Positions 1 to 64,000 of a DNA stretch of 64,000 nucleotides are shown here, piece after piece (the first letter of the stretch is position 1; each line of letters starts with the position of its first letter). The stretch is from Flavobacteriaceae bacterium (GTDB lineage: Bacteria; Bacteroidota; Bacteroidia; Flavobacteriales; Flavobacteriaceae), in NCBI GenBank assembly GCA_013214065.1, contig JABSPK010000002.1, positions 310,001-374,000 on the forward strand, in the 5' to 3' direction. The notes beneath the pieces are model-generated. The model had not been told where the DNA came from. It saw nothing but the letters and a program-made list of their open reading frames with translations, and searched no databases. The translations under genes were made by a program, and so were the position numbers.

Positions 1-2
1 CG

Positions 3-1082
3 GTCCTCATCAATACCGGTTGGGCCCTTTTGGAAGCGAATCGTCTCAATGAAGCGGAGCGTTATATGAAACAAGGCTTGGATATGGCCGTGGAAAGCAA
101 TTTGCCCAGCATGATCATTTTCGGTAACCAACACCTTTCGGACCTTGAACATGCAAAAGGCAACGATCGAAAAGCCTTGGAATACTATAAGGAAGCCGAC
201 CGTATGGACAAGGCGATCATCAATGAGCGCAACGTACGCTACATGAACGATATCATCTTGAAGTACCAAACCGAAAAGAAGAACAACCAGATATCGGACT
301 TGGCCAAGGAAAATGAGCTAGTGCGCCTGCGGCTGCGTAAAAACCAAACCACGATTTTGGTCAGTGCCCTACTCATCGGACTGATCGGCACCATCCTTTT
401 CATCATGTATCGGCAGTACCAATCCAATCAAGAGAAACGCGTGATCGGTCTCGAACAGCATATGTTACGCAGCCAGATGAACCCGCATTTCCTTTTCAAC
501 TCCCTGAACTCGATCAAGCTCTATATCATAAACAATGACAAGAAAAACGCGGTGCACTACCTCAACAAGTTCTCGAAGCTGGTGCGGCGTATCCTTGAAG
601 GGTCTTCTATGAAGGAAATCGCCTTGGCGGAAGAATTGGAGACCGTTGAGCTTTATCTGAATATCGAGAAGATCCGTTTCTCCGATGAGATCAATTACGA
701 CATCAATATCGCCGACGGACTGAACCCCGAATTGATCAAAATACCATCAATGGTGCTACAGCCGTTCTTGGAAAATGCCATCTGGCACGGCCTTTCGGCC
801 AAAGAAGGCGAAAAGAACATCTGGCTCAACATTGCGAATAAAGATGACATGCTCCTGCTTATCAGCGTCATCGACAATGGCGTCGGTCGCAAAGCTTCCG
901 AACGCTTGAAGGAAAGTCGGGTATTGAAACGGAAATCGGTCGGAATCGATATCACCAAAGAACGCTTGGCCAACTTTGCCAAGGACTTTCAAAATGATTT
1001 CAACGTTGAAATCCTTGATCTTTTCGATGACCAAGGCATGCCCAAGGGCACCAAGGTGGTCCTCGAAATCCCTATGGTTTAG
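3..1082 (+). CDS. TPR-containing sensor histidine kinase, LytS/YehU type (5' partial)
   Basis: The reading frame is open from the left edge, so the gene starts outside the window; the first visible codons already read as TPR helices. Visible order: TPR-like helices to about nt 270, a coiled-coil stretch, one membrane helix at about nt 354-414, then a His_kinase domain with the LytS-type H-box QMNPHFLFNSLN (His codon at 486) and a HATPase domain with ENAIWHG (about 774-794) and DNGVG (about 873-887). Known family members are membrane kinases that phosphorylate LytTR-type response regulators. No regulator is visible here; it may lie upstream. The 3' end overlaps the convergent DUF3109 gene by 11 bp. 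Confidence 0.9.
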   Translation, partial: VLINTGWALLEANRLNEAERYMKQGLDMAVESNLPSMIIFGNQHLSDLEHAKGNDRKALEYYKEADRMDKAIINERNVRYMNDIILKYQTEKKNNQISDLAKENELVRLRLRKNQTTILVSALLIGLIGTILFIMYRQYQSNQEKRVIGLEQHMLRSQMNPHFLFNSLNSIKLYIINNDKKNAVHYLNKFSKLVRRILEGSSMKEIALAEELETVELYLNIEKIRFSDEINYDINIADGLNPELIKIPSMVLQPFLENAIWHGLSAKEGEKNIWLNIANKDDMLLLISVIDNGVGRKASERLKESRVLKRKSVGIDITKERLANFAKDFQNDFNVEILDLFDDQGMPKGTKVVLEIPMV

Positions 1083-1641
1083 AAATCGCGTCCGCAACGG
1101 CTTCCAGTTCGGTATACCAGGCTTCACCGAACTTACGGATCAGGGCCTCCTTGACGAACTTATAAATCGGGACTTTCAATTCGTCCCCTAAACTACAAGC
1201 TGGATCACAAATGGCCCATTTGTGGTAATTGACGGCAGTGAAGGTCGAATATTCTTTGGTACGCACTGGGTACAGGTGGCATGATATCGGTTTCTTCCAT
1301 GAAGTGGCACCCTGATTGTAGGCCTCCTCCAACCCACATTTGGCAATCCCATCCGAAAAAATCACATATGCACATTCCTCATTATCGACCAAGGGTGTTT
1401 CCCATTCCCCATCGCTACCTTTGACAAAGGTTCCTTGGGCTTCGATAGCCGCGATTCCTTCCTTCCTTAAATAAGGTTTAGCCTGTTCGAAAACCGTTTC
1501 GAGTATGGCCGTCTCAGATTCAGCAACAGGCGCTCCTGAAGCCCCATCGACGCAACAAGCCCCTTTGCAAGCATTCAAGTTGCAGACAAAATCATTTTCA
1601 ACGATCGCTTCGGAGATCAGGGTCTTTTCAATTTGGAACAT
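1072..1641 (-). CDS. DUF3109 family protein
   Basis: A 189-residue protein beginning MFQIEKTLIS. It matches my recollection of DUF3109, a cysteine-rich family common in Bacteroidota whose N-terminus carries an NACKGACC motif. Further cysteines are spread through the chain (ECAYVIF, KCGLEEA, CHLYP, CDPACSLG), suggesting a metal or iron-sulfur site; that function is inference. The frame stays open upstream to 1704, but the extra 21 residues do not resemble the family and run into AT-rich upstream sequence, so the internal ATG at 1641 is chosen. It converges on the histidine kinase gene with an 11-bp overlap of 3' ends. Confidence 0.85.
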   Translation of the reverse strand: MFQIEKTLISEAIVENDFVCNLNACKGACCVDGASGAPVAESETAILETVFEQAKPYLRKEGIAAIEAQGTFVKGSDGEWETPLVDNEECAYVIFSDGIAKCGLEEAYNQGATSWKKPISCHLYPVRTKEYSTFTAVNYHKWAICDPACSLGDELKVPIYKFVKEALIRKFGEAWYTELEAVADAISKP

Positions 1642-1714
1642 ATAGCGGTGGAATTTTGCAGTAATCCATCCCAAAAATAAACAATGTAGGACATCCGGGG
1701 CCAACCCATTCCCC

Positions 1715-1722
1715 TACCTTTG
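1715..1722 (+). promoter_or_regulatory. Putative -7 box (TACCTTTG) for the MarC-like gene
   Basis: Matches the Bacteroidota TAnnTTTG box and ends 19 bp before the ATG at 1742. No convincing -33 TTG is seen. Confidence 0.4.
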
Positions 1723-1741
1723 CATTCAAAATTTCGGGAAG

Positions 1742-2314
1742 ATGAATTTCAACATCAAGGAAATCGCCACAGCGACCATGGTCTTGTTCGCGGTCATCGA
1801 CATTTTAGGGAGTATTCCGATCATCATCTCTTTACGGACCAAGGTCGGACATATCCAATCGGAAAAGGCCTCTATTGTCGCGGCTAGCATTATGGTGGCT
1901 TTTTTATTCGTTGGGGAACGCATTTTGGAGCTAATCGGTATCGACATCAATTCGTTTGCCGTTGCGGGGGCTTTCGTCATCTTTTTCTTGGCTATTGAAA
2001 TGGTCTTGGGCATCAGTTTGTACAAAGATGAGGAACCCGAGAGTGCCTCGGTGGTCCCCATTGCATTTCCGATCATCGCAGGGGCAGGAACACTGACCTC
2101 CCTATTGGCCCTACGTGCTGAGTACCATGTTGAAAATATCATTGTGGCCATCATCCTGAATATCATCTTCGTCTTCTTGGTCTTGAAATTCTCGGCCCGA
2201 ATCGAAAAGTTATTGGGTAAGGCCGGTTTAAACGTTTTCAGAAAAGTTTTTGGCGTAATTTTGTTGGCAATAGCGGTAAAGTTGTTCGCGACCAACATCA
2301 ACGCGCTGTTTTAA
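1742..2314 (+). CDS. MarC family (UPF0056) integral membrane protein
   Basis: A 190-residue, very hydrophobic protein with about six membrane helices: EIATATMVLFAVIDILGSIP near the start, a central FAVAGAFVIFFLAIEMVLGI, PIAFPIIAGAGTLTSLLAL and a C-terminal FGVILLAIAVKLF helix. This is the MarC layout, including the PxxxGPGT-like PIIAGAGTLTS segment. The family sits in the inner membrane; its substrate is not established, and the old link to multiple antibiotic resistance is not supported. It is followed after 17 bp by a small membrane protein, probably in the same transcript. Confidence 0.9.
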   Translation: MNFNIKEIATATMVLFAVIDILGSIPIIISLRTKVGHIQSEKASIVAASIMVAFLFVGERILELIGIDINSFAVAGAFVIFFLAIEMVLGISLYKDEEPESASVVPIAFPIIAGAGTLTSLLALRAEYHVENIIVAIILNIIFVFLVLKFSARIEKLLGKAGLNVFRKVFGVILLAIAVKLFATNINALF

Positions 2315-2331
2315 TACTTTAAAGAAGCATT

Positions 2332-2529
2332 ATGGGCAGGACCTTGATCATCATCCTCATTATTCTAGCTCTGGCTTTGGCAGCCTACAACAGCACTCTA
2401 CTTGATTTTGACAACCTTTTTCAGGGTGATAGTCTGATCGCTTGTATCGGTATCGTAGCTTCCTTATGTGCTATCGTGCTCTTGCTCATCTTCAATACGG
2501 CCAAGAAAATCGAAGATCGCTTGAAGTAG
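2332..2529 (+). CDS. Small two-helix membrane protein, unknown function
   Basis: A 65-residue protein. It has two predicted membrane helices, TLIIILIILALALAAY (residues 4-19) and a C-terminal IACIGIVASLCAIVLLLIF, separated by a short polar stretch with LDFDNLFQGD, and a charged tail KKIEDRLK. Flavobacteria often carry a small protein of this kind next to a MarC-family gene. The 17-bp spacing to the MarC gene suggests co-transcription. I cannot assign a function. It ends 5 bp before the convergent protease gene's stop codon. Confidence 0.7.
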   Translation: MGRTLIIILIILALALAAYNSTLLDFDNLFQGDSLIACIGIVASLCAIVLLLIFNTAKKIEDRLK

Positions 2530-2534
2530 CGCCC

Positions 2535-4157
2535 TTAGTCTTTCGAACGGATTTCGGCTTCTTCCATACGCTGCATCACCTCATCATCGATTTCAAGTAC
2601 CCGATCCAACATGATGTCATGTTCGGTTTTGATCCTTGCGGCTAAATTGGGGGAATACAGTTGTTCAGCGATATTCGCTTTGACATACGTCTTGATCTTT
2701 CGTTCTTGCCCGTAAAAATCGAGCTTGATGCCCCGATCCAACAAGTAATCGATAAACCGTTCGAAGAGAATGTCATCGACTTGGTAGTCTTCAATGAATT
2801 CCATTCGGGGGTAATTTTGAAAACGGCTGCGGTCACGTTCCAAGAATCGAAAAACGAAGTCGGAGAAAAAGCCTGAAGAATCCAAGCTTTCGACCCGTTC
2901 TTGGTTGATGGAACCGATCGGCACGAAGACATCGGGTATGATGCCACCACCACCATAGACCACCTTGCCCTTCGGAGTGACGAATCGCAACGAATCGGCC
3001 ACTTTAATGCTATCTACGCTCACCAGCTCGCCACTGTTGTAACGATCCATGAATTTTTGATAATAATCGTCGTGTCCCTTTTCATACGATCTTTGGATCG
3101 ATCGTCCGGTAGGGGTGTAATAGCGTGAAACCGTTAACCGTACGGCAGAACCGTCTCCTAGATCCATTTCACGCTGTACCAAGCCTTTGCCGAACGAACG
3201 TCGCCCGACAATGGTTCCGACGTCATTGTCTTGCAAAGCCCCGGCGATGATCTCACTGGCAGAGGCCGAACGTTCGTTGATCAAGACATAGACCGGTCGG
3301 TCTTCGAAGGTACCGCGATCGGTGGCGTACGCCTTCTTAATGGTGCCGCTCTTATTTTTGGTAAAAAGAATGAGTTTCCCCTTTTTCAGGAATTCATCCG
3401 CCATTTTCTCAGCGATACCCAAATATCCCCCCGGATTGTCACGAAGGTCCAAAACCAACTTTTTGGCACCTTTTTTCTCTAAATCGAACAAGGCTTTTTT
3501 GAACTCCTTGAAAGTTGATTCGGCAAAGCGATTGAGTTTGATATAACCCAAGTCGTTGGTCAACATGAACTCGGCGACCACGCTCTTTATCGGTACTACG
3601 TCGCGCTTGACATCGACATCGAAATACCGGTTTTCAGACTTGCGATAAACACCAAGCTTAACACGGGTCCCCTCGAGTCCTTTCAGTCTGTCGACCAATA
3701 GCGAGTTCGCTATACGCTTGCCGAACAGGGTGTCGCCATCAGCGGTCAATATCTTGTCTCCGGCTTGAAGGCCCATGCGATCACTCGGGCCGTCTTTGAT
3801 GGTTCGCACTACGGTCAAGGTATCACCGAACATATTGAATCGGATACCGATCCCCACGAAATCACCTTTCATGTTCTCCGACACGGCCTCCATGTCCTCC
3901 TTGGGAATGTAAACGGAATGCGGGTCGAGTTTACCGAGAATGTTGTTCACGGTCACATCGACGATACTATCGGTATCGATATCATCAACGTATTCATAGT
4001 CGATGTAATCGATCAATCGATTCAATTTGTCTTTTTTGGAATTCGTCGAGAAGAGCCTTTCCGGCGAATCATTGAAATGTAATTTTCCTCCAATGAAAAT
4101 GCCAATGGCCGCGGCCAAGGCCAACAAAGTAGGTATGAGGTAATTGTACTTCTTCAT
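2535..4157 (-). CDS. C-terminal processing protease (S41 family, PDZ)
   Basis: A 540-residue protein. An N-terminal membrane anchor or signal (residues 6-25) is followed by the S41 N-terminal domain (FVGIGIRF at about 100), a PDZ domain (about 95-175, GLQAGDKIL) and the protease core with the serine motif SASASEI at 297-303 and the lysine of SFGKGLVQ (K324), the expected Ser-Lys dyad. Known relatives cleave C-terminal tails of periplasmic or lipoprotein substrates. A C-terminal extension of about 140 residues follows, as in many Bacteroidota homologues. It lies 12 bp downstream of the dCMP deaminase gene, so the two are probably co-transcribed. Confidence 0.93.
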   Translation of the reverse strand: MKKYNYLIPTLLALAAAIGIFIGGKLHFNDSPERLFSTNSKKDKLNRLIDYIDYEYVDDIDTDSIVDVTVNNILGKLDPHSVYIPKEDMEAVSENMKGDFVGIGIRFNMFGDTLTVVRTIKDGPSDRMGLQAGDKILTADGDTLFGKRIANSLLVDRLKGLEGTRVKLGVYRKSENRYFDVDVKRDVVPIKSVVAEFMLTNDLGYIKLNRFAESTFKEFKKALFDLEKKGAKKLVLDLRDNPGGYLGIAEKMADEFLKKGKLILFTKNKSGTIKKAYATDRGTFEDRPVYVLINERSASASEIIAGALQDNDVGTIVGRRSFGKGLVQREMDLGDGSAVRLTVSRYYTPTGRSIQRSYEKGHDDYYQKFMDRYNSGELVSVDSIKVADSLRFVTPKGKVVYGGGGIIPDVFVPIGSINQERVESLDSSGFFSDFVFRFLERDRSRFQNYPRMEFIEDYQVDDILFERFIDYLLDRGIKLDFYGQERKIKTYVKANIAEQLYSPNLAARIKTEHDIMLDRVLEIDDEVMQRMEEAEIRSKD

Positions 4158-4169
4158 AGGTATTTGGGT

Positions 4170-4607
4170 CTAGACCATCTCTTCCAAAATGGGCATATGC
4201 ACGATTTCAACACCGGCCCGTGCTAAAAATCGCAATCCACTATCGTCTTTGTACGCATTCTGGTACACCACCCGTTTGATTCCCGATTGGTGGATCAGCT
4301 TGCTGCATTCCCGGCAGGGAGACAAGGTGATGTACAAGGTCGCGCCTTCACAGGACTGTGTCGATGCGGCCACTTTGAGGATAGCGTTGGCTTCTGCATG
4401 CAAAACATACCATTTGGTATATCCGTCCTCGTCTTCGCAGAAATTCTCAAATCCGGTCGGGGTTCCGTTATACCCGTCAGAAATGATCATACGGTCTTTG
4501 ACGATGATCGCGCCGACTTGCTTGCGCTTGCAATAAGAAAGCTTGCCCCATTCCTTGGCCATTCTTAGGTACGCCTTATCGTATTTTTCCTGCTTGCTTG
4601 AGTTCAT
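4170..4607 (-). CDS. comEB: dCMP deaminase (ComEB-like)
   Basis: A 145-residue zinc-dependent deaminase that converts dCMP to dUMP for dTTP synthesis. The zinc site is clear: HAE at 70-72 and PCRECSK with C98 and C101. The segments VGAIIVKDRMIISDGYNGTP and GFENFCEDE are typical of the dCMP/ComE branch rather than cytidine or guanine deaminases. Length is normal for the family. It lies upstream of the S41 protease in the same leftward run, with a gap of 80 bp to the HupE/UreJ-like gene. Confidence in the enzyme class is high; activity on dCMP rather than another cytosine nucleotide is inferred from family membership. Confidence 0.92.
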   Translation of the reverse strand: MNSSKQEKYDKAYLRMAKEWGKLSYCKRKQVGAIIVKDRMIISDGYNGTPTGFENFCEDEDGYTKWYVLHAEANAILKVAASTQSCEGATLYITLSPCRECSKLIHQSGIKRVVYQNAYKDDSGLRFLARAGVEIVHMPILEEMV

Positions 4608-4687
4608 AAACGTTACGTAGTGATGTTTTTTAAATATAGGGGCTTTGATGGCAGGTGCAATGGAATTCGCTTAAAATTAACGATCGC

Positions 4688-5272
4688 TCAATTAGGAAAC
4701 GTATCGATCATCATCGGTATTGTTACCAAGAGTACTATAATCGACGTAACACCGATATACCACTTCCGATTCAGTTTCAAGATTTCAACCAGAAGGTAAG
4801 CCACCACCAAGGCCAACAAGATCACCGTAACCTGCGAAAGTTCGATGCCGGTGGCAAAACCGAGCAAAGGTACGATCTTATGGGTTTCTTCAGCCATCAA
4901 CATATTGAAGTAATTCGAAAAGCCAAAGCCGTGTATCAGCCCAAAGAAAGCGGTCGCCAAGCCATGGAAATAGATTCCTGTCGAACGGCCCTCCTTTACG
5001 AGTCGAAACAGGTTGAAGCCGGCGGTCAACGCAATAGTCACGGGAATCAGGAACTCGATCAACCCAACATCGACCTTCACGATATCATACACTGAAAAAG
5101 CCAATGACAGACAGTGTGCAATGGTAAATATAGTAGCCAAAATGACCACCTGTTTCCATTGCTTGAAACTGAAAGGGATGGCAAGCGTCGCCAAAAAAAG
5201 AATATGGTCATAGGCATTGATATCCAATACGTGTTTCAGACCCAATTCGATGTAAAACCAAAAATCCTGCAT
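4688..5272 (-). CDS. HupE/UreJ family membrane protein
   Basis: A 194-residue protein with six or so membrane helices and the histidine pattern of HupE/UreJ_2 proteins: GLKHVLDINAYDHILFL near the N-terminus, FTIAHCLSLAF in helix 3 and GLIHGFGFSNYF in helix 5. Named relatives are linked to nickel or cobalt supply for hydrogenase or urease, but most Bacteroidota copies, as here, have no such enzyme nearby, so the substrate is open. The next upstream gene, djlA, ends 18 bp away, which suggests co-transcription. Confidence 0.85.
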   Translation of the reverse strand: MQDFWFYIELGLKHVLDINAYDHILFLATLAIPFSFKQWKQVVILATIFTIAHCLSLAFSVYDIVKVDVGLIEFLIPVTIALTAGFNLFRLVKEGRSTGIYFHGLATAFFGLIHGFGFSNYFNMLMAEETHKIVPLLGFATGIELSQVTVILLALVVAYLLVEILKLNRKWYIGVTSIIVLLVTIPMMIDTFPN

Positions 5273-5290
5273 TGCTCAAGTGTTATTAGG

Positions 5291-6022
5291 TTATGCGATA
5301 CCGCGTTCTTTTTGAATGGTCTCGTAGGCCTTTTGGACCTCTTTGAACTTTTCCTCGGCCCCTTTTTTAATCGCTTCGTTTTCTGTGACCACACGGTCTG
5401 GATGGTATTTTTTAGCCATTTTCCGATAGGCCTGTTTGACCTCATCGTCAGACGCCGATTTAGGGATTTCCAGGATTTTATAAGCATTGTCCGCCGCCTC
5501 GACGAACATGGCCATGATGCTTTCGAAGTCGTGCACACTAACCCTGAAATACCGTGCCAGCTCCCTAAGTTTGTCAACTTCCGCTTTGCTGACCTGGCCA
5601 TCGGCTTGGGCGATCCCGAAAAGAAAATGCAGCAGTTGTAAGCGCACCGCATAGCGGGTGCGTTGGGTCAGGTAGTTACATATCTTCTGCGCGGAGACTT
5701 CCCTTTTCCTGATGACGTCATTGAAGGTCCGGAAAATCGAATTGGCCCGTTCTTTGCCGTAGGTACTGATGAAATATTGTCGAACATAGTCAAGCTCGCG
5801 TTGGCTGACCTGTCCATCGGCCTTGATCACAATGGAACATAACGAAAGCAGGTTCAACTCAAAATCCGCCGGTGAAACGGATTGTCGACTAAAATCACGA
5901 ATGACATTCCGGCCATCCCCGCCGTTGATATTGTCGAAAAAGCTGCCTAGCAAAAAGCCCAAAATGGCCCCAGGAAACCGGAATACGAAATACCCCAGGA
6001 GTGCCGCAACGTACTTGATCAT
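5291..6022 (-). CDS. djlA: DjlA-like co-chaperone (TerB plus C-terminal J domain)
   Basis: A 243-residue protein with the order known for DjlA: a short glycine-rich membrane segment (residues 3-30, [21 protein letters not shown]), a TerB-like helical domain (about 50-165) and a C-terminal J domain with the HPD motif in KKYHPDRV (about 208). J domains stimulate the ATPase of DnaK; DjlA-type proteins present it at the inner membrane. It is the first gene of a leftward run with the HupE/UreJ-like, dCMP deaminase and protease genes, and a TATCTTTG box lies just upstream of its start. Confidence 0.9.
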
Positions 6023-6044
6023 CCCTTATTCGTTCTTTGATTCC

Positions 6045-6052
6045 CAAAGATA
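6045..6052 (-). promoter_or_regulatory. Putative -7 box (TATCTTTG) for djlA
   Basis: On the minus strand this reads TATCTTTG and ends 22 bp before the djlA ATG. It faces away from the bacilliredoxin box at 6120, so the two genes appear to share a divergent promoter gap. Confidence 0.45.
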
Positions 6053-6119
6053 GGGTTTTGACCGTGAACGGGGTGATTTATGGCCTGTAAGGTCAAGTGG
6101 AATAAGCGACAAAATTTGG

Positions 6120-6127
6120 TATCTTTG
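6120..6127 (+). promoter_or_regulatory. Putative -7 box (TATCTTTG) for the bacilliredoxin gene
   Basis: Matches TAnnTTTG and ends 20 bp before the ATG at 6148. No clear TTG at the -33 position. Confidence 0.45.
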
Positions 6128-6147
6128 TCTTTTGAAAAAAGTAGCTT

Positions 6148-6558
6148 ATGTATCCTGAAGAATTAGTAAAACCGATGAGAGCCGACTTGGCGGATGCCGG
6201 GTTCGAAGAGTTATATACCAGCGAAGCCGTTGAAGGCGCCCTTAAAAAGGAAGGTACGACCTTGGTCGTGGTGAATTCCGTTTGTGGCTGTGCTGCGGCG
6301 AATGCCCGACCTGCAGCCAAATTAAGCCTGCAAAATGGAAAAACACCCAATCACTTGGTCACCGTTTTCGCAGGGGTCGATATGGAAGCCGTTGAAACGG
6401 CACGTAACCATATGGTGCCATTTCCACCTTCATCCCCTAGTATGGCCTTGTTCAAGGATGGGGAGTTGGTCCATATGATCGAACGCCACCATATCGAAGG
6501 CCGACCAGCTGAGATGATCGCCGAAAACCTCACTGGGGCTTACGACGAATTTTGCTGA
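6148..6558 (+). CDS. Bacilliredoxin, BrxA/BrxB family
   Basis: A 136-residue protein with the CGC redox motif of this family at residues 46-48 (NSVCGCAAANARPA). Known members remove bacillithiol from S-bacillithiolated proteins in the cytoplasm; many Bacteroidota make bacillithiol, so that role is plausible. The downstream segments VFAGVDMEAVETAR and HMIERHHIEGR are also typical, and the length is normal. It is a single-gene unit, with its own -7 box upstream and a strong terminator 20 bp after the stop. Confidence 0.93.
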   Translation: MYPEELVKPMRADLADAGFEELYTSEAVEGALKKEGTTLVVVNSVCGCAAANARPAAKLSLQNGKTPNHLVTVFAGVDMEAVETARNHMVPFPPSSPSMALFKDGELVHMIERHHIEGRPAEMIAENLTGAYDEFC

Positions 6559-6579
6559 ATACCGGCTTAAAGGAATTTT

Positions 6580-6605
6580 GAAACCGCCATTACGGCGGTT
6601 TTTTA
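6580..6605 (+). terminator. Intrinsic terminator after the bacilliredoxin gene
   Basis: The stem AACCGCC/GGCGGTT with a short ATTAC-type loop is followed by a run of six T. It lies between the stop at 6558 and the SDR start at 6615. Confidence 0.85.
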
Positions 6606-6614
6606 TTGCATCCC

Positions 6615-7328
6615 ATGAAAAAAGCGATCATCATCGGTGCCAGTTCAGGAATCGGAAGGGCCCTTGCCATGGAATTGGTTTCTGACGGATATCATATCGG
6701 TATCGTCGGTCGGCGGGCATCACTGCTCGAAAGTGCGAAAAGCGAGTATCCTGATTACCTGACCATCGGCAACTTCGACGTGCTCAAACCCGATATTCCC
6801 AATCGGCTCGATGCACTCGTCGCATCGCTTGGGGGTCTCGATGTTTTGGTCATTTCAGCCGGCACCGGAGAACTCAACCCCACCCTAGCCCCTGAACATA
6901 TCGAGAAGACCAATGCCCTGAACGTCGATGCCTTTAGCAGATTGGCCGTCTGGGGCTATCGCCTCTTCCAAAAACAGGGTCATGGCCATTTGGTGACGAT
7001 ATCGTCGCTTGCCGGATTGCGTGGTGGTGGTATCGCCCCCTCTTACAACGCCACCAAAGCCTATCAGCTGAATTTTTTGGAAGGTTTGCGGCAAAAAAAC
7101 CAGAAAGAACAAACCGGTTTGATCCTTACCGATGTGAGACCGGGTTTCGTTGATACGGCCATGGCGAAAGGGGAAGGCCAGTTTTGGGTCGCCCCGGTCG
7201 AAAAGGCCGCACGACAGATCGCCAAGGCCATCCGAAATGAAAAAGAAGTTGTCTATATCACAAAAAGATGGCGGTTGATTGCCTTGCTTCTAAAAATTTT
7301 ACCAACTTGGCTTTACAAACGTTTTTGA
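6615..7328 (+). CDS. SDR family oxidoreductase
   Basis: A 237-residue short-chain dehydrogenase/reductase. The Rossmann glycine motif GASSGIG is at 8-14, the NAG-like motif is ISAGTGE near 81-87, the catalytic serine is in TISSLAG (about 130) and the active-site pair is in YNATK (Y144, K148). The frame opens at a TTG at 6606, but the ATG at 6615 gives the standard MKKAIIIGASSGIG start. The C-terminus is hydrophobic (LIALLLKILPTWLYKRF), as in membrane-associated lipid reductases. One base separates it from the acyltransferase gene, so a lipid-related substrate is likely. Confidence 0.9.
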   Translation: MKKAIIIGASSGIGRALAMELVSDGYHIGIVGRRASLLESAKSEYPDYLTIGNFDVLKPDIPNRLDALVASLGGLDVLVISAGTGELNPTLAPEHIEKTNALNVDAFSRLAVWGYRLFQKQGHGHLVTISSLAGLRGGGIAPSYNATKAYQLNFLEGLRQKNQKEQTGLILTDVRPGFVDTAMAKGEGQFWVAPVEKAARQIAKAIRNEKEVVYITKRWRLIALLLKILPTWLYKRF

Positions 7329-7329
7329 A

Positions 7330-8061
7330 ATGGTCCGGTTGCTTTCCTATCCCTTGACGATCATCTATTTCTTCTTTTTCGGGTTGACCCTTGTGGTATT
7401 CCACCCGATTCAGTGGGTGGCCTTGAACCTATTCGGATACCGCGCCCATAAGGCTAGTGTCAGCCTATTGAATTGGTTTTTGATGCGTTGTACGAACCTT
7501 ATCGGAACCCGTTACCGTTTCGACAATGCCTACAACATCCCCACCGATCGGCCATTGATCATCGTGACCAATCATCAAAGCATGTACGACATCCCCCCCA
7601 TCATTTGGTATATGCGAAAACATCACCCCAAATTCGTAAGCAAAAAAGAACTGGGTAAGGGTATCCCAAGCGTATCCTTCAACCTGCGTCATGGGGGTTC
7701 GGCATTGATCGATCGCAAAGATCCGAATCAAGCCCTCCATGCCATCGCCGAATTGGGTCGCTATATCGAGACGCACCATCGTAGTGCGGTGATTTTTCCG
7801 GAAGGTACCCGAAGTAGGGACGGCAGGCCCAAAACCTTCAAGCCTTCGGGACTGAAAACCCTCATCAAGAAAGCGCCTTCGGCCTTGATCGTTCCGATCA
7901 CCATCAACAATTCATGGAAATTGCTTCGCTTTGGCCAATTTCCGATGGGGCTTGGCAGCTATTTGAAATTCAAGGTCCAAGAACCTATTCCCATTGAAGG
8001 CGATATCGAGGCGTTGGTCAAAAAAGTGGAACATGCCGTCATCAAAGACCTCGTCTATTGA
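7330..8061 (+). CDS. 1-acyl-sn-glycerol-3-phosphate acyltransferase (PlsC-like)
   Basis: A 243-residue lysophospholipid acyltransferase. An N-terminal membrane helix (LTIIYFFFFGLTLVVF) precedes the catalytic NHQSMYD motif (H82, D87) and the substrate-binding FPEGTRSR at 156-163. Known PlsC enzymes add the second acyl chain to make phosphatidic acid at the inner membrane. It sits between the SDR and the HD-domain gene with spacings of one base on both sides, a tight three-gene operon. The acyl acceptor could differ from lysophosphatidate, since Bacteroidota have several paralogues for aminolipid synthesis. Confidence 0.9.
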   Translation: MVRLLSYPLTIIYFFFFGLTLVVFHPIQWVALNLFGYRAHKASVSLLNWFLMRCTNLIGTRYRFDNAYNIPTDRPLIIVTNHQSMYDIPPIIWYMRKHHPKFVSKKELGKGIPSVSFNLRHGGSALIDRKDPNQALHAIAELGRYIETHHRSAVIFPEGTRSRDGRPKTFKPSGLKTLIKKAPSALIVPITINNSWKLLRFGQFPMGLGSYLKFKVQEPIPIEGDIEALVKKVEHAVIKDLVY

Positions 8062-8062
8062 T

Positions 8063-8719
8063 ATGGAAGAAAAGGATATCATAGCGCGGACCAAAGCCTT
8101 TGTGAAACTCCAATTGAAAGATGCCGAAGGGGGGCATGATTGGTTTCATATCGAACGGGTCTATAACAACGCAGTCCGCATTTCCGAAGAGGAACCCGTC
8201 AACGGCTTGGTCGTTCGCCTTGCGGCCTTGTTGCATGATATCGCCGATCCAAAATTCCATGGGGGCGATGAAAAGCTCGGACCGAAAATCGCCGGTGATT
8301 TCCTTCGCAGCTTAGCCGTCGAAACGGAGCTGAGCGACCATATCGTGGCTATCATCGCCAACATGTCGTTTAAAAACAGTTTAGATCCCGGAACGACCTT
8401 CAGCTCCAAAGAAATGGAAGTCGTTCAAGATGCCGACCGGCTCGATGCTATAGGAGCGATCGGTATCGCGCGGGCTTTCAATTATGGTGGATTCAAAAAC
8501 AGGGCCATGTACGATCCCGATATTGCACCGGTCTTGAACATGACCAAAGCGGAGTACAAGAAATCAACAGCGCCCACGATCAACCATTTTTATGAAAAGT
8601 TGCTGTTGTTGAAAGAGCGCATGCACACCGCAACGGCCCGAAAACTCGCCGATGCCCGACATCAATACATGTTGGGTTACCTCGAACAATTCTATGCCGA
8701 ATGGAAGGGTGATCGGTAA
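8063..8719 (+). CDS. HD domain phosphohydrolase
   Basis: A 218-residue protein beginning MEEKDIIART. It carries the HD metal site in order: H25/H29 in GGHDWFHIERV, HD at 58-59 in LLHDIADPKF, and a distal aspartate in QDADRLDAIGAIG. This is the YedJ/YpgQ-type HD hydrolase pattern. Relatives act on nucleotides or pyrophosphate; the substrate here is unknown. An upstream in-frame start at 7994 lies inside plsC and gives unrelated residues, so the ATG at 8063, one base after the plsC stop, is used. Confidence 0.88.
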   Translation: MEEKDIIARTKAFVKLQLKDAEGGHDWFHIERVYNNAVRISEEEPVNGLVVRLAALLHDIADPKFHGGDEKLGPKIAGDFLRSLAVETELSDHIVAIIANMSFKNSLDPGTTFSSKEMEVVQDADRLDAIGAIGIARAFNYGGFKNRAMYDPDIAPVLNMTKAEYKKSTAPTINHFYEKLLLLKERMHTATARKLADARHQYMLGYLEQFYAEWKGDR

Positions 8720-8827
8720 TCGCACCCCTAATTACCCGCCAAAAATAAGTTGCATTTTGAACCGCTGCCCACGACCGCTTCGTTCTTAGTTTTTTGTATC
8801 TTCAAACCATTCCTTAATCCAATTGAA

Positions 8828-10252
8828 ATGCAACGAAGAAAATTCATCAAAAGTGCTGCGGCCACCTCTGCCGCATTTTCTATTGTGCCGAGTTATGTAC
8901 TGGGCAAAAACCATGTTCCACCCAGTGATACCCTTTATGTTGCCGCTTTCGGAGTAGGGGGTCGAGGTAGCGGGGTCATCAGGGGGCTCCAGCAGACCGG
9001 CAAGGTGAAATTCGTTGCGCTTTGTGATGTTGATGACCGTCGTGCCAAAGAAACCTATGATCTTTATCCCGACGTTAACAAATACAAGGATTACAGAAAA
9101 GTTTATGACAAGCACCTCAGCGAGATCGACGCGATTATGGTCGCCACACCAGACCATACGCATGCCTGCATTTCCTTACCCTTTATGCGGGCCAAAAAAC
9201 ATGCCTATGTCGAAAAACCGCTGACCCACAATATCAAGGAAGCCCGATTGATGACCCAGGTCGCCAAAGAAAATGGCATCGTGACCCAAATGGGGAACCA
9301 AGGAGCTTCGAGCGATGATAGCCGTATTGCCCGTGAATGGGTCGAAAGTGGTATTATCGGCAAAGTACATACCATCGAATGTTGGACGAATAGGCCGGTA
9401 TGGCCCCAAGGCGTTCCCGTGCCCAGCAAAAAACAGCGGGTGCCCCGTGAACTGGACTGGGACCTTTGGTTAGGCCCTGCCGCCATGCGCGATTATAATG
9501 CCGCGTACCTGCCCTTTAAATGGCGCGGCTGGTGGGATTTCGGCACCGGAGCTTTGGGCGATATGGGATGCCACATTATGGAAACGCCCTTCAGTGTTTT
9601 GGATCTTGGGTACCCGACCGAAGCGGAAGCCAGTTGTACCACCGTTTGGGTGGGCGATTTCGTCGAAGCGGATTACAGTCCGTCTTGTCCGCCATCCTCG
9701 AAAATCCACTTGAAATTCCAACACGAATACCATGGTGACATTCAGTTGAATTGGTACGATGGTGGACTTAAACCCGACCTACCCGACGACCTAAAAGACA
9801 ATGAAATGGTCGGCGACGGTGGTGGTGGCACCATCATGTATGGTGAACGCGGCACCTTGGTCTTCGATACCTACTCGCGAAATGCACGCTTCTTACCTTC
9901 AGAACTCAAGGAGCTGTTCAATGCGCCCAAACCCAAATATCCCCGTGTGCCCGAAGGCATGAACGGCCACATTGCCAATTTTGTGGATGGATGTTTGAAC
10001 GGGGCGGCGACCTCTTCCGATTTCGCCAAGGCCGGTCCTTTGACCGAAACCGTACTCATGGGCAACCTTGCCGTGAAGGCCTACCAATTCAAGCAATTGA
10101 AGCCCGGCAAAAAAATCGGCGATTGGGCGCCCTATGACTACCCCGGACGCCGGAAGTTATTGTGGGATGGCGAAAACATGAAAATCACGAATTACGAGAA
10201 AGCCAATGAATGGGTCAGTCGTGAGTACCGACAAGGGTGGGACCTTGGTTAA
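8828..10252 (+). CDS. Gfo/Idh/MocA family oxidoreductase with Tat-type leader
   Basis: A 474-residue NAD(P)-dependent sugar oxidoreductase homologue. The leader MQRRKFIKSAAATSAAFS has the RRKFIK twin-arginine form, so export in folded state with cofactor is likely. The Rossmann motif GVGGRGSG follows at about 45 and the family EKPLTHN motif at about 135. The DLWLGPA and GWWDFGTGALGDMGCH segments match exported Bacteroidota relatives that act on glycosides through 3-keto intermediates. The ATG at 8828 is preferred over an upstream start at 8750 that would bury the leader. A paralogue lies at 27789. Confidence 0.9.
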   Translation: MQRRKFIKSAAATSAAFSIVPSYVLGKNHVPPSDTLYVAAFGVGGRGSGVIRGLQQTGKVKFVALCDVDDRRAKETYDLYPDVNKYKDYRKVYDKHLSEIDAIMVATPDHTHACISLPFMRAKKHAYVEKPLTHNIKEARLMTQVAKENGIVTQMGNQGASSDDSRIAREWVESGIIGKVHTIECWTNRPVWPQGVPVPSKKQRVPRELDWDLWLGPAAMRDYNAAYLPFKWRGWWDFGTGALGDMGCHIMETPFSVLDLGYPTEAEASCTTVWVGDFVEADYSPSCPPSSKIHLKFQHEYHGDIQLNWYDGGLKPDLPDDLKDNEMVGDGGGGTIMYGERGTLVFDTYSRNARFLPSELKELFNAPKPKYPRVPEGMNGHIANFVDGCLNGAATSSDFAKAGPLTETVLMGNLAVKAYQFKQLKPGKKIGDWAPYDYPGRRKLLWDGENMKITNYEKANEWVSREYRQGWDLG

Positions 10253-10259
10253 ATCGACC

Positions 10260-10700
10260 ATGGGCCGCTTTAAGGAAGTATTCTGGTTGGCAGGTACCTT
10301 TCTAGCCACCTTTTTGGTCGCCCTACTAGTGTTCGGAAGCGATTTATCGTTTTGGAATACTCCCATTGATATTAATATCCACGACACCTATTTCGTGTTT
10401 GATGGTGCCGTGTTTAGCCTGGTGCTGTTCGTTTTTATGTTGTTCGGGCTGTATTTGCTACGGTCGGTGGGCACGGGTTTCGCCAAGGCAGACGTGACCC
10501 TGGTCTTTATCATCAGCACCGTACTCCTGATGGTTTTACTTGGGTTCTTCCTTTACGGCGTGTATGACATTTATACAATTTCTCCCCATTCGGTGACGAC
10601 CTGGGGCACGGTATTTTACGCACTCCTCATGTTATGGATCGGTTTGGCTTGCCTGCTGGTCCTTAGTGTTATCTATTATAGAAAATCAAATTCCGATTGA
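10260..10700 (+). CDS. Small four-helix membrane protein with a HDTYFV motif
   Basis: A 146-residue membrane protein with four predicted helices (about 8-26, 45-68, 80-103, 115-139). The segment IDINIHDTYFVFDGAVF at 36-52 resembles the HDTYFV/GAVF region of heme-copper oxidase subunit I, but the two heme-ligand histidines that follow it there are absent, so it cannot be an oxidase. The in-frame start at 10206 overlaps the preceding gene; the ATG at 10260 begins 7 bp after that gene's stop and gives a typical MGRFKEVFW start. The stop touches the next ATG. Function unknown. Confidence 0.75.
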   Translation: MGRFKEVFWLAGTFLATFLVALLVFGSDLSFWNTPIDINIHDTYFVFDGAVFSLVLFVFMLFGLYLLRSVGTGFAKADVTLVFIISTVLLMVLLGFFLYGVYDIYTISPHSVTTWGTVFYALLMLWIGLACLLVLSVIYYRKSNSD

Positions 10701-11204
10701 ATGAAACGATTGCTCCCTTTCTTGGCCTTGATGCTCCTCCTGCCGGCCCAGGCCCAAACCAATAACGACAACCTGAACACCCAATTGGCTGAAATGAAAG
10801 CCTACTTTTTGGCGAAGGATTATGACAATTTCGCCAATTTCACTTACCCCAAGGTCATTGAAATGATCGGGGATAAATCGACCATGGTCAAGGCAACCCG
10901 TCAAGCCATGACCCGTATGGAAAATGAAGGGTTTTCATTTTTGGATCTGAATTTCAAAGAAGCTTCGACCTTCGTCAAAAACGAGGGCGAACTGCAGTGC
11001 ACCCTAACTCAGGTCATGCTTATGCAAACCCCGCAAGGCAAAGTACGATCCGAATCAACTTTGGTGGGTATCTCGAACGACAACGGCGCCAAATGGACCT
11101 TTATCGATGCCTCCGGAAAAGACAAGGCCGTCATGCTCAAATATTTCCCGAACCTGCATCGGGATCTGGTCTTCAAACCAAAAACACAACAATTGGTCGA
11201 CTGA
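10701..11204 (+). CDS. Small secreted protein, unknown function
   Basis: A 167-residue protein with a clear signal peptide (MKRLLPFLALMLLLPAQAQ, cleavage likely after AQA). The mature part is alpha/beta-like: helical NLNTQLAEMKAYFLAKDYDNFANF, then strand-rich segments such as ELQCTLTQVMLM and KVRSESTLVGISNDNG. The overall shape recalls NTF2/SnoaL-like folds, but I do not recognise a named family. Its ATG directly follows the stop of the upstream membrane-protein gene, so translation is probably coupled. Confidence 0.7.
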   Translation: MKRLLPFLALMLLLPAQAQTNNDNLNTQLAEMKAYFLAKDYDNFANFTYPKVIEMIGDKSTMVKATRQAMTRMENEGFSFLDLNFKEASTFVKNEGELQCTLTQVMLMQTPQGKVRSESTLVGISNDNGAKWTFIDASGKDKAVMLKYFPNLHRDLVFKPKTQQLVD

Positions 11205-11306
11205 GGATGGATACTTCAATTCGCATCAAAACGGGGTTGCACCTTGGGTCCAATATCCGGGAATCTTAAAAACATGTATCGAAGGCGAACATCCGCAATT
11301 GATACA

Positions 11307-12707
11307 ATGCAACACTACTTTTTGGTGATGTTGCTCCTGCTTTCCGCAGCATTCCTACATGCACAGAGTATCCATCGAACGGCCTGTCAAGGAAATCTCG
11401 TTCGCCTCGATAGTCTGCTCCAAAATACCGCAATCGATAGTGAAGATCGCCGCGGGCGAAGCTTGTTGCATTGGGCCGTGGCTTGCGACAGAACCGAGGT
11501 TTTCGACCATTTGGTGCAAAAGGGGATCGCGATTAATAGCCAAGACCATGAAGGGGCTACCCCGCTGCATATGGCGATACGCTTTGAGCGGATGGGGTTT
11601 TTTGAAAAACTAGTGGCCTTACAACCCGATGCTAGCTGGCTCACCACCTTCGGACCTTCCTTGATGACGAAGGCCGTATTGACCGAGCAAGCCGATTTTC
11701 TAAAAAAGATGGTGGCCCTTGGGGTCGATGTCGATGGGCTTAACGAACGTGGAAGCACACCGCTTGAAATCGCCCTCCGAATCGAAGCAAATGAAATCGC
11801 AACGGTTCTAAGCGAATTAGGGGCCAAACCCGAACTTGTTCGTAGGTTCTCTCCACAAGGGGCTTATCTCGGGCAAGATCCCCCGGGTACTAGCGCGAAA
11901 CTTTTTGCGCCCAATGTCATCTCAACCGAAGCATCGGAATTCGGTTCCGTTTTCAACAAGGCCAGTGACGAATTCTACTATGCGATCGATATGAACGGGA
12001 AAAACGAGATCCGGTTCACGAAAAAACGGATTGATGGTACGTGGTCGCCACCGGTCGTCTTGCTATCGCATGACCGTTACGGCTATAACGATCCTTTTTT
12101 ATCCCCCGATGAACAACGCCTGTATTTCATTTCGAAGCGGGCGTTTGACGGTGAAGGTAATTTGAAGGACCAAGACATCTGGTATATCGAACGGACAAAG
12201 AAAGGATGGTCATCTCCTATCAATGTCGGGCCCAATATCAATACGGACCGCAACGAATATTACATCTCCTTTACCCAAGACGGAAGCCTATATTTTGCAT
12301 CGAATAGCAATGCCCCAGAAGATCGGGTCCGTTCGGATTACGACCTTTACAAAGCCGAATTCGTTGATGGCGCCTTTAAAAAAGCGGAACCCTTGACAGG
12401 ATGGGTCAATACCGAAGCCTATGAAGCCGATGTATTCGTCGATCCTCAAGAACGGTACCTTATTTTTTGCGGCATGTTAGCGGAGGGCTATGGACGCGGC
12501 GACCTCTATATCAGTTTCAAGACCGAGCAAGGTCAATGGACGAAGGCCTTGAATATGGGGCTAAGTATCAATACCCAGCATCATGAACTCTGTCCTTTCG
12601 TAACCCATGATGGAAACTACCTCTTTTACACCAGCCAGCAAGACATCTATTGGGTGGGCACCGAAATTATCGAAGAACTCCAAAAAAAGGCCTTGGGCAA
12701 ACAGTGA
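11307..12707 (+). CDS. Exported ankyrin-repeat and PD40 propeller fusion protein
   Basis: A 466-residue protein with a signal peptide (MQHYFLVMLLLLSAAFLHAQ). Residues of about 22-190 form ankyrin repeats (RSLLHWAVACDRTEVFDHLV, EGATPLHMAI, STPLEIALRI). From about 215 to the end there are WD40-like PD40 blades (DPFLSPDEQRLYFISKR, EYYISFTQDGSLYFASN, CPFVTHDGNYLFYTS), as in TolB-like or OmpA-linked propellers. No peptidoglycan-binding domain follows. The ATG at 11307 is chosen since it alone gives a signal peptide. The binding partner is unknown; a periplasmic protein-interaction role is inference. Confidence 0.8.
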   Translation: MQHYFLVMLLLLSAAFLHAQSIHRTACQGNLVRLDSLLQNTAIDSEDRRGRSLLHWAVACDRTEVFDHLVQKGIAINSQDHEGATPLHMAIRFERMGFFEKLVALQPDASWLTTFGPSLMTKAVLTEQADFLKKMVALGVDVDGLNERGSTPLEIALRIEANEIATVLSELGAKPELVRRFSPQGAYLGQDPPGTSAKLFAPNVISTEASEFGSVFNKASDEFYYAIDMNGKNEIRFTKKRIDGTWSPPVVLLSHDRYGYNDPFLSPDEQRLYFISKRAFDGEGNLKDQDIWYIERTKKGWSSPINVGPNINTDRNEYYISFTQDGSLYFASNSNAPEDRVRSDYDLYKAEFVDGAFKKAEPLTGWVNTEAYEADVFVDPQERYLIFCGMLAEGYGRGDLYISFKTEQGQWTKALNMGLSINTQHHELCPFVTHDGNYLFYTSQQDIYWVGTEIIEELQKKALGKQ

Positions 12708-12719
12708 GTACCGATAAAG

Positions 12720-13976
12720 TTATTCGGGTTCCTTGGGGCGCAACTTTTTGGCCAAGTGCTTTTTGACCAATTCGTTTTCGCTGAGGGCAATAGCTTTTTC
12801 AATAGACGCAGCGAACGTTTTTTGGCCCAATTCGAGAAGCAATTCACCGCGGATCGCGAAATATAGGGAGGTTTTCGAATAGTCGTTTTTGGAAGCGAGC
12901 TCATTCAAAACCTTCAAAGCTTTTGCGGCACCGTGTACGCGCTGGTAAGCGACGATCCGATTGAGGGCCACTATGGGCGAAAAGTTTCGTTGCAGGTGCA
13001 GATCATAAAGTTGTAGAATGCGACCCCAGTCGGTTTCGGCATAGGTTTCGGCCGCCGAATGGTAGTACGATACCGCCGCCTCAAGATGGTAGCGCGAAGT
13101 CAGTCCTTTACCCGCACCAGCCTTTTCCAAATGAAAGGTTCCGATTTCGATCAGTTCGGTATTGTATAAAGACCGATCATGTTCGGCCAAGGTCACCAAG
13201 TTCCCCGTTGGATCGATACGGGCATCGAATCGCGCGGCATGAAAGCACATCAACGCGATCAAAGCATCCAATTGTTCATGCTGGCAATAAGTATTCTTAC
13301 GCAACAACAAGGCGAGACGCAAAGCCTCGTAGCAAATGTCCCGTTTGATGGCCAAGGTGCCCGAAGTCACGGCATATCCTTCGGAGAAAAGCAGGTAAAT
13401 GACCCGTAAAACGACGAACAAACGGGATTGTAGCCCCAATTCGACCGGGAACTTCGGTAGGCGAACCTGCTCCCTAAATTTCTTTTTAGCCCGGGTATAT
13501 GACTTCGCAACGGTCTCCTCTTTTTTGAGCAAGGCTTCGGCCAGCTCGCGATTACTGAACCCTCCCATGATCTTGAGGCTCAACACCAACTGGTATTCTT
13601 CGGATAGCGAAGGGTCGCAGCAAGCAAAGATCAACTTGAGTTGGCTATCGGTCGGTTCACTATCGGTAGCGATGTCGGAAGTCTGGGTCACCGCTTCGCT
13701 ATTGTTGGGTTCCGTTCCCAGGTCGAACTTCTTGGCACGGCGCAAACCGTCGATCATCGCATTGTTAGCGACCCGATAGAGCCAGGCGGTCGGATTGTCG
13801 GGTACCGCTTGATACCCCCACACCTGCATCGCCTTGATAAAAGTATCTTGGACCACATCTTCAATGGTTTCGAAATGGGAAGCCCCATACTTGTTCGCAA
13901 GCAGGGCCACCACCTTTCCGTGTTCGTTTCGAAACAGATGATCGACGGTTTGTTGTATGTTGTGCTGCTGTGCCAT
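12720..13976 (-). CDS. ECF42-type RNA polymerase sigma factor with long C-terminal extension
   Basis: A 418-residue sigma factor. Region 2 is at about 10-80 (IEDVVQDTFIKAMQVWGY, PTAWLYRVANNAMIDGLRR), region 4 at about 115-165 (QLVLSLKIMGGFSNRELAEAL), and the C-terminal two-thirds match the DUF6596/TPR-like tail of the ECF42 group (VIYLLFSEGYAVTSG, CFHAARFDARID, LNRIVAYQRVHGA). That group has no anti-sigma factor and is known to sit beside DGPF-domain proteins, as here with the gene at 14021. A hairpin and T-run lie immediately before its ATG, which may limit its expression. Confidence 0.92.
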   Translation of the reverse strand: MAQQHNIQQTVDHLFRNEHGKVVALLANKYGASHFETIEDVVQDTFIKAMQVWGYQAVPDNPTAWLYRVANNAMIDGLRRAKKFDLGTEPNNSEAVTQTSDIATDSEPTDSQLKLIFACCDPSLSEEYQLVLSLKIMGGFSNRELAEALLKKEETVAKSYTRAKKKFREQVRLPKFPVELGLQSRLFVVLRVIYLLFSEGYAVTSGTLAIKRDICYEALRLALLLRKNTYCQHEQLDALIALMCFHAARFDARIDPTGNLVTLAEHDRSLYNTELIEIGTFHLEKAGAGKGLTSRYHLEAAVSYYHSAAETYAETDWGRILQLYDLHLQRNFSPIVALNRIVAYQRVHGAAKALKVLNELASKNDYSKTSLYFAIRGELLLELGQKTFAASIEKAIALSENELVKKHLAKKLRPKEPE

Positions 13977-14002
13977 AAAAAAAGCCTGAACGGATCCAGG
14001 CT
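13977..14002 (-). terminator. Terminator between the DGPF gene and the sigma-factor gene
   Basis: On the minus strand the stem AGCCTG/CAGGCT (13997-14002 with 13983-13988) and an 8-nt loop are followed by seven T that run straight into the sigma-factor ATG at 13976. It begins 18 bp after the DGPF gene's stop. Confidence 0.75.
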
Positions 14003-14020
14003 ATATCAAATCGGTATGGT

Positions 14021-14377
14021 TTAATGGTTGTCTTCCATAGACAGGATCTCACGGACCTCTACATTACTGCCCTCATAATCGAATATCGGACAGCCTTTGG
14101 AAATGGTCACTGCCTCATCGATATCCTTGGCCGATACGATGAGATACCCACCGACCAATTCGGTTCCTTCGGCATAAGGGCCATTGGTGACCAATTCGCC
14201 TCGGTTATGTACCACGCGACCATCCTCGGCCAAGGGGAGCCCATCCAATAGATGGCCTTCTTCTCTTAGGTTTCCCATCCATTCGTGCCATACTTGCATA
14301 TGGGCCTGCTTTTCTTCTTGTGACAATTTTTGATAGGCTTCGTCGCCTCCTCTGAACAAATACAAAAAATTACTCAT
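14021..14377 (-). CDS. YCII-related (DGPF domain) protein
   Basis: A 118-residue protein beginning MSNFLYLFRGGDEA. It has the DGPF/YCII pattern: LYLFRGG, MQVWHEWMGNLREEGHLLDGLPLA, the NGPYAEGTELVGGYLIVSA segment that gives the family its name, and DEAVTISKGCPIFDY. It precedes the ECF42 sigma-factor gene, the known partner of this family, and is probably a member of that sigma factor's regulon; this is inferred from other bacteria. The frame runs upstream to 14461 but those residues are not family-like, so the ATG at 14377 is used. Confidence 0.9.
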   Translation of the reverse strand: MSNFLYLFRGGDEAYQKLSQEEKQAHMQVWHEWMGNLREEGHLLDGLPLAEDGRVVHNRGELVTNGPYAEGTELVGGYLIVSAKDIDEAVTISKGCPIFDYEGSNVEVREILSMEDNH

Positions 14378-14491
14378 TGGTTCTTTTTTTAGGTCCGGTC
14401 GATGTGATGCATCGTTCCGAACGGGTTTTACATTGTTTTCATAAGGATGACGGATCGACATCGCTCCATTGGACCGTTATCATAAAAATAT

Positions 14492-15565
14492 TCAAAATAA
14501 CTTCATTTGTCCAGCCTTATAAGGTTCATGGAGGTCCGTTCGCAGCTTTGGGAACTCACGTCCTTGAAAATATTTCTTTTTGGCCAATCGGGCCATCTGA
14601 TGGATTTGTTCAGCTACTTTTCCTTCACCGCGATTGCGGAGACCGAAGCGGCTGTCGTTGAGGCTACCACCATGGCATTCTTGGATGAGGTGTAAGACCT
14701 TTTGGGCCCGATCCGGCATGGTCTTGTTGATCCATTCGGTGAACAATTGCCCAATGGCCCCATTCAGTCGAACGATCGTAAATCCGAAGGACAAGGCCCC
14801 ATGATCGGCCACTGCTTTGGCCAAAGGCAGCAGTTCATGGCTATTGATCCCCGGAATCATTGGCGCCAGCATGGCATTGACCGGTACCTTCGCTTCGGAA
14901 AGCCTCCTGATCGTATCCAACCTTCGCTTCAGAGTGGCCGTTCGGGGTTCCAACAAACGCCTGGTCTTTTCGGAAAGCGAGGTGATGGATATGTTAACGG
15001 CTATCAATCCATGGGTGTTCAACTCCTTGATGATATCCAAATCGCGTAAAATGAGGGCGTTCTTGGTAATGATTCCCACAGGATGTCGGTACTTCAAAAA
15101 CACCTCCAGGCATTGCCGGGTCAACTTGAAACGTTGTTCGGCAGGTTGGTAACAATCGGTGTTTCCTGAAAGTACAATGGTTTCGGCCTTCCACTGTTTT
15201 TTCTTCAGCTGTTCTTCCAACAATCGGGGGGCCTCTTTCTTGATCAAAATCTTCCGCTCGAAATCCAGTCCAGCACTATAGCCCCAGTATTCATGGGCAT
15301 TTCTAGCAAAGCAATAAATACAACCGTGCTCACAGCCTTGATAGGGGTTCATGCTATAGGACATGCCCACATCCGGACTGGACACTTTGTTGACAACCGT
15401 TTTCGGAAAAACAGGAAGGTATTCGGTCTTGTTCGATTCGGGCAGTTCCCCTTCTAAGCGGCAGTACTCCAAAAAGTCTTCGCGCCGTTCGTAAACCTGT
15501 TTTAAAAATCGATTATGAGCGTTGCTTTGCGCCCCTCGACCCTGAAGGTATGTTTTTGATTTCAA
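14492..15565 (-). CDS. PA0069 family radical SAM protein
   Basis: A 357-residue radical SAM enzyme. The iron-sulfur cluster motif CEHGCIYC is at 78-85 and is embedded in MNPYQGCEHGCIYCFAR, the signature of the PA0069/Rv2578c (SplB-like) group. The N-terminal GRGAQSNAHNRF is also typical. SplB itself repairs spore photoproduct, but non-sporing bacteria carry this group with no known substrate. No ATG is available before GRGAQ; a TTG at 15565 is the best start and gives seven residues ahead of that motif. Confidence 0.9.
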   Translation of the reverse strand: MKSKTYLQGRGAQSNAHNRFLKQVYERREDFLEYCRLEGELPESNKTEYLPVFPKTVVNKVSSPDVGMSYSMNPYQGCEHGCIYCFARNAHEYWGYSAGLDFERKILIKKEAPRLLEEQLKKKQWKAETIVLSGNTDCYQPAEQRFKLTRQCLEVFLKYRHPVGIITKNALILRDLDIIKELNTHGLIAVNISITSLSEKTRRLLEPRTATLKRRLDTIRRLSEAKVPVNAMLAPMIPGINSHELLPLAKAVADHGALSFGFTIVRLNGAIGQLFTEWINKTMPDRAQKVLHLIQECHGGSLNDSRFGLRNRGEGKVAEQIHQMARLAKKKYFQGREFPKLRTDLHEPYKAGQMKLF

Positions 15566-15616
15566 TATAGGATTTATTCCAAATTTATGGAATTATTCCT
15601 TATACCTATTGTTAAA

Positions 15617-16063
15617 TTATTGGGGCTCCAACGTCATGCTTCCCGAATTGCCGAATACCATGATCAAGTCTTGGTTGTCGAATGAAAATCCGAATTGCGC
15701 AAAGGTTTGATCCGGCACTTGGGCCTCGGCGATCGCATTGTAAAAAGCGGTGGCGAATTGGGTATCGGCTACCTCTGTGGTTGTGAATTCGAGCATGGTC
15801 AACGTGGTTCCGTTGAGTTCGTACCGCCCACTGAACTGGTTGACCGAGGTTTGCCCATTGAAAGTGCCGCCACTTTCGAAGGTAATCAAGATGTTTTCGT
15901 TGGACGGTGCGATTTGCACCAGCTGTTGTTGTGATACTTGGATTTGTGTGATACGCCAAGTTCCTGATAGGGGATCAGCAGTCGTTCCGTCATCGGAATC
16001 GCTGCATGCTGCTGCCGTTGCCAAAAGCACGGCACTCATCAAAAAAAATCGTAGTGTTCTCAT
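15617..16063 (-). CDS. META-domain-like lipoprotein
   Basis: A 148-residue protein with a lipoprotein signal ending in ATAAAC and an acidic SDSDDGT linker, as in Bacteroidota surface lipoproteins. The mature part resembles the META/HslJ domain: SGTWRITQIQV, ITFESGGTFNGQTSVNQFSGRYELNGTTL and LIMVFGNSGSMTLE. The family is a small beta-sandwich with no established enzymatic role. It lies 50 bp downstream of the radical SAM gene's start region and is transcribed leftward like its neighbours; no shared role is evident. Confidence 0.75.
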   Translation of the reverse strand: MRTLRFFLMSAVLLATAAACSDSDDGTTADPLSGTWRITQIQVSQQQLVQIAPSNENILITFESGGTFNGQTSVNQFSGRYELNGTTLTMLEFTTTEVADTQFATAFYNAIAEAQVPDQTFAQFGFSFDNQDLIMVFGNSGSMTLEPQ

Positions 16064-16081
16064 ATTTGGGGTGTTAGAATT

Positions 16082-17626
16082 TCAATTGAAGGCGACCTTC
16101 ACTAGTTGCTTCTTGCTTCCGCGTTTCGCATAGAAAAGCATGTTTTCATCTTCTGGTAGTTTTAAAGGTTTGGAGACCATTAAAGGCAAGCGCGCATCTT
16201 TATCATCAATGATCTTTTCGAAGGCCATCTTTCCATTTTCATCCAAGGAAATGACGAATACATTTCGATTCCTGCTTAAGCCTTGCTTGAAGATCAAGCG
16301 TTCATTGTTGATCAGTTGCGGGTTTTCGGCGGCGGTGCAAATGAAGAAATAGGTCTTGCCTTCTTTGCAAAAGGCGCTATAGGAGGCATAGGCCCCATCA
16401 CCTTGGGTCACTTCCGCCTTGTTGATGTTCCGGGCCCAGACCATTTGGCCTTGCGCATCGAGTTTGGCGCTTACGATATCGTTATGGTGAAACCGTTCGA
16501 TCTTGATGCGTTGCCCTGCCCCGGAATCTTGCATACTATGGGTCACGAAATACTCTTCGGCATTGAACAGGATGTCGTTATTCGGGGTAACATGTACCTC
16601 TTTAAAGACGAGGTTTTTGATTTCCTTGTCTTCTTCACGACCGAATTTGTCTTGCATGAACTGCTCTGAAAACGCATTGTATTTCTTGGTGCGGATGGAA
16701 AGCGAATTGGGATCCAATTCGAAAAACGAGAGTCCGTTATAGCGATGGTCTTTTCGATTCGCATAAAACCCAACACAGACTAACCGGTCATTTTGGACGA
16801 TGGGGTAAAGGCTTTCGGAATACTTTCCGGGATCATCGACATTTTGACTGGTAATACCCGCATCGGACAAACGTACGATCTCATATTGGAACTTTCGTTC
16901 ATCGACCTTGAACCGTTTCTTTTTGAAATAGGCTTTTCCAACCAAATAGACAGTACCGCTTTTAGAAAACGCCAAGTTTTCGAACGCATAGTTCTTCTCT
17001 TCCGCTTCTTGCGAAAAATCATATTCGCCCAGCTTGTTCAAGCGGGCATCGAAATGATGGATCCGATGCTCGCTGACCTTGTTTTTCTTCAAATGGGTAC
17101 TGATGACGAAGCCAGACTTGTTTTGGTCGAAAAGCACGGTCGTGGTAAAGCCTTTTGAAAAATTCCTATTGTAATAGTTCTTGCCCAAGGCGCCGGGTAC
17201 GGCCTTGGTTTTGACGCTCAACAGCTTTTGGGCCTTGAAGTCATAATTGATGGTGTTGCTTTGATGCACCCAATACTCGTATTGCTCGCGATCGAAATCA
17301 TAATTCAAGAACAACAGGTTCAGCTGGCCGTCTTTCAAAAATCCGTCAACGAATTGTAAGCCCCGTAACTTATAGTTGTATTCAGAGACTAGGTTCAGGT
17401 CTTTGTCGTAATGTTCGATAAAGTAGCCTCTGGGCTTTAAGATCAACCCTTGAAAATAGGAGCGTACCAAGATGTAGCCCCCTGCCCCGTCTTCTTGGAT
17501 GAGTTGCAGGTTCGAATATTTATATCGATCGCTGAATTTCTCACCGAAATCATAAGAAATGGGCATTTCCTGTGCAGTCAATTGCCAAAGCATGGCACTG
17601 CAAAGTAGCAGTAGTAGTCGTTTCAT
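16082..17626 (-). CDS. Large exported protein, unknown function
   Basis: A 514-residue protein with a signal peptide (MKRLLLLLCSAMLWQLTAQ). The body is rich in strands and aromatic residues and reads like an irregular beta-propeller (SKSGTVYLVGKAYFKKK, NDRLVCVGFYANRKDHRYNGLSFFELD, GKTYFFICTAAENPQL). I do not recognise a named family. It is probably periplasmic or outer-membrane linked. It starts just 22 bp after the enoyl-CoA hydratase gene's stop, with a hairpin in between. The short ending KKQLVKVAFN shows no T9SS sorting domain. Confidence 0.7.
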   Translation of the reverse strand: MKRLLLLLCSAMLWQLTAQEMPISYDFGEKFSDRYKYSNLQLIQEDGAGGYILVRSYFQGLILKPRGYFIEHYDKDLNLVSEYNYKLRGLQFVDGFLKDGQLNLLFLNYDFDREQYEYWVHQSNTINYDFKAQKLLSVKTKAVPGALGKNYYNRNFSKGFTTTVLFDQNKSGFVISTHLKKNKVSEHRIHHFDARLNKLGEYDFSQEAEEKNYAFENLAFSKSGTVYLVGKAYFKKKRFKVDERKFQYEIVRLSDAGITSQNVDDPGKYSESLYPIVQNDRLVCVGFYANRKDHRYNGLSFFELDPNSLSIRTKKYNAFSEQFMQDKFGREEDKEIKNLVFKEVHVTPNNDILFNAEEYFVTHSMQDSGAGQRIKIERFHHNDIVSAKLDAQGQMVWARNINKAEVTQGDGAYASYSAFCKEGKTYFFICTAAENPQLINNERLIFKQGLSRNRNVFVISLDENGKMAFEKIIDDKDARLPLMVSKPLKLPEDENMLFYAKRGSKKQLVKVAFN

Positions 17627-17628
17627 AA

Positions 17629-17650
17629 AGCCGTTGGTTTAACCAAGGCT
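17629..17650 (-). promoter_or_regulatory. Hairpin between the hydratase stop and the next start codon
   Basis: On the minus strand AGCC-TTGGTT pairs with AACCAA-GGCT around one central base, with one bulged base. It overlaps the hydratase stop codon and is followed by TTT and the ATG at 17626. It could be a weak terminator or affect translation of the exported protein. Confidence 0.45.
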
Positions 17651-18431
17651 ATGAACCGGAAAAATTAGCTTTTCTCTTTTCCAAAAAGGCCGATGTTCCT
17701 TCGGCAAAATCGTCGGTGCCGAAGCAGTGGCCAAAAGCTTCGATTTCAGCGGCATAGCCATTCGTATCATGACTATAACCTGCATTTACCGCTTTTATTG
17801 CCTGTGAAATGGCCGCAGGCGAGTTGTTCGCGATCTTTGAGGCAAGTTTTCGACAAACGGCATCCAATTCGTCTTGGGCGACGACATAATTCACCAAGCC
17901 GAAACGTTCGGCCTTGGCGGCATCGATCATACCGGCACTCATGATCAGCTCCATGGCCCTTCCTTTTCCGATCAGTTTCGGAAGCCTTTGGGTACCCCCA
18001 TAACCCGGAATGACCCCAAGGGACACTTCGGGCAACCCCATTTTGGCATTGTCACTGGCGACACGAAAATGGGCCGACATGGCCAACTCGAGTCCGCCCC
18101 CTAAAGCGAACCCATTCACGGCGGCAATGACCGGGGTAGCTAGATTTTCAACAAAATCGAAAAGCAGCTCTTGCCCTTTTTGCGCCAAGGCGCCCCCCTG
18201 TTCGACCGAAAAATCAGCGAATTCCGAAATATCGGCCCCGGCCACAAAGGCCTTGTCTCCACTTCCGGTGATAATGATCACCCGTATCGCAGGATCTTCG
18301 TCCAATTCCTTAAAGGCTTGGTGCAATTCGGCGATGGTCGCTTGATTGAGGGCATTCAATTTCTTCGGACGGTCAATGGTAATGGTCGCAATGGGCGCTT
18401 CTTCTTCGATATAAATGTTGTGGTATTCCAT
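17649..18431 (-). CDS. Enoyl-CoA hydratase/isomerase family protein (crotonase)
   Basis: A 260-residue crotonase beginning MEYHNIYIEEEAPIATI. It hydrates 2-enoyl-CoA thioesters in fatty-acid or amino-acid breakdown. The oxyanion-hole segments GADISEF (about 65) and ALGGGLELAM (about 108) are present, with the catalytic glutamates in the ELAMSAHFRVA region and GLPEVSLGVIPGYGGTQRL. The frame extends far upstream to 18695, but that part overlaps the histidine kinase gene in another frame and is not family-like, so the ATG at 18431 is used. The length is normal for the family. Confidence 0.93.
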   Translation of the reverse strand: MEYHNIYIEEEAPIATITIDRPKKLNALNQATIAELHQAFKELDEDPAIRVIIITGSGDKAFVAGADISEFADFSVEQGGALAQKGQELLFDFVENLATPVIAAVNGFALGGGLELAMSAHFRVASDNAKMGLPEVSLGVIPGYGGTQRLPKLIGKGRAMELIMSAGMIDAAKAERFGLVNYVVAQDELDAVCRKLASKIANNSPAAISQAIKAVNAGYSHDTNGYAAEIEAFGHCFGTDDFAEGTSAFLEKRKANFSGS

Positions 18432-18495
18432 AGCTGCGGTTTCGAGATGATAAAGGTAGCCAATAGGGCCGAGTCGACAAGGTGGAAATGCAAGG

Positions 18496-19944
18496 TCAAT
18501 GTTCTTTGGGGAAGCGGACCGTAAAAACGGTACCCTTGCCTTCTTGGGAGGTAAAATCGATCGTGCCGTTGTAATTTTCGACGATGTTCTTGACCATCCC
18601 CAGACCGAGGCCCATCCCACTTGATTTGGTAGTGAACTTGGGCTCGAACACCTTGTCTTTGAAATCATCGGAGATCCCAACCCCATTATCGGCAATGGAA
18701 ATCTTGACTTGATCGGCCTCAGGGGTCACGGTAACCAGAATGCGGGGTGACTCGACATCCGGTACGGCCTGAATGGCATTTTTGACCAAATTGGTCACCA
18801 CCCGGATCAGTTGGGTACGATCGAGTCTGGCCCGAATGGACTCGGCATCCGAAATAAAATGGATGTACGGTTCTTGAAAGATATCCAAGGCCAGTTTGGT
18901 CACTTCGACCACGTTAAGATCTTCGTTTTGCTGTGCCGGCATATCGGCGAAATTCGAAAATGCCGAAGCGATATTGCTCATGGTATCGATTTGCTGTACC
19001 AGGGTTTTTGAAAACTCCTTGACCTTACCTTCCGCCTTGGCATCGGTCGGGTCGAATTTGCGTTCGAAACTCTGAACACTCAACCGCATCGGCGTCAAAG
19101 GGTTCTTGATCTCATGGGCCACCTGCTTTGCCATTTCACGCCAGGCCTGTTCCCTTTCACTTCGCGCCAGTTTTGCCGCACTGGCCTCCAATTCATCGAT
19201 CATATGATTGTATGAATACACCAGCTTGCCTATTTCCTCACTGGGATCATCGATGTGGATTTTCTCATTCCGTTTGGTCAAGTTCGTTTGGTCCAATTTA
19301 TCGGTAATGGTCTGGAGGGAGCGGGTAATGTATTTCGAAATGAAATAGGCAAAAACAATGGCCGAAAGCAACATCAACAGATAGACACCCCCCAATCGCA
19401 TCAAGAATTCGCGCAACTCCATATCATTGAATGAATTGTCCTCAAAATAAGGAAGGTTCATTATACCGATCGGTTTAAAATTGCCATCGTTGATGTAGGT
19501 GTAAGAGGCCTTATACTTACCCTCATTGCCACTTCGCTCCTCAACAAAGCGTTTTTCCTGGGTTTGCAAAAGATTGTTCAACACCTCGGCATCGAGGCAA
19601 TTGGAAATGCTATCGGCCTCAAAGGCCGGTTTCGAACTTTTCACCAATCCACCGTCGAGATCATAGATGTTGAAAGAGACATTCTGTACATCTGCGATCT
19701 TATAGATTTCATCCCTGAAAATATACTCCAGGTTTTCGGTCAAGGGTTCATAGGTAGTCTCACGAAGCACGTAATCGATGCTTTGAAGGATCTGTTCCTC
19801 TTTACGCTCCAAGCGGTTTTCGTGATAATCCTTGGATTGCTCACGATACTGGTAAATGGTCACCCCGGCAATCAGTACGGAAGCGATGACCACCAAAAGG
19901 ATCATGGTGAAAAAAATACGGGAACGAAGCGAAAGTTTCCTCAC
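18496..19944 (-). CDS. Sensor histidine kinase with HAMP domain (NtrY-like)
   Basis: A 482-residue membrane kinase. Helix 1 is at 11-30, a periplasmic sensor region of about 150 residues follows, helix 2 is at about 185-204, then HAMP (205-258), the phosphoacceptor H-box MAKQVAHEIKNPLTP (H277) and a HATPase domain with DNGVGIS and GMGLGLGMVKNIV. The KNPLTPMRLSVQ form is typical of NtrY-like kinases. No response regulator gene is adjacent, so its partner lies elsewhere. The start codon is GTG: an in-frame stop lies seven codons upstream and no ATG intervenes. Confidence 0.92.
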   Translation of the reverse strand: MRKLSLRSRIFFTMILLVVIASVLIAGVTIYQYREQSKDYHENRLERKEEQILQSIDYVLRETTYEPLTENLEYIFRDEIYKIADVQNVSFNIYDLDGGLVKSSKPAFEADSISNCLDAEVLNNLLQTQEKRFVEERSGNEGKYKASYTYINDGNFKPIGIMNLPYFEDNSFNDMELREFLMRLGGVYLLMLLSAIVFAYFISKYITRSLQTITDKLDQTNLTKRNEKIHIDDPSEEIGKLVYSYNHMIDELEASAAKLARSEREQAWREMAKQVAHEIKNPLTPMRLSVQSFERKFDPTDAKAEGKVKEFSKTLVQQIDTMSNIASAFSNFADMPAQQNEDLNVVEVTKLALDIFQEPYIHFISDAESIRARLDRTQLIRVVTNLVKNAIQAVPDVESPRILVTVTPEADQVKISIADNGVGISDDFKDKVFEPKFTTKSSGMGLGLGMVKNIVENYNGTIDFTSQEGKGTVFTVRFPKEH

Positions 19945-19994
19945 TTGACGGTTTTGATTTGCTTAAAGGTAACAAGAATCGCACCAAAGCGATC

Positions 19995-20543
19995 TTAAGC
20001 GTTCGGGTTCTTGTCCCTAATCCGTTTGTACAGCCGAATACCGAACATCAACGCGAGTGATAATGCGAAAATGCCGATTACCCCGTAAATCCAGTTGAAG
20101 GCGTTTTTAAGGATGACCAAAAAGACGATGGCAAAGAGCACCAAGGTGGCCACTTCGTTCCATATTCTCATATACCGAGAGGTATATTTAACAATGTCAC
20201 GCTGCAATTGTTTGAACATCAAGTGGCACCGAATGTGGTAAACGAACAACAAACCCACAAAACCCAACTTCACATGCATCCAAGGTTGTTGCAGCCATTC
20301 GGGCATTAAGACAAGCAACCAAATCGCGAAAATCGTACAAAGTATGGCCGAAGGCCAAGTGATGATGAACCAAAGCCGTTTGGCCATCAACTTGAATTGT
20401 GTGCTAAGGATTTCACGTTCGGGCGAAGGTTTCGCATCGGCCTCGATATGGTTGATGAACAATCGCGGAATGTAAAACAGGCCGGCGAACCAGGTCACCA
20501 CGAAAATCAAGTGCAGGGCTTTGATGTAATTGTAATACGCCAC
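19995..20543 (-). CDS. hemJ: HemJ-type protoporphyrinogen IX oxidase (CopD-like membrane protein)
   Basis: A 182-residue membrane protein with about four helices. The opening YYNYIKALHLIFVVTWFAGL and YIPRLFINH match HemJ, with the conserved histidine H11 and arginine R27; a later KLGFVGLLFVYHIRCH helix is also typical. HemJ oxidises protoporphyrinogen IX to protoporphyrin IX in haem synthesis. Bacteroidota copies are often labelled CopD. The start is GTG; a stop lies seven codons upstream and no ATG is available. It is the upstream neighbour of the histidine kinase gene with a 50-bp gap. Confidence 0.85.
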   Translation of the reverse strand: MAYYNYIKALHLIFVVTWFAGLFYIPRLFINHIEADAKPSPEREILSTQFKLMAKRLWFIITWPSAILCTIFAIWLLVLMPEWLQQPWMHVKLGFVGLLFVYHIRCHLMFKQLQRDIVKYTSRYMRIWNEVATLVLFAIVFLVILKNAFNWIYGVIGIFALSLALMFGIRLYKRIRDKNPNA

Positions 20544-20627
20544 GTTTCGATCGGTTTGGAATCAAGGTCAAAGGTAACGCGCCTCGATTGAAAACACGCA
20601 GCCTTTGACCAAATTCCAATTAATTGG

Positions 20628-23600
20628 TTACATCCGGATCGCGCCGATACCCGCATCCCACAATTTCTTATTGAACTCGGGGATCTCCGTTTTCATCAGG
20701 TTATTCGCCCTTGCCTTCAAACCGGACCATTGGGCGTCCAACTCCTGCTTTCGGTCTTTTGAAGGTTGGTTGACACGCGGAATCGTACTATTGGTCGCGT
20801 CGATCAGGAACAGGTACTCAGCCGTGAACTTGTTCGGGAAGTTCTCCACATCATCATACGCCTTCGACTTGCGTTGTATCATGTCTTTGTCCCAGACATC
20901 CATACGCTCCAGCAATTCCTTCCCAGCAGCCTTGACATCGGCATCGGTAACGTCTTTTAAGACCGCTTTCAATTGGCCTTGTGCCTTGTATAGGATATTC
21001 ACCATTTGGTGCATCTCGGTCAATTGCTGTTCCATATCGCTCATAAACGCATGGTATTCCGCGTACTGTTCCGGCGTGGTTCGGTAGGTGGGCATCGCAA
21101 CGATTTCACCTGCTACCGATTTGGCGGTCTGCCCCGCTTTCAAACGAACGGTATACGTTCCTGGAGGTACGACATGGCCACTGAATCGCGATTCGATATA
21201 CGCTCCCGGTATCCCGGGCAGGATGGGGGTCCTCATGTCCCAAACAAAACGGTTCAACCCTTCTTTTTTCGAAAGCGTTGGAGCCCGTCGCGGACCTCCT
21301 CCGTTGTGCGGCACATAATCCTTGTCCTTTTCCGAAGAGAAGCTACGCACTACCTTTCCTGAAGCATCCAAAATGTCCATGGTCAAAACGATGGAATCGT
21401 TCAATTTCGGTAATTCATAATATAGGACCATACCATTGGCAGGGTTCACCCCATATAAGGTACGCATGCCATTGAAGTTGGTGATGTCACCGCTCATCGG
21501 TCCATACCAAGCACCGTTCTTCGCCGCCTTGGGTTTGTATAGTTTCATGCCCTTTTGCGATGGGTCATACGACGAAAGCAATGCGAGATCATCCAAAATC
21601 CAAAAGGCCCTACCCGAGGTGGCAACGATCAAATCGCCTTGATGGATCTTCAAATCGGTAATCGGTGTTTTGGGCAGGTTCAGTTGAAAGGAATTCCAGC
21701 TCTTCCCCCCGTCCCAAGAAAGGTAAAGGCCTTTTTCGGTACCCGCGTATAGCAAGTCTTTTCGCGTGGGATCTTCACGTACCACCCGGGTGAACGCTCC
21801 TTGTGGGATACCGGAGTTGATGCGTGTCCAAGAAGCACCGTAATCGGTACTTTTATAGAGGGCAGGGGTGTGGTCATTGAACTTATACTTGGTCGTAGCG
21901 ATATAAACCGTAGCCTTATCGTGGGGTGAAACCTCGATGGCATTCACCAAAGATTCCCCTAGGTTTTTTGGGGTGATGTTCTGCCAACTTTCCCCATTGT
22001 CTTTGGTAATATGGACATAGCCATCATCACTGCCGGTGTAAAAGACACCTGCCTCGTGCGGTGATTCGATGACATAGGCCAAGGTTCCATAGTTTTCAGC
22101 CCCAACGGCTTCGTTCGTATATGGCCCCCCTCCATTGCCTTGTTTTGCATCGATATCTCGAGTAAGGTCAGGCGACATTTCTTCCCAGGTCACTCCCATA
22201 TCCCTTGTGCGCAACAACAGTTGTGCCCCATGGTAAAAGGTGTTCTCCTCGTGCTGTGAACGCAGTGTCGGGGCGTTCCAATTGTAGAGGTACTTCATAT
22301 TTCGGGCTTCGCGACCTAAGTATTGGATCGGGGCGGCCATGACCTGGGTCGAGGCCTTCGAGTCCATGTCCAACACATCGATCGTGCCCAGATAACTGCC
22401 CCCCATCACATACCTAGGATCGTCGGGGTCAAAGGCTAAAAAGGCGCTTTCTCCCCCAGCCGAGGGACTGAAGTCGGACATGGTGATCCCCCCACGACCG
22501 ACCGACATGCTAGCGATCATGGCCGAGGAATAATCCTGCTGCCCGGCATAGATATTATAGGGAAATAGGTTGTCGGTGTTGATTCGATAAAACTGGCCCG
22601 TGGGCATGTTCACTTGCGAAGACCAGGTCCTTCCAAAATCAAAGGTCACCGCTGCGCCCCCATCATTGGCAATGACCATGTTCATGGAGTTCTTCGGATT
22701 GATCCACAGGTCATGGTAATCGCCGTGGGTACCCGATATTCGTTCCCAAGTCGCGCCACCATCAAGGGAGCGCAGCGCTGGGGCACTTAAAACATAAACG
22801 ATGTCTTCATCTTGTGGGTCGGTAAACACCTCGATGTAATACCAGGCGCGCTGTACCAAGCGGTTGTCACCGCTGACCATCCGCCACGATTTACCGGCAT
22901 TGTTCGAAACGAAGAGTCCTCCTTTATCTTGGTTGCTATCGCTTTCGATCAAGGCATACACTTTATTCGAATTCGCCGGACTTACCGAAATGGCCATTTT
23001 CCCTTTTTCTTTTGGCAGGCCTTCGGTCATCTCCTTCCAGGTTTCCCCTGCATCAGTGGATTTATACAATCCGCTACCGGCACCGCCACTGACCACCATA
23101 TTGGGCTTACGCTGGTGTTCCCACATGGCCGCATACATGATCTCAGGATAATTCGAATCCATAGACAGTTCAGAGGCGCCGGTCAGTTCATTGACGAACA
23201 AGGTGTTTTTCCAGGTCTTGCCCCCATCGGTTGATTTGTAAATGCCCCGCTCTTTGTTCGGGCCATATAACTGCCCTTGGGCGGCGACGTAGACGATATC
23301 GGGATTGGTCGGGTGGATGACGATACGCGAGATGTGCTGCGTTTCGGTCAAGCCCATATGCTTCCAGGTTTTTCCGGCGTCAGTGGATTTGTAGACCCCA
23401 TCTCCATAAGACGTCATCACGCCCCTTGGGGCATGTTCACCCATCCCTACATAAATCACATTGGTATTATAGGTCGAAACCGCAATGGCACCGACCGACC
23501 CCATTTCAAAAAAGCCGTCCGAAATATTGTTCCACCGTTGGCCGGCATCGGTGGTTTTCCATAAGCCACCACCCGTGGTTCCCATATAATAGGTCATCGG

Positions 23601-23750
23601 ATCCCCAATAACTCCAGAGGCACAGACGGAACGCCCGCCCCTGAACGGACCGATATTTCGGAATTTCAAGGGTTTAAAATAGCTTTCAGCGGTTTGCGCC
23701 AACCCTGAAAATGTAAAACAGAGGGTCGCTATTGCAAGTAATTTTCTCAT
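20628..23750 (-). CDS. Exported BNR/VPS10-type beta-propeller protein (copy 2)
   Basis: A 1040-residue protein with a signal peptide ([19 protein letters not shown]). Most of it is repeated Asp-box/BNR blades ([48 protein letters not shown]), forming propellers like those in sortilin/VPS10 and GH74-fold proteins. After about 760 there is a beta-sandwich followed by a helical tail ([21 protein letters not shown]). Such proteins are often labelled glycosyl hydrolases, but I see no catalytic residues to support that. It lies 6 bp downstream of a paralogue with the same layout, so the pair is one operon from tandem duplication. Confidence 0.88.
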
Positions 23751-23756
23751 AATCGG

Positions 23757-26700
23757 TTATTCTTCTATGGATAGGTAATCCAATCCTAAGCTGTTGAAAC
23801 TGTCATTAAAGGCCTTCATTTCCTCATCGACCAAACGATCGAAGGTCGCCAATTGGGTATTGATCTTCTGGGTCATTTCGTTCTTGACCGCCACGTCTTG
23901 TTCCGTCGGTGGAAAATCATCGATACTTACCAAGCTGTTCAAATGGGCCAATTTATTGGTCAAGCGGATCGGGAAATTCAAAGGGTCTTGATTGCTTCTG
24001 TTTTTGGTCTGGTACAAGGCTTTTTCAACTTCGCCAAAACCTTCCTTCATCTTTTTCGCTTTCTCGACCAATTCTTTGACTGCTTCATCGTCCTGATACT
24101 GTTTGGTGAAAGCATCCAGGTTGGCATTGATTTTCCTGATTTTCTTGATCGATTGGTGTGCCTTATCGACGGTTTCGTTGATACTGGTGATGAAATCGAA
24201 TTGTTTCTGCATATCGGCCACCGACACTTCGGCACGCGGGTCGGGCAAAATCTTGAAGTTCTCGGTAGCCACCGAGCCGTTCACGTTCAATGAAACCCGG
24301 TAATCGCCCGGTACCGCTTTGGCACCGTTGAGATTGGCCCACCATAGGATCATTCCTTTGAGGCGCTCAGCACCTTTCCCACGGGTATCCCAGTTGTGGG
24401 TGTTGCCCCCTTGGTCGACCTTCAAGAGCTTTTTCTTATCCTTGGCCTTGGTACTGAAAGTAGCCAGGGTATCTCCAGAGCGACTCAAATAGGTCAGTTG
24501 TACCGTATCGTTTTTCTTATCATAAGCTTTGAGATAGAAATGGGTCAATACCCCCGAGGCATGGTTTTGCCCTTCGGTCAAACTGGGCCGTTCCTTGGAT
24601 CGTGCACGCCCTTTGGTGCGGTAGGAATCCTTCGGAGCGAAAAGTTTCATCGCCGTGCCCTTATCGGAAGCGGCCAATTGGTGTAAGACCGTTAGGTCAT
24701 CAATGACCCAAACACTACGGCCTTGGGTGGCCACCACCAAATTGTTTTGCTTTAGGGCGAGATCCGTAATCGGAACGATCGGCAAGTTCAACTGGAATTT
24801 CTCCCAAAGGGCTCCATCGTTGAACGAAATGTACATCCCGGTTTCCGTTCCGGCATACAACAGGCCTTTTCGCTTCGGGTCTTCGCGCAAAACCCGGGTA
24901 AAATGCTCCCCTTCGATGCCGTTGGTGATCTTCGACCAAGTCTTTCCGTAATCGGTGGTCTTATAGAGATAGGGTTTGAAATCACCCAATTTGTAGCGTG
25001 TCCCGGCAACATAACAGGTTCCTTCATCAAAGGCCGATGGTTCGATGCTGTTGATCATCATCCATTCGGGCATGCCCGTCGGGGTGATGTTCTCCCAAGT
25101 CTGGCCTCCGTTTTGGGTCACATGTACGAGACCATCGTCACTTCCTACCCAAAGCAATCCTTCTTTTAAGGGACTTTCTTGGGCCGCGAAAATCGTACAA
25201 TAGTATTCGACCCCCGTATTGTCTTGGGTGATCGGGCCACCACTACTGACCAATTTATCCGGGTCGTTACGGGTTAGATCATCACTCAACAACTCCCAAC
25301 TTTGGCCTTCATTGGTGCTGAGGTGTACATGGTTGCTAAAGGTGTATAGTTTTTTAGGATCGTGCTTGCTGAAGATAATCGGGAAATTCCACTGGAAACG
25401 GTACTTCATGCCTTCGGCCCCATAGCCCATCGGATTGTCGGGCCAAACATTGATGCCCCGCACCGTGCCCTTATCGTGGTTGACCCGGGTCAGGAAACCG
25501 CCATAGCTTCCTCCATAAACAATGTCGTTATTCGTTGGATCGATCGCAATATGCGCTGATTCACCCCCTGCAGTCGGTTCCCAATCGTCTTCCCCGATTC
25601 CGAACCCATCGGAACGGTGGTTGATACGAACCGTACTGTTGTCTTGTTGCGCCACATAGATGCGGTATGGAAAAGCGTTGTCGGTAGTCACCCGATAAAA
25701 CTGGGCCGTAGGTTGGTTGTAATAGGTACTCCAGGTTTCCCCACCATCGTAACTGACTTGGGCCCCGCCATCATCCCCGATGATCATCCGCTGGCTGTTC
25801 TCAGGGGCGATCCACAGGTCATGGTGGTCGCCATGGGGGGCATTGAAGGTGTTGAAACTTTTACCGCCATCGGTTGATTTATGATAACGTACATTCAACA
25901 CATACACGACATCCTCATCTTCGGTATCCGCATAAACCCGGGTGTAGTACCAAGCCCGTTGTCTCAATTTCCGCTCGCTATTGACCTGGGTCCATTTTTT
26001 GCCCCCATCATCAGAGCGGTATAACCCGCCTTTTTCCTTGTTCTCGACAATGGCGAAAACGCGTTCTGAATTGACCGGTGATACCGAGACCCCGATAATC
26101 CCTAAGGTGTCTTTCGGAAAACCTTCGTTTTTTGAAATCTCAGACCAAGTTTCCCCACTATCGGTACTCTTCCAAAGCGCAGACCCATCACCTCCACTAC
26201 TCAAAGAATATGGGGTACGCTGGGCACGCCAGGTCGAAGCATACAAAATACGGGGGTTGTTTGGATCGAAGGTCAGGTCGACGGCCCCCGATTGGTCGTT
26301 GACGAACAAGACCTGTTTCCAGCTCTTACCTCCATCGGTACTTTTATAAACCCCACGTTCCTTGGTGGGCTTGTAGATATTGCCCAAAACCGCGGCATAC
26401 ACCGTATTGTAATCGGTAGGGTGCACACGAATTCGGGGCACGTGGCGGCTTTTTGCCAATCTGGCTTGGTTCCAGGTCTTCCCGCCATCTTCGGTTTTCC
26501 AAATCCCATACCCGCTAGAGACATTACCGCGAAGTGTTTTTTCCCCGCCCCCGACATAAATGACGTTGGGGTCGCTTTTGGCTACCTCAACGGCACCGAT
26601 ACTTCCCCCGAAATACCCATCGGAAATGTTCTTCCAGGTCCGGCCCCCATCCAAGGTCTTCCAAACCCCCCCACCGGTGGCCCCGAAATAGAAAAGGTTG

Positions 26701-26897
26701 GGCTGCCCGGGTACCCCGGTAACCGCCGCAGAGCGCCCCCCTCGAAATGGACCTACCAAACGGTATTCCAAACTGGAATACAATTCAGAGGGAACGGTCG
26801 GACTTGCTTGTGTTTTTCTTCGTTGTGCGTTTCCGGAAATCGCAAAAAAGGAAGTGGCCAGTAGCAGCATACCGACCCTAGCGAATAGCATTTTCAT
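23757..26897 (-). CDS. Exported BNR/VPS10-type beta-propeller protein (copy 1)
   Basis: A 1046-residue protein with a signal peptide ending near SGNAQ. It shares its whole plan with the next gene: an opening [19 protein letters not shown] blades (TLDGGRTWKNIS, STDGGKSWKQVL, STDSGETWSEIS, TQNGGQTWENIT), a region around RGFLTRV and ARNMKY-like residues, then a beta-sandwich and a helical C-terminal tail with coiled-coil character (KAHQSIKKIRKINANLDAF). It is upstream in the two-gene operon. A hydrolase or peptidase-like binding role is possible; a function cannot be read from the sequence. Confidence 0.88.
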   Translation of the reverse strand: MKMLFARVGMLLLATSFFAISGNAQRRKTQASPTVPSELYSSLEYRLVGPFRGGRSAAVTGVPGQPNLFYFGATGGGVWKTLDGGRTWKNISDGYFGGSIGAVEVAKSDPNVIYVGGGEKTLRGNVSSGYGIWKTEDGGKTWNQARLAKSRHVPRIRVHPTDYNTVYAAVLGNIYKPTKERGVYKSTDGGKSWKQVLFVNDQSGAVDLTFDPNNPRILYASTWRAQRTPYSLSSGGDGSALWKSTDSGETWSEISKNEGFPKDTLGIIGVSVSPVNSERVFAIVENKEKGGLYRSDDGGKKWTQVNSERKLRQRAWYYTRVYADTEDEDVVYVLNVRYHKSTDGGKSFNTFNAPHGDHHDLWIAPENSQRMIIGDDGGAQVSYDGGETWSTYYNQPTAQFYRVTTDNAFPYRIYVAQQDNSTVRINHRSDGFGIGEDDWEPTAGGESAHIAIDPTNNDIVYGGSYGGFLTRVNHDKGTVRGINVWPDNPMGYGAEGMKYRFQWNFPIIFSKHDPKKLYTFSNHVHLSTNEGQSWELLSDDLTRNDPDKLVSSGGPITQDNTGVEYYCTIFAAQESPLKEGLLWVGSDDGLVHVTQNGGQTWENITPTGMPEWMMINSIEPSAFDEGTCYVAGTRYKLGDFKPYLYKTTDYGKTWSKITNGIEGEHFTRVLREDPKRKGLLYAGTETGMYISFNDGALWEKFQLNLPIVPITDLALKQNNLVVATQGRSVWVIDDLTVLHQLAASDKGTAMKLFAPKDSYRTKGRARSKERPSLTEGQNHASGVLTHFYLKAYDKKNDTVQLTYLSRSGDTLATFSTKAKDKKKLLKVDQGGNTHNWDTRGKGAERLKGMILWWANLNGAKAVPGDYRVSLNVNGSVATENFKILPDPRAEVSVADMQKQFDFITSINETVDKAHQSIKKIRKINANLDAFTKQYQDDEAVKELVEKAKKMKEGFGEVEKALYQTKNRSNQDPLNFPIRLTNKLAHLNSLVSIDDFPPTEQDVAVKNEMTQKINTQLATFDRLVDEEMKAFNDSFNSLGLDYLSIEE

Positions 26898-26963
26898 CTT
26901 TAGGTGTTCTTTGAATTAGTCGTTCTCTAAAAGTAGTGAAAATGCAAGACATTGGATCCCTTA

Positions 26964-26971
26964 TATTTTTG
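26964..26971 (+). promoter_or_regulatory. Putative -7 box (TATTTTTG) for the DUF1080 cluster
   Basis: Fits TAnnTTTG and ends 31 bp before the ATG at 27003. No well-spaced TTG is seen upstream. Confidence 0.4.
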
Positions 26972-27002
26972 TACTTTAAACACTGCAAAATCTCTAAGCT
27001 GT

Positions 27003-27779
27003 ATGAAGAATACCATCTTCAGTTTGCTTGTATTGGGCCTTATCATAGCTTGTAAAGAAACCCCTAAACCCAGGACGGAAGAAGCAGCTGTAACGGCCCC
27101 CGAATGGATCAGTTTGTTCGATGGCAGCTCATTGGATGGTTGGCGGGGCTATGGCATGGATAGCTTACCCCCAGGTTGGACCATCAAAGACAGCACCTTG
27201 ACCTTCGATACCGAGCTAGGTCTCGAGCAGGACTATTCCGGAGGAAAGGATATCCTCTACGGCGCTGAGGAATTCGACAATTTCGAACTGTATTTGGAAT
27301 GGAAGTTGCCCAGAGGGGGCAACAGCGGCATTTTTTATCATGTCAAGGAAGGCTATGAAGGTCCGCCCGTAGTGTCACCCGAATATCAACTCATCGATGA
27401 CGCCAACTATGCCGAAATCCATGATTTGACCGCCTACAACAGCCAGTTTGGTGCCGAGCATCCGGAGCAACTCCAAGATTGGCAAAAAACCGGGGCCGAT
27501 TATGCCATGCACGTGGCCGATGAATCACAAAAGATGTTGCACCCGGTCGGGGAATGGAATTCCACTAAAATCGTCTTTAAACCCACTAAAGTCGAACATT
27601 GGCTCAATGGGAAAAAGCTTTTGGAATTCGAACCGTGGACCGATGCTTGGTATACCAAAAAGAATTCCGGGAAATGGGACAACGCCCCGGATTACGGAAA
27701 ACACAAAATAGGCTTTATCGCCCTACAAGACCATGCGAGCCCGATTTGGTTCCGCAATATCAAAATCAAGAAATTATAA
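27003..27779 (+). CDS. DUF1080 (3-keto-disaccharide hydrolase-like) lipoprotein
   Basis: A 258-residue lipoprotein; the signal ends in GLIIACKET, with the lipid-accepting cysteine at about 17. The mature domain is DUF1080, a laminin-G-like jelly roll: WISLFDGSSLDGWRGYG at the start, FDNFELYLEWKLPRGGNSGIFYHV in the middle and IGFIALQDHASPIWFRNIKIKKL at the end. Some members hydrolyse 3-keto-glycosides made by Gfo/Idh/MocA oxidoreductases, and one such gene follows after 9 bp, which supports that role here. The ATG at 27003 is the only start that gives a lipobox at the right place. Confidence 0.9.
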   Translation: MKNTIFSLLVLGLIIACKETPKPRTEEAAVTAPEWISLFDGSSLDGWRGYGMDSLPPGWTIKDSTLTFDTELGLEQDYSGGKDILYGAEEFDNFELYLEWKLPRGGNSGIFYHVKEGYEGPPVVSPEYQLIDDANYAEIHDLTAYNSQFGAEHPEQLQDWQKTGADYAMHVADESQKMLHPVGEWNSTKIVFKPTKVEHWLNGKKLLEFEPWTDAWYTKKNSGKWDNAPDYGKHKIGFIALQDHASPIWFRNIKIKKL

Positions 27780-27788
27780 CCGACTGTA

Positions 27789-29198
27789 ATGAACAAAAGA
27801 GACTTTCTTAAAAAAAGCAGCATCGGCGTTCTCGGCGCCATGGCCGCACCTTCCTTATTACATGCTACGACCAAAAGCACCAATGGCCGTTTGCGTACCG
27901 CCCATATCGGGGTCGGCAACATGGGGGCCGAAGACCTTCGGGATATTTCATCGCACCCTATGGTCGATGTGGTCGCGCTCTGCGATGTCGATGCACTCAA
28001 TTTATCGGCTGCACGAAAAAAACACCCAACCGCAAGGGTCTTTTTCGATTACCGGGTCATGTTGGATGAAATGAAAGATGCTATCGATGCGGTCATCGTT
28101 TCGACCCCCGACCATACCCATGCCCCGGCCTCTTTGATGGCCATGGAGCTCGATAAGCATGTGTATTGTCAAAAACCCTTGACCCATTATGTTTCCGAAT
28201 CGCGGGCCATGAAAAAAATGGCTGCCGAGAAGGGGTTGACCACACAAATGGGCATCCAAGTACATTCATTTTATGATTATAAATTGGCCACCATGTTGAT
28301 TCAAGACGGCATCATCGGAAAGGTGCATACCGTACATGCTTGGAGCCCGAAATCGTGGGGATATAATGGGGCCGTCCCTGAAGGCGAAGACCCGGTTCCC
28401 GCACAATTGGACTGGAACCTTTGGCTGGGTACCTCGGCTGAAAGACCTTTTAAGGAAGGCTATTACCATCCGGGCAATTGGCGTAAGTTGATGGATTATG
28501 GCTGCGGTACTTTAGGTGATATGGGGGTACATATATTCGATACCCCATATAATGCGTTGAACCTCGACGTTCCGATGACCATAAAAAACGAATGTCGCGA
28601 GCCCAACGGATTCGGATATCCTGAAAACAATACGGTCACTTACGAGTTTCCGGGTACCGACTTTACCGGTAAGACCCTGAAATGGATCTGGTATGATGGC
28701 CCAGGGATGCCCCCTGCCCATGAAGATCTCGTGCTGCCTGGAGCGAAGCCGATGACAACCAAGAAAGCAGCCTCCAAAACCGATATTTCGTTGGATGCCA
28801 AAGTAGCTGGTGAGGGGCAATTGCCCGAACAAGGAGCCATATTCGTCGGCACCAAAGGACGTTTGCTACTCCCCCATTTCATGCAGTTGCCCAAAAAAAT
28901 CGTTCGGGGCAAGTATGTCGATATCTCCAAAGAAATCGCCAAACAACAATTGGGTGAACCCATTCGCAACTATGCCAGCGAAGGCCCCAAGCATTACCAT
29001 CAATTCGTCGATGCCTGTTTAGGGAAGGACAAGTGTACGGCTCCTTTTGAGTACGCAGCGCGTTTGACCGAAACCATTTTGTTGGGCGTCATTGCCGGAA
29101 GGTTCCCGAACCAAACGCTGCATTGGGATGCACAATCGGCTCGGTTCGCTGAAGAGGAAGCGAATGCGTTTTTAAGTGGTACCTATAGAAATTTCTAA
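27789..29198 (+). CDS. Gfo/Idh/MocA family oxidoreductase, exported
   Basis: A 469-residue oxidoreductase with a Tat-like leader (MNKRDFLKKSSIGVLGAMAA). The Rossmann region is IGVGNMGAEDL (about 39), followed by STPDHTHAPAS and the QKPLTHYV motif near 130-140, then the C-terminal sugar-binding domain (LWLGTSAERPF, MDYGCGTLGDMGVHIFDTP). Relatives oxidise the C3 hydroxyl of glycosides. It sits between the DUF1080 lipoprotein and a Rid-like protein with tiny gaps, so the three form one operon. Similar in size and leader to the gene at 8828, but clearly divergent. Confidence 0.9.
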   Translation: MNKRDFLKKSSIGVLGAMAAPSLLHATTKSTNGRLRTAHIGVGNMGAEDLRDISSHPMVDVVALCDVDALNLSAARKKHPTARVFFDYRVMLDEMKDAIDAVIVSTPDHTHAPASLMAMELDKHVYCQKPLTHYVSESRAMKKMAAEKGLTTQMGIQVHSFYDYKLATMLIQDGIIGKVHTVHAWSPKSWGYNGAVPEGEDPVPAQLDWNLWLGTSAERPFKEGYYHPGNWRKLMDYGCGTLGDMGVHIFDTPYNALNLDVPMTIKNECREPNGFGYPENNTVTYEFPGTDFTGKTLKWIWYDGPGMPPAHEDLVLPGAKPMTTKKAASKTDISLDAKVAGEGQLPEQGAIFVGTKGRLLLPHFMQLPKKIVRGKYVDISKEIAKQQLGEPIRNYASEGPKHYHQFVDACLGKDKCTAPFEYAARLTETILLGVIAGRFPNQTLHWDAQSARFAEEEANAFLSGTYRNF

Positions 29199-29201
29199 AC
29201 C

Positions 29202-29660
29202 ATGAGGTATCTCCTTTCCTTTCTCTGTATCGGCATGTATTCCTGCCAAATCAAAACGGCCGACCCGGAGCCCCAAGCGGCAAGGATGAATAAAACCTAT
29301 ATCGATCCTGGACCAGGGTATTCACAGGCCGTAGCGGTCGAGGCCAATGGGGTAAAGACCATCCATATTTCCGGGCAAGTAGGTACGGGGCCCAATTTTG
29401 AGACGCAGTTCAAAAACGCTTTGGACGGGCTCTTCAAAACCCTGGAAAATTCCGGCGCTACTTTTGACGATGTGGTCAAATACAACACCTATATCGTCGA
29501 TTACCAACCCGCCTATTTGGACACCTTCCGGAAGGTGCGAAAAGCCCTATTGGGCGATTCCGATATGCCGGCCAGCACCTTGGTAGGCGTTCAAGCCCTA
29601 GGATTACCTGAGTGGAAGGTCGAGATCGAAGCGATAGCGGTACTAGCCGTTGAAGAATAA
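29202..29660 (+). CDS. Rid family protein with lipoprotein-like leader
   Basis: A 152-residue protein. Residues 1-15 (MRYLLSFLCIGMYSC) look like a short lipoprotein signal, which is unusual for this normally cytoplasmic family. The rest is a complete Rid/YjgF domain (IHISGQVG, TFDDVVKYNTYIVD, LGLPEWKVEIEAIAVL). RidA enzymes hydrolyse reactive enamines and imines using an arginine just before the STVGV-type strand; here the site reads PASTLVGV (S125), so that arginine is missing. It starts 3 bp after the oxidoreductase stop, in the same operon. A role in keto-sugar clean-up is speculative. Confidence 0.8.
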   Translation: MRYLLSFLCIGMYSCQIKTADPEPQAARMNKTYIDPGPGYSQAVAVEANGVKTIHISGQVGTGPNFETQFKNALDGLFKTLENSGATFDDVVKYNTYIVDYQPAYLDTFRKVRKALLGDSDMPASTLVGVQALGLPEWKVEIEAIAVLAVEE

Positions 29661-29760
29661 ACACTTCAAAAATTGCACACGCAAGGCCGGTCATATTCCG
29701 TGGAGAAGGATACTCCTCAACTTACCTCAACGCTACATTCTGCCAGGTCGATTCCCCAAA

Positions 29761-29920
29761 GATTTTCCAGAAATAAAGGGCCTGCGAGCGGAAGTGCGTT
29801 CCGCATAGCGGAACAATGCATGGAGCGTCGACAGGGACCTGGTTTCGGTACCACCGAAAATTTCCCGGAAAATCGCCACAGCCTTTTTTGGTCCTTTTTT
29901 TGGCGTTGTAAAAAAGGACA
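29761..29920 (+). repeat. Structured 160-bp repeat, copy A
   Basis: Aligns without gaps to 30034-30193 with about 18 differences by hand count. Internal inverted pairs: GATTTTCC (29761-29768) with GGAAAATC (29867-29874); GTTCCGC-ATA-GCGGAAC; TTTCGGT-ACC-ACCGAAA (29843-29859); and GTCCTTTTTT (29891-29900) with AAAAAAGGAC (29910-29919). Strand given is the one on which stem changes keep pairing. A 9-bp inverted pair AAGGATACT/AGTATCCTT (29706-29714, 29929-29937) flanks it. Confidence 0.85.
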
Positions 29921-30033
29921 ATAGAACCAGTATCCTTTCATTTCTTTTGTCTCACAACCCTTCGACCTCGCTTAGAGCTGGCATCAAGAAACATGTAAGA
30001 GGGAAATACCGTTTTCAATACGTTCTCACCATA

Positions 30034-30193
30034 GATTTTCCAGAAATAAGGGACCTGCAAGCGGAAGTGCGTTCCGCAGGGCGGAACAATGCATGGAGCG
30101 TCGGCAGGGACCTGGTTTCGGTGCAGCTGAAAATTTCACGGAAAATCGCCCAAGCCTTTTTCGGTCCTTTTTTCGGTGCTGGAAAAAAGGACA
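30034..30193 (+). repeat. Structured 160-bp repeat, copy B
   Basis: Second copy, same orientation as copy A. The stems are kept: GATTTTCC/GGAAAATC (30034-30041, 30140-30147), GTTCCGC-AGG-GCGGAAC, TTTCGGT-GCA-GCTGAAA (30116-30132, with two G-U pairs) and GTCCTTTTTT/AAAAAAGGAC (30164-30173, 30183-30192). The loops differ from copy A. It ends about 10 bp before the DUF2237 gene's stop. Confidence 0.85.
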
Positions 30194-30203
30194 TGAAAAC
30201 AAC

Positions 30204-30569
30204 TTACGTCGAAACGAATTTATGCTCCAACAACTGTTCAAACCCCACATAATCCAAAGCCTTTTGGTGTGTAGACTCCAAAATCACCTGTGGTGCAACC
30301 CCCGCTTCATAGGCCTGTTTCCAACGCGAGACGCATAAACACCAACGATCTCCAGGCCGCAAACCGGGAAACTGATAGAAGGGTACCGGGCCGATCAAAT
30401 CGTTGCCCTTGGATTTGGAGAATCGTAAAAATTCCTCTGTCATGATAGCACAGACCACATGGGTGCCTACGTCATCCGCCCCCGTTTTACAAAACCCATC
30501 CCGATAGAAGCCGGTCTTTGGTTCAAAACAACAAGATTGCAATTCGGTTCCCAAAACATTTTTCTCCAA
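30204..30569 (-). CDS. DUF2237 family protein
   Basis: A 121-residue protein that matches DUF2237 along its whole length: KNVLGTELQSCC, KTGFYRDGFCKTG, HVVCAIMTEEFL, GNDLIGPVP, FPGLRPGDRWCLCVSRWKQA and VILESTHQKALDYV. The conserved cysteines are kept. Function is not known for the family. There is no ATG before the conserved region; the frame opens with TTG at 30569, which gives MEKNVLGT, and I take that as the start. It is divergent from the DUF427 gene, with 65 bp between starts. Confidence 0.88.
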   Translation of the reverse strand: MEKNVLGTELQSCCFEPKTGFYRDGFCKTGADDVGTHVVCAIMTEEFLRFSKSKGNDLIGPVPFYQFPGLRPGDRWCLCVSRWKQAYEAGVAPQVILESTHQKALDYVGFEQLLEHKFVST

Positions 30570-30634
30570 AACGAACTTTTTTACAAATGTATGGGGAATG
30601 CGATGTACCTTACCGTTCGATCAAGCAAAATAGC

Positions 30635-31207
30635 ATGGGGAGCTACCCGAAAAATTCGAAAAAAATACCTAACTGGCTGATGCAAGCGCGTGAGAAGTGG
30701 GCTTTTTATGGCCAAGAACGGCCTGATTTCGCCACCATTCCGGAAAAAGGACAGGTTTCGGTTTGGGATTTTCCACGCCCTCCGGCTTTGGTCAAGGAAT
30801 CGCGAACCTTAAAGGTGGCCCACAACGACACGATGATCGCGATGTCGAAACAAGCCTTGGCCGTTCAAGAAACGGCAAGCCCGCCTACCTATTATGTTCC
30901 TCCTGAAGATGTCGCCTTGACGAAATTGCTTCAAATGGCAGGAAAAAGTTCGCTCTGCGAATGGAAGGGTTCGACCGTCTATTGGGCTTTACGTTCGGAA
31001 CCCGAAAAAGCCATCGCTTGGTCGTATCCCGATCCGTTTCCTCCCTTTGAGCCCTTGGCGGATCATTTGGCGTTTTATCCTCAATACCTCCCTTGTTATT
31101 TGAACGAAGAAAGGGTCACTCCACAACCCGGTGGCTTTTATGCGGGTTGGATCACCAAAGAATTGGTCGGACCATTCAAAGGGGAACCCGGTACCGGACA
31201 TTGGTAA
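30635..31207 (+). CDS. DUF427 domain-containing protein
   Basis: A 190-residue protein. The segment VSVWDFPRPPALVKESRTLKV followed by TYYVPPEDVALTKLL, SLCEWKGSTVYW and AIAWSYPDPFPPFEPLADHLAFYP is the DUF427 signature, a small beta-barrel of unknown function found widely in soil and marine bacteria. The frame extends upstream to 30518 and into the divergent DUF2237 gene; the ATG at 30635 removes that overlap, and a further ATG at 30680 (MQAREKWAFYG) is an alternative. It is 21 bp upstream of the P1 peptidase gene and may share its transcript. Confidence 0.85.
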   Translation: MGSYPKNSKKIPNWLMQAREKWAFYGQERPDFATIPEKGQVSVWDFPRPPALVKESRTLKVAHNDTMIAMSKQALAVQETASPPTYYVPPEDVALTKLLQMAGKSSLCEWKGSTVYWALRSEPEKAIAWSYPDPFPPFEPLADHLAFYPQYLPCYLNEERVTPQPGGFYAGWITKELVGPFKGEPGTGHW

Positions 31208-31228
31208 GAACCTAATACCACAACAACG

Positions 31229-32344
31229 ATGATAAAACACTTGCTTTTCTGTTTTCTCGGTCTAATGACCATGGCCAACGCCCAAGATCGTTTGCGAGAC
31301 CATGGCATCGAAATCGGCGTGCTACGCCCTGGCGAATGGAATGCCATAACCGATGTTCCTGGGGTTGAAGTAGGGCAGCTCACCTTGATCGAAGGGGACA
31401 GCATCCGCACCGGGGTGACCGCCATTCTACCGCACCAAGGGAACCTCTTTCAAGAAAAAGTTCCGGCTGCCATCCACATCGGTAATGGTTTCGGCAAATT
31501 GGCCGGATATACCCAAGTGAAGGAACTGGGAAATCTGGAAACCCCGATCTTATTGACCAATACCTTGAACGTACCCACTGCGGTCAATGCCCTTATCGGA
31601 TATAGTTTGGCGCAAAGCGGCAATGAGAACGTCCGTTCCGTGAATGCGGTAGTGGGCGAAACCAATGATGGGTATTTGAATGACATTCGCGGGCGTCATC
31701 TTACCGAAGCCCATATGCTACAGGCGATTCAAAATGCCAAGGGGGGCGTTGTCACCGAAGGAAATGTGGGCGCCGGTACCGGAACCGTCTGTTTTGGATA
31801 CAAAGGGGGCATCGGTACCGCATCAAGGGTCTTGCCCAAAAAGTCAGGAGGCTATACCGTCGGAGTGCTGGTACAAAGCAACTTCGGTGGAGTGTTGCAC
31901 ATCGCCGGTGTCGATATCGGCAAACAACTTGGGCAGTATTCCGATAGTTTTCGGTATACCCCGGATGGATCTTGCATGATCGTCGTCTTGACCGACGCCC
32001 CGCTAGGATCGCGAAATTTGGAACGCCTGGCGAAACGGGCGATGCTGGGCTTGGGCAAAACCGGAGGTATTGCCAGCAATGGCAGTGGAGACTATGTCAT
32101 CGCGGTGTCAACGGCCGAAGCCTGCCGCATTCCCTATCAAAGCACGAATTCGGTACAGACACGCCCGAACTTGCGGAACGGTGCCATGACGCCCTTGTTC
32201 TTGGCGGTTATCGAGGCGACTGAAGAAGCCATTTTGAATTCCCTCTTTGCCGGGGAGACCATGACAGGGCGCAATGGGCATACCATCAAGGCTCTGCCTA
32301 TGCACGAAGTGCTTGCCTTACTCAAAAAAGCCGGAAAGCGTTAA
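31229..32344 (+). CDS. P1 family peptidase (DmpA-type aminopeptidase)
   Basis: A 371-residue protein with a signal peptide (MIKHLLFCFLGLMTMANAQ). It matches the DmpA/BapA family of N-terminal nucleophile hydrolases, which self-cleave before a serine and release N-terminal D- or beta-amino acids. The likely nucleophile is S248 in PDGSCMIVVLTDAPL; the oxyanion region GNVGAGTGTVCFGYKGG (179-195) and NGSGDYVIAVSTA are conserved. The signal peptide implies periplasmic location. It lies 21 bp after the DUF427 gene. The family assignment is firm; the substrate is open. Confidence 0.92.
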   Translation: MIKHLLFCFLGLMTMANAQDRLRDHGIEIGVLRPGEWNAITDVPGVEVGQLTLIEGDSIRTGVTAILPHQGNLFQEKVPAAIHIGNGFGKLAGYTQVKELGNLETPILLTNTLNVPTAVNALIGYSLAQSGNENVRSVNAVVGETNDGYLNDIRGRHLTEAHMLQAIQNAKGGVVTEGNVGAGTGTVCFGYKGGIGTASRVLPKKSGGYTVGVLVQSNFGGVLHIAGVDIGKQLGQYSDSFRYTPDGSCMIVVLTDAPLGSRNLERLAKRAMLGLGKTGGIASNGSGDYVIAVSTAEACRIPYQSTNSVQTRPNLRNGAMTPLFLAVIEATEEAILNSLFAGETMTGRNGHTIKALPMHEVLALLKKAGKR

Positions 32345-32346
32345 GT

Positions 32347-33456
32347 CTACTGTTGGTCTAAGGCATAAATAGCGAAGGATCCCAACCAATGGCCGCCTTC
32401 ATAACTATCCCCGACCAAGTTTGGAAAGGAATAGGCCACATGCTCATGGGCCAATGCCCTTAGGTGGCCAAATGTTTCAGGATATTGATCGGCCAGTCCG
32501 AACAGCACCCACGCCCGGCTGAAGTTCAAACCATCAAGATGCACCAATTGACCATCTTCACGATCCCCTACCACGGCCACCTCCAAATTGAAATCGGTCT
32601 GGCTTAATTGGGGCATAAAACGATTTATCCAACCCAAAAAAGCTTGCTCTGGCAAAATTCGGCGCATCAAATCGATTTCTTCAAAACAAGGCGAGAGAAA
32701 ATCAGCACCACTGGGTTCCCAATCCAAAGGACAACCCTCATCCTCCCCGTAAAAAACCATAGCCCGTTGTCGAATCGCGTCTAACAAGGCGGTATCGTTC
32801 AAAGCTACGGCATAATCCCACGCGAATGCCAGTCCAAAAGCCGTATTGGTATGGGTGCCGACACGAACTGGATAGACGAGCTTCGGAAGGTAATCGGTCA
32901 TTTTTTTGGCGATCAATTCGGTCAATGGCTTCAGGTTTTGCTCCAATTCGAGGGCTAGGGGATCCTGCGAATGATGTAATTCTTCAGCCAATTTCAGTAA
33001 CCATCCCCAACCGTAGGTCCGTTCGTAATTGCGATTGTGCTTGTTGTCGAAATAGGCGACCTCCTGTTCGATATTTTCCTTGGACAGGTTTTCGGTCAAT
33101 ATCCGTTTGATTCGTTCCGCGCCGTCAAGATCGGGATAACGTTGCAACAGTTTCACCATCGACCAATGCCCATGAACCGCTGAATGCCAATCGAAGCAAC
33201 CGTAAAAAGATGGGTGCAAGCTTTTTGGGGTAGCCAGGTCCTCCCCACTGCCCAAGACCTGCCCCAATTTATTGGGGAATTCTTGTTGTACGCAATGCAG
33301 GGGCAATTCCGCTATCGAATTCGCTTGTGCCAAAGTCAATTCAAAGGGTTCATAAACCGAGACAGCAGGTTTCGGAATTTGTTCCTCTTCAACGGAAATG
33401 CAGGCATTGAAAAGCAAGAAAAGGTATGTGCAAGTACTAAAAATACGGTTCTTCAT
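32347..33456 (-). CDS. DUF2891 family lipoprotein
   Basis: A 369-residue protein beginning MKNRIFSTCTYLF, with a lipoprotein signal ending in LFNACIS. The mature part matches DUF2891, an all-helical alpha/alpha-toroid-like family: LHPSFYGCFDWHSAVHGHWSMVKLL, GWGWLLKLAEELH, RVGTHTNTAFGLAFAWDYA and GADFLSPCFEEIDLMRRIL. The aromatic and histidine residues lining such toroids suggest a hydrolase or carbohydrate-binding role, which is inference. The frame runs 10 codons further upstream, but the ATG at 33456 places the lipobox correctly. The stop nearly abuts the P1 peptidase stop (convergent). Confidence 0.87.
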   Translation of the reverse strand: MKNRIFSTCTYLFLLFNACISVEEEQIPKPAVSVYEPFELTLAQANSIAELPLHCVQQEFPNKLGQVLGSGEDLATPKSLHPSFYGCFDWHSAVHGHWSMVKLLQRYPDLDGAERIKRILTENLSKENIEQEVAYFDNKHNRNYERTYGWGWLLKLAEELHHSQDPLALELEQNLKPLTELIAKKMTDYLPKLVYPVRVGTHTNTAFGLAFAWDYAVALNDTALLDAIRQRAMVFYGEDEGCPLDWEPSGADFLSPCFEEIDLMRRILPEQAFLGWINRFMPQLSQTDFNLEVAVVGDREDGQLVHLDGLNFSRAWVLFGLADQYPETFGHLRALAHEHVAYSFPNLVGDSYEGGHWLGSFAIYALDQQ

Positions 33457-33598
33457 AAAATTAAAGGTTGGTTTCGCATTGGACAAGGTACTAAAAGCCG
33501 GTCATCAAATACCCTCAAATTGGTGGATTTCACCCCTTTGTACACGGAACTGACAACAAATAGTTCCTTACGGCCTTCCTATCCTTTAGTTTTGGAAA

Positions 33599-34594
33599 AT
33601 GCGCCGGTATCAAAATTTGATAGTTCTTTGTTTTGGCTTGCTTGGGTGTTTCCCTCAGGCAATGTCCCAAAATGTAGCCCCAGTTGCCGTCGACGATACC
33701 TACAATGTGGGCTATGACCATACCTTGAACGTTGCCGCTGCCATCGGTCTGCTTGCGAACGATAGCGACGCGAACGGCAATATGACCATGAGCATACGCA
33801 GCACTCCGGTCAGCGGGCCCACTAACGGTGTGGTAAGCTTGAACGCTGACGGAAGCTTCAACTATACGCCCAATCCAGGTCATATAGGTGCTGATTCCTT
33901 TACATATCAGGTGTGCGATGACGGCACACCTACGGCAGTTGTGTCACGCTTCGATTTTGATACTGCTACTTTAACCGATGCCACTATCGGACCTAATGCT
34001 ACCTCGGTAAACCCGAATGCCGCACAAACAGGATGCGGCATGCATTTTCCTAGTGGGGCCGGGGGGTCTACAGGCTTTGATATCATTGTGCCCAACACTG
34101 GTAATATCTTCGATTTTACAAGTTTTGAAGTTTCGTTCGATTATCAAGATCTTGAAGGTACAGCCGACATAGTGACTGCTGGAAACTTCAGAATTTATCA
34201 TATTGGTTCGAATACACTCGGAATACAGTTGACCGTGATCAATGCCTCTACAGGCATACGACAAACGTTTACGCAAAGTCTTGGGAACTTTCTGGGTGGG
34301 AACAACCCGTATTCGGTCGCCTACAGTGAAGTGGATGGGGTAGTTACCTATACCGCAAATGGTACGACAACCACATTTTCAGTAGCGCCGGCCAACTCAC
34401 CGCTTGATACCAGTCTAGCAACGGATGTTACTATCGGTCGCTTCATGGACGGTAGTGGGTCTTCGCTACCTTCCTTATGCAGTATTGAATTCGTCGATGC
34501 AAGTGTCCTTTGCGATACCGCAACGGTGCTGGTTTCAGTCCTCGCTACGGTCATTACCAACCGGAAAATCACCTATCGGGTAAAACCAAACTAA
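33599..34594 (+). CDS. Exported Ig-like protein with an inserted laminin-G-like domain
   Basis: A 331-residue protein with a signal peptide (cleavage near AMSQ). Residues 26-113 are a cadherin-like Ig repeat (APVAVDDTYNVGYD, LLANDSDANG, GSFNYTPNPGHIGADSFTYQVCDDGTP). The closing strand of that repeat, LCDTATVLVSV, appears only at 304-314; between them lies a strand-rich domain of about 190 residues (RFDFDTATLTD, FTSFEVSFDYQ, GVVTYTANGTTTTF, DVTIGRFMDG) that resembles concanavalin/laminin-G lectin folds. The short tail VITNRKITYRVKPN may be a sorting or anchor signal. Surface or adhesion role inferred. Confidence 0.75.
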   Translation: MRRYQNLIVLCFGLLGCFPQAMSQNVAPVAVDDTYNVGYDHTLNVAAAIGLLANDSDANGNMTMSIRSTPVSGPTNGVVSLNADGSFNYTPNPGHIGADSFTYQVCDDGTPTAVVSRFDFDTATLTDATIGPNATSVNPNAAQTGCGMHFPSGAGGSTGFDIIVPNTGNIFDFTSFEVSFDYQDLEGTADIVTAGNFRIYHIGSNTLGIQLTVINASTGIRQTFTQSLGNFLGGNNPYSVAYSEVDGVVTYTANGTTTTFSVAPANSPLDTSLATDVTIGRFMDGSGSSLPSLCSIEFVDASVLCDTATVLVSVLATVITNRKITYRVKPN

Positions 34595-34703
34595 CATTTC
34601 TTTTAAGTGCGTTTGTAACGATCGCCTTTGATTTTGCACTAACACCATGGATAGTGCTTCCATTTTTGGTAGCTTTAATCCGCAAACCCGTAAAACACTA
34701 CTC

Positions 34704-35831
34704 ATGGATATTTTTAGCAGGATCAAAGAGAAACTCAGTCATGAATTCATCGATATCGTTGAATGGCTTGACTATACCGATGATACCATAGCCCATCGTT
34801 TCGAACGGTATCAAAACGAAATCAAGAACGGGGCGAAGTTGATCGTGCGGGAAGGGCAGACCGCCGTGTTCGTCAACGAGGGGCAATTGGCCGACGTTTT
34901 CACCCCCGGCACTTATGAACTGACTACGAAGAACCTTCCGATCTTGGCCACCTTAAAGGGATGGAAATACGGATTCAACTCCCCTTTCAAAGCCGAGGTC
35001 TACTTTGTCAATACCCATCTGTTTACTGATGAAAAATGGGGGACAAAAAACCCGATTACCTTAAGCGATGAACGCTTCGGTTTGGTAGAAATCCGGGCTT
35101 TCGGCACCTATGCATTCAAAATTTCGGATGCCGGAAAGTTCATCATCGACATCGTGGGCACCGACAATAATTTTACCAACTTCGAGATCAACGAGCATCT
35201 CAAGAGTTTGATCGCTACCCGGTTTACGGATACTGTCGGTGAGGCCAATCTCCCTATAGAACTCTATGCGGCGAATACCACCGAACTGTCCGATACCTGT
35301 CAAGAGGTCATGGCCCCTGAATTCGAATCGGTCGGTATATCGTTGGAAAAATTCTATATCGAAAATGTCTCCATGCCCGAAGACCTTAAAAAGGAAATCT
35401 TCGAATACAGCCGTATCGATAAGTTGGATCTGGATAAATTGACCAAGTTCAAAACCGCGAAAGCCGTTGAGGCTGCCGCGAAAAACGAGGGCGGAACCGC
35501 CGGAGCGGGCATGGGCATGGGCATGGGCTTCGTATTGGCACAGCAAATGGGAGGCCTGATGAACCCACAAGCGGCCCAGGCCGTACCACAGCCCACTGCA
35601 GCCGTACCCCCGCCGATGCCGACCCAAGTGCTGTATTATTATGCGGTGAACGGCACCCAGCAAGGACCCGTGGGAATGGACCAGTTGAAGGCCCTTTTTG
35701 CCAATCGCACCATCAACAAAGAAAGCTTGGTTTGGAAACAAGGTATGGCGAATTGGAGCGCACTTCAAGATGTTCCCGAACTACAGGCGTTCTTAGGTGG
35801 AAGTACCCCACCACCCCTACCACAAGCCTAA
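34704..35831 (+). CDS. SPFH domain and GYF_2 domain protein (YdjI-like)
   Basis: A 375-residue protein. The ATG at 34704 gives MDIFSRIKEKLSHEFIDIVEW, the usual opening of YdjI-type virion-core-like proteins. An SPFH/band-7 region follows (QTAVFVNEGQLADVFTPGTYEL, about 50-230), then a helical part, a low-complexity GAGMGMGMGMGF stretch near 290, and a C-terminal GYF_2 domain (YYYAVNGTQQGPVGMDQLK, about 325-365). In Bacillus subtilis YdjI works with membrane proteins and PspA in envelope stress. The next gene, 58 bp on, is a YdjG-like zinc-ribbon protein. I see no PspA gene here. Confidence 0.88.
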   Translation: MDIFSRIKEKLSHEFIDIVEWLDYTDDTIAHRFERYQNEIKNGAKLIVREGQTAVFVNEGQLADVFTPGTYELTTKNLPILATLKGWKYGFNSPFKAEVYFVNTHLFTDEKWGTKNPITLSDERFGLVEIRAFGTYAFKISDAGKFIIDIVGTDNNFTNFEINEHLKSLIATRFTDTVGEANLPIELYAANTTELSDTCQEVMAPEFESVGISLEKFYIENVSMPEDLKKEIFEYSRIDKLDLDKLTKFKTAKAVEAAAKNEGGTAGAGMGMGMGFVLAQQMGGLMNPQAAQAVPQPTAAVPPPMPTQVLYYYAVNGTQQGPVGMDQLKALFANRTINKESLVWKQGMANWSALQDVPELQAFLGGSTPPPLPQA

Positions 35832-35889
35832 TCGAAATTTTGTGGATCAGAAGTGGTGATGGTTTCCATTGCCCAAATGACCCCTTGCC

Positions 35890-36984
35890 ATGGAAGAACG
35901 TAAAACCCAACATACTGAGCTTAAAAAGGCCTGTAGCAACTGTGGTGCCGAGCTGAAATACCGCCCCGGAACGACCAATATCAGTTGTGACTATTGCGGT
36001 CATGAAGAGGTCATCGATGTAGACGGGAATGGTTTTCAAGAGCTGGAGCTCTACCCCTATCTCAAAGAAATGGGAGGGCAAAAGCACAGTGAGGAAATCA
36101 GTATGCTTCAGTGCAAGAACTGTGGTGCGGTGCAACATGTCGAAGAAAATTACAAATCGCTCCATTGCGTGTATTGCAGTACGCCCTTGATTTTACAAGA
36201 TCAATATACCGAAGACTGGATTTTGCCCGGTGCCGTGCTCCCCTTCCAGATCGATCAAAAAGAATCGTTCCGCATCTTCCAACGTTGGGTCAAAAGCCTC
36301 TGGTTCGCTCCGAATAACCTGAAAAAGGCCGCCTTGGACCCGCAATTCACCAAAGGATTGTATTTGCCCTATTGGACCTTCGATGCGCAATTGTACGCTC
36401 AATATTCAGGACAGCGAGGGGATTATTACTACGTGACCAAGACCTACCGCGATAGCCAAGGGCGCACCCAGACGAAACAAGTTCGAAAAACACGTTGGAC
36501 CCCTGCCTCGGGCCAAGTTTCGGGTTTCGTTGATGACACTTTGGTCAAGGCCTCACAACAGAAAGCGGGCAAGATCCCTTCGAAGATCGCCTATTGGAAC
36601 CTGAAACTCTTACAACCTTTCCACAGCAGTTTCTTATCGGGCTTCGTTACCGAGAAATATACCATTCCTTTAAAACAAGGGCATTTGACCGCCAAGCAAG
36701 AAGCCGACCAGATTGCCGATCGCTGGTGCCGCCGTGACATTGGTGGTGATACCCAACGGATCAACCGATTGCAAGTTTCACTAAGCGAAGAGACGTTCAA
36801 ACATATATTGTTACCCGTCTACCTCAGCGCCTATCGATTCAATGGAAACGAATACAATTTTTTCATCAACGGGCAAAGCGGAACGATTTCAGGAACCCGA
36901 CCCTATAGTTTTTGGAAAATCTTCTTCACGGTCTTGCTGGTTTTGGCCGTAGTGGGGGCTATTGTGGTGTTCGCCCAGAAATAA
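35890..36984 (+). CDS. Zinc-ribbon membrane protein (YdjG-like)
   Basis: A 364-residue protein. Two zinc ribbons stand at the N-terminus: C15/C18 with C33/C36 (CSNCGAEL, CDYCGHEE) and C75/C78 with C93/C96 (CKNCGAVQ, CVYCSTPL). A middle domain with aromatic patches (LPYWTFDAQLYAQYSGQRGDYYY) follows, and the chain ends with one membrane helix at about 343-361. It has the TFIIB-like zinc-ribbon plan of YdjG-type proteins and follows the SPFH gene, supporting a joint membrane role. Its 3' end overlaps the convergent brnQ gene by 26 bp. Confidence 0.85.
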   Translation: MEERKTQHTELKKACSNCGAELKYRPGTTNISCDYCGHEEVIDVDGNGFQELELYPYLKEMGGQKHSEEISMLQCKNCGAVQHVEENYKSLHCVYCSTPLILQDQYTEDWILPGAVLPFQIDQKESFRIFQRWVKSLWFAPNNLKKAALDPQFTKGLYLPYWTFDAQLYAQYSGQRGDYYYVTKTYRDSQGRTQTKQVRKTRWTPASGQVSGFVDDTLVKASQQKAGKIPSKIAYWNLKLLQPFHSSFLSGFVTEKYTIPLKQGHLTAKQEADQIADRWCRRDIGGDTQRINRLQVSLSEETFKHILLPVYLSAYRFNGNEYNFFINGQSGTISGTRPYSFWKIFFTVLLVLAVVGAIVVFAQK

Positions 36985-38254
36985 CACCTCGCGATTGCAA
37001 CCCGGTCACGATCAAAAAGACGGCTATTGCAGGGAGCACCCAACCCATATGGAATTCAGACAATGGCATCCATCCAGCCAAGGATTTTGAAATGTCGGGA
37101 AAGCCAATGGTACCCAAAAAATCAGGAATGGAGAAAACGAGGGTAGTGGCCACCACCGAGCGGAAAAGCAATGGGGTCGCCCAAGAATCCGGGAGGATGT
37201 TCAAGAGGATCAGCACAATGGTCACGGGATAGATGAACATCAAGGCAGGAAGTGCCACCGCGATGATGTATCCCACATTGAACTGCCCCATGAGTACCCC
37301 CAAAAAACAACCGATAAGGGCCGTGGCGATATACGCTTTTTGAGAACCTCCGAAACGCCCTTTGACAAAATCGGCGGTTCCGGTAACGATACCCACTGCG
37401 GTCGTAAAACAGGCCAATGCGACCAAGATACTGAGCAATAGTGTAGCCGTTGTACCCAAAGTCTTTAAGCTAAGACCGTTCAATAAAGCCGTTCTGGCAA
37501 TCGCGGCATCGAATTCTTGCTGCATCAAAGCACCGGTCAAGACCAAACCAGCATATACTAGGAGAAGCCCTAACCCTGCCAACAATCCGGCCCTTGCGAT
37601 AATGCGTTTCTTATGCTCGAAAGAGGCTTGTCCATCCTTGAGGTTCAATGAAATGATGATTACCCCACCGACTACAACGGCACCTATAGCATCGAAGGTC
37701 TGGTATCCTTCCAAAATTCCATGGGTCAGTGGATTCTCGAAGGCATTCGAACCGAACGATAGTTCAAAACCGAATAGCGCTTTGAGGATGATGGCCAACA
37801 AGATGAGGATGATCGCCGGGGTCAAGATCTTTCCGACCACATCGAGGATCCGCGATCTGTTGATCACAAAAAGGAAGACCAAAACGAAATAGATACTACT
37901 GGTTGCCCATGAAGTGATTTCAAAGGAAGGGGCTATGGCCATCTCATGGGTTACCGAAGCGGTTCTAGGGGCCGGTAGCGTTATGGAAATGGCATAGACC
38001 AAATAACAATAGACCAAACTGAAAAGGGGCGAGACCTTTTTCCCGAAATCGAACATGGTACCCTGTAGACGCGAATGCGCCACGATCCCCAAAATCGGAA
38101 TGAGTACGGCCGATATCCCGAAACCGGCCAATACCAGCCACCAAGCCGAACCTGCCTTAAAGCCCAACTGCGGGGGAAGAATCAGGTTTCCTGCACCGAA
38201 AAAAAGCGAGAAAAGTGCGAATGCAACTACAAGGATGCCCTTTTTATTGGCCAT
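36959..38254 (-). CDS. brnQ: Branched-chain amino acid carrier, BrnQ family
   Basis: A 431-residue transporter with about 12 membrane helices. The opening FALFSLFFGAGNLILPPQLGF is the signature of the LIVCS (BrnQ) family, cation-coupled importers of leucine, isoleucine and valine in the inner membrane. Other typical parts are GVVTGTADFVKGRFGG-like residues near 305 and VALACFTTAVGIVTGT near 290. A GTG at 38260 lies two codons upstream; the ATG at 38254 is preferred. The 264-bp gap upstream contains a 19-bp palindrome. Confidence 0.93.
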   Translation of the reverse strand: MANKKGILVVAFALFSLFFGAGNLILPPQLGFKAGSAWWLVLAGFGISAVLIPILGIVAHSRLQGTMFDFGKKVSPLFSLVYCYLVYAISITLPAPRTASVTHEMAIAPSFEITSWATSSIYFVLVFLFVINRSRILDVVGKILTPAIILILLAIILKALFGFELSFGSNAFENPLTHGILEGYQTFDAIGAVVVGGVIIISLNLKDGQASFEHKKRIIARAGLLAGLGLLLVYAGLVLTGALMQQEFDAAIARTALLNGLSLKTLGTTATLLLSILVALACFTTAVGIVTGTADFVKGRFGGSQKAYIATALIGCFLGVLMGQFNVGYIIAVALPALMFIYPVTIVLILLNILPDSWATPLLFRSVVATTLVFSIPDFLGTIGFPDISKSLAGWMPLSEFHMGWVLPAIAVFLIVTGLQSRGVISGRTPQ

Positions 38255-38386
38255 TGTCACGAATTTGTTTGGTAAGATAGGTCAAATTTGTATATTGAAA
38301 ACGCCGAAAGCGTTGCTAGGGAGGGTTTTAGGACCACTGTGCATTTCATCGAAAAAACACCAAAAAAGTGGTGACGATGAAAATAA

Positions 38387-38405
38387 AACGAATGGACCAT
38401 TCGTT
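38387..38405. promoter_or_regulatory. Perfect 19-bp palindrome, candidate operator
   Basis: AACGAATGGACCATTCGTT: nine bases pair exactly around a central A. It lies between the divergent brnQ (133 bp from its start) and DUF1660-like (112 bp) genes. The form resembles TetR-type operators. No T-run follows, so it is not a terminator. Confidence 0.5.
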
Positions 38406-38517
38406 GCCCTATTGTCGACGATCGGTGAAACGATTGTGAATTAACCAACTAACTGTTCAATCTTGCATTACTCAGTCCCCAAATTGAAACATGCAACTTA
38501 AAAACTGAACCAAGCTT

Positions 38518-38790
38518 ATGAGTAAGACCATTACCCCCGATGGCAACAAACTTTCCGGTATTTACTGTAACATGTTCGGGCATCACTATGTGGTTACCAA
38601 AAAAGTTACGGAGCATATCAAAGAATACCGATGTGTCCACTGCCAAAAACGAGTGACTACCAATGCACAGGGTACCTTATCGCCGTTAACCCCGGAAATG
38701 CAGGAAATCAATAAGGTTCTTGAAGAGATATACACCAAGCGCACGAGAAGGTTCGTTTCCAAAAAGCAAGAAGCCAAACGCGTCGCTTAG
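38518..38790 (+). CDS. DUF1660-like small zinc-binding protein
   Basis: A 90-residue protein. The probable metal ligands are C17 in IYCNMFGHHY (with H22/H23) and C39/C42 in YRCVHCQKRV, a compact zinc-finger arrangement that matches the DUF1660 family. That family is named from prophages, but flavobacterial chromosomes carry similar short proteins without phage neighbours, as here. The C-terminal third is charged (TKRTRRFVSKKQEAKRVA) and could contact nucleic acid. It overlaps the convergent thiL stop by 4 bp. Function unknown. Confidence 0.75.
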   Translation: MSKTITPDGNKLSGIYCNMFGHHYVVTKKVTEHIKEYRCVHCQKRVTTNAQGTLSPLTPEMQEINKVLEEIYTKRTRRFVSKKQEAKRVA

Positions 38791-39836
38791 TCTCCATCAA
38801 AAGCATTCCAGCCCTGGGCCGTTAACGGAATCTTCGTGTCGGCGCGGGTAACGAGATGCGCCCCTTCTTTTTTATCGGTCATATGCCCAATGACCGTCAG
38901 GTTCGGATTCGCCTTTATTTTCGGATAATCGGATTGATCGATAGTAAACAGCAATTCGTAATCCTCCCCACCGCCCAAGGCGATCATGGTACTATCCATA
39001 TTGAATTCCTCTGCCGCTGCGATCACCGTTGGGTCCAATGGAATTTTATCTTCGAACAAATTACATCCCGTTCCGCTTTGCTTGCATAAATGCAGGATTT
39101 CGGATGAAAGCCCATCGCTGATATCGATCATTGCGGTCGGTGGTACCTCCAAAGCCGCCAACAAAGGCACTATATCTTTCCTAGCCTCCGGTTTCAATTG
39201 CCTTTCGATGATATAGGAATAGCCATCAAGGTCAGGTTGGTTATTCGGGTTTACCTTGAACACCTCGTTCTCGCGCTCGAGCACTTGCAGCCCCAAATAC
39301 GCGCCACCAAGATCCCCTGAAACAACCAAAAGATCATTGGGTTTAGCTCCATTGCGATACACCAAATCCTTGGCTTTGGCCGATCCCAATGCAGTGACAC
39401 TGATCAACATCCCTTTATTCGAAGAGGTGGTATCGCCCCCGACCAAATCGACCTTATAGGTTTCACAGGCCAGTCGCACCCCTTCATAAAAAGCCTCAAG
39501 GGCCTCTAAAGGAAAACGGTTCGATACCGCGATGGCAACCGTGATCTGGGTGGCCATTGCATTCATCGCATAAATATCGGAAAGGTTGACCATGACCGCT
39601 TTGTACCCTAGATGTTGCAAGGGCATATAGGCCAAATCAAAGTGTACCCCTTCGACCAAGAGGTCGGTAGAGACCACTACTTGGTCGCCGGCGTAATCCA
39701 AGACCGCGGCATCATCGCCGATGCCTTTTAGCGTCGTATCATGTTGCAATTTGAAATGCTTGGTCAAATGTGTGATCAACCCAAATTCCCCTAAGCTTTC
39801 AAGTGCTGTCTTTTCTTGATCTTTGTCTTCGAACAT
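38787..39836 (-). CDS. thiL: Thiamine-monophosphate kinase
   Basis: A 349-residue ThiL, which phosphorylates thiamine monophosphate to the active pyrophosphate in the cytoplasm. The family motifs are present in order: GIGDDAAVLDY near 40, VNLSDIYAMNA near 83, VGGDTTSSNKGMLISVTALG near 135, MIDISDGLSSEI near 235 and GGGEDYELLFT near 290. Length is normal. It is divergent from a lipoprotein gene at 39883 with a 46-bp gap between starts, too short for separate long control regions, so the two promoters may overlap. Confidence 0.95.
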   Translation of the reverse strand: MFEDKDQEKTALESLGEFGLITHLTKHFKLQHDTTLKGIGDDAAVLDYAGDQVVVSTDLLVEGVHFDLAYMPLQHLGYKAVMVNLSDIYAMNAMATQITVAIAVSNRFPLEALEAFYEGVRLACETYKVDLVGGDTTSSNKGMLISVTALGSAKAKDLVYRNGAKPNDLLVVSGDLGGAYLGLQVLERENEVFKVNPNNQPDLDGYSYIIERQLKPEARKDIVPLLAALEVPPTAMIDISDGLSSEILHLCKQSGTGCNLFEDKIPLDPTVIAAAEEFNMDSTMIALGGGEDYELLFTIDQSDYPKIKANPNLTVIGHMTDKKEGAHLVTRADTKIPLTAQGWNAFDGD

Positions 39837-39882
39837 GGGGCAAATGTAAATGCATTTATTTAAATTGTATTTTTACTTAGCT

Positions 39883-41808
39883 ATGAAAAATCTGTACAAA
39901 ACCCTTGCCATTTCCTTTTTGTTGTTCGCCTGTGGATCCGATGATAGCGGTCCTGATGAAACCAATGATGCCGAGGTGGTCGTCCAATTCGCTTTGGCGA
40001 GTAGTTTCGACACTGAAAACATCGGGGGCAATTTGCCGACCTTGTTTTTGAGCGGCAATGTTGTGAATCCTTCTACGGTCACCGTATCCTTGGTTTCCAA
40101 CGGTTCAGCGACCGATGGCGGGGTTGATTTTGACTTTAGCGGCCCTGTTGTAGTGACGATACCGGTAGGTTCTTACGATGGAACGGCAAATTCGGCGATT
40201 GCCGTCAGTGGGATTTCCATTGTCGACGACCTTGAAGAAGAAGAAATCGAGACCATAGAATTCGCTTTGGGAAACCCTACGGGGGATGCCGTTTTGGGGA
40301 ATCGAAGCACAACGGTTTATAGTATTATCGATAATGATGGCCTGACGGTATCCTTCATCCGTTCGATTGCCTCCAGCACGGAGAGTCAAGCTTCCGATTT
40401 GCCGAAAATCGCGGTCATCGGAACCGTTTCAGACCCAGTCACCGTGACCGTCACCGATCAAGCGGCAGGTACGGCGACTTTGGGCGATGACTATACGTTT
40501 AGCTCACCTATAGAAATTGAAATCCCCGCAGGGGTCTATGACGGAACTGAAGCCACGGCCATTTCCATTCCTGGTTTGGATATCATTGATGATGACCTGG
40601 TCGAAGAAACCGAGTTTTTTGAATTGGACCTCACCGCTACAGAGCAAGAATTGATCGGAGTTGCCGAAACACGATACGAAATCGAAGGGTTGGTACCTTG
40701 TGAAGGAGGTTCGGCCGGTACGTACCCGTGCAACGGCTATGACCTATTGGGCATGGTCGGCCTGAGCGACTTCAACTCTGGTGGGGGCAACGATATTTGG
40801 GGTTGGGTCGATAGCTCCAATGGCAAGGAATATGCCTTGGTCGGTTTGGTCGACGGCACCGCCTTTGTGGATGTTTCGGGCGATGAACCGATTTATTTAG
40901 GCAAACTCCCAACGGCTACCACGTCAAGCACTTGGCGCGATGTCAAAATCTACCAAGACTTTGCCTTTATCGTTTCCGAAGCGGATAACCATGGCATGCA
41001 GGTTTTTGATTTGACCCGACTGCGCAATGTGGTAAGCCCGCCAACGACCTTCTCTGAGAATACACGCTACACCGGTTTCGGAAACGCCCATAATATCGTA
41101 ATCAATGAACAGCAAGGTTTTGCCTACCCGGTTGGTACGGCTCGAAACGATTCGTTCAACGGAGGCGTTCATTTCATTGATATCAGCAACCCACTTTCGC
41201 CAAGTTTGGCGGGTGGTTATGGTGTCGATGGCTATACCCATGATGCGCAGGTGGTCACCTACTCCGGCCCAGACGGTGATTATTCAGGGCGAGAGATTTT
41301 CATTGGAGCCAATGAAAGCCAAATCGCCATTGTCGATATCACCAATAAATCGAATCCGAGTGGCATCTCGACACTCACCTATGGAAATCTAGGGTATACC
41401 CATCAAGGTTGGTTTACCGAAGACCAGCGCTATTACATCTTGGGCGATGAATTGGACGAAGTCGATTTCGGGTTCAATTCGCGCACCCTGGTATTCGATG
41501 TCACCGATTTGGACAATCCGGTTTTGCATGCCACCTATCTGGGGCCGACCACGGCGATCGACCACAACGGATACGTGCTCGGAAATGAGTACTATTTGGC
41601 CAATTATACCGCCGGAGTGCGCGTCATCGATATTTCCGATATCGACAATCGTACTATGACCGAAATCGGGTTTTTCGACACCTTCCCAGGTAATAATTCA
41701 CCAAGTTTCGATGGGGTTTGGAGCGTTTATCCTTACCTCCCCAGTGGAAAGATTTTGGTGAACGACTCCAATTCAGGACTCTTCATTATCAGAAAATCCA
41801 ACCCCTAA
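39883..41808 (+). CDS. Choice-of-anchor B lipoprotein with Calx-beta-like domains
   Basis: A 641-residue surface lipoprotein. The signal ends in LLFACGSDD, followed by an acidic linker typical of exported Bacteroidota lipoproteins. Two strand-rich Calx-beta-like repeats span about 35-275 (each with a VTVSLV or VTVTVT strand and an EEEIETIEF or EETEFFELD segment). From about 290 to the end is the choice-of-anchor B propeller (NDIWGWVDSSNGKEYALVGLVDGTAFVD, YTHDAQVVTYSG, YTHQGWFTEDQRYYILGDE). No T9SS domain is visible. A surface binding role is inferred. Confidence 0.82.
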   Translation: MKNLYKTLAISFLLFACGSDDSGPDETNDAEVVVQFALASSFDTENIGGNLPTLFLSGNVVNPSTVTVSLVSNGSATDGGVDFDFSGPVVVTIPVGSYDGTANSAIAVSGISIVDDLEEEEIETIEFALGNPTGDAVLGNRSTTVYSIIDNDGLTVSFIRSIASSTESQASDLPKIAVIGTVSDPVTVTVTDQAAGTATLGDDYTFSSPIEIEIPAGVYDGTEATAISIPGLDIIDDDLVEETEFFELDLTATEQELIGVAETRYEIEGLVPCEGGSAGTYPCNGYDLLGMVGLSDFNSGGGNDIWGWVDSSNGKEYALVGLVDGTAFVDVSGDEPIYLGKLPTATTSSTWRDVKIYQDFAFIVSEADNHGMQVFDLTRLRNVVSPPTTFSENTRYTGFGNAHNIVINEQQGFAYPVGTARNDSFNGGVHFIDISNPLSPSLAGGYGVDGYTHDAQVVTYSGPDGDYSGREIFIGANESQIAIVDITNKSNPSGISTLTYGNLGYTHQGWFTEDQRYYILGDELDEVDFGFNSRTLVFDVTDLDNPVLHATYLGPTTAIDHNGYVLGNEYYLANYTAGVRVIDISDIDNRTMTEIGFFDTFPGNNSPSFDGVWSVYPYLPSGKILVNDSNSGLFIIRKSNP

Positions 41809-41819
41809 ATCTTTCATCC

Positions 41820-43166
41820 ATGCGGTTTTCGGTATACATTGTTTTAGGACTACTCTTGTGTGCATGCACAGCGGATGACAGCTTTACCATCAAAGGCAAC
41901 GACGAAGTGCCCGATACTTTTACGGCTTTGGTTTGGACACGGAGTTTCGGGGGATCTGGAGATGAATCACCACGATCGATCATCAATACTAACGATGGGG
42001 GGTACGCTATACTTGGCCTTACCAACAGCACCGATGGTGATTTGGACGGTAAGGCACTGGCAGTGAATGATTATTGGTTGTTGAAACTCGATGCCGAGGG
42101 CAACCTTCAATGGCAACGTACCTACGGTGGTAGCAAAGACGATCAGGGGCAACAGCTAATCCAAACCTTTGACGGGGGGTACGCCCTAACCGGTTATGCA
42201 ATGAGTGATGATGGTGACGCCAGCAACAATGAAGGGTTCCATGATAATTGGGTCTTGCGCCTTAATGCCAATGGTGATGTGCTCTGGGAAAAAAGTTTCG
42301 GTTTTTCAGGCCACGACCATTCCTACGACATTATTGAAACCGCCGATGGGGGGTTTTTCTTTTCAGGATTCCTTGATGTCACCTCTTCCAATGGGGAAGG
42401 CAGCACTGGAAAGTCGCGAAGTGCGACGGCCCATGGGGTCGGTGAGTTCTGGGGTACGAAAATCGATGCCGACGGTAACATCCAATGGCGCAAGTTCTTC
42501 GGAGGTACCAACAACGATCGTTCGTTCGGTGTCATTGCCGCCAATGACGGGGGGCTGCTTTTGACCGGAGCATCGGAAAGTGATGATTTTGATATCAGTG
42601 ACCCCAAAGGTAGTTATGACTATTGGGTGGTCAAAGTCGATAAAAACGGAGGTTTTGAATGGGAGCGTTCCTTCGGGGGCAGCGGCATCGAACAATCGCA
42701 TGATATCGCAAAGACCGCTGATGGCCATTATGTCATTGTCGGAAACACCTTCAGCTCCGATTTACAGGTGGGCGACAACAATGGCGAATCGGATATTTGG
42801 ATGGTCAAATTCGACGACCAAGGCCAAATGCTATGGCAGCAAAACTACGGTGGTTCGGCCTTCGATGCCGCCCATGGGGTGGCTTTGGCCCAAGACGGTG
42901 GCTTTCTGATCTCTGGAAATTCGAAGAGCTTCGATCAAGATGCCAGCACCAATTTCGGTGAAAACGATATTTGGGTCATCAAGACCCATGCCGATGGTAA
43001 CTTGGATTGGCAAATGGCTTTCGGCGGCTTGGGATTGGACTTCGGCTATGATATCGTACAAGCCCTTGACGGCTCGATCGTGGTGGTCGGCGATACCGCA
43101 AGTACTGATTTTCCTGGTGTTTCGCACAAAGGAGGCACCGATATCGTCGTTTTGAAACTCGACTGA
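41820..43166 (+). CDS. Surface lipoprotein with about seven GGS-type propeller repeats
   Basis: A 448-residue lipoprotein with signal MRFSVYIVLGLLLCAC. The rest is a series of about seven repeats of 50-60 residues, each with a core such as NDGGYAILGLTNS, DYWLLKLDAEGNLQWQRTYGGS or DIWVIKTHADGNLDWQMAFGG, and an Asp-rich turn between (GDLDGKA, SDDFDISD). This looks like a single seven-bladed propeller. The ATG at 41820 lies 11 bp after the preceding lipoprotein's stop, so both are probably made from one transcript. No sorting domain is seen. The ligand is unknown. Confidence 0.8.
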   Translation: MRFSVYIVLGLLLCACTADDSFTIKGNDEVPDTFTALVWTRSFGGSGDESPRSIINTNDGGYAILGLTNSTDGDLDGKALAVNDYWLLKLDAEGNLQWQRTYGGSKDDQGQQLIQTFDGGYALTGYAMSDDGDASNNEGFHDNWVLRLNANGDVLWEKSFGFSGHDHSYDIIETADGGFFFSGFLDVTSSNGEGSTGKSRSATAHGVGEFWGTKIDADGNIQWRKFFGGTNNDRSFGVIAANDGGLLLTGASESDDFDISDPKGSYDYWVVKVDKNGGFEWERSFGGSGIEQSHDIAKTADGHYVIVGNTFSSDLQVGDNNGESDIWMVKFDDQGQMLWQQNYGGSAFDAAHGVALAQDGGFLISGNSKSFDQDASTNFGENDIWVIKTHADGNLDWQMAFGGLGLDFGYDIVQALDGSIVVVGDTASTDFPGVSHKGGTDIVVLKLD

Positions 43167-43292
43167 AATCAGCTGTGAAAACCCTGGTAATCCGCGGCCC
43201 TTCACAACGCAACCAGTTCCTCTAAAATTTGTTTAAGGTTTCCATAAAGAAAGTTTATCAAAACATTCGTTATAATAATGTTAGGAAATAGG

Positions 43293-43320
43293 TTGTAATC
43301 CTACTTATGACCTATATTTG
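43293..43320 (+). promoter_or_regulatory. Promoter of the suf operon (TTG-17 bp-TATATTTG)
   Basis: TTG at 43293-43295 and TATATTTG at 43313-43320 match the Bacteroidota -33/-7 pattern, ending 29 bp before the sufA ATG. An inverted pair AACATT/AATGTT (43262-43267, 43277-43282) and a TAGG-N7-CCTA element over the -33 box are candidate regulator sites. Confidence 0.6.
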
Positions 43321-43349
43321 TAAGCTATTTAGAATAAATCCAAGTAGGT

Positions 43350-43679
43350 ATGATCAAAGTATCCGAAACGGCTAAACGAAAAGTGATTTCACTCATGTCG
43401 GAAGAAGGTTTCGATGCTACCAAAGATTTTGTCCGAGTCGGGGTAAAGAGCGGAGGTTGCAGTGGACTATCGTATGAGTTGAATTTCGATAAGGTTACCA
43501 ATGATTCCGACAAGGTATTCGAAGACAATGCCATCAGGATCATCGTTGACAAAAAGAGCTTTTTATATCTGGTGGGCACCACTTTGGAATACTCGGGCGG
43601 ATTGAACGGAAAAGGCTTCGTATTCAACAACCCCAATGCCCAGCGCACCTGCGGTTGCGGAGAGAGTTTTTCCTTATAA
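43350..43679 (+). CDS. sufA: A-type iron-sulfur carrier (SufA/IscA family)
   Basis: A 109-residue protein with the three cysteines of A-type carriers: C37 in KSGGCSGL and C101/C103 in the C-terminal CGCGESF. Such proteins accept clusters from the SufBCD scaffold and pass them to target proteins. Length and motif order are canonical. It is the first gene of the suf operon, next to a clear promoter, and is 37 bp ahead of sufB. Whether it works mainly as SufA or a more general ErpA-like carrier cannot be told from sequence. Confidence 0.93.
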
Positions 43680-43716
43680 CCAATTAAATGCGATGCCCCA
43701 TGGCATCAACAATGAT

Positions 43717-45162
43717 ATGGCTTACACTGAAGAAGAATTAAAAAAAGAACTCGAGACCAAAGAGTACGAGTACGGCTTTTATACCGACATCGAGTCGGAA
43801 ACCTTCCCGAAAGGTTTGAGTGAGGACATTGTCATCGCGATATCCCAAAAAAAGAACGAACCCGAATGGATGACCGATTGGCGGTTGGAGGCGTTCCGGG
43901 TTTGGCGGGAAATGGAAGAACCCGAATGGCCCAATGTCACTTACAAAAAACCTGACTTTCAAGATATCTCCTATTACTCGGCTCCCAATAAAAAGCCGAA
44001 ATACAATAGTCTTGACGAAGTAGATCCGGAACTTCTGGAAACGTTTGAGAAACTGGGGATCTCTTTGGAAGAACAAAAAAAATTGGCCGGTGTGGCGGTC
44101 GATATCGTGATGGATTCCGTTTCCGTTGCCACGACCTTCAAAAAGACCTTGGCCGAAAAAGGCATCATCTTTTGTTCCATTTCGGAGGCGATCCAAGAGC
44201 ATCCCGAACTGGTAAAAAAATACATCGGCTCGGTCGTTCCGCAGAAAGACAATTTCTATGCGGCCCTGAATTCGGCGGTTTTCTCCGATGGTAGTTTCTG
44301 TTACATTCCAAAAGGGGTGCGCTGCCCCATGGAGTTATCGACCTATTTCAGGATCAACCAGGCAGGAACGGGCCAATTCGAACGTACCTTGGTCATCGCT
44401 GATGAAGGAAGCTACGTAAGCTACCTTGAAGGATGCACGGCCCCTTCACGTGATGAAAACCAATTGCACGCGGCCGTTGTCGAATTGATCGCCCTTGATA
44501 ATGCGGAAATCAAATACTCTACGGTCCAGAATTGGTTCCCCGGTGATAAGGATGGCAAAGGCGGTGTCTATAATTTCGTTACGAAACGCGGGCTTTGTGA
44601 GGCCAATGCCAAAATCTCATGGACCCAGGTCGAAACCGGTTCGGCCATTACCTGGAAATACCCGTCATGCGTATTGAAAGGGAACAATTCGATCGGTGAA
44701 TTCTATTCCATAGCCGTTACCAACAACTACCAACAAGCCGATACCGGTACCAAGATGATCCACCTTGGCAAGAACACCAAGAGTACCATCATTTCAAAAG
44801 GGATATCCGCAGGACATTCCCAAAACAGCTACCGCGGTCTGGTCCAAGTCAACAGTAGGGCCACCAATGCAAGGAATTTTTCACAATGTGACTCCTTACT
44901 CATGGGCAACAAATGTGGGGCCCATACCTTTCCGTACATCGAAGCCAAAAACAAAACCGCGCAAATCGAACACGAGGCCACGACCAGCAAGATCGGGGAA
45001 GACCAGATTTTTTATTGCAACCAGCGCGGAATCGATACCGAAAAAGCCATTGCCTTGATCGTCAATGGGTTTAGCAAGGAAGTATTGAACAAATTACCTA
45101 TGGAATTTGCCGTTGAGGCGCAAAAATTATTGGAGATAAGTTTGGAAGGATCCGTTGGGTAA
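43717..45162 (+). CDS. sufB: Fe-S cluster assembly scaffold SufB
   Basis: A 481-residue SufB, the core scaffold of the SUF system. The N-terminal helices are followed by the long beta-helix, with conserved segments [45 protein letters not shown] and [26 protein letters not shown], plus the C-terminal [22 protein letters not shown] region that carries the conserved assembly cysteine. The frame extends upstream into sufA, but the ATG at 43717 gives the usual [20 protein letters not shown] start. It forms SufBC2D with the next two genes. Confidence 0.96.
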
Positions 45163-45209
45163 ACCCGCGTCAATCCCGATAACCGTATAAAACAAGAACA
45201 CGAAGCATC

Positions 45210-45962
45210 ATGTTAGAGATAAAAAATTTACACGCCAGCGTAGAAGACAAAGACATCCTCAAAGGGATCAATCTAGCCGTTAATCCTGGTGAGGTACACG
45301 CCATTATGGGTCCTAACGGCTCAGGCAAGAGTACCCTCGCCTCGGTCATTGCAGGAAAGGAAGACTTTGAAGTTGAAAAAGGAAGCATCGCTTTGGAAGG
45401 GGAAGATCTTGAGGACCTGGCGCCGGAAGAACGCGCGCACAAGGGCATTTTCCTTTCATTTCAATACCCAGTCGAGATTCCCGGGGTCACGGTGACCAAC
45501 TTTATGAAAACGGCCATCAACGAATCGCGAAAAGCCCGCGGCTTGGATGATATGCCGGCCAACGAGATGTTGAAACTGATCCGTGAAAAATCGGAAATGT
45601 TGGAAATCGATAGGAAATTCCTCTCCCGTTCCTTGAACGAAGGGTTCTCAGGGGGTGAAAAGAAACGGAACGAAATTTTTCAAATGGCCATGATGGAACC
45701 GAAACTCGCGATTTTGGACGAGACCGATTCCGGATTGGATATCGATGCCCTGCGTATCGTTGCCAATGGGGTGAACAAATTGCGTGGCCCTGAAAACGCC
45801 ATCATCGTCATCACCCACTACCAACGTCTGCTTGAATACATCGTACCCGATTACGTTCATGTACTTCACGATGGAAAGATCGTGAAGTCGGGCGGTAAGG
45901 AATTGGCCTTGGAGCTGGAAGAAAAAGGATACGATTGGATCAAACAAGAAGCCGTAGTCTAA
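45210..45962 (+). CDS. sufC: Fe-S cluster assembly ATPase SufC
   Basis: A 250-residue ABC-type ATPase that drives cluster assembly on SufB-SufD; it is cytoplasmic and not a transporter. The Walker A motif is GPNGSGKST at 34-42, the Q-loop lies in FLSFQYPVEIPG, the signature is FSGGEKKRNEIFQM and the Walker B region is LAILDETDSGLDID; the switch histidine is in IVITHYQRL. The EKKRNEI form, rather than the LSGGQ of transporters, is typical of SufC. It is 47 bp from sufB and 10 bp from sufD. Confidence 0.96.
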   Translation: MLEIKNLHASVEDKDILKGINLAVNPGEVHAIMGPNGSGKSTLASVIAGKEDFEVEKGSIALEGEDLEDLAPEERAHKGIFLSFQYPVEIPGVTVTNFMKTAINESRKARGLDDMPANEMLKLIREKSEMLEIDRKFLSRSLNEGFSGGEKKRNEIFQMAMMEPKLAILDETDSGLDIDALRIVANGVNKLRGPENAIIVITHYQRLLEYIVPDYVHVLHDGKIVKSGGKELALELEEKGYDWIKQEAVV

Positions 45963-45972
45963 AGCGACCGTA

Positions 45973-47289
45973 ATGGATTTAAAAGATAAATTACTTTCTT
46001 CGTTTTTGGCCTTCGAAAACCAAGTCGACCTTGATAGCCCGGTTCATGAAATCCGGTCCGAAGCGCTGAAGAACTTTGAATTAAAGGGGTTCCCGACCAA
46101 AAAAGAGGAAGCTTGGAAATACACCTCTTTGAATGCCCTGCAAAAGACCGATTTCAGCATTTTTCCGAAAGAGCTGAACACCTTGGAATACAAGGAAGTC
46201 AAAAAGTACTTTCTACATGAGGTCGATACCTACAAAATCGTCTTCATCGATGGGGTATACAGTTCGTACTTGTCTGAGACCACACATGATGGGGTCGATG
46301 TTTGTTTGCTGAGCGCCGCTTTTTCAAAGCCGGTTTATCGCGAGACCATTGAAAAGCATTTCAATTCAGTGGCTTCCAAAGACGAGTCGTTGACTACCTT
46401 GAATACGGCCTTCAGTAAAGAAGGGGCGTACATCTATATCCCAAAAGGCAAGGCCCCTAAAAAACCAGTGCAGATCCTGCATTTCGCGACCGGTAATGAA
46501 GCCGCTTTGATGTTGCAGCCCAGAAACCTGGTCATCGTCGAGGAAAATGCAGAGGTACAGATCATCGAAAGGCACCAAAGCCTGACGAAACACGAGGTCT
46601 TCACCAATTCGGTCACCGAGATCATTGCGGCCAAAAGCGCCCGGGTCGACTATTACAAAGTGCAAAACGATAGGGAAACCGCCACCTTGGTCGACAATAC
46701 CTATATTGCCCAGAAAGACCATAGCAACGTAAGTGTACACACCTTTTCCTTCGGGGGAAAGCTGACACGGAACAACTTGAATTACTACCAAAACGGGGAA
46801 CGCATCGATTCGACCTTGAAAGGGGTGACGATTTTAGGGGAAAAACAACATGTAGACCACCACACCCTGGTACATCATGCACAACCCAATTGCGAAAGCC
46901 ATCAAGATTACAAAGGGATTTTCGGCGAGCGTTCGACCGGAGTCTTCAACGGGAAGATCATCGTTGACAAAATCGCCCAAAAAACCAATGCGTTTCAGCA
47001 AAACAATAATATCCTGATAAGTGATCGTGCAACGATCAATACCAAACCGCAATTGGAGATATTCGCCGATGACGTTAAGTGTTCGCATGGTTGTACCATA
47101 GGGCAATTGGATGAAGAAGCGCTGTTCTATTTGCAATCAAGGGGCATTCCGAAGAAAGAGGCGACCGCTTTGCTGATGTATGCCTTCGCCAATAATGTTT
47201 TGGAAAGCGTTCGGATACCTGCTTTAAAGAACCGAATCACCACCTTGATTGCCAATAAATTGGGTGTTCGGGTCGGATTTGAACTCTAA
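45973..47289 (+). CDS. sufD: Fe-S cluster assembly protein SufD
   Basis: A 438-residue SufD, the paralogue of SufB that completes the SufBC2D scaffold. The beta-helix part includes YIYIPKGKAPKKPVQILHF, LVIVEENAEVQIIERHQS and FGGKLTRNNLNYYQNGER; the C-terminal KCSHGCTIGQLDEEALFYLQSRGI segment is strongly conserved, with the functionally important histidine. It sits 10 bp after sufC and 11 bp before sufS, as expected for one transcript. The ATG at 45973 gives the typical MDLKDKLLSSFLAFEN opening. Confidence 0.96.
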   Translation: MDLKDKLLSSFLAFENQVDLDSPVHEIRSEALKNFELKGFPTKKEEAWKYTSLNALQKTDFSIFPKELNTLEYKEVKKYFLHEVDTYKIVFIDGVYSSYLSETTHDGVDVCLLSAAFSKPVYRETIEKHFNSVASKDESLTTLNTAFSKEGAYIYIPKGKAPKKPVQILHFATGNEAALMLQPRNLVIVEENAEVQIIERHQSLTKHEVFTNSVTEIIAAKSARVDYYKVQNDRETATLVDNTYIAQKDHSNVSVHTFSFGGKLTRNNLNYYQNGERIDSTLKGVTILGEKQHVDHHTLVHHAQPNCESHQDYKGIFGERSTGVFNGKIIVDKIAQKTNAFQQNNNILISDRATINTKPQLEIFADDVKCSHGCTIGQLDEEALFYLQSRGIPKKEATALLMYAFANNVLESVRIPALKNRITTLIANKLGVRVGFEL

Positions 47290-47300
47290 CGAAGAATCGC

Positions 47301-48527
47301 ATGGTCGGATATGATTTTGATGTCGAACGGATTCGCAAGGACTTTCCCATTTTACAAAGGAAAGTCAATGGCCAAGACTTGGTCTACCTCGACAATGCGG
47401 CAACCTCGCAGACGCCACAACAAGTCATCGACACTATTGTAGCCTATTACCACACCTACAACGCGAACATCCATCGCGGGGTACACGCGCTTTCTCAGGA
47501 AGCCACGGATGCCTATGAGGAAGCACGTGAAAAAATCAGGGCCCATTTCAATATCGCCAAGCCTTATGAGGTGATTTTCACTTCGGGCACTACGCACGCC
47601 ATCAATTTGGTCGCCAATGGTTTTGATACCTTTTTAAGAAACGGGGATGAAATACTGGTGTCGGCCATGGAACACCATTCCAACATCGTGCCTTGGCAAA
47701 TGCTTTGTGAACGCACCGGCGCGACCTTAAAGGTCATCCCGATGAACACCCGTGGCGAATTGGTCATGACGACCTATCACGAGCTGTTGAACGAACGCAC
47801 CAAATTGGTCTTCTGCAACCACATATCGAATGCGCTGGGTACCATCAATCCGATTAAGGAAATCATTGACGCGGCCCATGAAAAAGGTGCTGCGGTCTTG
47901 ATCGACGGGGCCCAGGCCGCACCACACATAAAGGCCGATATGCAGGCCCTCGATGTGGATTTTTATACGATTTCGGCCCATAAAGTCTGTGGTCCTACCG
48001 GTGTCGGCATGCTATATGGTAAAGAAGCCTGGTTGAATAAGCTACCGCCCTACCAAGGTGGGGGCGAAATGATCGCCGAGGTGACCTTTGAAAAAACCAC
48101 CTATGCCGATCTGCCCCATAAATTCGAAGCGGGTACACCCAATATTTGTGGGGGTATCGCCTTTGGTGCGGCCCTTGATTATATGAACGCCATCGGATTC
48201 GATTCCATCGCACGATACGAAAAGGAACTGCTCGATTACGCTACCGAAAAGCTAATGGCCATAGACAGCATGGTCATTTACGGAACCGCTACCAATAAAA
48301 CCTCTGTGATCTCTTTCAATATCAAAGGCATCCACCCCTATGATATCGGAACCATTTTGGACAAATTAGGGATTGCGGTCCGTACCGGGCACCATTGCGC
48401 CCAACCCATCATGGATTTTTATCGGATTCCGGGGACGGTTCGTGCCAGTTTCAGCTTTTATAATACCAAAGACGAAGTCGATCGTTTCGTAGCGGCCGTT
48501 GAACGGGCGAAAAGTATGCTCGCCTAG
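47301..48527 (+). CDS. sufS: Cysteine desulfurase SufS
   Basis: A 408-residue PLP enzyme that removes sulfur from cysteine for cluster assembly. The PLP lysine is K228 in ISAHKVCGPTGVG and the persulfide-forming cysteine is C366 in RTGHHCAQP, the SufS (group II) arrangement with the short cysteine loop. Further family segments are YLDNAATSQTP, TSGTTHAINLVA and EFEAGTPNI-like KFEAGTPNICG. It hands sulfur to SufE, encoded 43 bp downstream. The length is normal and the gene intact. Confidence 0.96.
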   Translation: MVGYDFDVERIRKDFPILQRKVNGQDLVYLDNAATSQTPQQVIDTIVAYYHTYNANIHRGVHALSQEATDAYEEAREKIRAHFNIAKPYEVIFTSGTTHAINLVANGFDTFLRNGDEILVSAMEHHSNIVPWQMLCERTGATLKVIPMNTRGELVMTTYHELLNERTKLVFCNHISNALGTINPIKEIIDAAHEKGAAVLIDGAQAAPHIKADMQALDVDFYTISAHKVCGPTGVGMLYGKEAWLNKLPPYQGGGEMIAEVTFEKTTYADLPHKFEAGTPNICGGIAFGAALDYMNAIGFDSIARYEKELLDYATEKLMAIDSMVIYGTATNKTSVISFNIKGIHPYDIGTILDKLGIAVRTGHHCAQPIMDFYRIPGTVRASFSFYNTKDEVDRFVAAVERAKSMLA

Positions 48528-48548
48528 GGCCGCGTATTCGATTAACCT

Positions 48549-48556
48549 TATTTTTG
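48549..48556 (+). promoter_or_regulatory. Putative internal -7 box (TATTTTTG) before sufE
   Basis: Matches TAnnTTTG in the 43-bp sufS-sufE gap and ends 14 bp before the sufE ATG. No clear -33 TTG. A secondary start for sufE onward is possible. Confidence 0.3.
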
Positions 48557-48570
48557 CATAAAACAAACCC

Positions 48571-48993
48571 ATGTCGATAGCAGCCATTCAAGAAGAAATC
48601 GTAGCCGAATTTTCAGTGTTCGATGATTGGATGCAGCGCTATGAATATATGATCGAACTTGGCAAATCCTTGCCTTTGATCGAAGAGCGCTACAAAACCG
48701 ACGCTAACATCATTAAAGGATGCCAAAGCAAAGTCTGGGTCCACGCCGAGTTACAGGGTGACAAACTCGTTTTCACGGCCGATAGCGATGCCATCATCAC
48801 CAAAGGGATCATCGCTATATTGATTCGGGCCTTTAGCGAGCAGCACCCCAAGGATATTATCGATGCTGAAACCGGTTTCATCGATGAGATCGGATTGAAA
48901 GACCACCTTTCACCGACCCGTGCCAATGGCTTGGTGAGCATGATGAAACAGTTGAAATTGTATGCGATAGCGTACCAAACCCAATTGAATTGA
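48571..48993 (+). CDS. sufE: Sulfur acceptor SufE
   Basis: A 140-residue SufE. The acceptor cysteine is C51 in IIKGCQSKVWVHAEL, and the surrounding RYEYMIELGKSLPLIEERYKTD and SPTRANGLVSMMKQLK match the family. SufE takes the persulfide from SufS and transfers it to SufB. The ATG at 48571 gives the standard start, and the stop is followed one base later by the DUF59 gene's ATG, so translation is likely coupled. Confidence 0.95.
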   Translation: MSIAAIQEEIVAEFSVFDDWMQRYEYMIELGKSLPLIEERYKTDANIIKGCQSKVWVHAELQGDKLVFTADSDAIITKGIIAILIRAFSEQHPKDIIDAETGFIDEIGLKDHLSPTRANGLVSMMKQLKLYAIAYQTQLN

Positions 48994-48994
48994 A

Positions 48995-49324
48995 ATGAGT
49001 GAGGAATTGACCATAGATACCCAAGAACTCGGTGAGAAAATCGTAGTGGTTTTAAAAACGATCTATGATCCCGAAATCCCGGTCGACATTTACGAACTGG
49101 GGTTGATATACGATGTCTTCGTCAATGAGGCCTATGAAGTGAAGATCTTAATGACCTTGACATCACCGAATTGCCCGGTTGCCGAAACGCTTCCGGTCGA
49201 AGTGGAAGAAAAAGTGAAATCACTCGACATCATTTCGGATGTCGAAGTTGAAATTACCTTCGACCCCCCTTGGACCCAAGACTTGATGAGCGAGGAGGCC
49301 AAACTGGAATTGGGCCTGCTGTAA
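48995..49324 (+). CDS. DUF59/MIP18 family Fe-S assembly protein
   Basis: A 109-residue DUF59 protein. Conserved parts are KTIYDPEIPVDIYELGLIYDV near 27 and MTLTSPNCPVAETLP near 55, with the family cysteine in SPNCPVAE. Such proteins assist SUF in iron-sulfur maturation (PaaD/SufT-like). It starts one base after the sufE stop and is followed by the DUF2480 gene 24 bp on. I leave the symbol open, since Bacteroidota members are distinct from the SufT described in Firmicutes. Confidence 0.93.
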   Translation: MSEELTIDTQELGEKIVVVLKTIYDPEIPVDIYELGLIYDVFVNEAYEVKILMTLTSPNCPVAETLPVEVEEKVKSLDIISDVEVEITFDPPWTQDLMSEEAKLELGLL

Positions 49325-49348
49325 GCACCGACCCTTAAACCCACCCGC

Positions 49349-49852
49349 ATGGAAGAAATACGAAATAGGGTCGCTGAAAGCAAACTCCTCACCTTTGATT
49401 TGGAAACCTTTTATCCAGAAGGGCAACGTACCGTATTCGACATCAAAGATTGGTTATACGAAGGCTTGTTACTGCGTGAAAAGGACTTTCGTGCCTCAGT
49501 GGCCGATCATGATTGGCAACAATATCAAGAGCATTACATCGCTTTGACTTGTTCGAACGATGCCATAATACCCGGTTGGGCCTTCATGTTGGTAGCTTCG
49601 AAATTGGCCCCGTTTGCCAAAAAAACCGTTATCGGTGATTTGGATCAGCTTGAATCGGCCATCTTTCAAGAGGTCTTGATGCAGCTTGATACAGCGCCTT
49701 ATGCCGACAAGCCAGTGATTATCAAGGGGTGTGCCAACAAACCCATCCCACAGAATGCCTACATCACGGCCATTGCGAAAATCCAGGAAGTCGCTAAATC
49801 GGTAATGTACGGTGAAGCCTGTTCTTCGGTACCGCTTTACAAAAGAAAGTAG
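49349..49852 (+). CDS. DUF2480 family protein (suf-linked)
   Basis: A 167-residue protein matching DUF2480, a Bacteroidota family usually found at the end of suf operons, as here. Two cysteine sites are notable: IIKGCANKPIPQNAY, which echoes the IIKGC of SufE, and YGEACSSVPLYKRK at the C-terminus. These may bind iron or sulfur, which is inference. It follows the DUF59 gene by 24 bp and is the last gene before a separate promoter at 49882. Confidence 0.9.
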   Translation: MEEIRNRVAESKLLTFDLETFYPEGQRTVFDIKDWLYEGLLLREKDFRASVADHDWQQYQEHYIALTCSNDAIIPGWAFMLVASKLAPFAKKTVIGDLDQLESAIFQEVLMQLDTAPYADKPVIIKGCANKPIPQNAYITAIAKIQEVAKSVMYGEACSSVPLYKRK

Positions 49853-49881
49853 GTTTTTTCCACCCGTTTTGTGACTTTGGC

Positions 49882-49889
49882 TAACTTTG
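49882..49889 (+). promoter_or_regulatory. Putative -7 box (TAACTTTG) for the first DUF3078 gene
   Basis: Fits TAnnTTTG and ends 28 bp before the ATG at 49918. Confidence 0.4.
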
Positions 49890-49917
49890 TGTTTCTCAAT
49901 GCAAACCCTTTATAACT

Positions 49918-50841
49918 ATGAAAAAACTAGCTATCGTCATGCTGCTGTTGACCACGATCGGTACAATGGCCCAGACCAAAGAGGAATTGGAGGCTGAAAT
50001 GGCCCCTAAAAAAGACTCTATTGCCGCCATCCAAGGACGGGTCGATGCCATACAGGCAAAAATCGATGCCCTCCCCGGATGGAAATTGGGTGCCTTCGGT
50101 ACCATAGGAGGAAGTCTATCGAATTTCAACAACTGGTACGCCCAGGGATTTCCAAACAACTCATCTGGAAACATCGGATTTACGGTAAACGCCTTTGCCA
50201 ACTTACAACAGGAAAAATTCTTTTGGAGAAACGCCTTGACCACCAATTTGACCTGGGTCAAATTGGATGACGAAGATGATCCCACTGATGAAGACGGGTT
50301 TCGAGAAGCCACCGATGTATTCAACCTATCCTCACTGTACGGCAGGAAACTAAGCGACAAATTCGCCGTTTCGGGCCTATTGGAATACCGAACGACGATC
50401 TTGAGCAATTTCAACGATCCAGGGTATCTAGACCTTGGCGTCGGGGCCACATGGACACCCGTTGCCAATTTGGTCGTGGTCATCCATCCGTTGAACTATA
50501 ATTTCGTTTTTGCCGATGACGACACCATCTTCAACTCCTCTTTAGGAGCAAAGATCTTGGCCGACTATACCCGACAGATCGGGGCGGTTTCCTTCAAGTC
50601 GAACCTATCGCTTTTCCAAAGCTACGAAGACGGTGATTTGAGCAATTGGACATGGACCAATTCGTTCGCCTACACCTTGTGGAAGGCCATTGGGGTCGGT
50701 TTCGATTTCGGACTTCGTAACAACAAGCAAGAAGCCTTGAATTACGAAATCAATACCCTTGGCAATACCACGGCCACTTTCGACAATATCGATAACGACT
50801 TGCAGACCTACTGGACCCTTGGTCTCAGTTATTCCTTCTAA
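49918..50841 (+). CDS. DUF3078 outer-membrane beta-barrel protein (copy 1)
   Basis: A 307-residue protein with a signal peptide (MKKLAIVMLLLTTIGTMAQ), a short coiled coil at about 20-50 (EAEMAPKKDSIAAIQGRVDAIQ), then alternating amphipathic strands ending in a terminal phenylalanine (GLSYSF), the mark of an outer-membrane barrel. Conserved DUF3078 segments include SLSNFNNWYAQGFPNNSSGN and NWTWTNSFAYTLW. The family has no known function. It has its own -7 box and a strong terminator, and a close paralogue follows at 50934. Confidence 0.9.
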   Translation: MKKLAIVMLLLTTIGTMAQTKEELEAEMAPKKDSIAAIQGRVDAIQAKIDALPGWKLGAFGTIGGSLSNFNNWYAQGFPNNSSGNIGFTVNAFANLQQEKFFWRNALTTNLTWVKLDDEDDPTDEDGFREATDVFNLSSLYGRKLSDKFAVSGLLEYRTTILSNFNDPGYLDLGVGATWTPVANLVVVIHPLNYNFVFADDDTIFNSSLGAKILADYTRQIGAVSFKSNLSLFQSYEDGDLSNWTWTNSFAYTLWKAIGVGFDFGLRNNKQEALNYEINTLGNTTATFDNIDNDLQTYWTLGLSYSF

Positions 50842-50861
50842 GGAACCCTTTCCAAAAAAGA

Positions 50862-50891
50862 TAAAAGCCCGGGATTTTCCGGGCTTTTTTA
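50862..50891 (+). terminator. Intrinsic terminator after DUF3078 copy 1
   Basis: Stem AAAAGCCCGG/CCGGGCTTTT with an ATTTT-type loop and a T-run. It lies 20 bp after the stop at 50841. Confidence 0.85.
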
Positions 50892-50901
50892 TTGGGCGGC
50901 G

Positions 50902-50909
50902 TATTTTTG
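50902..50909 (+). promoter_or_regulatory. Putative -7 box (TATTTTTG) for the second DUF3078 gene
   Basis: Fits TAnnTTTG; ends 24 bp before the ATG at 50934 and lies just after the upstream terminator. Confidence 0.4.
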
Positions 50910-50933
50910 TGATCGCAACCAAAAATCACGTCC

Positions 50934-51866
50934 ATGAAATCGTTTTTGATCAGCTGCTTGGTAGGTTTGTTGCCCCTCTCGGTCATGGCCCAAGAAAAAG
51001 CGGACATAGAGGCCGAAATCGCAAGCAATAAGGATACTATCAAGGTTTTCCAAAAGCGGGTCGATAGCCTTCAGGCCAAACTCAATGCACTTCCGGGATG
51101 GCGGTTCGGTGCATTCGGAACCATCGGGGGCAATATCTCCGAATTCACCAATTGGTACGCCCAGGGCTTTCCTAACAACTCATCGGGTAATATCGGTTTC
51201 ACGCTGAATGCTTTTGCCAATCTAAAACAACCCTCGTTCTATTGGCGCAATGCGATCAATACCAACCTCTCTTGGGTACGCATCGATGATCGTGACGATC
51301 CCGATGACGATACCGGGTTTCGTGCAGCCACCGACGTGTTCAACCTCACTTCACTGTTCGGTTTGAAGCTGGATGAAAAATGGGCCATTTCAACCTTGCT
51401 CGAATACCGTACCACCTTGATCAATAATTTTCATAACCCAGGGTACATCGACCTGGGCTTCGGGGCGACCTGGACCCCGGTGACGGACCTTGTCGTGGTG
51501 ATCCAACCCTTGAACTACAACATCGTTTTAAGCGATGAGGATGAGTTGTTCGAATCATCAGGAGGAGCTAAGATCGTTGCAGATTATACGCGAAAGCTGG
51601 GGGCGGTCTCTTTCAAGACCAACCTTTCCGTTTTTCAAAGTTACCGCGATACGAACCTCAGTAATTGGACCTGGACCAATTCGTTGGCATATACCCTATG
51701 GAAGGTCATCGGATTGGGATTTGATTTCGGGCTTCGCAACAACAGACAGGAAACCTTGAACTTCGTTCGCAACAATGCCCCTACCCCTGATCCAGACGCG
51801 ACTTTCGACAGGATCGACAATGAATTGCAATCGTATTGGACCCTTGGACTTAGTTATTCCTTTTAA
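50934..51866 (+). CDS. DUF3078 outer-membrane beta-barrel protein (copy 2)
   Basis: A 310-residue paralogue of the previous gene with the same order: signal peptide ending near VMAQ, coiled coil (EAEIASNKDTIKVFQKRVDSLQ), the NISEFTNWYAQGFPNNSSGN segment and a barrel ending GLSYSF. The two align almost end to end by eye, with a few short insertions near the C-terminus. Separate promoter boxes and terminators suggest they are expressed independently. The function is unknown. Confidence 0.9.
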   Translation: MKSFLISCLVGLLPLSVMAQEKADIEAEIASNKDTIKVFQKRVDSLQAKLNALPGWRFGAFGTIGGNISEFTNWYAQGFPNNSSGNIGFTLNAFANLKQPSFYWRNAINTNLSWVRIDDRDDPDDDTGFRAATDVFNLTSLFGLKLDEKWAISTLLEYRTTLINNFHNPGYIDLGFGATWTPVTDLVVVIQPLNYNIVLSDEDELFESSGGAKIVADYTRKLGAVSFKTNLSVFQSYRDTNLSNWTWTNSLAYTLWKVIGLGFDFGLRNNRQETLNFVRNNAPTPDPDATFDRIDNELQSYWTLGLSYSF

Positions 51867-51889
51867 GTACGAAACGAGACCAAAAGACA

Positions 51890-51915
51890 AAAGCCCCGGA
51901 CGGGTCCAGGGCTTT
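51890..51915 (+). terminator. Intrinsic terminator after DUF3078 copy 2
   Basis: AAAGCCC-C-GGA pairs with TCC-A-GGGCTTT around a CGGG loop, 24 bp after the stop. The T-run after the stem is short. Confidence 0.7.
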
Positions 51916-52006
51916 CAATGCAATCAAGAATTTCTTGATGTTTCAATTTTAGCAAGTAGTAAAGTACAAGTGTATTTGGGGTGAACACTATAACTATGAC
52001 GTAAAG

Positions 52007-52037
52007 ATATGGCATCGCCTTTGGGAGGCCATATTTT
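52007..52037. terminator. Hairpin with T-run before the convergent hflX stop
   Basis: ATATGGC (52007-52013) pairs with GCCATAT (52028-52034), followed by a T-run ending near 52038. It lies in the 237-bp gap between two convergent units and may stop transcription from the left side. Confidence 0.45.
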
Positions 52038-52103
52038 TGTTGTCAACCCCTTTTATTTTGTTGTGGAAAAGACGAACGTCCAAAATCATCGATGAACTGC
52101 CTA

Positions 52104-53315
52104 CTATTGGCCATCCAGATGTTCCGGATACAAAAAGTTGTTGTACGGGAAACGTGTCACATGAATATCACGGACCTCATCATACACCCTTTTCCTGAAC
52201 TCGTCGAGGTTTTCCTTATTTAAGGCCGAAATGAACAAAGCACGATCCCCGATTTTATTGAACCAAGTCTTTTTCCACTCCTCAAGGGTGAAGTGGGCCG
52301 AAGTCCGAACCGTGGTCAGGTCATCTTCCGCGATGTTCTCAGGAACATAGCGATCGATTTTGTTGAAGACCATGATCGTTTTTTTATCCGCGCTATGGAT
52401 CTCATCCAAGATTTGATTGACCGAGGCGATATGTTCTTCGAAATTCGGATGCGAAATATCGACTACATGGAGCAAGAGGTCGGCTTCGCGAACCTCATCC
52501 AAGGTGCTTTTAAAACTCTCTACCAATTGGGTCGGTAGTTTGCGGATGAACCCAACGGTATCACTCAGCAGAAAAGGTAGGTTGCCGATGACCACTTTGC
52601 GCACCGTGGTATCAAGGGTCGCGAACAGTTTGTTTTCGGCAAATACCTCACTTTTACTGACCACGTTCATCAGGGTCGACTTTCCGACATTGGTATATCC
52701 TACCAAGGCGACACGGACCAATGCCCCGCGGTTCCCCCTTTGGGTTTCCATCTGACGGTCGATCTTGATCAATTTCTTCTTGAGTAAGGCGATGCGGTCG
52801 CGAACGATACGTCTATCCGTTTCGATTTCCGTCTCCCCTGGGCCCCGCATTCCGATACCCCCTCGTTGTCTTTCCAAGTGGGTCCATAGTCCGGTCAATC
52901 GGGGCAATAGGTATTCGTATTGGGCCAGCTCGACTTGGGTGCGCGCATAGCTAGTCTGCGCCCGTTGGGCGAAAATATCAAGGATCAAGCTCGTACGATC
53001 CAAAATCTTACAGCGCAACAACTTCTCGATGTTGTTTTGTTGCGCCGGAGAAAGCTCGTCATCGAATATCACCGAACCGATGTCGTTGGCTTTGACGTAC
53101 TGCTGCACTTCTTCCATTTTACCACTTCCGATATAGGTCTTCGGGTTCGGTACCTCGACCCGCTGCACGAAGCGCTTGCTGACCTCGCCACCTGCGGTAA
53201 AGGTCAAGAACTCGAGCTCGTCAAGGTACTCACGCACCTTGGTCTCGTCTTGCGATTTATTGATGACCCCTATCAAAATGGCCTTCTCATGACCTATGGT
53301 CCTTTTCTCCAGCAT
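52104..53315 (-). CDS. hflX: GTPase HflX
   Basis: A 403-residue ribosome-associated GTPase that rescues stalled or heat-damaged ribosomes. The N-terminal HflX domain is followed by the glycine-rich linker RGGIGMRGPGETEIETDRR, then the G domain: G1 GYTNVGKST, G3 DTVGF and G4 NKID. The frame runs upstream to 53471, but that part is not family-like, and the ATG at 53315 gives the usual MLEKRTIGHEKAILIGV opening. A minus-strand TAGTTTTG box lies 15 bp upstream of this start. Confidence 0.95.
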   Translation of the reverse strand: MLEKRTIGHEKAILIGVINKSQDETKVREYLDELEFLTFTAGGEVSKRFVQRVEVPNPKTYIGSGKMEEVQQYVKANDIGSVIFDDELSPAQQNNIEKLLRCKILDRTSLILDIFAQRAQTSYARTQVELAQYEYLLPRLTGLWTHLERQRGGIGMRGPGETEIETDRRIVRDRIALLKKKLIKIDRQMETQRGNRGALVRVALVGYTNVGKSTLMNVVSKSEVFAENKLFATLDTTVRKVVIGNLPFLLSDTVGFIRKLPTQLVESFKSTLDEVREADLLLHVVDISHPNFEEHIASVNQILDEIHSADKKTIMVFNKIDRYVPENIAEDDLTTVRTSAHFTLEEWKKTWFNKIGDRALFISALNKENLDEFRKRVYDEVRDIHVTRFPYNNFLYPEHLDGQ

Positions 53316-53330
53316 AACCGATCTAAAGTG

Positions 53331-53338
53331 CAAAACTA
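53331..53338 (-). promoter_or_regulatory. Putative -7 box (TAGTTTTG) for hflX
   Basis: Minus-strand match to TAnnTTTG, ending 15 bp before the hflX ATG. No clear -33 TTG. Confidence 0.4.
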
Positions 53339-53402
53339 CGTAATGTTTGCAGTTGATTTTTGTACATTTCGATAGGAAATCGCCCGGTAAAGCTGATTTT
53401 TC

Positions 53403-54170
53403 ATGAAAAAAAGACTGATCGACACCACCAAAAAAGTTTCCCCAGAAGGCTTCCGGTACCGTGGGCTGCAAACCACACGACTTGAAAACCTATCCGATGC
53501 CGTTTTCGGTTTTGCGATTACCTTATTGGTCATATCAAGCCAAGTGCCCAAAAACTATTTGGAACTACAAGTTTCCATGTACGGCTTTTTAGGGTTCATC
53601 TTTTGTACCATGTTGCTGTTGGGCCTATGGAACAACCATAGCAATTTCTTTTTACACTATGGCCTAGTCGACACTACCACGAAAATGTTGAATGCCCTCT
53701 TTCTCTTCGTTCTGTTATTCTATGTGTATCCTTTGAAATACCTCTTCTCCTATTTGGGAACGGCCATTTACGTGCTGATCAAAAAAGGGATCGGTGACGA
53801 TTCGGCGGCCATGCGCCAGACCCTTGACGGGCTGTATGCCGAAGAACTCAACCCGACCCAATGGAAAGACCTCATGATCCGCTTTGGATTGGGACTCTTC
53901 TTTATCTACCTCATGATCATGTTCATGCATGTCAATGCGCTTAAAAAAGCAGATGAGTTGGAGCTGGATACCAAGGAACGCTTCATTACCAAAACCTTTA
54001 TCTACGACTACCTCTTGTTGATGATGGTCACCGTCATTTCTATGGGCATCGTCCTTATTTTCGGAGGCACGGCCGCCTCCTATTCCGGGATGGCGTATTT
54101 ATTGACCCCGATGATACTGCCCCTATTCAAACGATACCGAAAAAGGCAAGCCCGTAAACTAGGTTTTTGA
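53403..54170 (+). CDS. TMEM175-family (DUF1211) membrane protein
   Basis: A 255-residue protein with about six membrane helices. RLENLSDAVFGFAITLLVIS at 26-45 matches the motif of TMEM175-like potassium channels (R-x3-FSDG in typical members), with LSDA in place of FSDG. HNNHSNFFLHYGLVD-like residues and later helices fit the DUF1211 fold. Bacterial members assemble as ion channels; here conduction is inferred only from family. It is divergent from hflX, with 87 bp between starts. Confidence 0.85.
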   Translation: MKKRLIDTTKKVSPEGFRYRGLQTTRLENLSDAVFGFAITLLVISSQVPKNYLELQVSMYGFLGFIFCTMLLLGLWNNHSNFFLHYGLVDTTTKMLNALFLFVLLFYVYPLKYLFSYLGTAIYVLIKKGIGDDSAAMRQTLDGLYAEELNPTQWKDLMIRFGLGLFFIYLMIMFMHVNALKKADELELDTKERFITKTFIYDYLLLMMVTVISMGIVLIFGGTAASYSGMAYLLTPMILPLFKRYRKRQARKLGF

Positions 54171-54202
54171 CCCGTGTCGATGATGCCATTTGAACGCCTA
54201 TT

Positions 54203-55141
54203 ATGAAAGAAAAATACACCGTAGCATTCTATAATCTCGAAAACCTCTTTGACGCCAAAGACGACCCTTATACCCTAGACGACGACTTTACCCCATCGGG
54301 TTTCAAGAAGTGGAACGAGAAAAAGTTAACGAAAAAACTGGGCAAACTCGCCAAGGCGATTTCTGAAATCGGTAAAGAGGAAATCGGTAGCGCACCGACT
54401 TTGGTCGGAATCGCCGAAGTCGAGAACAATGCCATTATCGAACGCCTATTACAAACCGAACCTTTGGATGGGCTGCCTTACGATTATGTCCATTTTGATT
54501 CGCCTGATGAGCGTGGCATCGATACGGCCTTGTTGTACCATCGCGAACATTTCAAGGTGCTCGACAAAGAAACCTTGCCCTTACTGGTAACCAACGAAGA
54601 AGGGGTACGCGATTATACCCGAGACATTTTGTATGTGTACGGGGAGTTGAACGGTGAACCGGTACACCTGTTCGTAAACCACTGGCCCTCGCGGAGGGAT
54701 GGGGCCGATGAAACAGAACACAAAAGGGTATTGGCCGCCCAGACCGTTTTGGAACGTATCGATCGCATCGAAGAAAACGCGGCCAACCTCATGGTCATGG
54801 GTGATTTTAATGACGATCCCAACTCCAAGAGCATCAAGACCCTAATGGAATCCGGATTGTTCATCAACCCCATGCAACAGCTACTTTCACCGAATAGCGG
54901 TAGTGCCAATTACAAAGGGAAATGGAACCTTTTCGATCAAGTGCTGGTATCGCATAGTTTCCTTAACTACGAGAAGGGCACCCATAGCTTTAAAAAAGCC
55001 GCCATCTTTTCACCCCGTTTTTTGCAGGAATGGAAGGGAAAATACAAGGGCAACCCTTTTCGCACCTTCGTCGGAAGGAAGCATATCGGTGGATATAGCG
55101 ACCATTTTCCCGTTTATGTGGTCTTGAAATACAATGATTGA
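54203..55141 (+). CDS. Endonuclease/exonuclease/phosphatase family protein
   Basis: A 312-residue EEP-fold hydrolase. The first motif is FYNLENLFDAKDD near the start, followed by VGIAEVENNAIIERLL, where the metal-binding glutamate sits, then VNHWPSRRDG, MVMGDFNDDPNSK and the closing YSDHFPVYVVL histidine motif. The fold uses Mg2+ to cut phosphodiester or phosphomonoester bonds in nucleic acids or lipids. There is no signal peptide, so it is probably cytoplasmic. It is 32 bp downstream of the TMEM175-like gene and may share its transcript. Confidence 0.9.
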   Translation: MKEKYTVAFYNLENLFDAKDDPYTLDDDFTPSGFKKWNEKKLTKKLGKLAKAISEIGKEEIGSAPTLVGIAEVENNAIIERLLQTEPLDGLPYDYVHFDSPDERGIDTALLYHREHFKVLDKETLPLLVTNEEGVRDYTRDILYVYGELNGEPVHLFVNHWPSRRDGADETEHKRVLAAQTVLERIDRIEENAANLMVMGDFNDDPNSKSIKTLMESGLFINPMQQLLSPNSGSANYKGKWNLFDQVLVSHSFLNYEKGTHSFKKAAIFSPRFLQEWKGKYKGNPFRTFVGRKHIGGYSDHFPVYVVLKYND

Positions 55142-55259
55142 TTGAAAGAAAAATACTACAAACCACAAATTTTTCCACTTTCACAACAACTAAAGCACGA
55201 TGAGCTTGTAGTTCATCGAAATAAAGGAACATTTTATCGATAAGAACTTCCCGTAAAAA

Positions 55260-55267
55260 TATATTTG
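55260..55267 (+). promoter_or_regulatory. Putative -7 box (TATATTTG) for the subtilase gene
   Basis: Fits TAnnTTTG and ends 21 bp before the ATG at 55289. Confidence 0.45.
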
Positions 55268-55288
55268 TAGTCCAAATCTTACTTAACC

Positions 55289-57490
55289 ATGAAATTGGAT
55301 TGCAAAAAACAGACCTGGGGCCCTGGCTTTTCTTATCCCTTCATCGTTTTCCTTTTTTACGTCATAGGCAGTCAGGCCCAAACCGAATCGCAGACCGCTG
55401 ACATTACCCAAAACTACGATCGGCAACACTTGAACCGTTTGATCGCCGAATTCGAAAAAGAAGTTTCCCAAAAGAAAATACAGCTTGGCAAAGCTACAAG
55501 ACTAGTACAATGGCAGTCGAACGAAAAAGACTTGGACGGAACCATTGTGGCCCTCAATGATATCGGAGACGATGGCACCTTGCTTTTTTACACCACCCTC
55601 CTTGATCCGACCAGTAAAGTTTCACGTGCCAACGCCCTGCATACGAACGGTGTCTTGGATCTTGACCTTGACGGCACCGGAATGAAGGTTGGTGTTTGGG
55701 ATGCCGGCCTTGCGCTGACCACACATCAAGAATTCGACGGCCGCGTCACCTTTGGCGATGCCTCGGAGGAAATCGATTCACATGCGACCATGGTAACCGG
55801 TACCCTTGTTTCAGCCGGGGTCAAAGAAAAAGCGAAAGGGGTCGCTTTTGGTGCCTCTGCGCTTTCGCATGATTGGAGTCGTGATAAAATCGAAGTGACC
55901 GAAGCGGCCGCCAATGGCCTTTTGCTGTCGAACCATTCGTACGGCATCAAGACCGATAGGGTGCCTGACTGGTATTTCGGCAGTTACATCAGGGTGTCGC
56001 AAGATTGGGACAGAATCATGTACAACGCCCCATATTACTTGATGGTCACCGCTGCGGGAAATGCCCAGAACTCCTTTGACAATAATGAACCCAATTTTGG
56101 TAAAACAGCTGACGGATTTGATTTACTATTGGGATTCACCACTGCAAAAAATGGATTGGTCGTTGCTGGAGCTGCCGCAACTTTCAATGACCAAGGGAAG
56201 TTGAAAAACGCCCATGTGGCGAATTACAGCAGTTTCGGACCTATCGACGACAGCAGGATCAAACCCGACCTTGCCGGAGACGGAACGGCAATTTTCTCGA
56301 CTAGCTCAAACAGCGATACCAGTTACCAATCGCTTATGGGTACCTCTATGGCCACCCCTGGAGTCACGGGTTCCTTACTCTTGCTACAGCAATTCCATGA
56401 AGACCTTTACGGCAACTTCATGAAGGCGGCCACCCTTAAAGGTTTGGCGTTGCATACAGCCGATGATGTGGCTGAAAGCGGCCCTGATTACAAAATGGGA
56501 TGGGGCATCATCAATACCCAAAAAGCAGCCGAGGTACTTTTGCAAAAAGACTATGGTTCGCTTGTTGAGGAACTCAAGATCGAGGCGGGCCAAAGCTATT
56601 CCTTCGAGGTCAATGCTGAAGAGCTTGGACCCTTGCGCGCCTCCATTTCCTGGACCGACCCCGAAGGAGTGTACGTGAATCGCGGTGATCTGAATACGAC
56701 CACCAAGGCCTTGATCAATGACTTGGATCTGCGCATCACCCAAAACGGAACAACCTATTACCCCTGGAAGCTGAACGCAGGCCAAGCTGATAAAAAAGCC
56801 GTTCAGGGTGACAACCAGGTCGATCCTTTCGAACGCATCGACATCCTAAATCCTTCAGGTACTTACACTGTGACCATCAGCCATAAAGGAGAGTTGAAAA
56901 ACGGGGCGCAAGACGTCAGTCTCGTGGTTTCAGGGGTTCGTTTGAGTAAGTGTCGGTTAGAAGCGCCGAAAGCTATCGGTTTGCAAGAAGCAACGGAACA
57001 TTCAGCACGTTTTTCATGGGCTGCTGCCGAAGAAACCCTTTTCGAAGTCCAATTCAAAAACAAGAATAGCAGCAAATGGTCGATGCGATCTACTTGGGAA
57101 AATTCCATGGCCTTTGACGATCTTGAAAAAGGAACTACCTATGAATTCCAAGTTCGACAAGTTTGCACCCAAAACCTGGCCTCCGAATTTACGGAACCCA
57201 TAAGCTTCGAATTCGAAGGCACCGATACGGAAATCACTACGGACGAACCTATTGGATATATCGAAACGGCGCACTTAAAAGTGTTTCCAAACCCAACCGT
57301 CAATGAGCTCTTTGTCGATATGGAAACCTCAAAAGATGCCCAGTACACCATTCTATCCGTTGCCGGAACCGTTGTCCGATCCGGGATTTTGGACGGAAAA
57401 GTGGATGTCACGGACCTACCCGACGGTATGTACATCTTGAACATCATGGATTATTCCGGAAAACACAGCACCAAATTCCTGAAACGATGA
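55289..57490 (+). CDS. Secreted subtilisin-like protease (S8) with T9SS sorting domain
   Basis: A 733-residue exported protease. The signal is near residues 14-30 (PFIVFLFYVIGSQAQ). The catalytic triad is D138 (VGVWDAGL), H165 (SHATMVTG) and S353 (GTSMATPG), with the oxyanion asparagine at N258 (AAGNAQ). Residues of about 435-555 form a C-terminal P-domain-like sandwich, then a fibronectin type III domain (about 560-640) and a type A T9SS sorting domain (LKVFPNPTVNELFVDM to LKR, about 663-733), which would send it through the type IX secretion system. The family is endopeptidase; its natural substrate is unknown. Confidence 0.94.
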   Translation: MKLDCKKQTWGPGFSYPFIVFLFYVIGSQAQTESQTADITQNYDRQHLNRLIAEFEKEVSQKKIQLGKATRLVQWQSNEKDLDGTIVALNDIGDDGTLLFYTTLLDPTSKVSRANALHTNGVLDLDLDGTGMKVGVWDAGLALTTHQEFDGRVTFGDASEEIDSHATMVTGTLVSAGVKEKAKGVAFGASALSHDWSRDKIEVTEAAANGLLLSNHSYGIKTDRVPDWYFGSYIRVSQDWDRIMYNAPYYLMVTAAGNAQNSFDNNEPNFGKTADGFDLLLGFTTAKNGLVVAGAAATFNDQGKLKNAHVANYSSFGPIDDSRIKPDLAGDGTAIFSTSSNSDTSYQSLMGTSMATPGVTGSLLLLQQFHEDLYGNFMKAATLKGLALHTADDVAESGPDYKMGWGIINTQKAAEVLLQKDYGSLVEELKIEAGQSYSFEVNAEELGPLRASISWTDPEGVYVNRGDLNTTTKALINDLDLRITQNGTTYYPWKLNAGQADKKAVQGDNQVDPFERIDILNPSGTYTVTISHKGELKNGAQDVSLVVSGVRLSKCRLEAPKAIGLQEATEHSARFSWAAAEETLFEVQFKNKNSSKWSMRSTWENSMAFDDLEKGTTYEFQVRQVCTQNLASEFTEPISFEFEGTDTEITTDEPIGYIETAHLKVFPNPTVNELFVDMETSKDAQYTILSVAGTVVRSGILDGKVDVTDLPDGMYILNIMDYSGKHSTKFLKR

Positions 57491-57555
57491 AGACCGATAT
57501 GACCCCTTACATCGCTGCCGAAAACCAACGGAGACCGCGTCAAATTTGGTCGCGT

Positions 57556-57924
57556 CTATTCGGCATCCTGTACTATGAAAATAGCATTGCCATTTAAGTC
57601 ATAAAATCCGAATTCATGGGTCCCCCAAGGAGTGTTCCTCCGCAGTTTATTTGCTGTAACCGTACCCCTTCCCATGAATTCTTTAAAAATCGGTTCGATG
57701 TCATCGACAAAGATCTTGATGACCGAACCACCAAGTAAGGGATCTTCTTCGGTATCGGCATGCCATTGCAAATGAAGACCCAAACCGTTGCGTTTCAAAC
57801 CCGCATACATGGCATCCCCGAATTCGGGCTCGAAACCCGTGAACTTTCGATGCCATTCCACATCCCTGGCGATATCTTGCGAGGGCAACACCGGTATCAT
57901 AGCCTTCCATTCCATACCGCTCAT
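57556..57924 (-). CDS. VOC family protein (bleomycin-resistance-like)
   Basis: A 122-residue vicinal-oxygen-chelate protein. VLPSQDIARDVEWHRKF, GLGLHLQW, IKIFVDDIEPIFKEF and the closing GFYDLNGNAIFIVQD are typical of the bleomycin-resistance/glyoxalase branch. These proteins bind hydrophobic drugs or act as metal-dependent enzymes; the exact function cannot be read. The start at 57924 overlaps the upstream exonuclease stop by 4 bp (ATGA-type), so the two are translated together; an ATG three codons further in (57915) is possible. Confidence 0.88.
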   Translation of the reverse strand: MSGMEWKAMIPVLPSQDIARDVEWHRKFTGFEPEFGDAMYAGLKRNGLGLHLQWHADTEEDPLLGGSVIKIFVDDIEPIFKEFMGRGTVTANKLRRNTPWGTHEFGFYDLNGNAIFIVQDAE

Positions 57925-58634
57925 AGTTTTTCGATTTCATGATCCGACAATAAGGTTTCTCCCCGCAACCGCAATAAGACTTGTGCCGTCGTAATGACGT
58001 CCAATTCGCAATAGCTTACAATGCGATCGATGGCCCCATCTTGGTAGTAAACATCGCGCACCATGCTCCCGTCCATATCTTCTTTTGGGGAGGGCACGCC
58101 CAATACGGCCGCCAACAACTTCAAAGAAGTATAGTGCTTATAATCCCCGAATTTCCAGAGTTCCATCGTATCCAAATGGGGTACTTCCCAGGGTTTCTTT
58201 CCGAAGAGATCCAGCTTGTTCGGCAACCGAATCCCATGGATCAACATGCGGCGGGCGATATACGGAAAATCGAATTCCTTGCCATTGTGCGCACATAAGA
58301 GCACCCTTGGGTGCGCATAGCCCTCTTCCAAAAACCGTTGGAAGTTTTGTAGGATCTTGGCTTCGGATCCTTGAAAGGAACGTACTTGAAACCGCCGCCC
58401 TCCTTCATCGACGATGAACTTGCCGATCGAAATACAAACGATCTTCCCGAATTCGGCCCAAATCCCGGCACGGCCGTAAAACTCCGCCGGTGTAAGCTGA
58501 TCTTTGCGCTGATATTGGGATTTATATTCCCACAGCTGTTGTTTTTCCAAGCTCAATTCTTCGAACCTGGCATGCTCGGGCACCGTTTCTATATCGAGGA
58601 AAAGGATGTTCGAAAGATTGAGTTTATACAGCAT
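57921..58634 (-). CDS. DEDD-type 3'-5' exonuclease (PolB exonuclease-like)
   Basis: A 237-residue predicted exonuclease of the RNase H fold. The acidic site is visible: LFLDIETVP (D14, E16), CAHNGKEFDFPYIARRM (aspartate near 124) and the closing YCELDVITTAQVLLRL. This matches the predicted exonucleases related to the PolB proofreading domain, which are common in Bacteroidota and act on DNA or RNA ends. The ATG at 58634 gives MLYKLNLSNILFLDIETV. It is the first gene of a two-gene unit with the VOC protein. Confidence 0.9.
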   Translation of the reverse strand: MLYKLNLSNILFLDIETVPEHARFEELSLEKQQLWEYKSQYQRKDQLTPAEFYGRAGIWAEFGKIVCISIGKFIVDEGGRRFQVRSFQGSEAKILQNFQRFLEEGYAHPRVLLCAHNGKEFDFPYIARRMLIHGIRLPNKLDLFGKKPWEVPHLDTMELWKFGDYKHYTSLKLLAAVLGVPSPKEDMDGSMVRDVYYQDGAIDRIVSYCELDVITTAQVLLRLRGETLLSDHEIEKL

Positions 58635-58700
58635 CAGGGGAATGTACTAAATAGAAACCGAATTATTTGATGTCGCATGAATTATGTATCTTGAAGTGCT

Positions 58701-59825
58701 ATGAAAAAATTCCCTTGGTCAATCGTGGTCCTGTTCGGGCTTTTGTTGGGCTGTTCATCGGATACGGAACCTGTGGAGACCGGTGGCGATACCACCAATG
58801 ATAGGTTCAGCTTTACGGTCATCGGGGAAGATAACGATAACCTATACCAGTTCGATTTCGATTCCGAAATCACGGACCGGACCCCAATCAACCTTAGTAC
58901 CGAACTGAACATCGATGGTGTTTTCTTAACCTTGAGACAAGTTGACGAGGTGCTCTCGTTCTTCAGTTTTTCAAGGGGAAACTTTTCTTTCGCGCTCAAG
59001 AACCTCGGTAGCGGAGCGGTAACCCTTTTTCCGGATTTTTATACCAACACCCCAGAACGCTCAATCGTTTGGGGGACCAACAGTCTAAAGACCATCCATT
59101 TTGGGTTTTATGCCCCAAGTGGTTCTTCGAACCTCGCCTTGAGAAACATCGATATCCCTTCATTCGAAGGTGATGACCTTGCCTTGGAGTTCAACGTTAC
59201 GAACTTGTACCAGCCTTTACTGGTTAACGATAAGCTGTTCATTACCTATCGTACTGCGGGTGGGCAATTCAAAGTGGCTACCTATGATATTGCAACCAAG
59301 AACCTTATAGGTACGCTCGATTTCGCCGATTTTTCACCCAGTCTGTTCATAGACGATTCGCAAAATCTGGCTGTTATCAAGAGCAATGTCGGCACCGAAG
59401 CCCAGTTGGAGTTGTATGATTTCGATTCGTTGGAACGTCTTGAAAGTCGACCATTGGGTTTTACCCAGTTCTTTGATCCTGGAGAACTCGATGCAGAACT
59501 TATCGACGGAAAACTTTACTACAGTGCCGTATATGCCCAACCATCGCCAGTGACCTTCGGACCTGCTATTTTCGATACCGAAACCGGAACGAATGATTTG
59601 CTTGGATTTATCGATAGCTATTCTTCGGTACAGACGAATTTACAGACCAACCTCACCTTGACCGCCCAAGGGTACAGTACTTCCCAAAACCTCTTTTTCA
59701 TCGGGTTCGTCGACAGTAATAGTGCGACTTTCGACGCTGGCGGGGTCATGGTCATCGCTGCCGACGGCACCTTGCTCGATACGATCGAAGTACCCTTTGC
59801 CCCGATTTACTTCGTGAAGGATTAA
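58701..59825 (+). CDS. Surface lipoprotein, unknown function
   Basis: A 374-residue lipoprotein. The signal MKKFPWSIVVLFGLLLGC is followed by an SSDTEPVETGGD linker. The mature part consists of repeated strand pairs around YDFDSLERL, ATYDIATKNLIGTLDF and IFDTETGTNDLLGF, most like a beta-propeller with an interior of irregular blades. I do not recognise a family. It is divergent from the exonuclease gene with 66 bp between starts and overlaps the convergent ogt stop by 4 bp. No sorting domain is evident. Confidence 0.75.
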   Translation: MKKFPWSIVVLFGLLLGCSSDTEPVETGGDTTNDRFSFTVIGEDNDNLYQFDFDSEITDRTPINLSTELNIDGVFLTLRQVDEVLSFFSFSRGNFSFALKNLGSGAVTLFPDFYTNTPERSIVWGTNSLKTIHFGFYAPSGSSNLALRNIDIPSFEGDDLALEFNVTNLYQPLLVNDKLFITYRTAGGQFKVATYDIATKNLIGTLDFADFSPSLFIDDSQNLAVIKSNVGTEAQLELYDFDSLERLESRPLGFTQFFDPGELDAELIDGKLYYSAVYAQPSPVTFGPAIFDTETGTNDLLGFIDSYSSVQTNLQTNLTLTAQGYSTSQNLFFIGFVDSNSATFDAGGVMVIAADGTLLDTIEVPFAPIYFVKD

Positions 59826-60292
59826 AAAAGTGATTGCTGTTTTACCGGACTCTCATGCTCCAAAAGCCACTTTTTGCGATGGAGCCCTCCGGCATAACCG
59901 GTCAGCTCGCCATTGCTGCCGATTACCCGATGGCAAGGAATCACGATCCATAGCGGGTTTTTTCCATTGGCAGCTGCCACGGCACGAATCGCCTTGACAT
60001 CGCCCAAACGTTTTGAAAGTTCCAAATACGAGACACTTTTGCCGAAAGGAATTTCAAGCAAGGCTTCCCAAACGCGCTTTTGGAATTCGGTCCCGCTTGG
60101 ATTGAGTTTCAAATCGAATTGCTGTCGTTTTCCCTCAAAATACTCTGAAAATTGGTAAGCGGCGTCTTCCAAGATCGGAGGAATTATACCTATCGGTTTT
60201 TCAACATCGAAAACCGTTACCTCAGCCAGGCCTTCTTCGTCTCCTTTAAGCTCAGCATAACCTATAGGTGTCTGTATATAAGCTGTTTCCAC
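59822..60292 (-). CDS. ogt: Methylated-DNA-protein-cysteine methyltransferase
   Basis: A 156-residue single-domain O6-alkylguanine-DNA alkyltransferase. It moves the alkyl group from O6-guanine to its own active-site cysteine, C120 in IPCHRVIG. The helix-turn-helix part and arginine finger are in FQKRVWEALLEIPFGKSVSY and ALRAVAAANGKNP-like residues. There is no Ada-type DNA-binding regulator domain. It starts right where the upstream CBS/DUF21 gene ends (shared base at 60292), so the two are probably co-transcribed. Confidence 0.94.
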   Translation of the reverse strand: METAYIQTPIGYAELKGDEEGLAEVTVFDVEKPIGIIPPILEDAAYQFSEYFEGKRQQFDLKLNPSGTEFQKRVWEALLEIPFGKSVSYLELSKRLGDVKAIRAVAAANGKNPLWIVIPCHRVIGSNGELTGYAGGLHRKKWLLEHESPVKQQSLF

Positions 60293-61413
60293 TAGTTTAA
60301 TTCACTTGTATCTTCAATAATTCCGAGGCGCTTGGCCCGATGCTCCCAGTTCTTTCTAGCCAAGACTTGGAGGTCTTCGACATTATCACTTTCATCCATG
60401 ATCTCAAGTCCGAGCAAGGTTTCGATCACGTCTTCCATAGTCACAAGACCACTGACCGATCCATATTCATCGACGACCAAGGAAATGTGTTCGCGTTGGT
60501 TGACGAATTTCTCGAACAACTCCGGAATGGGTTTGTTCCTATTGGTGACCAACATCTCACGCTTGATGGTCGAAAGGGCTTCTTTTCCATTTTTATTGAT
60601 GATCGCCTCCAACAGTTCATCCTTTAAGATAAACCCAGTGATGTTGTCCATCCGATCTTTGTAAACCGGAATACGCGAAAACCGTAAGGGGCGGTTGGCC
60701 TCGAAAAACGCCTGTATGGTAGTATCTTCAGAAGCGATCTTCATGACCGTTCTTGGGGTCATCACATCTTTGGCCTCGATTTCATCGAAACTCAACAGGT
60801 TTTTGATCACTTTGGATTCCGATTCTTGAAAGACCCCTTCTTCTTCGGCGATGTCGGTCATAGCTGTAAAGTCTTCACGACTCAACACGCTGCCATGCCC
60901 CCCTTTGCTTCCGATCAGTTTGGTAAACAGCTGTAACAACCATAAAAGTCCAGTGTATTTTAGAACGAATACCATGATTTTCAACGATTTGGCCGTGAAG
61001 TTGGCCAACTCTTTCCAATACGTGGCCCCAATGGTCTTCGGTATGATCTCGGAAGCGACCAAAATCAAAATGGTCATTATGGTCGAAACCACACCTACCA
61101 TCAAGTCTTCGGTAAATTCCACTCCCAAAAAGGTCTGGGTTTGGCTGCCGTAAAGATCGGCATAGGCCACTTTGGCTTGTACACCGACCAAGATTGCGCC
61201 CACAGTGTGGGCAATGGTATTCAAAGTCAAAATGGCGATCAGCGGTTTGTCAACATCCTTTTTTAAGGATTCCAGTTCGTTCGCATAGGCCTTCCCTTCC
61301 TGTTTCTTGACGTTCAGAAAGGTCGGTGTGATACTGAGGAGTACCGCTTCCAAAATAGAACACAGAAAGGAAAAAAAGATGGAGACAACGGCAAAGAAAA
61401 TAAGGAGACCCAT
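60292..61413 (-). CDS. CNNM/CorC-type protein (DUF21 plus CBS domains)
   Basis: A 373-residue protein. The N-terminal DUF21 domain carries three to four membrane helices (FFAVVSIFFSFLCSILEAVLLSI, NTIAHTVGAILVGVQ, VGVVSTIMTILILVASEIIPKTIG). Two CBS domains follow (VMTPRTVMKIAS near 225 and LVVDEYGSVSGLVTMEDVIETLLGLEI near 315). The plan is that of hemolysin-C-like/CNNM proteins, linked to magnesium efflux or, in flavobacteria, to the gliding protein GldE. Which applies here is not clear. The C-terminal CorC_HlyC domain is absent or very short. Confidence 0.9.
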   Translation of the reverse strand: MGLLIFFAVVSIFFSFLCSILEAVLLSITPTFLNVKKQEGKAYANELESLKKDVDKPLIAILTLNTIAHTVGAILVGVQAKVAYADLYGSQTQTFLGVEFTEDLMVGVVSTIMTILILVASEIIPKTIGATYWKELANFTAKSLKIMVFVLKYTGLLWLLQLFTKLIGSKGGHGSVLSREDFTAMTDIAEEEGVFQESESKVIKNLLSFDEIEAKDVMTPRTVMKIASEDTTIQAFFEANRPLRFSRIPVYKDRMDNITGFILKDELLEAIINKNGKEALSTIKREMLVTNRNKPIPELFEKFVNQREHISLVVDEYGSVSGLVTMEDVIETLLGLEIMDESDNVEDLQVLARKNWEHRAKRLGIIEDTSELN

Positions 61414-61465
61414 AGGTTAGATTGCTTGTCATAAAAATAGCAAAATAAGTTCGTCTGGGACGTGA

Positions 61466-62728
61466 TCAATCAACGAAGTAATCATAACACAACTGATGGA
61501 GCCTAGGCCGGATAGCGAGCTCATACAAATTGCGATTGGCCCGCGTAGGATAAACGCGGTTCGAGAGAAAAATAAAAGTAAGCTGATGTTCTGGATCGGC
61601 CCAAGCGAAGGTGCCCGTGAAACCGGCATGACCGAAACTCATGGTACTTGCTTTCGGGGCCGGATAGGCCTGTGCCACATTCAAGGTATCATTCCCCATA
61701 AGGGGTTTGTCAAAACCAAGGCCCCTGCGGTTGTCGTTTTCGGGGAATTGAATGGTGATAAACGACCTAACCGTTCCTTCTTCAAGCAAGCGCTGCCCGT
61801 TGAATTCCCCTAGGTTTTGATAGCATTGCATCATTCGGTATACGTCATTGGCCGTGCCGAAAAGCCCGGCATTACCCGATACCCCACCCAAGAGCGCGGC
61901 ATTTTCATCATGGACCCAGCCTTTGACCAAGGCCTTTCGGAAGAGGGTGTCTTGCTCCGTCGGGATGATGGGATTGGGCAAACCCCGTTCGCTCGGTAGG
62001 TACCCCAAGGTCGTGGCCCCAATGGGGTCATAAAAACGTTGTCGTAAATACGCCTCATACGGCATGCCCGTCAAGTCTTCGATCAACTTTGGGAAAACCA
62101 AAAAAGTCAGTCCGGAATACCGATAGGTTTTTTCGCCCACCGGTGATGCATTGATCTTGCGATACATGTGCCGGTCAAAACGATTGCTAACAAAACGATC
62201 GGCATACGCCTTCTTTCGGAAACGCTTGCTCGATCGAGTTCGGACAAACCTTCTTTTAGGGTGTTCGCCACGAAGCACATCGCTCAAAAATACGATATAT
62301 GGCTGGAGCCCCGCTTGGTGGGCTAGAATTTCCCTTAAGGTCAGCGATCGTTTGTCCTTACGTTTTCGCCATGGGGTCCAGTAGGTCGAAAAGGGGACGT
62401 CCAAATCTAATTTCCCTTCCTCGACCAGCTTCATCAAGGCCGGTAAAGGCCCAAGGATCTTGGTGACCGATGCCAAATCGTACAGATGGTCCGCTGCAAC
62501 CGGTTCAATACTATCATAGGTGTGAAAACCGTAGGTCTTATGCAATACCACTTTGCCTTTATGGGCCACTAAGACCTGCGCTCCAGGAAATGCCTGCTTT
62601 CGGATGCCGTCTTCGACAATGGCATCGATCTTTGCCGTGAATTCATCTTGGGGGTCAGCTTCCTTTTGGCAAAAAGCCGAAGGCATCAGTAAACGCATGG
62701 CACACATTAAGAAGAGGTACTGCTTCAT
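61466..62728 (-). CDS. Exported serine hydrolase (beta-lactamase/class C fold)
   Basis: A 420-residue protein with a signal peptide (MKQYLFLMCAMRLLMPSAFC). The active-site motif is SVTK (S87, K90) in YDLASVTKILG, the tyrosine motif reads YSG (in YRYSGLTFLV) in place of YxN, and the closing HAGFTGTF segment stands for the KTG site. That set fits penicillin-binding-protein-like esterases and peptidases (EstB or class C-like) rather than a true beta-lactamase. Substrate unknown. The stop is one base from the WYL regulator's coding region (62729), so both may share a transcript. Confidence 0.9.
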   Translation of the reverse strand: MKQYLFLMCAMRLLMPSAFCQKEADPQDEFTAKIDAIVEDGIRKQAFPGAQVLVAHKGKVVLHKTYGFHTYDSIEPVAADHLYDLASVTKILGPLPALMKLVEEGKLDLDVPFSTYWTPWRKRKDKRSLTLREILAHQAGLQPYIVFLSDVLRGEHPKRRFVRTRSSKRFRKKAYADRFVSNRFDRHMYRKINASPVGEKTYRYSGLTFLVFPKLIEDLTGMPYEAYLRQRFYDPIGATTLGYLPSERGLPNPIIPTEQDTLFRKALVKGWVHDENAALLGGVSGNAGLFGTANDVYRMMQCYQNLGEFNGQRLLEEGTVRSFITIQFPENDNRRGLGFDKPLMGNDTLNVAQAYPAPKASTMSFGHAGFTGTFAWADPEHQLTFIFLSNRVYPTRANRNLYELAIRPRLHQLCYDYFVD

Positions 62729-63682
62729 TTATAGGATAAGTCTTTGTTGTTGTTTGTCTAGTAATTGAGCAAGCCGTTCTTTAAGCGATTCAGGTTCGAT
62801 CACAGTGGCATAATCCCCGAACATCAAATACCAGCGCGCAAAATGATTGTCGATATCATCGATCATGAAGGTCATTTCCACGGCATCGGGCAATTGCCTT
62901 TCCGCGATAAAACCATAGCCTTTCCGGCTTCCTTTCAGAAATTTGGCCACTTTCTTGTCGACCGATATTTTGACTTTATGCTTCTGTGTCGGTCTAGGCC
63001 GTCGCAACTCCTCTAAGCTACCGTGTTGCAATAAAAATCGCTCCGAAGTCCTATTAATACGGTGTATGCGGTCGGTTCTAAACTGCCGGTACGCCTGCCT
63101 AAGATGGCAAAAACCCATAACGTACCAAAAGTTGTTCTCATTGAATATACCGACTGGTTCAATTTTTCTATCGACCGGTGCATCGGCATCAATAGCCTCA
63201 TAACTAAGAAAGACCTGGGTTTTTTCGGCGATACTTTCGAATAAAAGTTCCAAGGCGTTCGGCACTTTCTCATTGAAAATATCTTGCGACGGAAAAATGC
63301 GCACCTGCGCTTCCAAGGCCTCCACCCAGTCTTTTTCGGATCCCCGCAAGACCGATTTCAATTTCAACATGGCCGATTCATGATGGGCGCCTAACGATCG
63401 ATCGGTAAAGTGCTGCATCAATTTTTCGGCGGCTACGAAACTCCCGGCCTCTTTTTTGGTAAACATCACCGGGGGCAACCGATATCCTTCCATAATGGAA
63501 TAGCCGACACCCGCCTCGCTGGCGATGGGCACTCCAGCGGCTTCCAATGTTCGAATATCGCGATAGATCGTTCGGAGACTGACTTCGAAACGGTCTGAAA
63601 GTTCTTGGGCCTTCACGATGCGTTTCGACTGCAGTTGGATCAAAATGGCGACGATTCGATCAAAACGTTTAACGGTATCCAT
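62729..63682 (-). CDS. WYL-domain transcriptional regulator (YafY/DeoR-like)
   Basis: A 317-residue regulator. An HTH_11 domain spans about 5-60 (RFDRIVAILIQLQSKRIVKAQELSDRFEVSLRTIYRDIRTLEAAGVPI) and a WYL effector domain follows from about 140 (VFLSYEAIDADAP, FWYVMGFCHLRQAYRQFRTDRI). Such proteins sense small ligands or DNA damage and often repress a neighbouring gene. It is divergent from the gene at 63952, and two identical palindromes lie between them. The ATG at 63682 gives MDTVKRFDRIVAIL; an alternative, two codons upstream, is at 63688. Confidence 0.9.
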   Translation of the reverse strand: MDTVKRFDRIVAILIQLQSKRIVKAQELSDRFEVSLRTIYRDIRTLEAAGVPIASEAGVGYSIMEGYRLPPVMFTKKEAGSFVAAEKLMQHFTDRSLGAHHESAMLKLKSVLRGSEKDWVEALEAQVRIFPSQDIFNEKVPNALELLFESIAEKTQVFLSYEAIDADAPVDRKIEPVGIFNENNFWYVMGFCHLRQAYRQFRTDRIHRINRTSERFLLQHGSLEELRRPRPTQKHKVKISVDKKVAKFLKGSRKGYGFIAERQLPDAVEMTFMIDDIDNHFARWYLMFGDYATVIEPESLKERLAQLLDKQQQRLIL

Positions 63683-63707
63683 TCCCATAAGTAATCGACC
63701 TATATTC

Positions 63708-63739
63708 CAAAGATAGGATTTCAATGTAAGCGCTGTCAA
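63708..63739 (-). promoter_or_regulatory. Putative promoter of the WYL regulator
   Basis: Minus strand: TATCTTTG at 63708-63715 and TTG at 63737-63739 with a 21-bp spacer, close to the Bacteroidota pattern. It ends 25 bp before the 63682 start. Confidence 0.45.
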
Positions 63740-63837
63740 CCACCCTTTCATCATTTTCAGTTATACTCCCATTCGTTCGTCCGTACCATCGCACTGACCT
63801 TTGCAGGCCATGCTATGCGCAAAGTACACTGAGAAGG

Positions 63838-63900
63838 TGACAGCCCTATGTCAGTACGATTTTAAACAGTTCTTTTTTTACTACTGACAAAGGGCTGTCA
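63838..63900. promoter_or_regulatory. Paired palindromic operator (TGACA-N6-TGTCA twice)
   Basis: TGACAGCCCTATGTCA (63838-63853) and TGACAAAGGGCTGTCA (63885-63900). The whole 19-bp outer arms, TGACAGCCCTATGTCAGTA and its near-perfect reverse complement at 63882-63900, differ at one base. The second site covers the expected -33 region of the box at 63912, as a repressor site would. Confidence 0.6.
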
Positions 63901-63911
63901 CTCCCCCCATT

Positions 63912-63919
63912 TACCTTTG
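63912..63919 (+). promoter_or_regulatory. Putative -7 box (TACCTTTG) for the gene at 63952
   Basis: Fits TAnnTTTG and ends 32 bp before the ATG at 63952. The right operator lies about 12 bp upstream. Confidence 0.45.
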
Positions 63920-63951
63920 GTTCCAGAAGCAATAATCCTAAAAAACAACTC

Positions 63952-64000
63952 ATGGAAAAAACAATCGAACAAGGTAATGTCGTGCTTTCACCAGCACATC
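63952..64000 (+). CDS. Start of an unidentified gene (3' partial)
   Basis: An open frame beginning MEKTIEQGNVVLSPAH runs off the window after 16 residues. It follows a -7 box and the operator pair, and its position opposite the WYL regulator suggests that regulator controls it. The 16 visible residues do not identify a family. Confidence 0.5.
   Translation, partial: MEKTIEQGNVVLSPAH

Follow-up and report, generated by a model that had tools for sequence, protein, structure and literature searches.

A family of structured, pseudoknotted RNA elements in Flavobacteriaceae, one class of which recurs in tryptophan and kynurenine operons

A stretch of 64,000 nt of Flavobacteriaceae DNA (the whole stretch is referred to as the window) contains a pair of related repeats, A and B, which belong to class I of a new family of structured RNA elements found in Flavobacteriaceae. 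The fold of the family is kept by compensatory change and is a selected structure of the + strand. Class II elements are placed in the sense orientation in intercistronic gaps in the genus surveyed, and this one class recurs in the same two opposed pathways, tryptophan synthesis and breakdown. The explanation we favor, with moderate confidence in the whole, is that of a mobile, structured, cis-acting mRNA element, which is transcribed by readthrough from the upstream gene and may have a role at mRNA boundaries; a biochemical effect is unproven. The result is a covarying, pseudoknotted RNA family without a match in Rfam 15, distributed across one large bacterial family.

The two copies in the window are gap-free (A, 29753-29927; B, 30026-30200), are spaced by 273 nt and are 87% identical over 175 nt. 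The initial annotation, made from the letters of the window, reported ~18 differences over 160 positions between two gap-free copies, four inverted pairs intact in both and arm changes in one stem that preserve pairing on the + strand. We counted exactly 18 differences, and the inverted pairs common to A and B, GATTTTCC/GGAAAATC, GAAAT/ATTTC, GTTCCGC/GCGGAAC and TTTCGGT/ACCGAAA, are indeed unbroken. The last of these, the P3 pair, is TTTCGGT/GCTGAAA in B, such that a U-A pair becomes U-G and a G-C pair becomes G-U on the + strand. The folds predicted for the + strands of A and B are nearly the same structure and include, beyond these stems, a P2 stem, a GTGC/GCAT stem and a 3´ pseudoknot (Table 1). 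Compared with dinucleotide shuffles, the folds had z scores of -2.5 (A) and -4.5 (B) for the + strand and of -1.7 (A) and -2.5 (B) for the - strand. Only two of the 18 differences, both leading to G-U, fall on the 90 positions that are paired identically in both folds, where ~10 would be expected at random (one-sided binomial p 1e-4). This test leans towards the fold because differences that break a pair drop out of the shared set, the folds being predicted ones. The gene before the pair, described as Rid-like in the initial annotation, does match PF01042, the same Pfam family as the RidA encoded after class II elements in kynurenine operons. No tblastn match between the two was found at E <= 1e-5, so the presence of PF01042 beside both the window pair and the kynurenine elements is probably a coincidence.

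Table 1. Features of the two class I copies and of the flanking genes in the window
Feature	Position	Strand	Evidence or remark
Copy A, P1 to end of S2	29761..29920	+	R1 (model including A) 113 bits; R2 (without A) E 3e-5
Copy B	30034..30193	+	R1 (model including B) 110.8 bits; R2 (without B) E 0.0015
A: P1 closing stem, 5´ arm, pairs with 29867-29874	29761..29768	+	fold; 8/8 pairs vary on both sides (A5 helix 1)
A: P1b GAAAT, pairs with 29860-29864 ATTTC	29770..29774	+	fold, A5 covariation
A: P2 arm, conserved core GCGGAAGTGC ... GCATGGAGCG and apical hairpin	29781..29835	+	fold, alignment
A: apical hairpin GTTCCGC/GCGGAAC	29798..29814	+	helix 7: 99.1% of cells paired (A5)
A: P3 hairpin TTTCGGT/ACCGAAA, site of the two G-U changes of B	29843..29859	+	folds of A and B
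A: pseudoknot S1, CGCCA 29874-29878 with TGGCG 29901-29905	29874..29905	+	covariation
B: pseudoknot S1, CGCC with GGTG	30147-30150 with 30175-30178	+	
A: S2 hairpin GTCCTTTTTT/AAAAAAGGAC, T run before	29891..29919	+	arms 29891-29900, 29910-29919
B: S2 hairpin	30164-30192	+	fold
Rid-like gene (PF01042), upstream, co-directional	29202..29660	+	stop 100 nt before P1 of A
DUF2237 (PF09996) gene, convergent, downstream, end just past B	30204..30569	-	

In the genome from which the window derives (3.48 Mb, 24 contigs), only A and B were found, both by blastn and with R1, a covariance model built from A, B and five relatives. The initial annotation had named absence of the unit outside this locus, with no transcript, as evidence against its reading; relatives are present across Flavobacteriaceae. 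Blastn over 60 genomes gave one further hit, a short one, and when blastn was extended to 397 genomes of the family, 85 had partial hits (E <= 0.1). Many of these hits are due to chance; several turned out to be complete elements. Of 249 genomes searched with R1, 34 had elements at E <= 0.01, the highest number per genome being nine. A pattern scan of 84,980 species genomes returned 40 stretches, all in records of Bacteroidota or a subgroup; 35 records are of Flavobacteriaceae or a genus of it, and the other five are two Bacteroidetes MAGs, one Saprospiraceae, one Cytophagaceae and one Bacteroidia MAG. The genera recovered were Mesonia, Flagellimonas/Allomuricauda, Eudoraea, Croceivirga, Euzebyella, Robertkochia, Poritiphilus, Psychroflexus, Haloflavibacter and Robiginitalea, which we take to belong to Flavobacteriaceae. 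Copies can be clustered, with three in 0.7 kb at one locus (L140) and six within 4 kb in Psychroflexus halocasei (L144:2735-6412), where five are spaced by ~450 nt and another repeat lies in the opposite orientation between some of the six.

No Rfam 15 match overlapped an element, either in the window at gathering cut-offs or in ten R1-family loci and six class II loci at E <= 1; the Bacteroid-trp RNA upstream of trpE, which served as a positive control of the scan, was detected. Elsewhere, at L009:1086-1121, we noted a match to the DUF805b RNA (RF02914) over its gathering score. A phage origin was rejected, as a search of the phage collection, at the sensitivity of blastn, returned no match. 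A 2017 survey that reportedly lists 224 candidate RNAs lies outside the scope of our literature search. Within that scope, open-licence PMC literature represented mostly by titles and the starts of abstracts, together with passages of PMC2864571 and PMC3733652, no description of the element family was found.

The conserved architecture consists of a closing stem (P1, CGAAGATTTT/AAAATCTTC; P1b, GAAAT/ATTTC), a junction with a long P2 arm and the P3 hairpin, and an H-type pseudoknot directly after P1. The P2 arm has a strongly conserved core, GCGGAAGTGC ... GCATGNAGCG (also written GCGGAAGUGC ... GCAUGNAGCG), around an apical hairpin whose length is highly variable among copies. In the pseudoknot, S1 is formed between CTTGAT and ATCAAG, the latter lying in the loop of the hairpin that follows, S2 (GTTCGTTTTG/CAAAATGAAC). 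For the 94 distinct sequences of our main alignment (A5; 95 elements), 90.3% of cells are paired, compared with 69.6% after shuffling and 40-50% when partners are slid; both sides change in 32 of 38 pairs, in 659 cells against 180 when shuffled, and the covariation score is 0.466 against 0.135 (shuffled) and 0.06-0.10 (slid). A5 was fitted to the model’s structure, but two MAFFT alignments agree on both-sides changes: a plain alignment of seven sequences (A2), with such changes in 16 of 33 predicted pairs, and an alignment of 14 class II sequences with a hand-drawn structure (A6), with such changes in 15 of 40 pairs and in 54 cells against 17 when shuffled. Further pair types in A6 were not above shuffles (29 against 26.7, a value reached by 97 of 500 shuffles).

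The 3´ pseudoknot lies outside the pair lists of both models, and S1 covaries nonetheless, with variants such as CTTGAC/GTCAAG, CTTGAA/TTCAAG, CGTC/GACG and TGCC/GGCA. From 76 kept sequences we obtained 47 distinct site pairs; for the 25 with a loop other than ATCAAG, mean pairing was 4.52, compared with 3.73 +/- 0.17 for shuffled partners (0 of 2000). Some copies with the loop GGCAATG or ATCAATG lack S1 pairing, and the search for the 3´ hairpin returned none in two of the 95 sequences and an implausible one in several others. Among non-Watson-Crick cells, with two near-invariant G-U pairs excluded, G-U outnumbers A-C by 108 to 45, compared with 271 to 224 in shuffles (Fisher p 0.0005, without correction for kinship), which favors the + strand. 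Had other copies broken the stems at random, the proposal of the initial annotation, a selected + strand RNA, would have failed the covariance-model test suggested with it. Compensatory change was found to keep the stems, and the covariation and the G-U excess support the proposal for the family. For all of these counts, cells and genomic contexts are not independent events, because the sequences are related and the sites are partly inherited; shared descent was not removed from any count, and independent gains were not counted.

Two further ideas about the 3´ part were discarded. We considered that the T-rich loop and the A-T-rich S2 might form a triple helix; this cannot be a general feature because a hairpin replaces the T run in some copies. 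An intrinsic terminator was rejected as S2 is A/T-rich and is followed by mixed sequence, with the T run before it instead (judged by eye). As a separate observation, the same 3´ module (CTAG or CTTGAT, a T run and a GGTNC hairpin with the loop GGCAATG or ATCAAG) ends other structured-looking bodies (L002:1481-1542; L010, L012, L013 and L014 at ~1350-1550; L140:1310-1500; the trpE-trpG gap of L177), as if one tail served several element classes.

Class II differs from class I in a shorter P3 and in a 5´ module of its own before P1. A GTCCY motif is present in 66 of 91 class II elements, a hairpin in 86 and both in 64, compared with GTCCY in 4 and the hairpin in 22 of 78 class I elements. A second model, R2, was built from 14 class II elements with the 3´ module and no window sequence. 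R2 nevertheless detects both A and B (Table 1), and we therefore treat class I and class II as one superfamily. Within one genus, R2 matched in 43 of 68 genomes (E <= 1e-12); 92 matches of at least 100 bits (counted by eye) were obtained, of which 91, in 41 genomes, were placed relative to genes, and matches below 100 bits were mostly not placed. The single unplaced match (G434:C16:19849, L182) is in the sense orientation between trpG and trpD. One of the 91, at L299, lacks the usual GAAATA motif.

The placement of these elements is nearly uniform. The upstream gene is co-directional in all 86 cases that have one, both neighbors are co-directional in 83 of 91, with 66 of those 83 within 260 nt of either neighbor, and the downstream gene is opposite in two. 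Using blastp to twelve reference proteins, named by Pfam, to assign neighbors, we found that 65 of the 91 adjoin genes of tryptophan synthesis or the kynurenine pathway, 58 of them being flanked by pathway genes on both sides. Forty adjoin trp genes (F/B 11, G/D 10, D/C 7, E/G 7, B/A 3, others 2) and 25 adjoin kynurenine genes (monooxygenase/RidA 14, kynureninase/monooxygenase 9, aldehyde dehydrogenase 2). The remaining 26 adjoin neither pathway; zinc uptake, ABC/cobalamin adenosyltransferase, ABC-F/methyltransferase and SPFH/RtcB genes are among their neighbors. In the family at large, R2 matched in at least 73 of 397 genomes and at least 60 of 237 genera (E <= 1e-10). Among the matches listed, the 30 top-scoring elements (29 genomes) adjoin trp genes in 12 cases and kynurenine genes in five, i.e. 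in 17 of 30, and have both neighbors co-directional in 24 and both opposite in three. Lower-scoring relatives of class II of ~172 nt, in the same genus, are of mixed orientation, and no trp or kynurenine gene was found in the ten loci around them. Such genes are present at only two of the 68 non-window A5 loci (L068 and L069), both class II; they are absent from the class I loci of A5 and from the window, and of the 12 class II loci reached with R1, two have trp genes and none has kynurenine genes. These control loci and the window confine the link with tryptophan to part of class II; it does not extend to A and B.

For the family sampled by A5, the upstream gene is co-directional for 54 of 95 elements, opposite for 29 and missing for 12, and the downstream gene is co-directional for 42, opposite for 42 and missing for 11. 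Within 125 nt, the 5´ side of the elements faces 21 gene 3´ ends and two gene 5´ ends, and the 3´ side 12 and 14, respectively (Fisher p 0.0009). Class I is, at most, biased in orientation (upstream gene co-directional 46, opposite 23, none 9; n=78); taken alone, it gave 17, 2, 10 and 9 in the same test (p 0.03), and this weakens with distance (p 0.11 at 150 nt, 0.16 at 200 nt). Some elements lie inside operons, as in rmlC-rmlD (genes named by eye) and trpE-trpG-trpD. No single conserved neighbor gene was seen for class I. Control of polysaccharide operons was also considered; the cases are real (by eye, rmlC/rmlD in L121, acetyltransferase/glycosyltransferase in L118 and L137; also wzz/dehydratase in L015), yet they are a minority.

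Across 85 dissimilar copies, no conserved promoter-like position was found within 75 nt upstream, and conservation starts at P1. This is at odds with the copies being trans-acting small RNAs, duplicated locally in tandem and transcribed from their own promoters, as might be imagined from the strong structure, the clusters at L144 and L140 and the opposite upstream gene of 23 of the 69 class I elements that have one. Such RNAs would also not account for the 83 class II elements between two co-directional genes, mostly at short distance, and we hold this possibility to be very doubtful.

Mobility is indicated by the trp operons. At 24 trp loci of the same genus, the trpE-trpG gap is 1 nt in ten and contains a class II element in three (gaps of 228-336 nt), and the trpG-trpD gap is 1-2 nt in six and contains an element in six (273-421 nt); in L177, a weaker relative (50.6 bits) occupies the trpE-trpG gap. 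Because loss of an element is unlikely to restore a tight stop-start junction, we read the short gaps as empty sites, and the filled and empty junctions in sister species are the result of insertion. Movement is also reflected in the nearest relatives of 55 placed trp and kynurenine elements of 140-150 nt. The nearest relative is at the same junction in another genome for 24, at another junction of the same operon in another genome for 21 (identity up to 98%), in the same genome and operon for six, in the other operon, in another genome, for three, and an unplaced element for one. The set comprised 56 sequences, one of which, a contig-end element without a neighbor, was excluded from the counts, and some junction labels were completed by hand when one side was obscured by a contig end or a missed gene. 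The initial annotation had offered a mobile hairpin element as one reading of the repeats, which likewise is supported for the family; filled and empty sites were found for the related class II and were not seen for the window copies themselves.

We found no ligand, protein partner or mobilizing enzyme. A RAYT/Y1 transposase was rejected as a general mobilizer because PF01797 is absent from the window genome (no match) and the palindromes adjacent to such genes are different. PF01797 occurs in 21 of 49 genomes, with or without an element, and among the 22 of 30 PF01797 loci that were scanned a clear element lies beside the gene in one (L099), with a weak 15-bit hit in one. By eye, RAYT-like transposase genes at L095, L096, L098, L099 and L112 lie next to other, short palindromes. 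In some elements (L005, L080:4562-4715), the apical loop is interrupted by similar short palindromes. A reverse transcriptase, as for a derivative of a retroelement or group II intron, was likewise rejected: RVT_1 is present in four of ten element-bearing genomes, absent from six and not found in the window genome. No common enzyme partner was found among the two families searched genome-wide (PF01797 and PF00078).

Mobility alone would be satisfied by a passive repeat of the MITE or REP type without a cis function, whose fold is needed by the mobilizing machinery (acting on DNA or RNA) and whose sense placement merely results from the elimination of antisense copies, which would act as transcription terminators. 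The antisense strands of class II are C-rich and rut-like, with C-over-G bubbles of 8.8 compared with 0.2 per 60 nt, and the sense strands are not, so antisense copies could be Rho terminators. These C-rich strands could by themselves account for orientation but leave the choice of pathways unexplained: a random repeat is not expected beside genes of two pathways in 65 of 91 class II copies, and the ten loci of the ~172-nt relatives hold no gene of either. Dispersed copies (up to nine per genome in the R1 search, or 13), a sporadic distribution (34/249 genomes) and the different junctions in sister species all fit a passive repeat, whereas the lack of a common enzyme in the two families searched, with neither PF01797 nor RVT_1 in the window genome, does not. 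We regard it as unlikely, though a possibility to be taken seriously.

The choice of pathways raises the further possibility that class II responds to tryptophan or kynurenine as an RNA similar to a riboswitch or attenuator, with class I a relative that has another signal. The 40 trp and 25 kynurenine contexts among 91, 58 with a pathway gene on both sides, the 12 and five among the 30 top-scoring of the matches listed for the family at large, and the GTCCY plus hairpin module in 64 of 91 speak for it, but the elements are not leaders. They are mostly intercistronic or downstream of a gene, often with several per operon, and so do not meet the leader position expected of a metabolite riboswitch, and one trp operon (G179) already has a Bacteroid-trp leader upstream of trpE. 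Moreover, 26 of 91 are elsewhere, zinc uptake, ABC-F/methyltransferase and SPFH/RtcB among these contexts, and the 12 class II loci reached with R1 yielded trp genes in only two and kynurenine genes in none. The tryptophan link leaves a metabolite-sensing reading open; as an explanation of class II we consider it improbable.

We return to a mobile, cis-acting mRNA element. On the evidence of junctions, the element would be mobile, or recently so. It would have no promoter of its own and be transcribed by readthrough from the upstream gene, and would work in cis as part of the mRNA; these steps are inferred from the orientation and the lack of a promoter, without transcript data. The weakest step, for which there are no decay data, is that the pseudoknotted fold may mark an mRNA boundary, most probably by protecting the upstream cistron at its 3´ end against 3´-5´ decay, and/or by preventing the untranslated gap from triggering Rho-dependent termination. 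A boundary element of this type could set the relative output of neighboring genes, an inference as weak as the one it depends on. For A and B, which lie ~100 and ~370 nt downstream of a co-directional gene, the role would be that of the 3´ UTR of this gene. A bolder version, to which we give little credence, is a self-spreading RNA that moves via the transcript, by insertion into polycistronic mRNA and copying back, with class II adopted for dedicated intercistronic control of tryptophan synthesis and breakdown. Movement borne by the transcript would explain sense-only and gap-only insertion as well as relocation within one operon. If control of individual cistron output holds, the elements would offer these bacteria a transferable means of adjusting operons between genes; movement as RNA, if real, would make them a mobile element of a new kind. 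The filled and empty trp junctions in sister species make effects on expression directly testable.

The elements share features with several known systems. REP sequences, BIMEs and RAYT-mobilized REPINs are also dispersed, intergenic palindromic repeats found in 3´ UTRs and intercistronic gaps, and BIMEs can stabilize upstream mRNA. The new element, in contrast, is ~150-190 nt long, has one elaborate, covarying, pseudoknotted fold, is present in few copies and is sense-biased; none of the REP/RAYT features that we checked applied to it, and a Y1 transposase is missing from the window genome. ERIC/IRU sequences of enterobacteria are ~127 bp repeats in intercistronic gaps thought to act via RNA structure. 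They come from a different phylum, and class II is nearly strictly sense and located in recurrent metabolic operons. By analogy, the mode of action may be somewhat like that of the BIME and ERIC intercistronic repeats. The Bacteroid-trp leader RNA (RF01692) is likewise a structured RNA of Bacteroidota trp operons, as at L068:7538-7656 upstream of trpE, but is a leader, whereas the new elements are separate, lie between genes and are unmatched by RF01692 in the six loci scanned. Flavo-1 (RF01705) and GUCCY-hairpin are named as candidate structured RNAs of Bacteroidetes in the passages available of Weinberg et al., 2010 (PMC2864571). Flavo-1 gave no match to the new elements in the window and loci scanned with Rfam. 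GUCCY-hairpin resembles class II in that the latter carries GTCCY and a hairpin 5´ of P1, and overlap with this module is not excluded because the consensus is absent from those text passages.

A few features of individual trp loci were also noted. At L184:2113-2257, and in a remnant at L183, trpG starts within the 3´ arm of S2 (CAAAATG), where its start codon could be masked by the pseudoknot. At L238:5601-7239, a class II element lies between two adjacent trpF homologs (PF00697). Finally, the trp operon gaps of L168-L191 contain a hairpin of the form GATTCCTGC..GCAGGAAT immediately upstream of the following start codon, as well as short tandem repeats.
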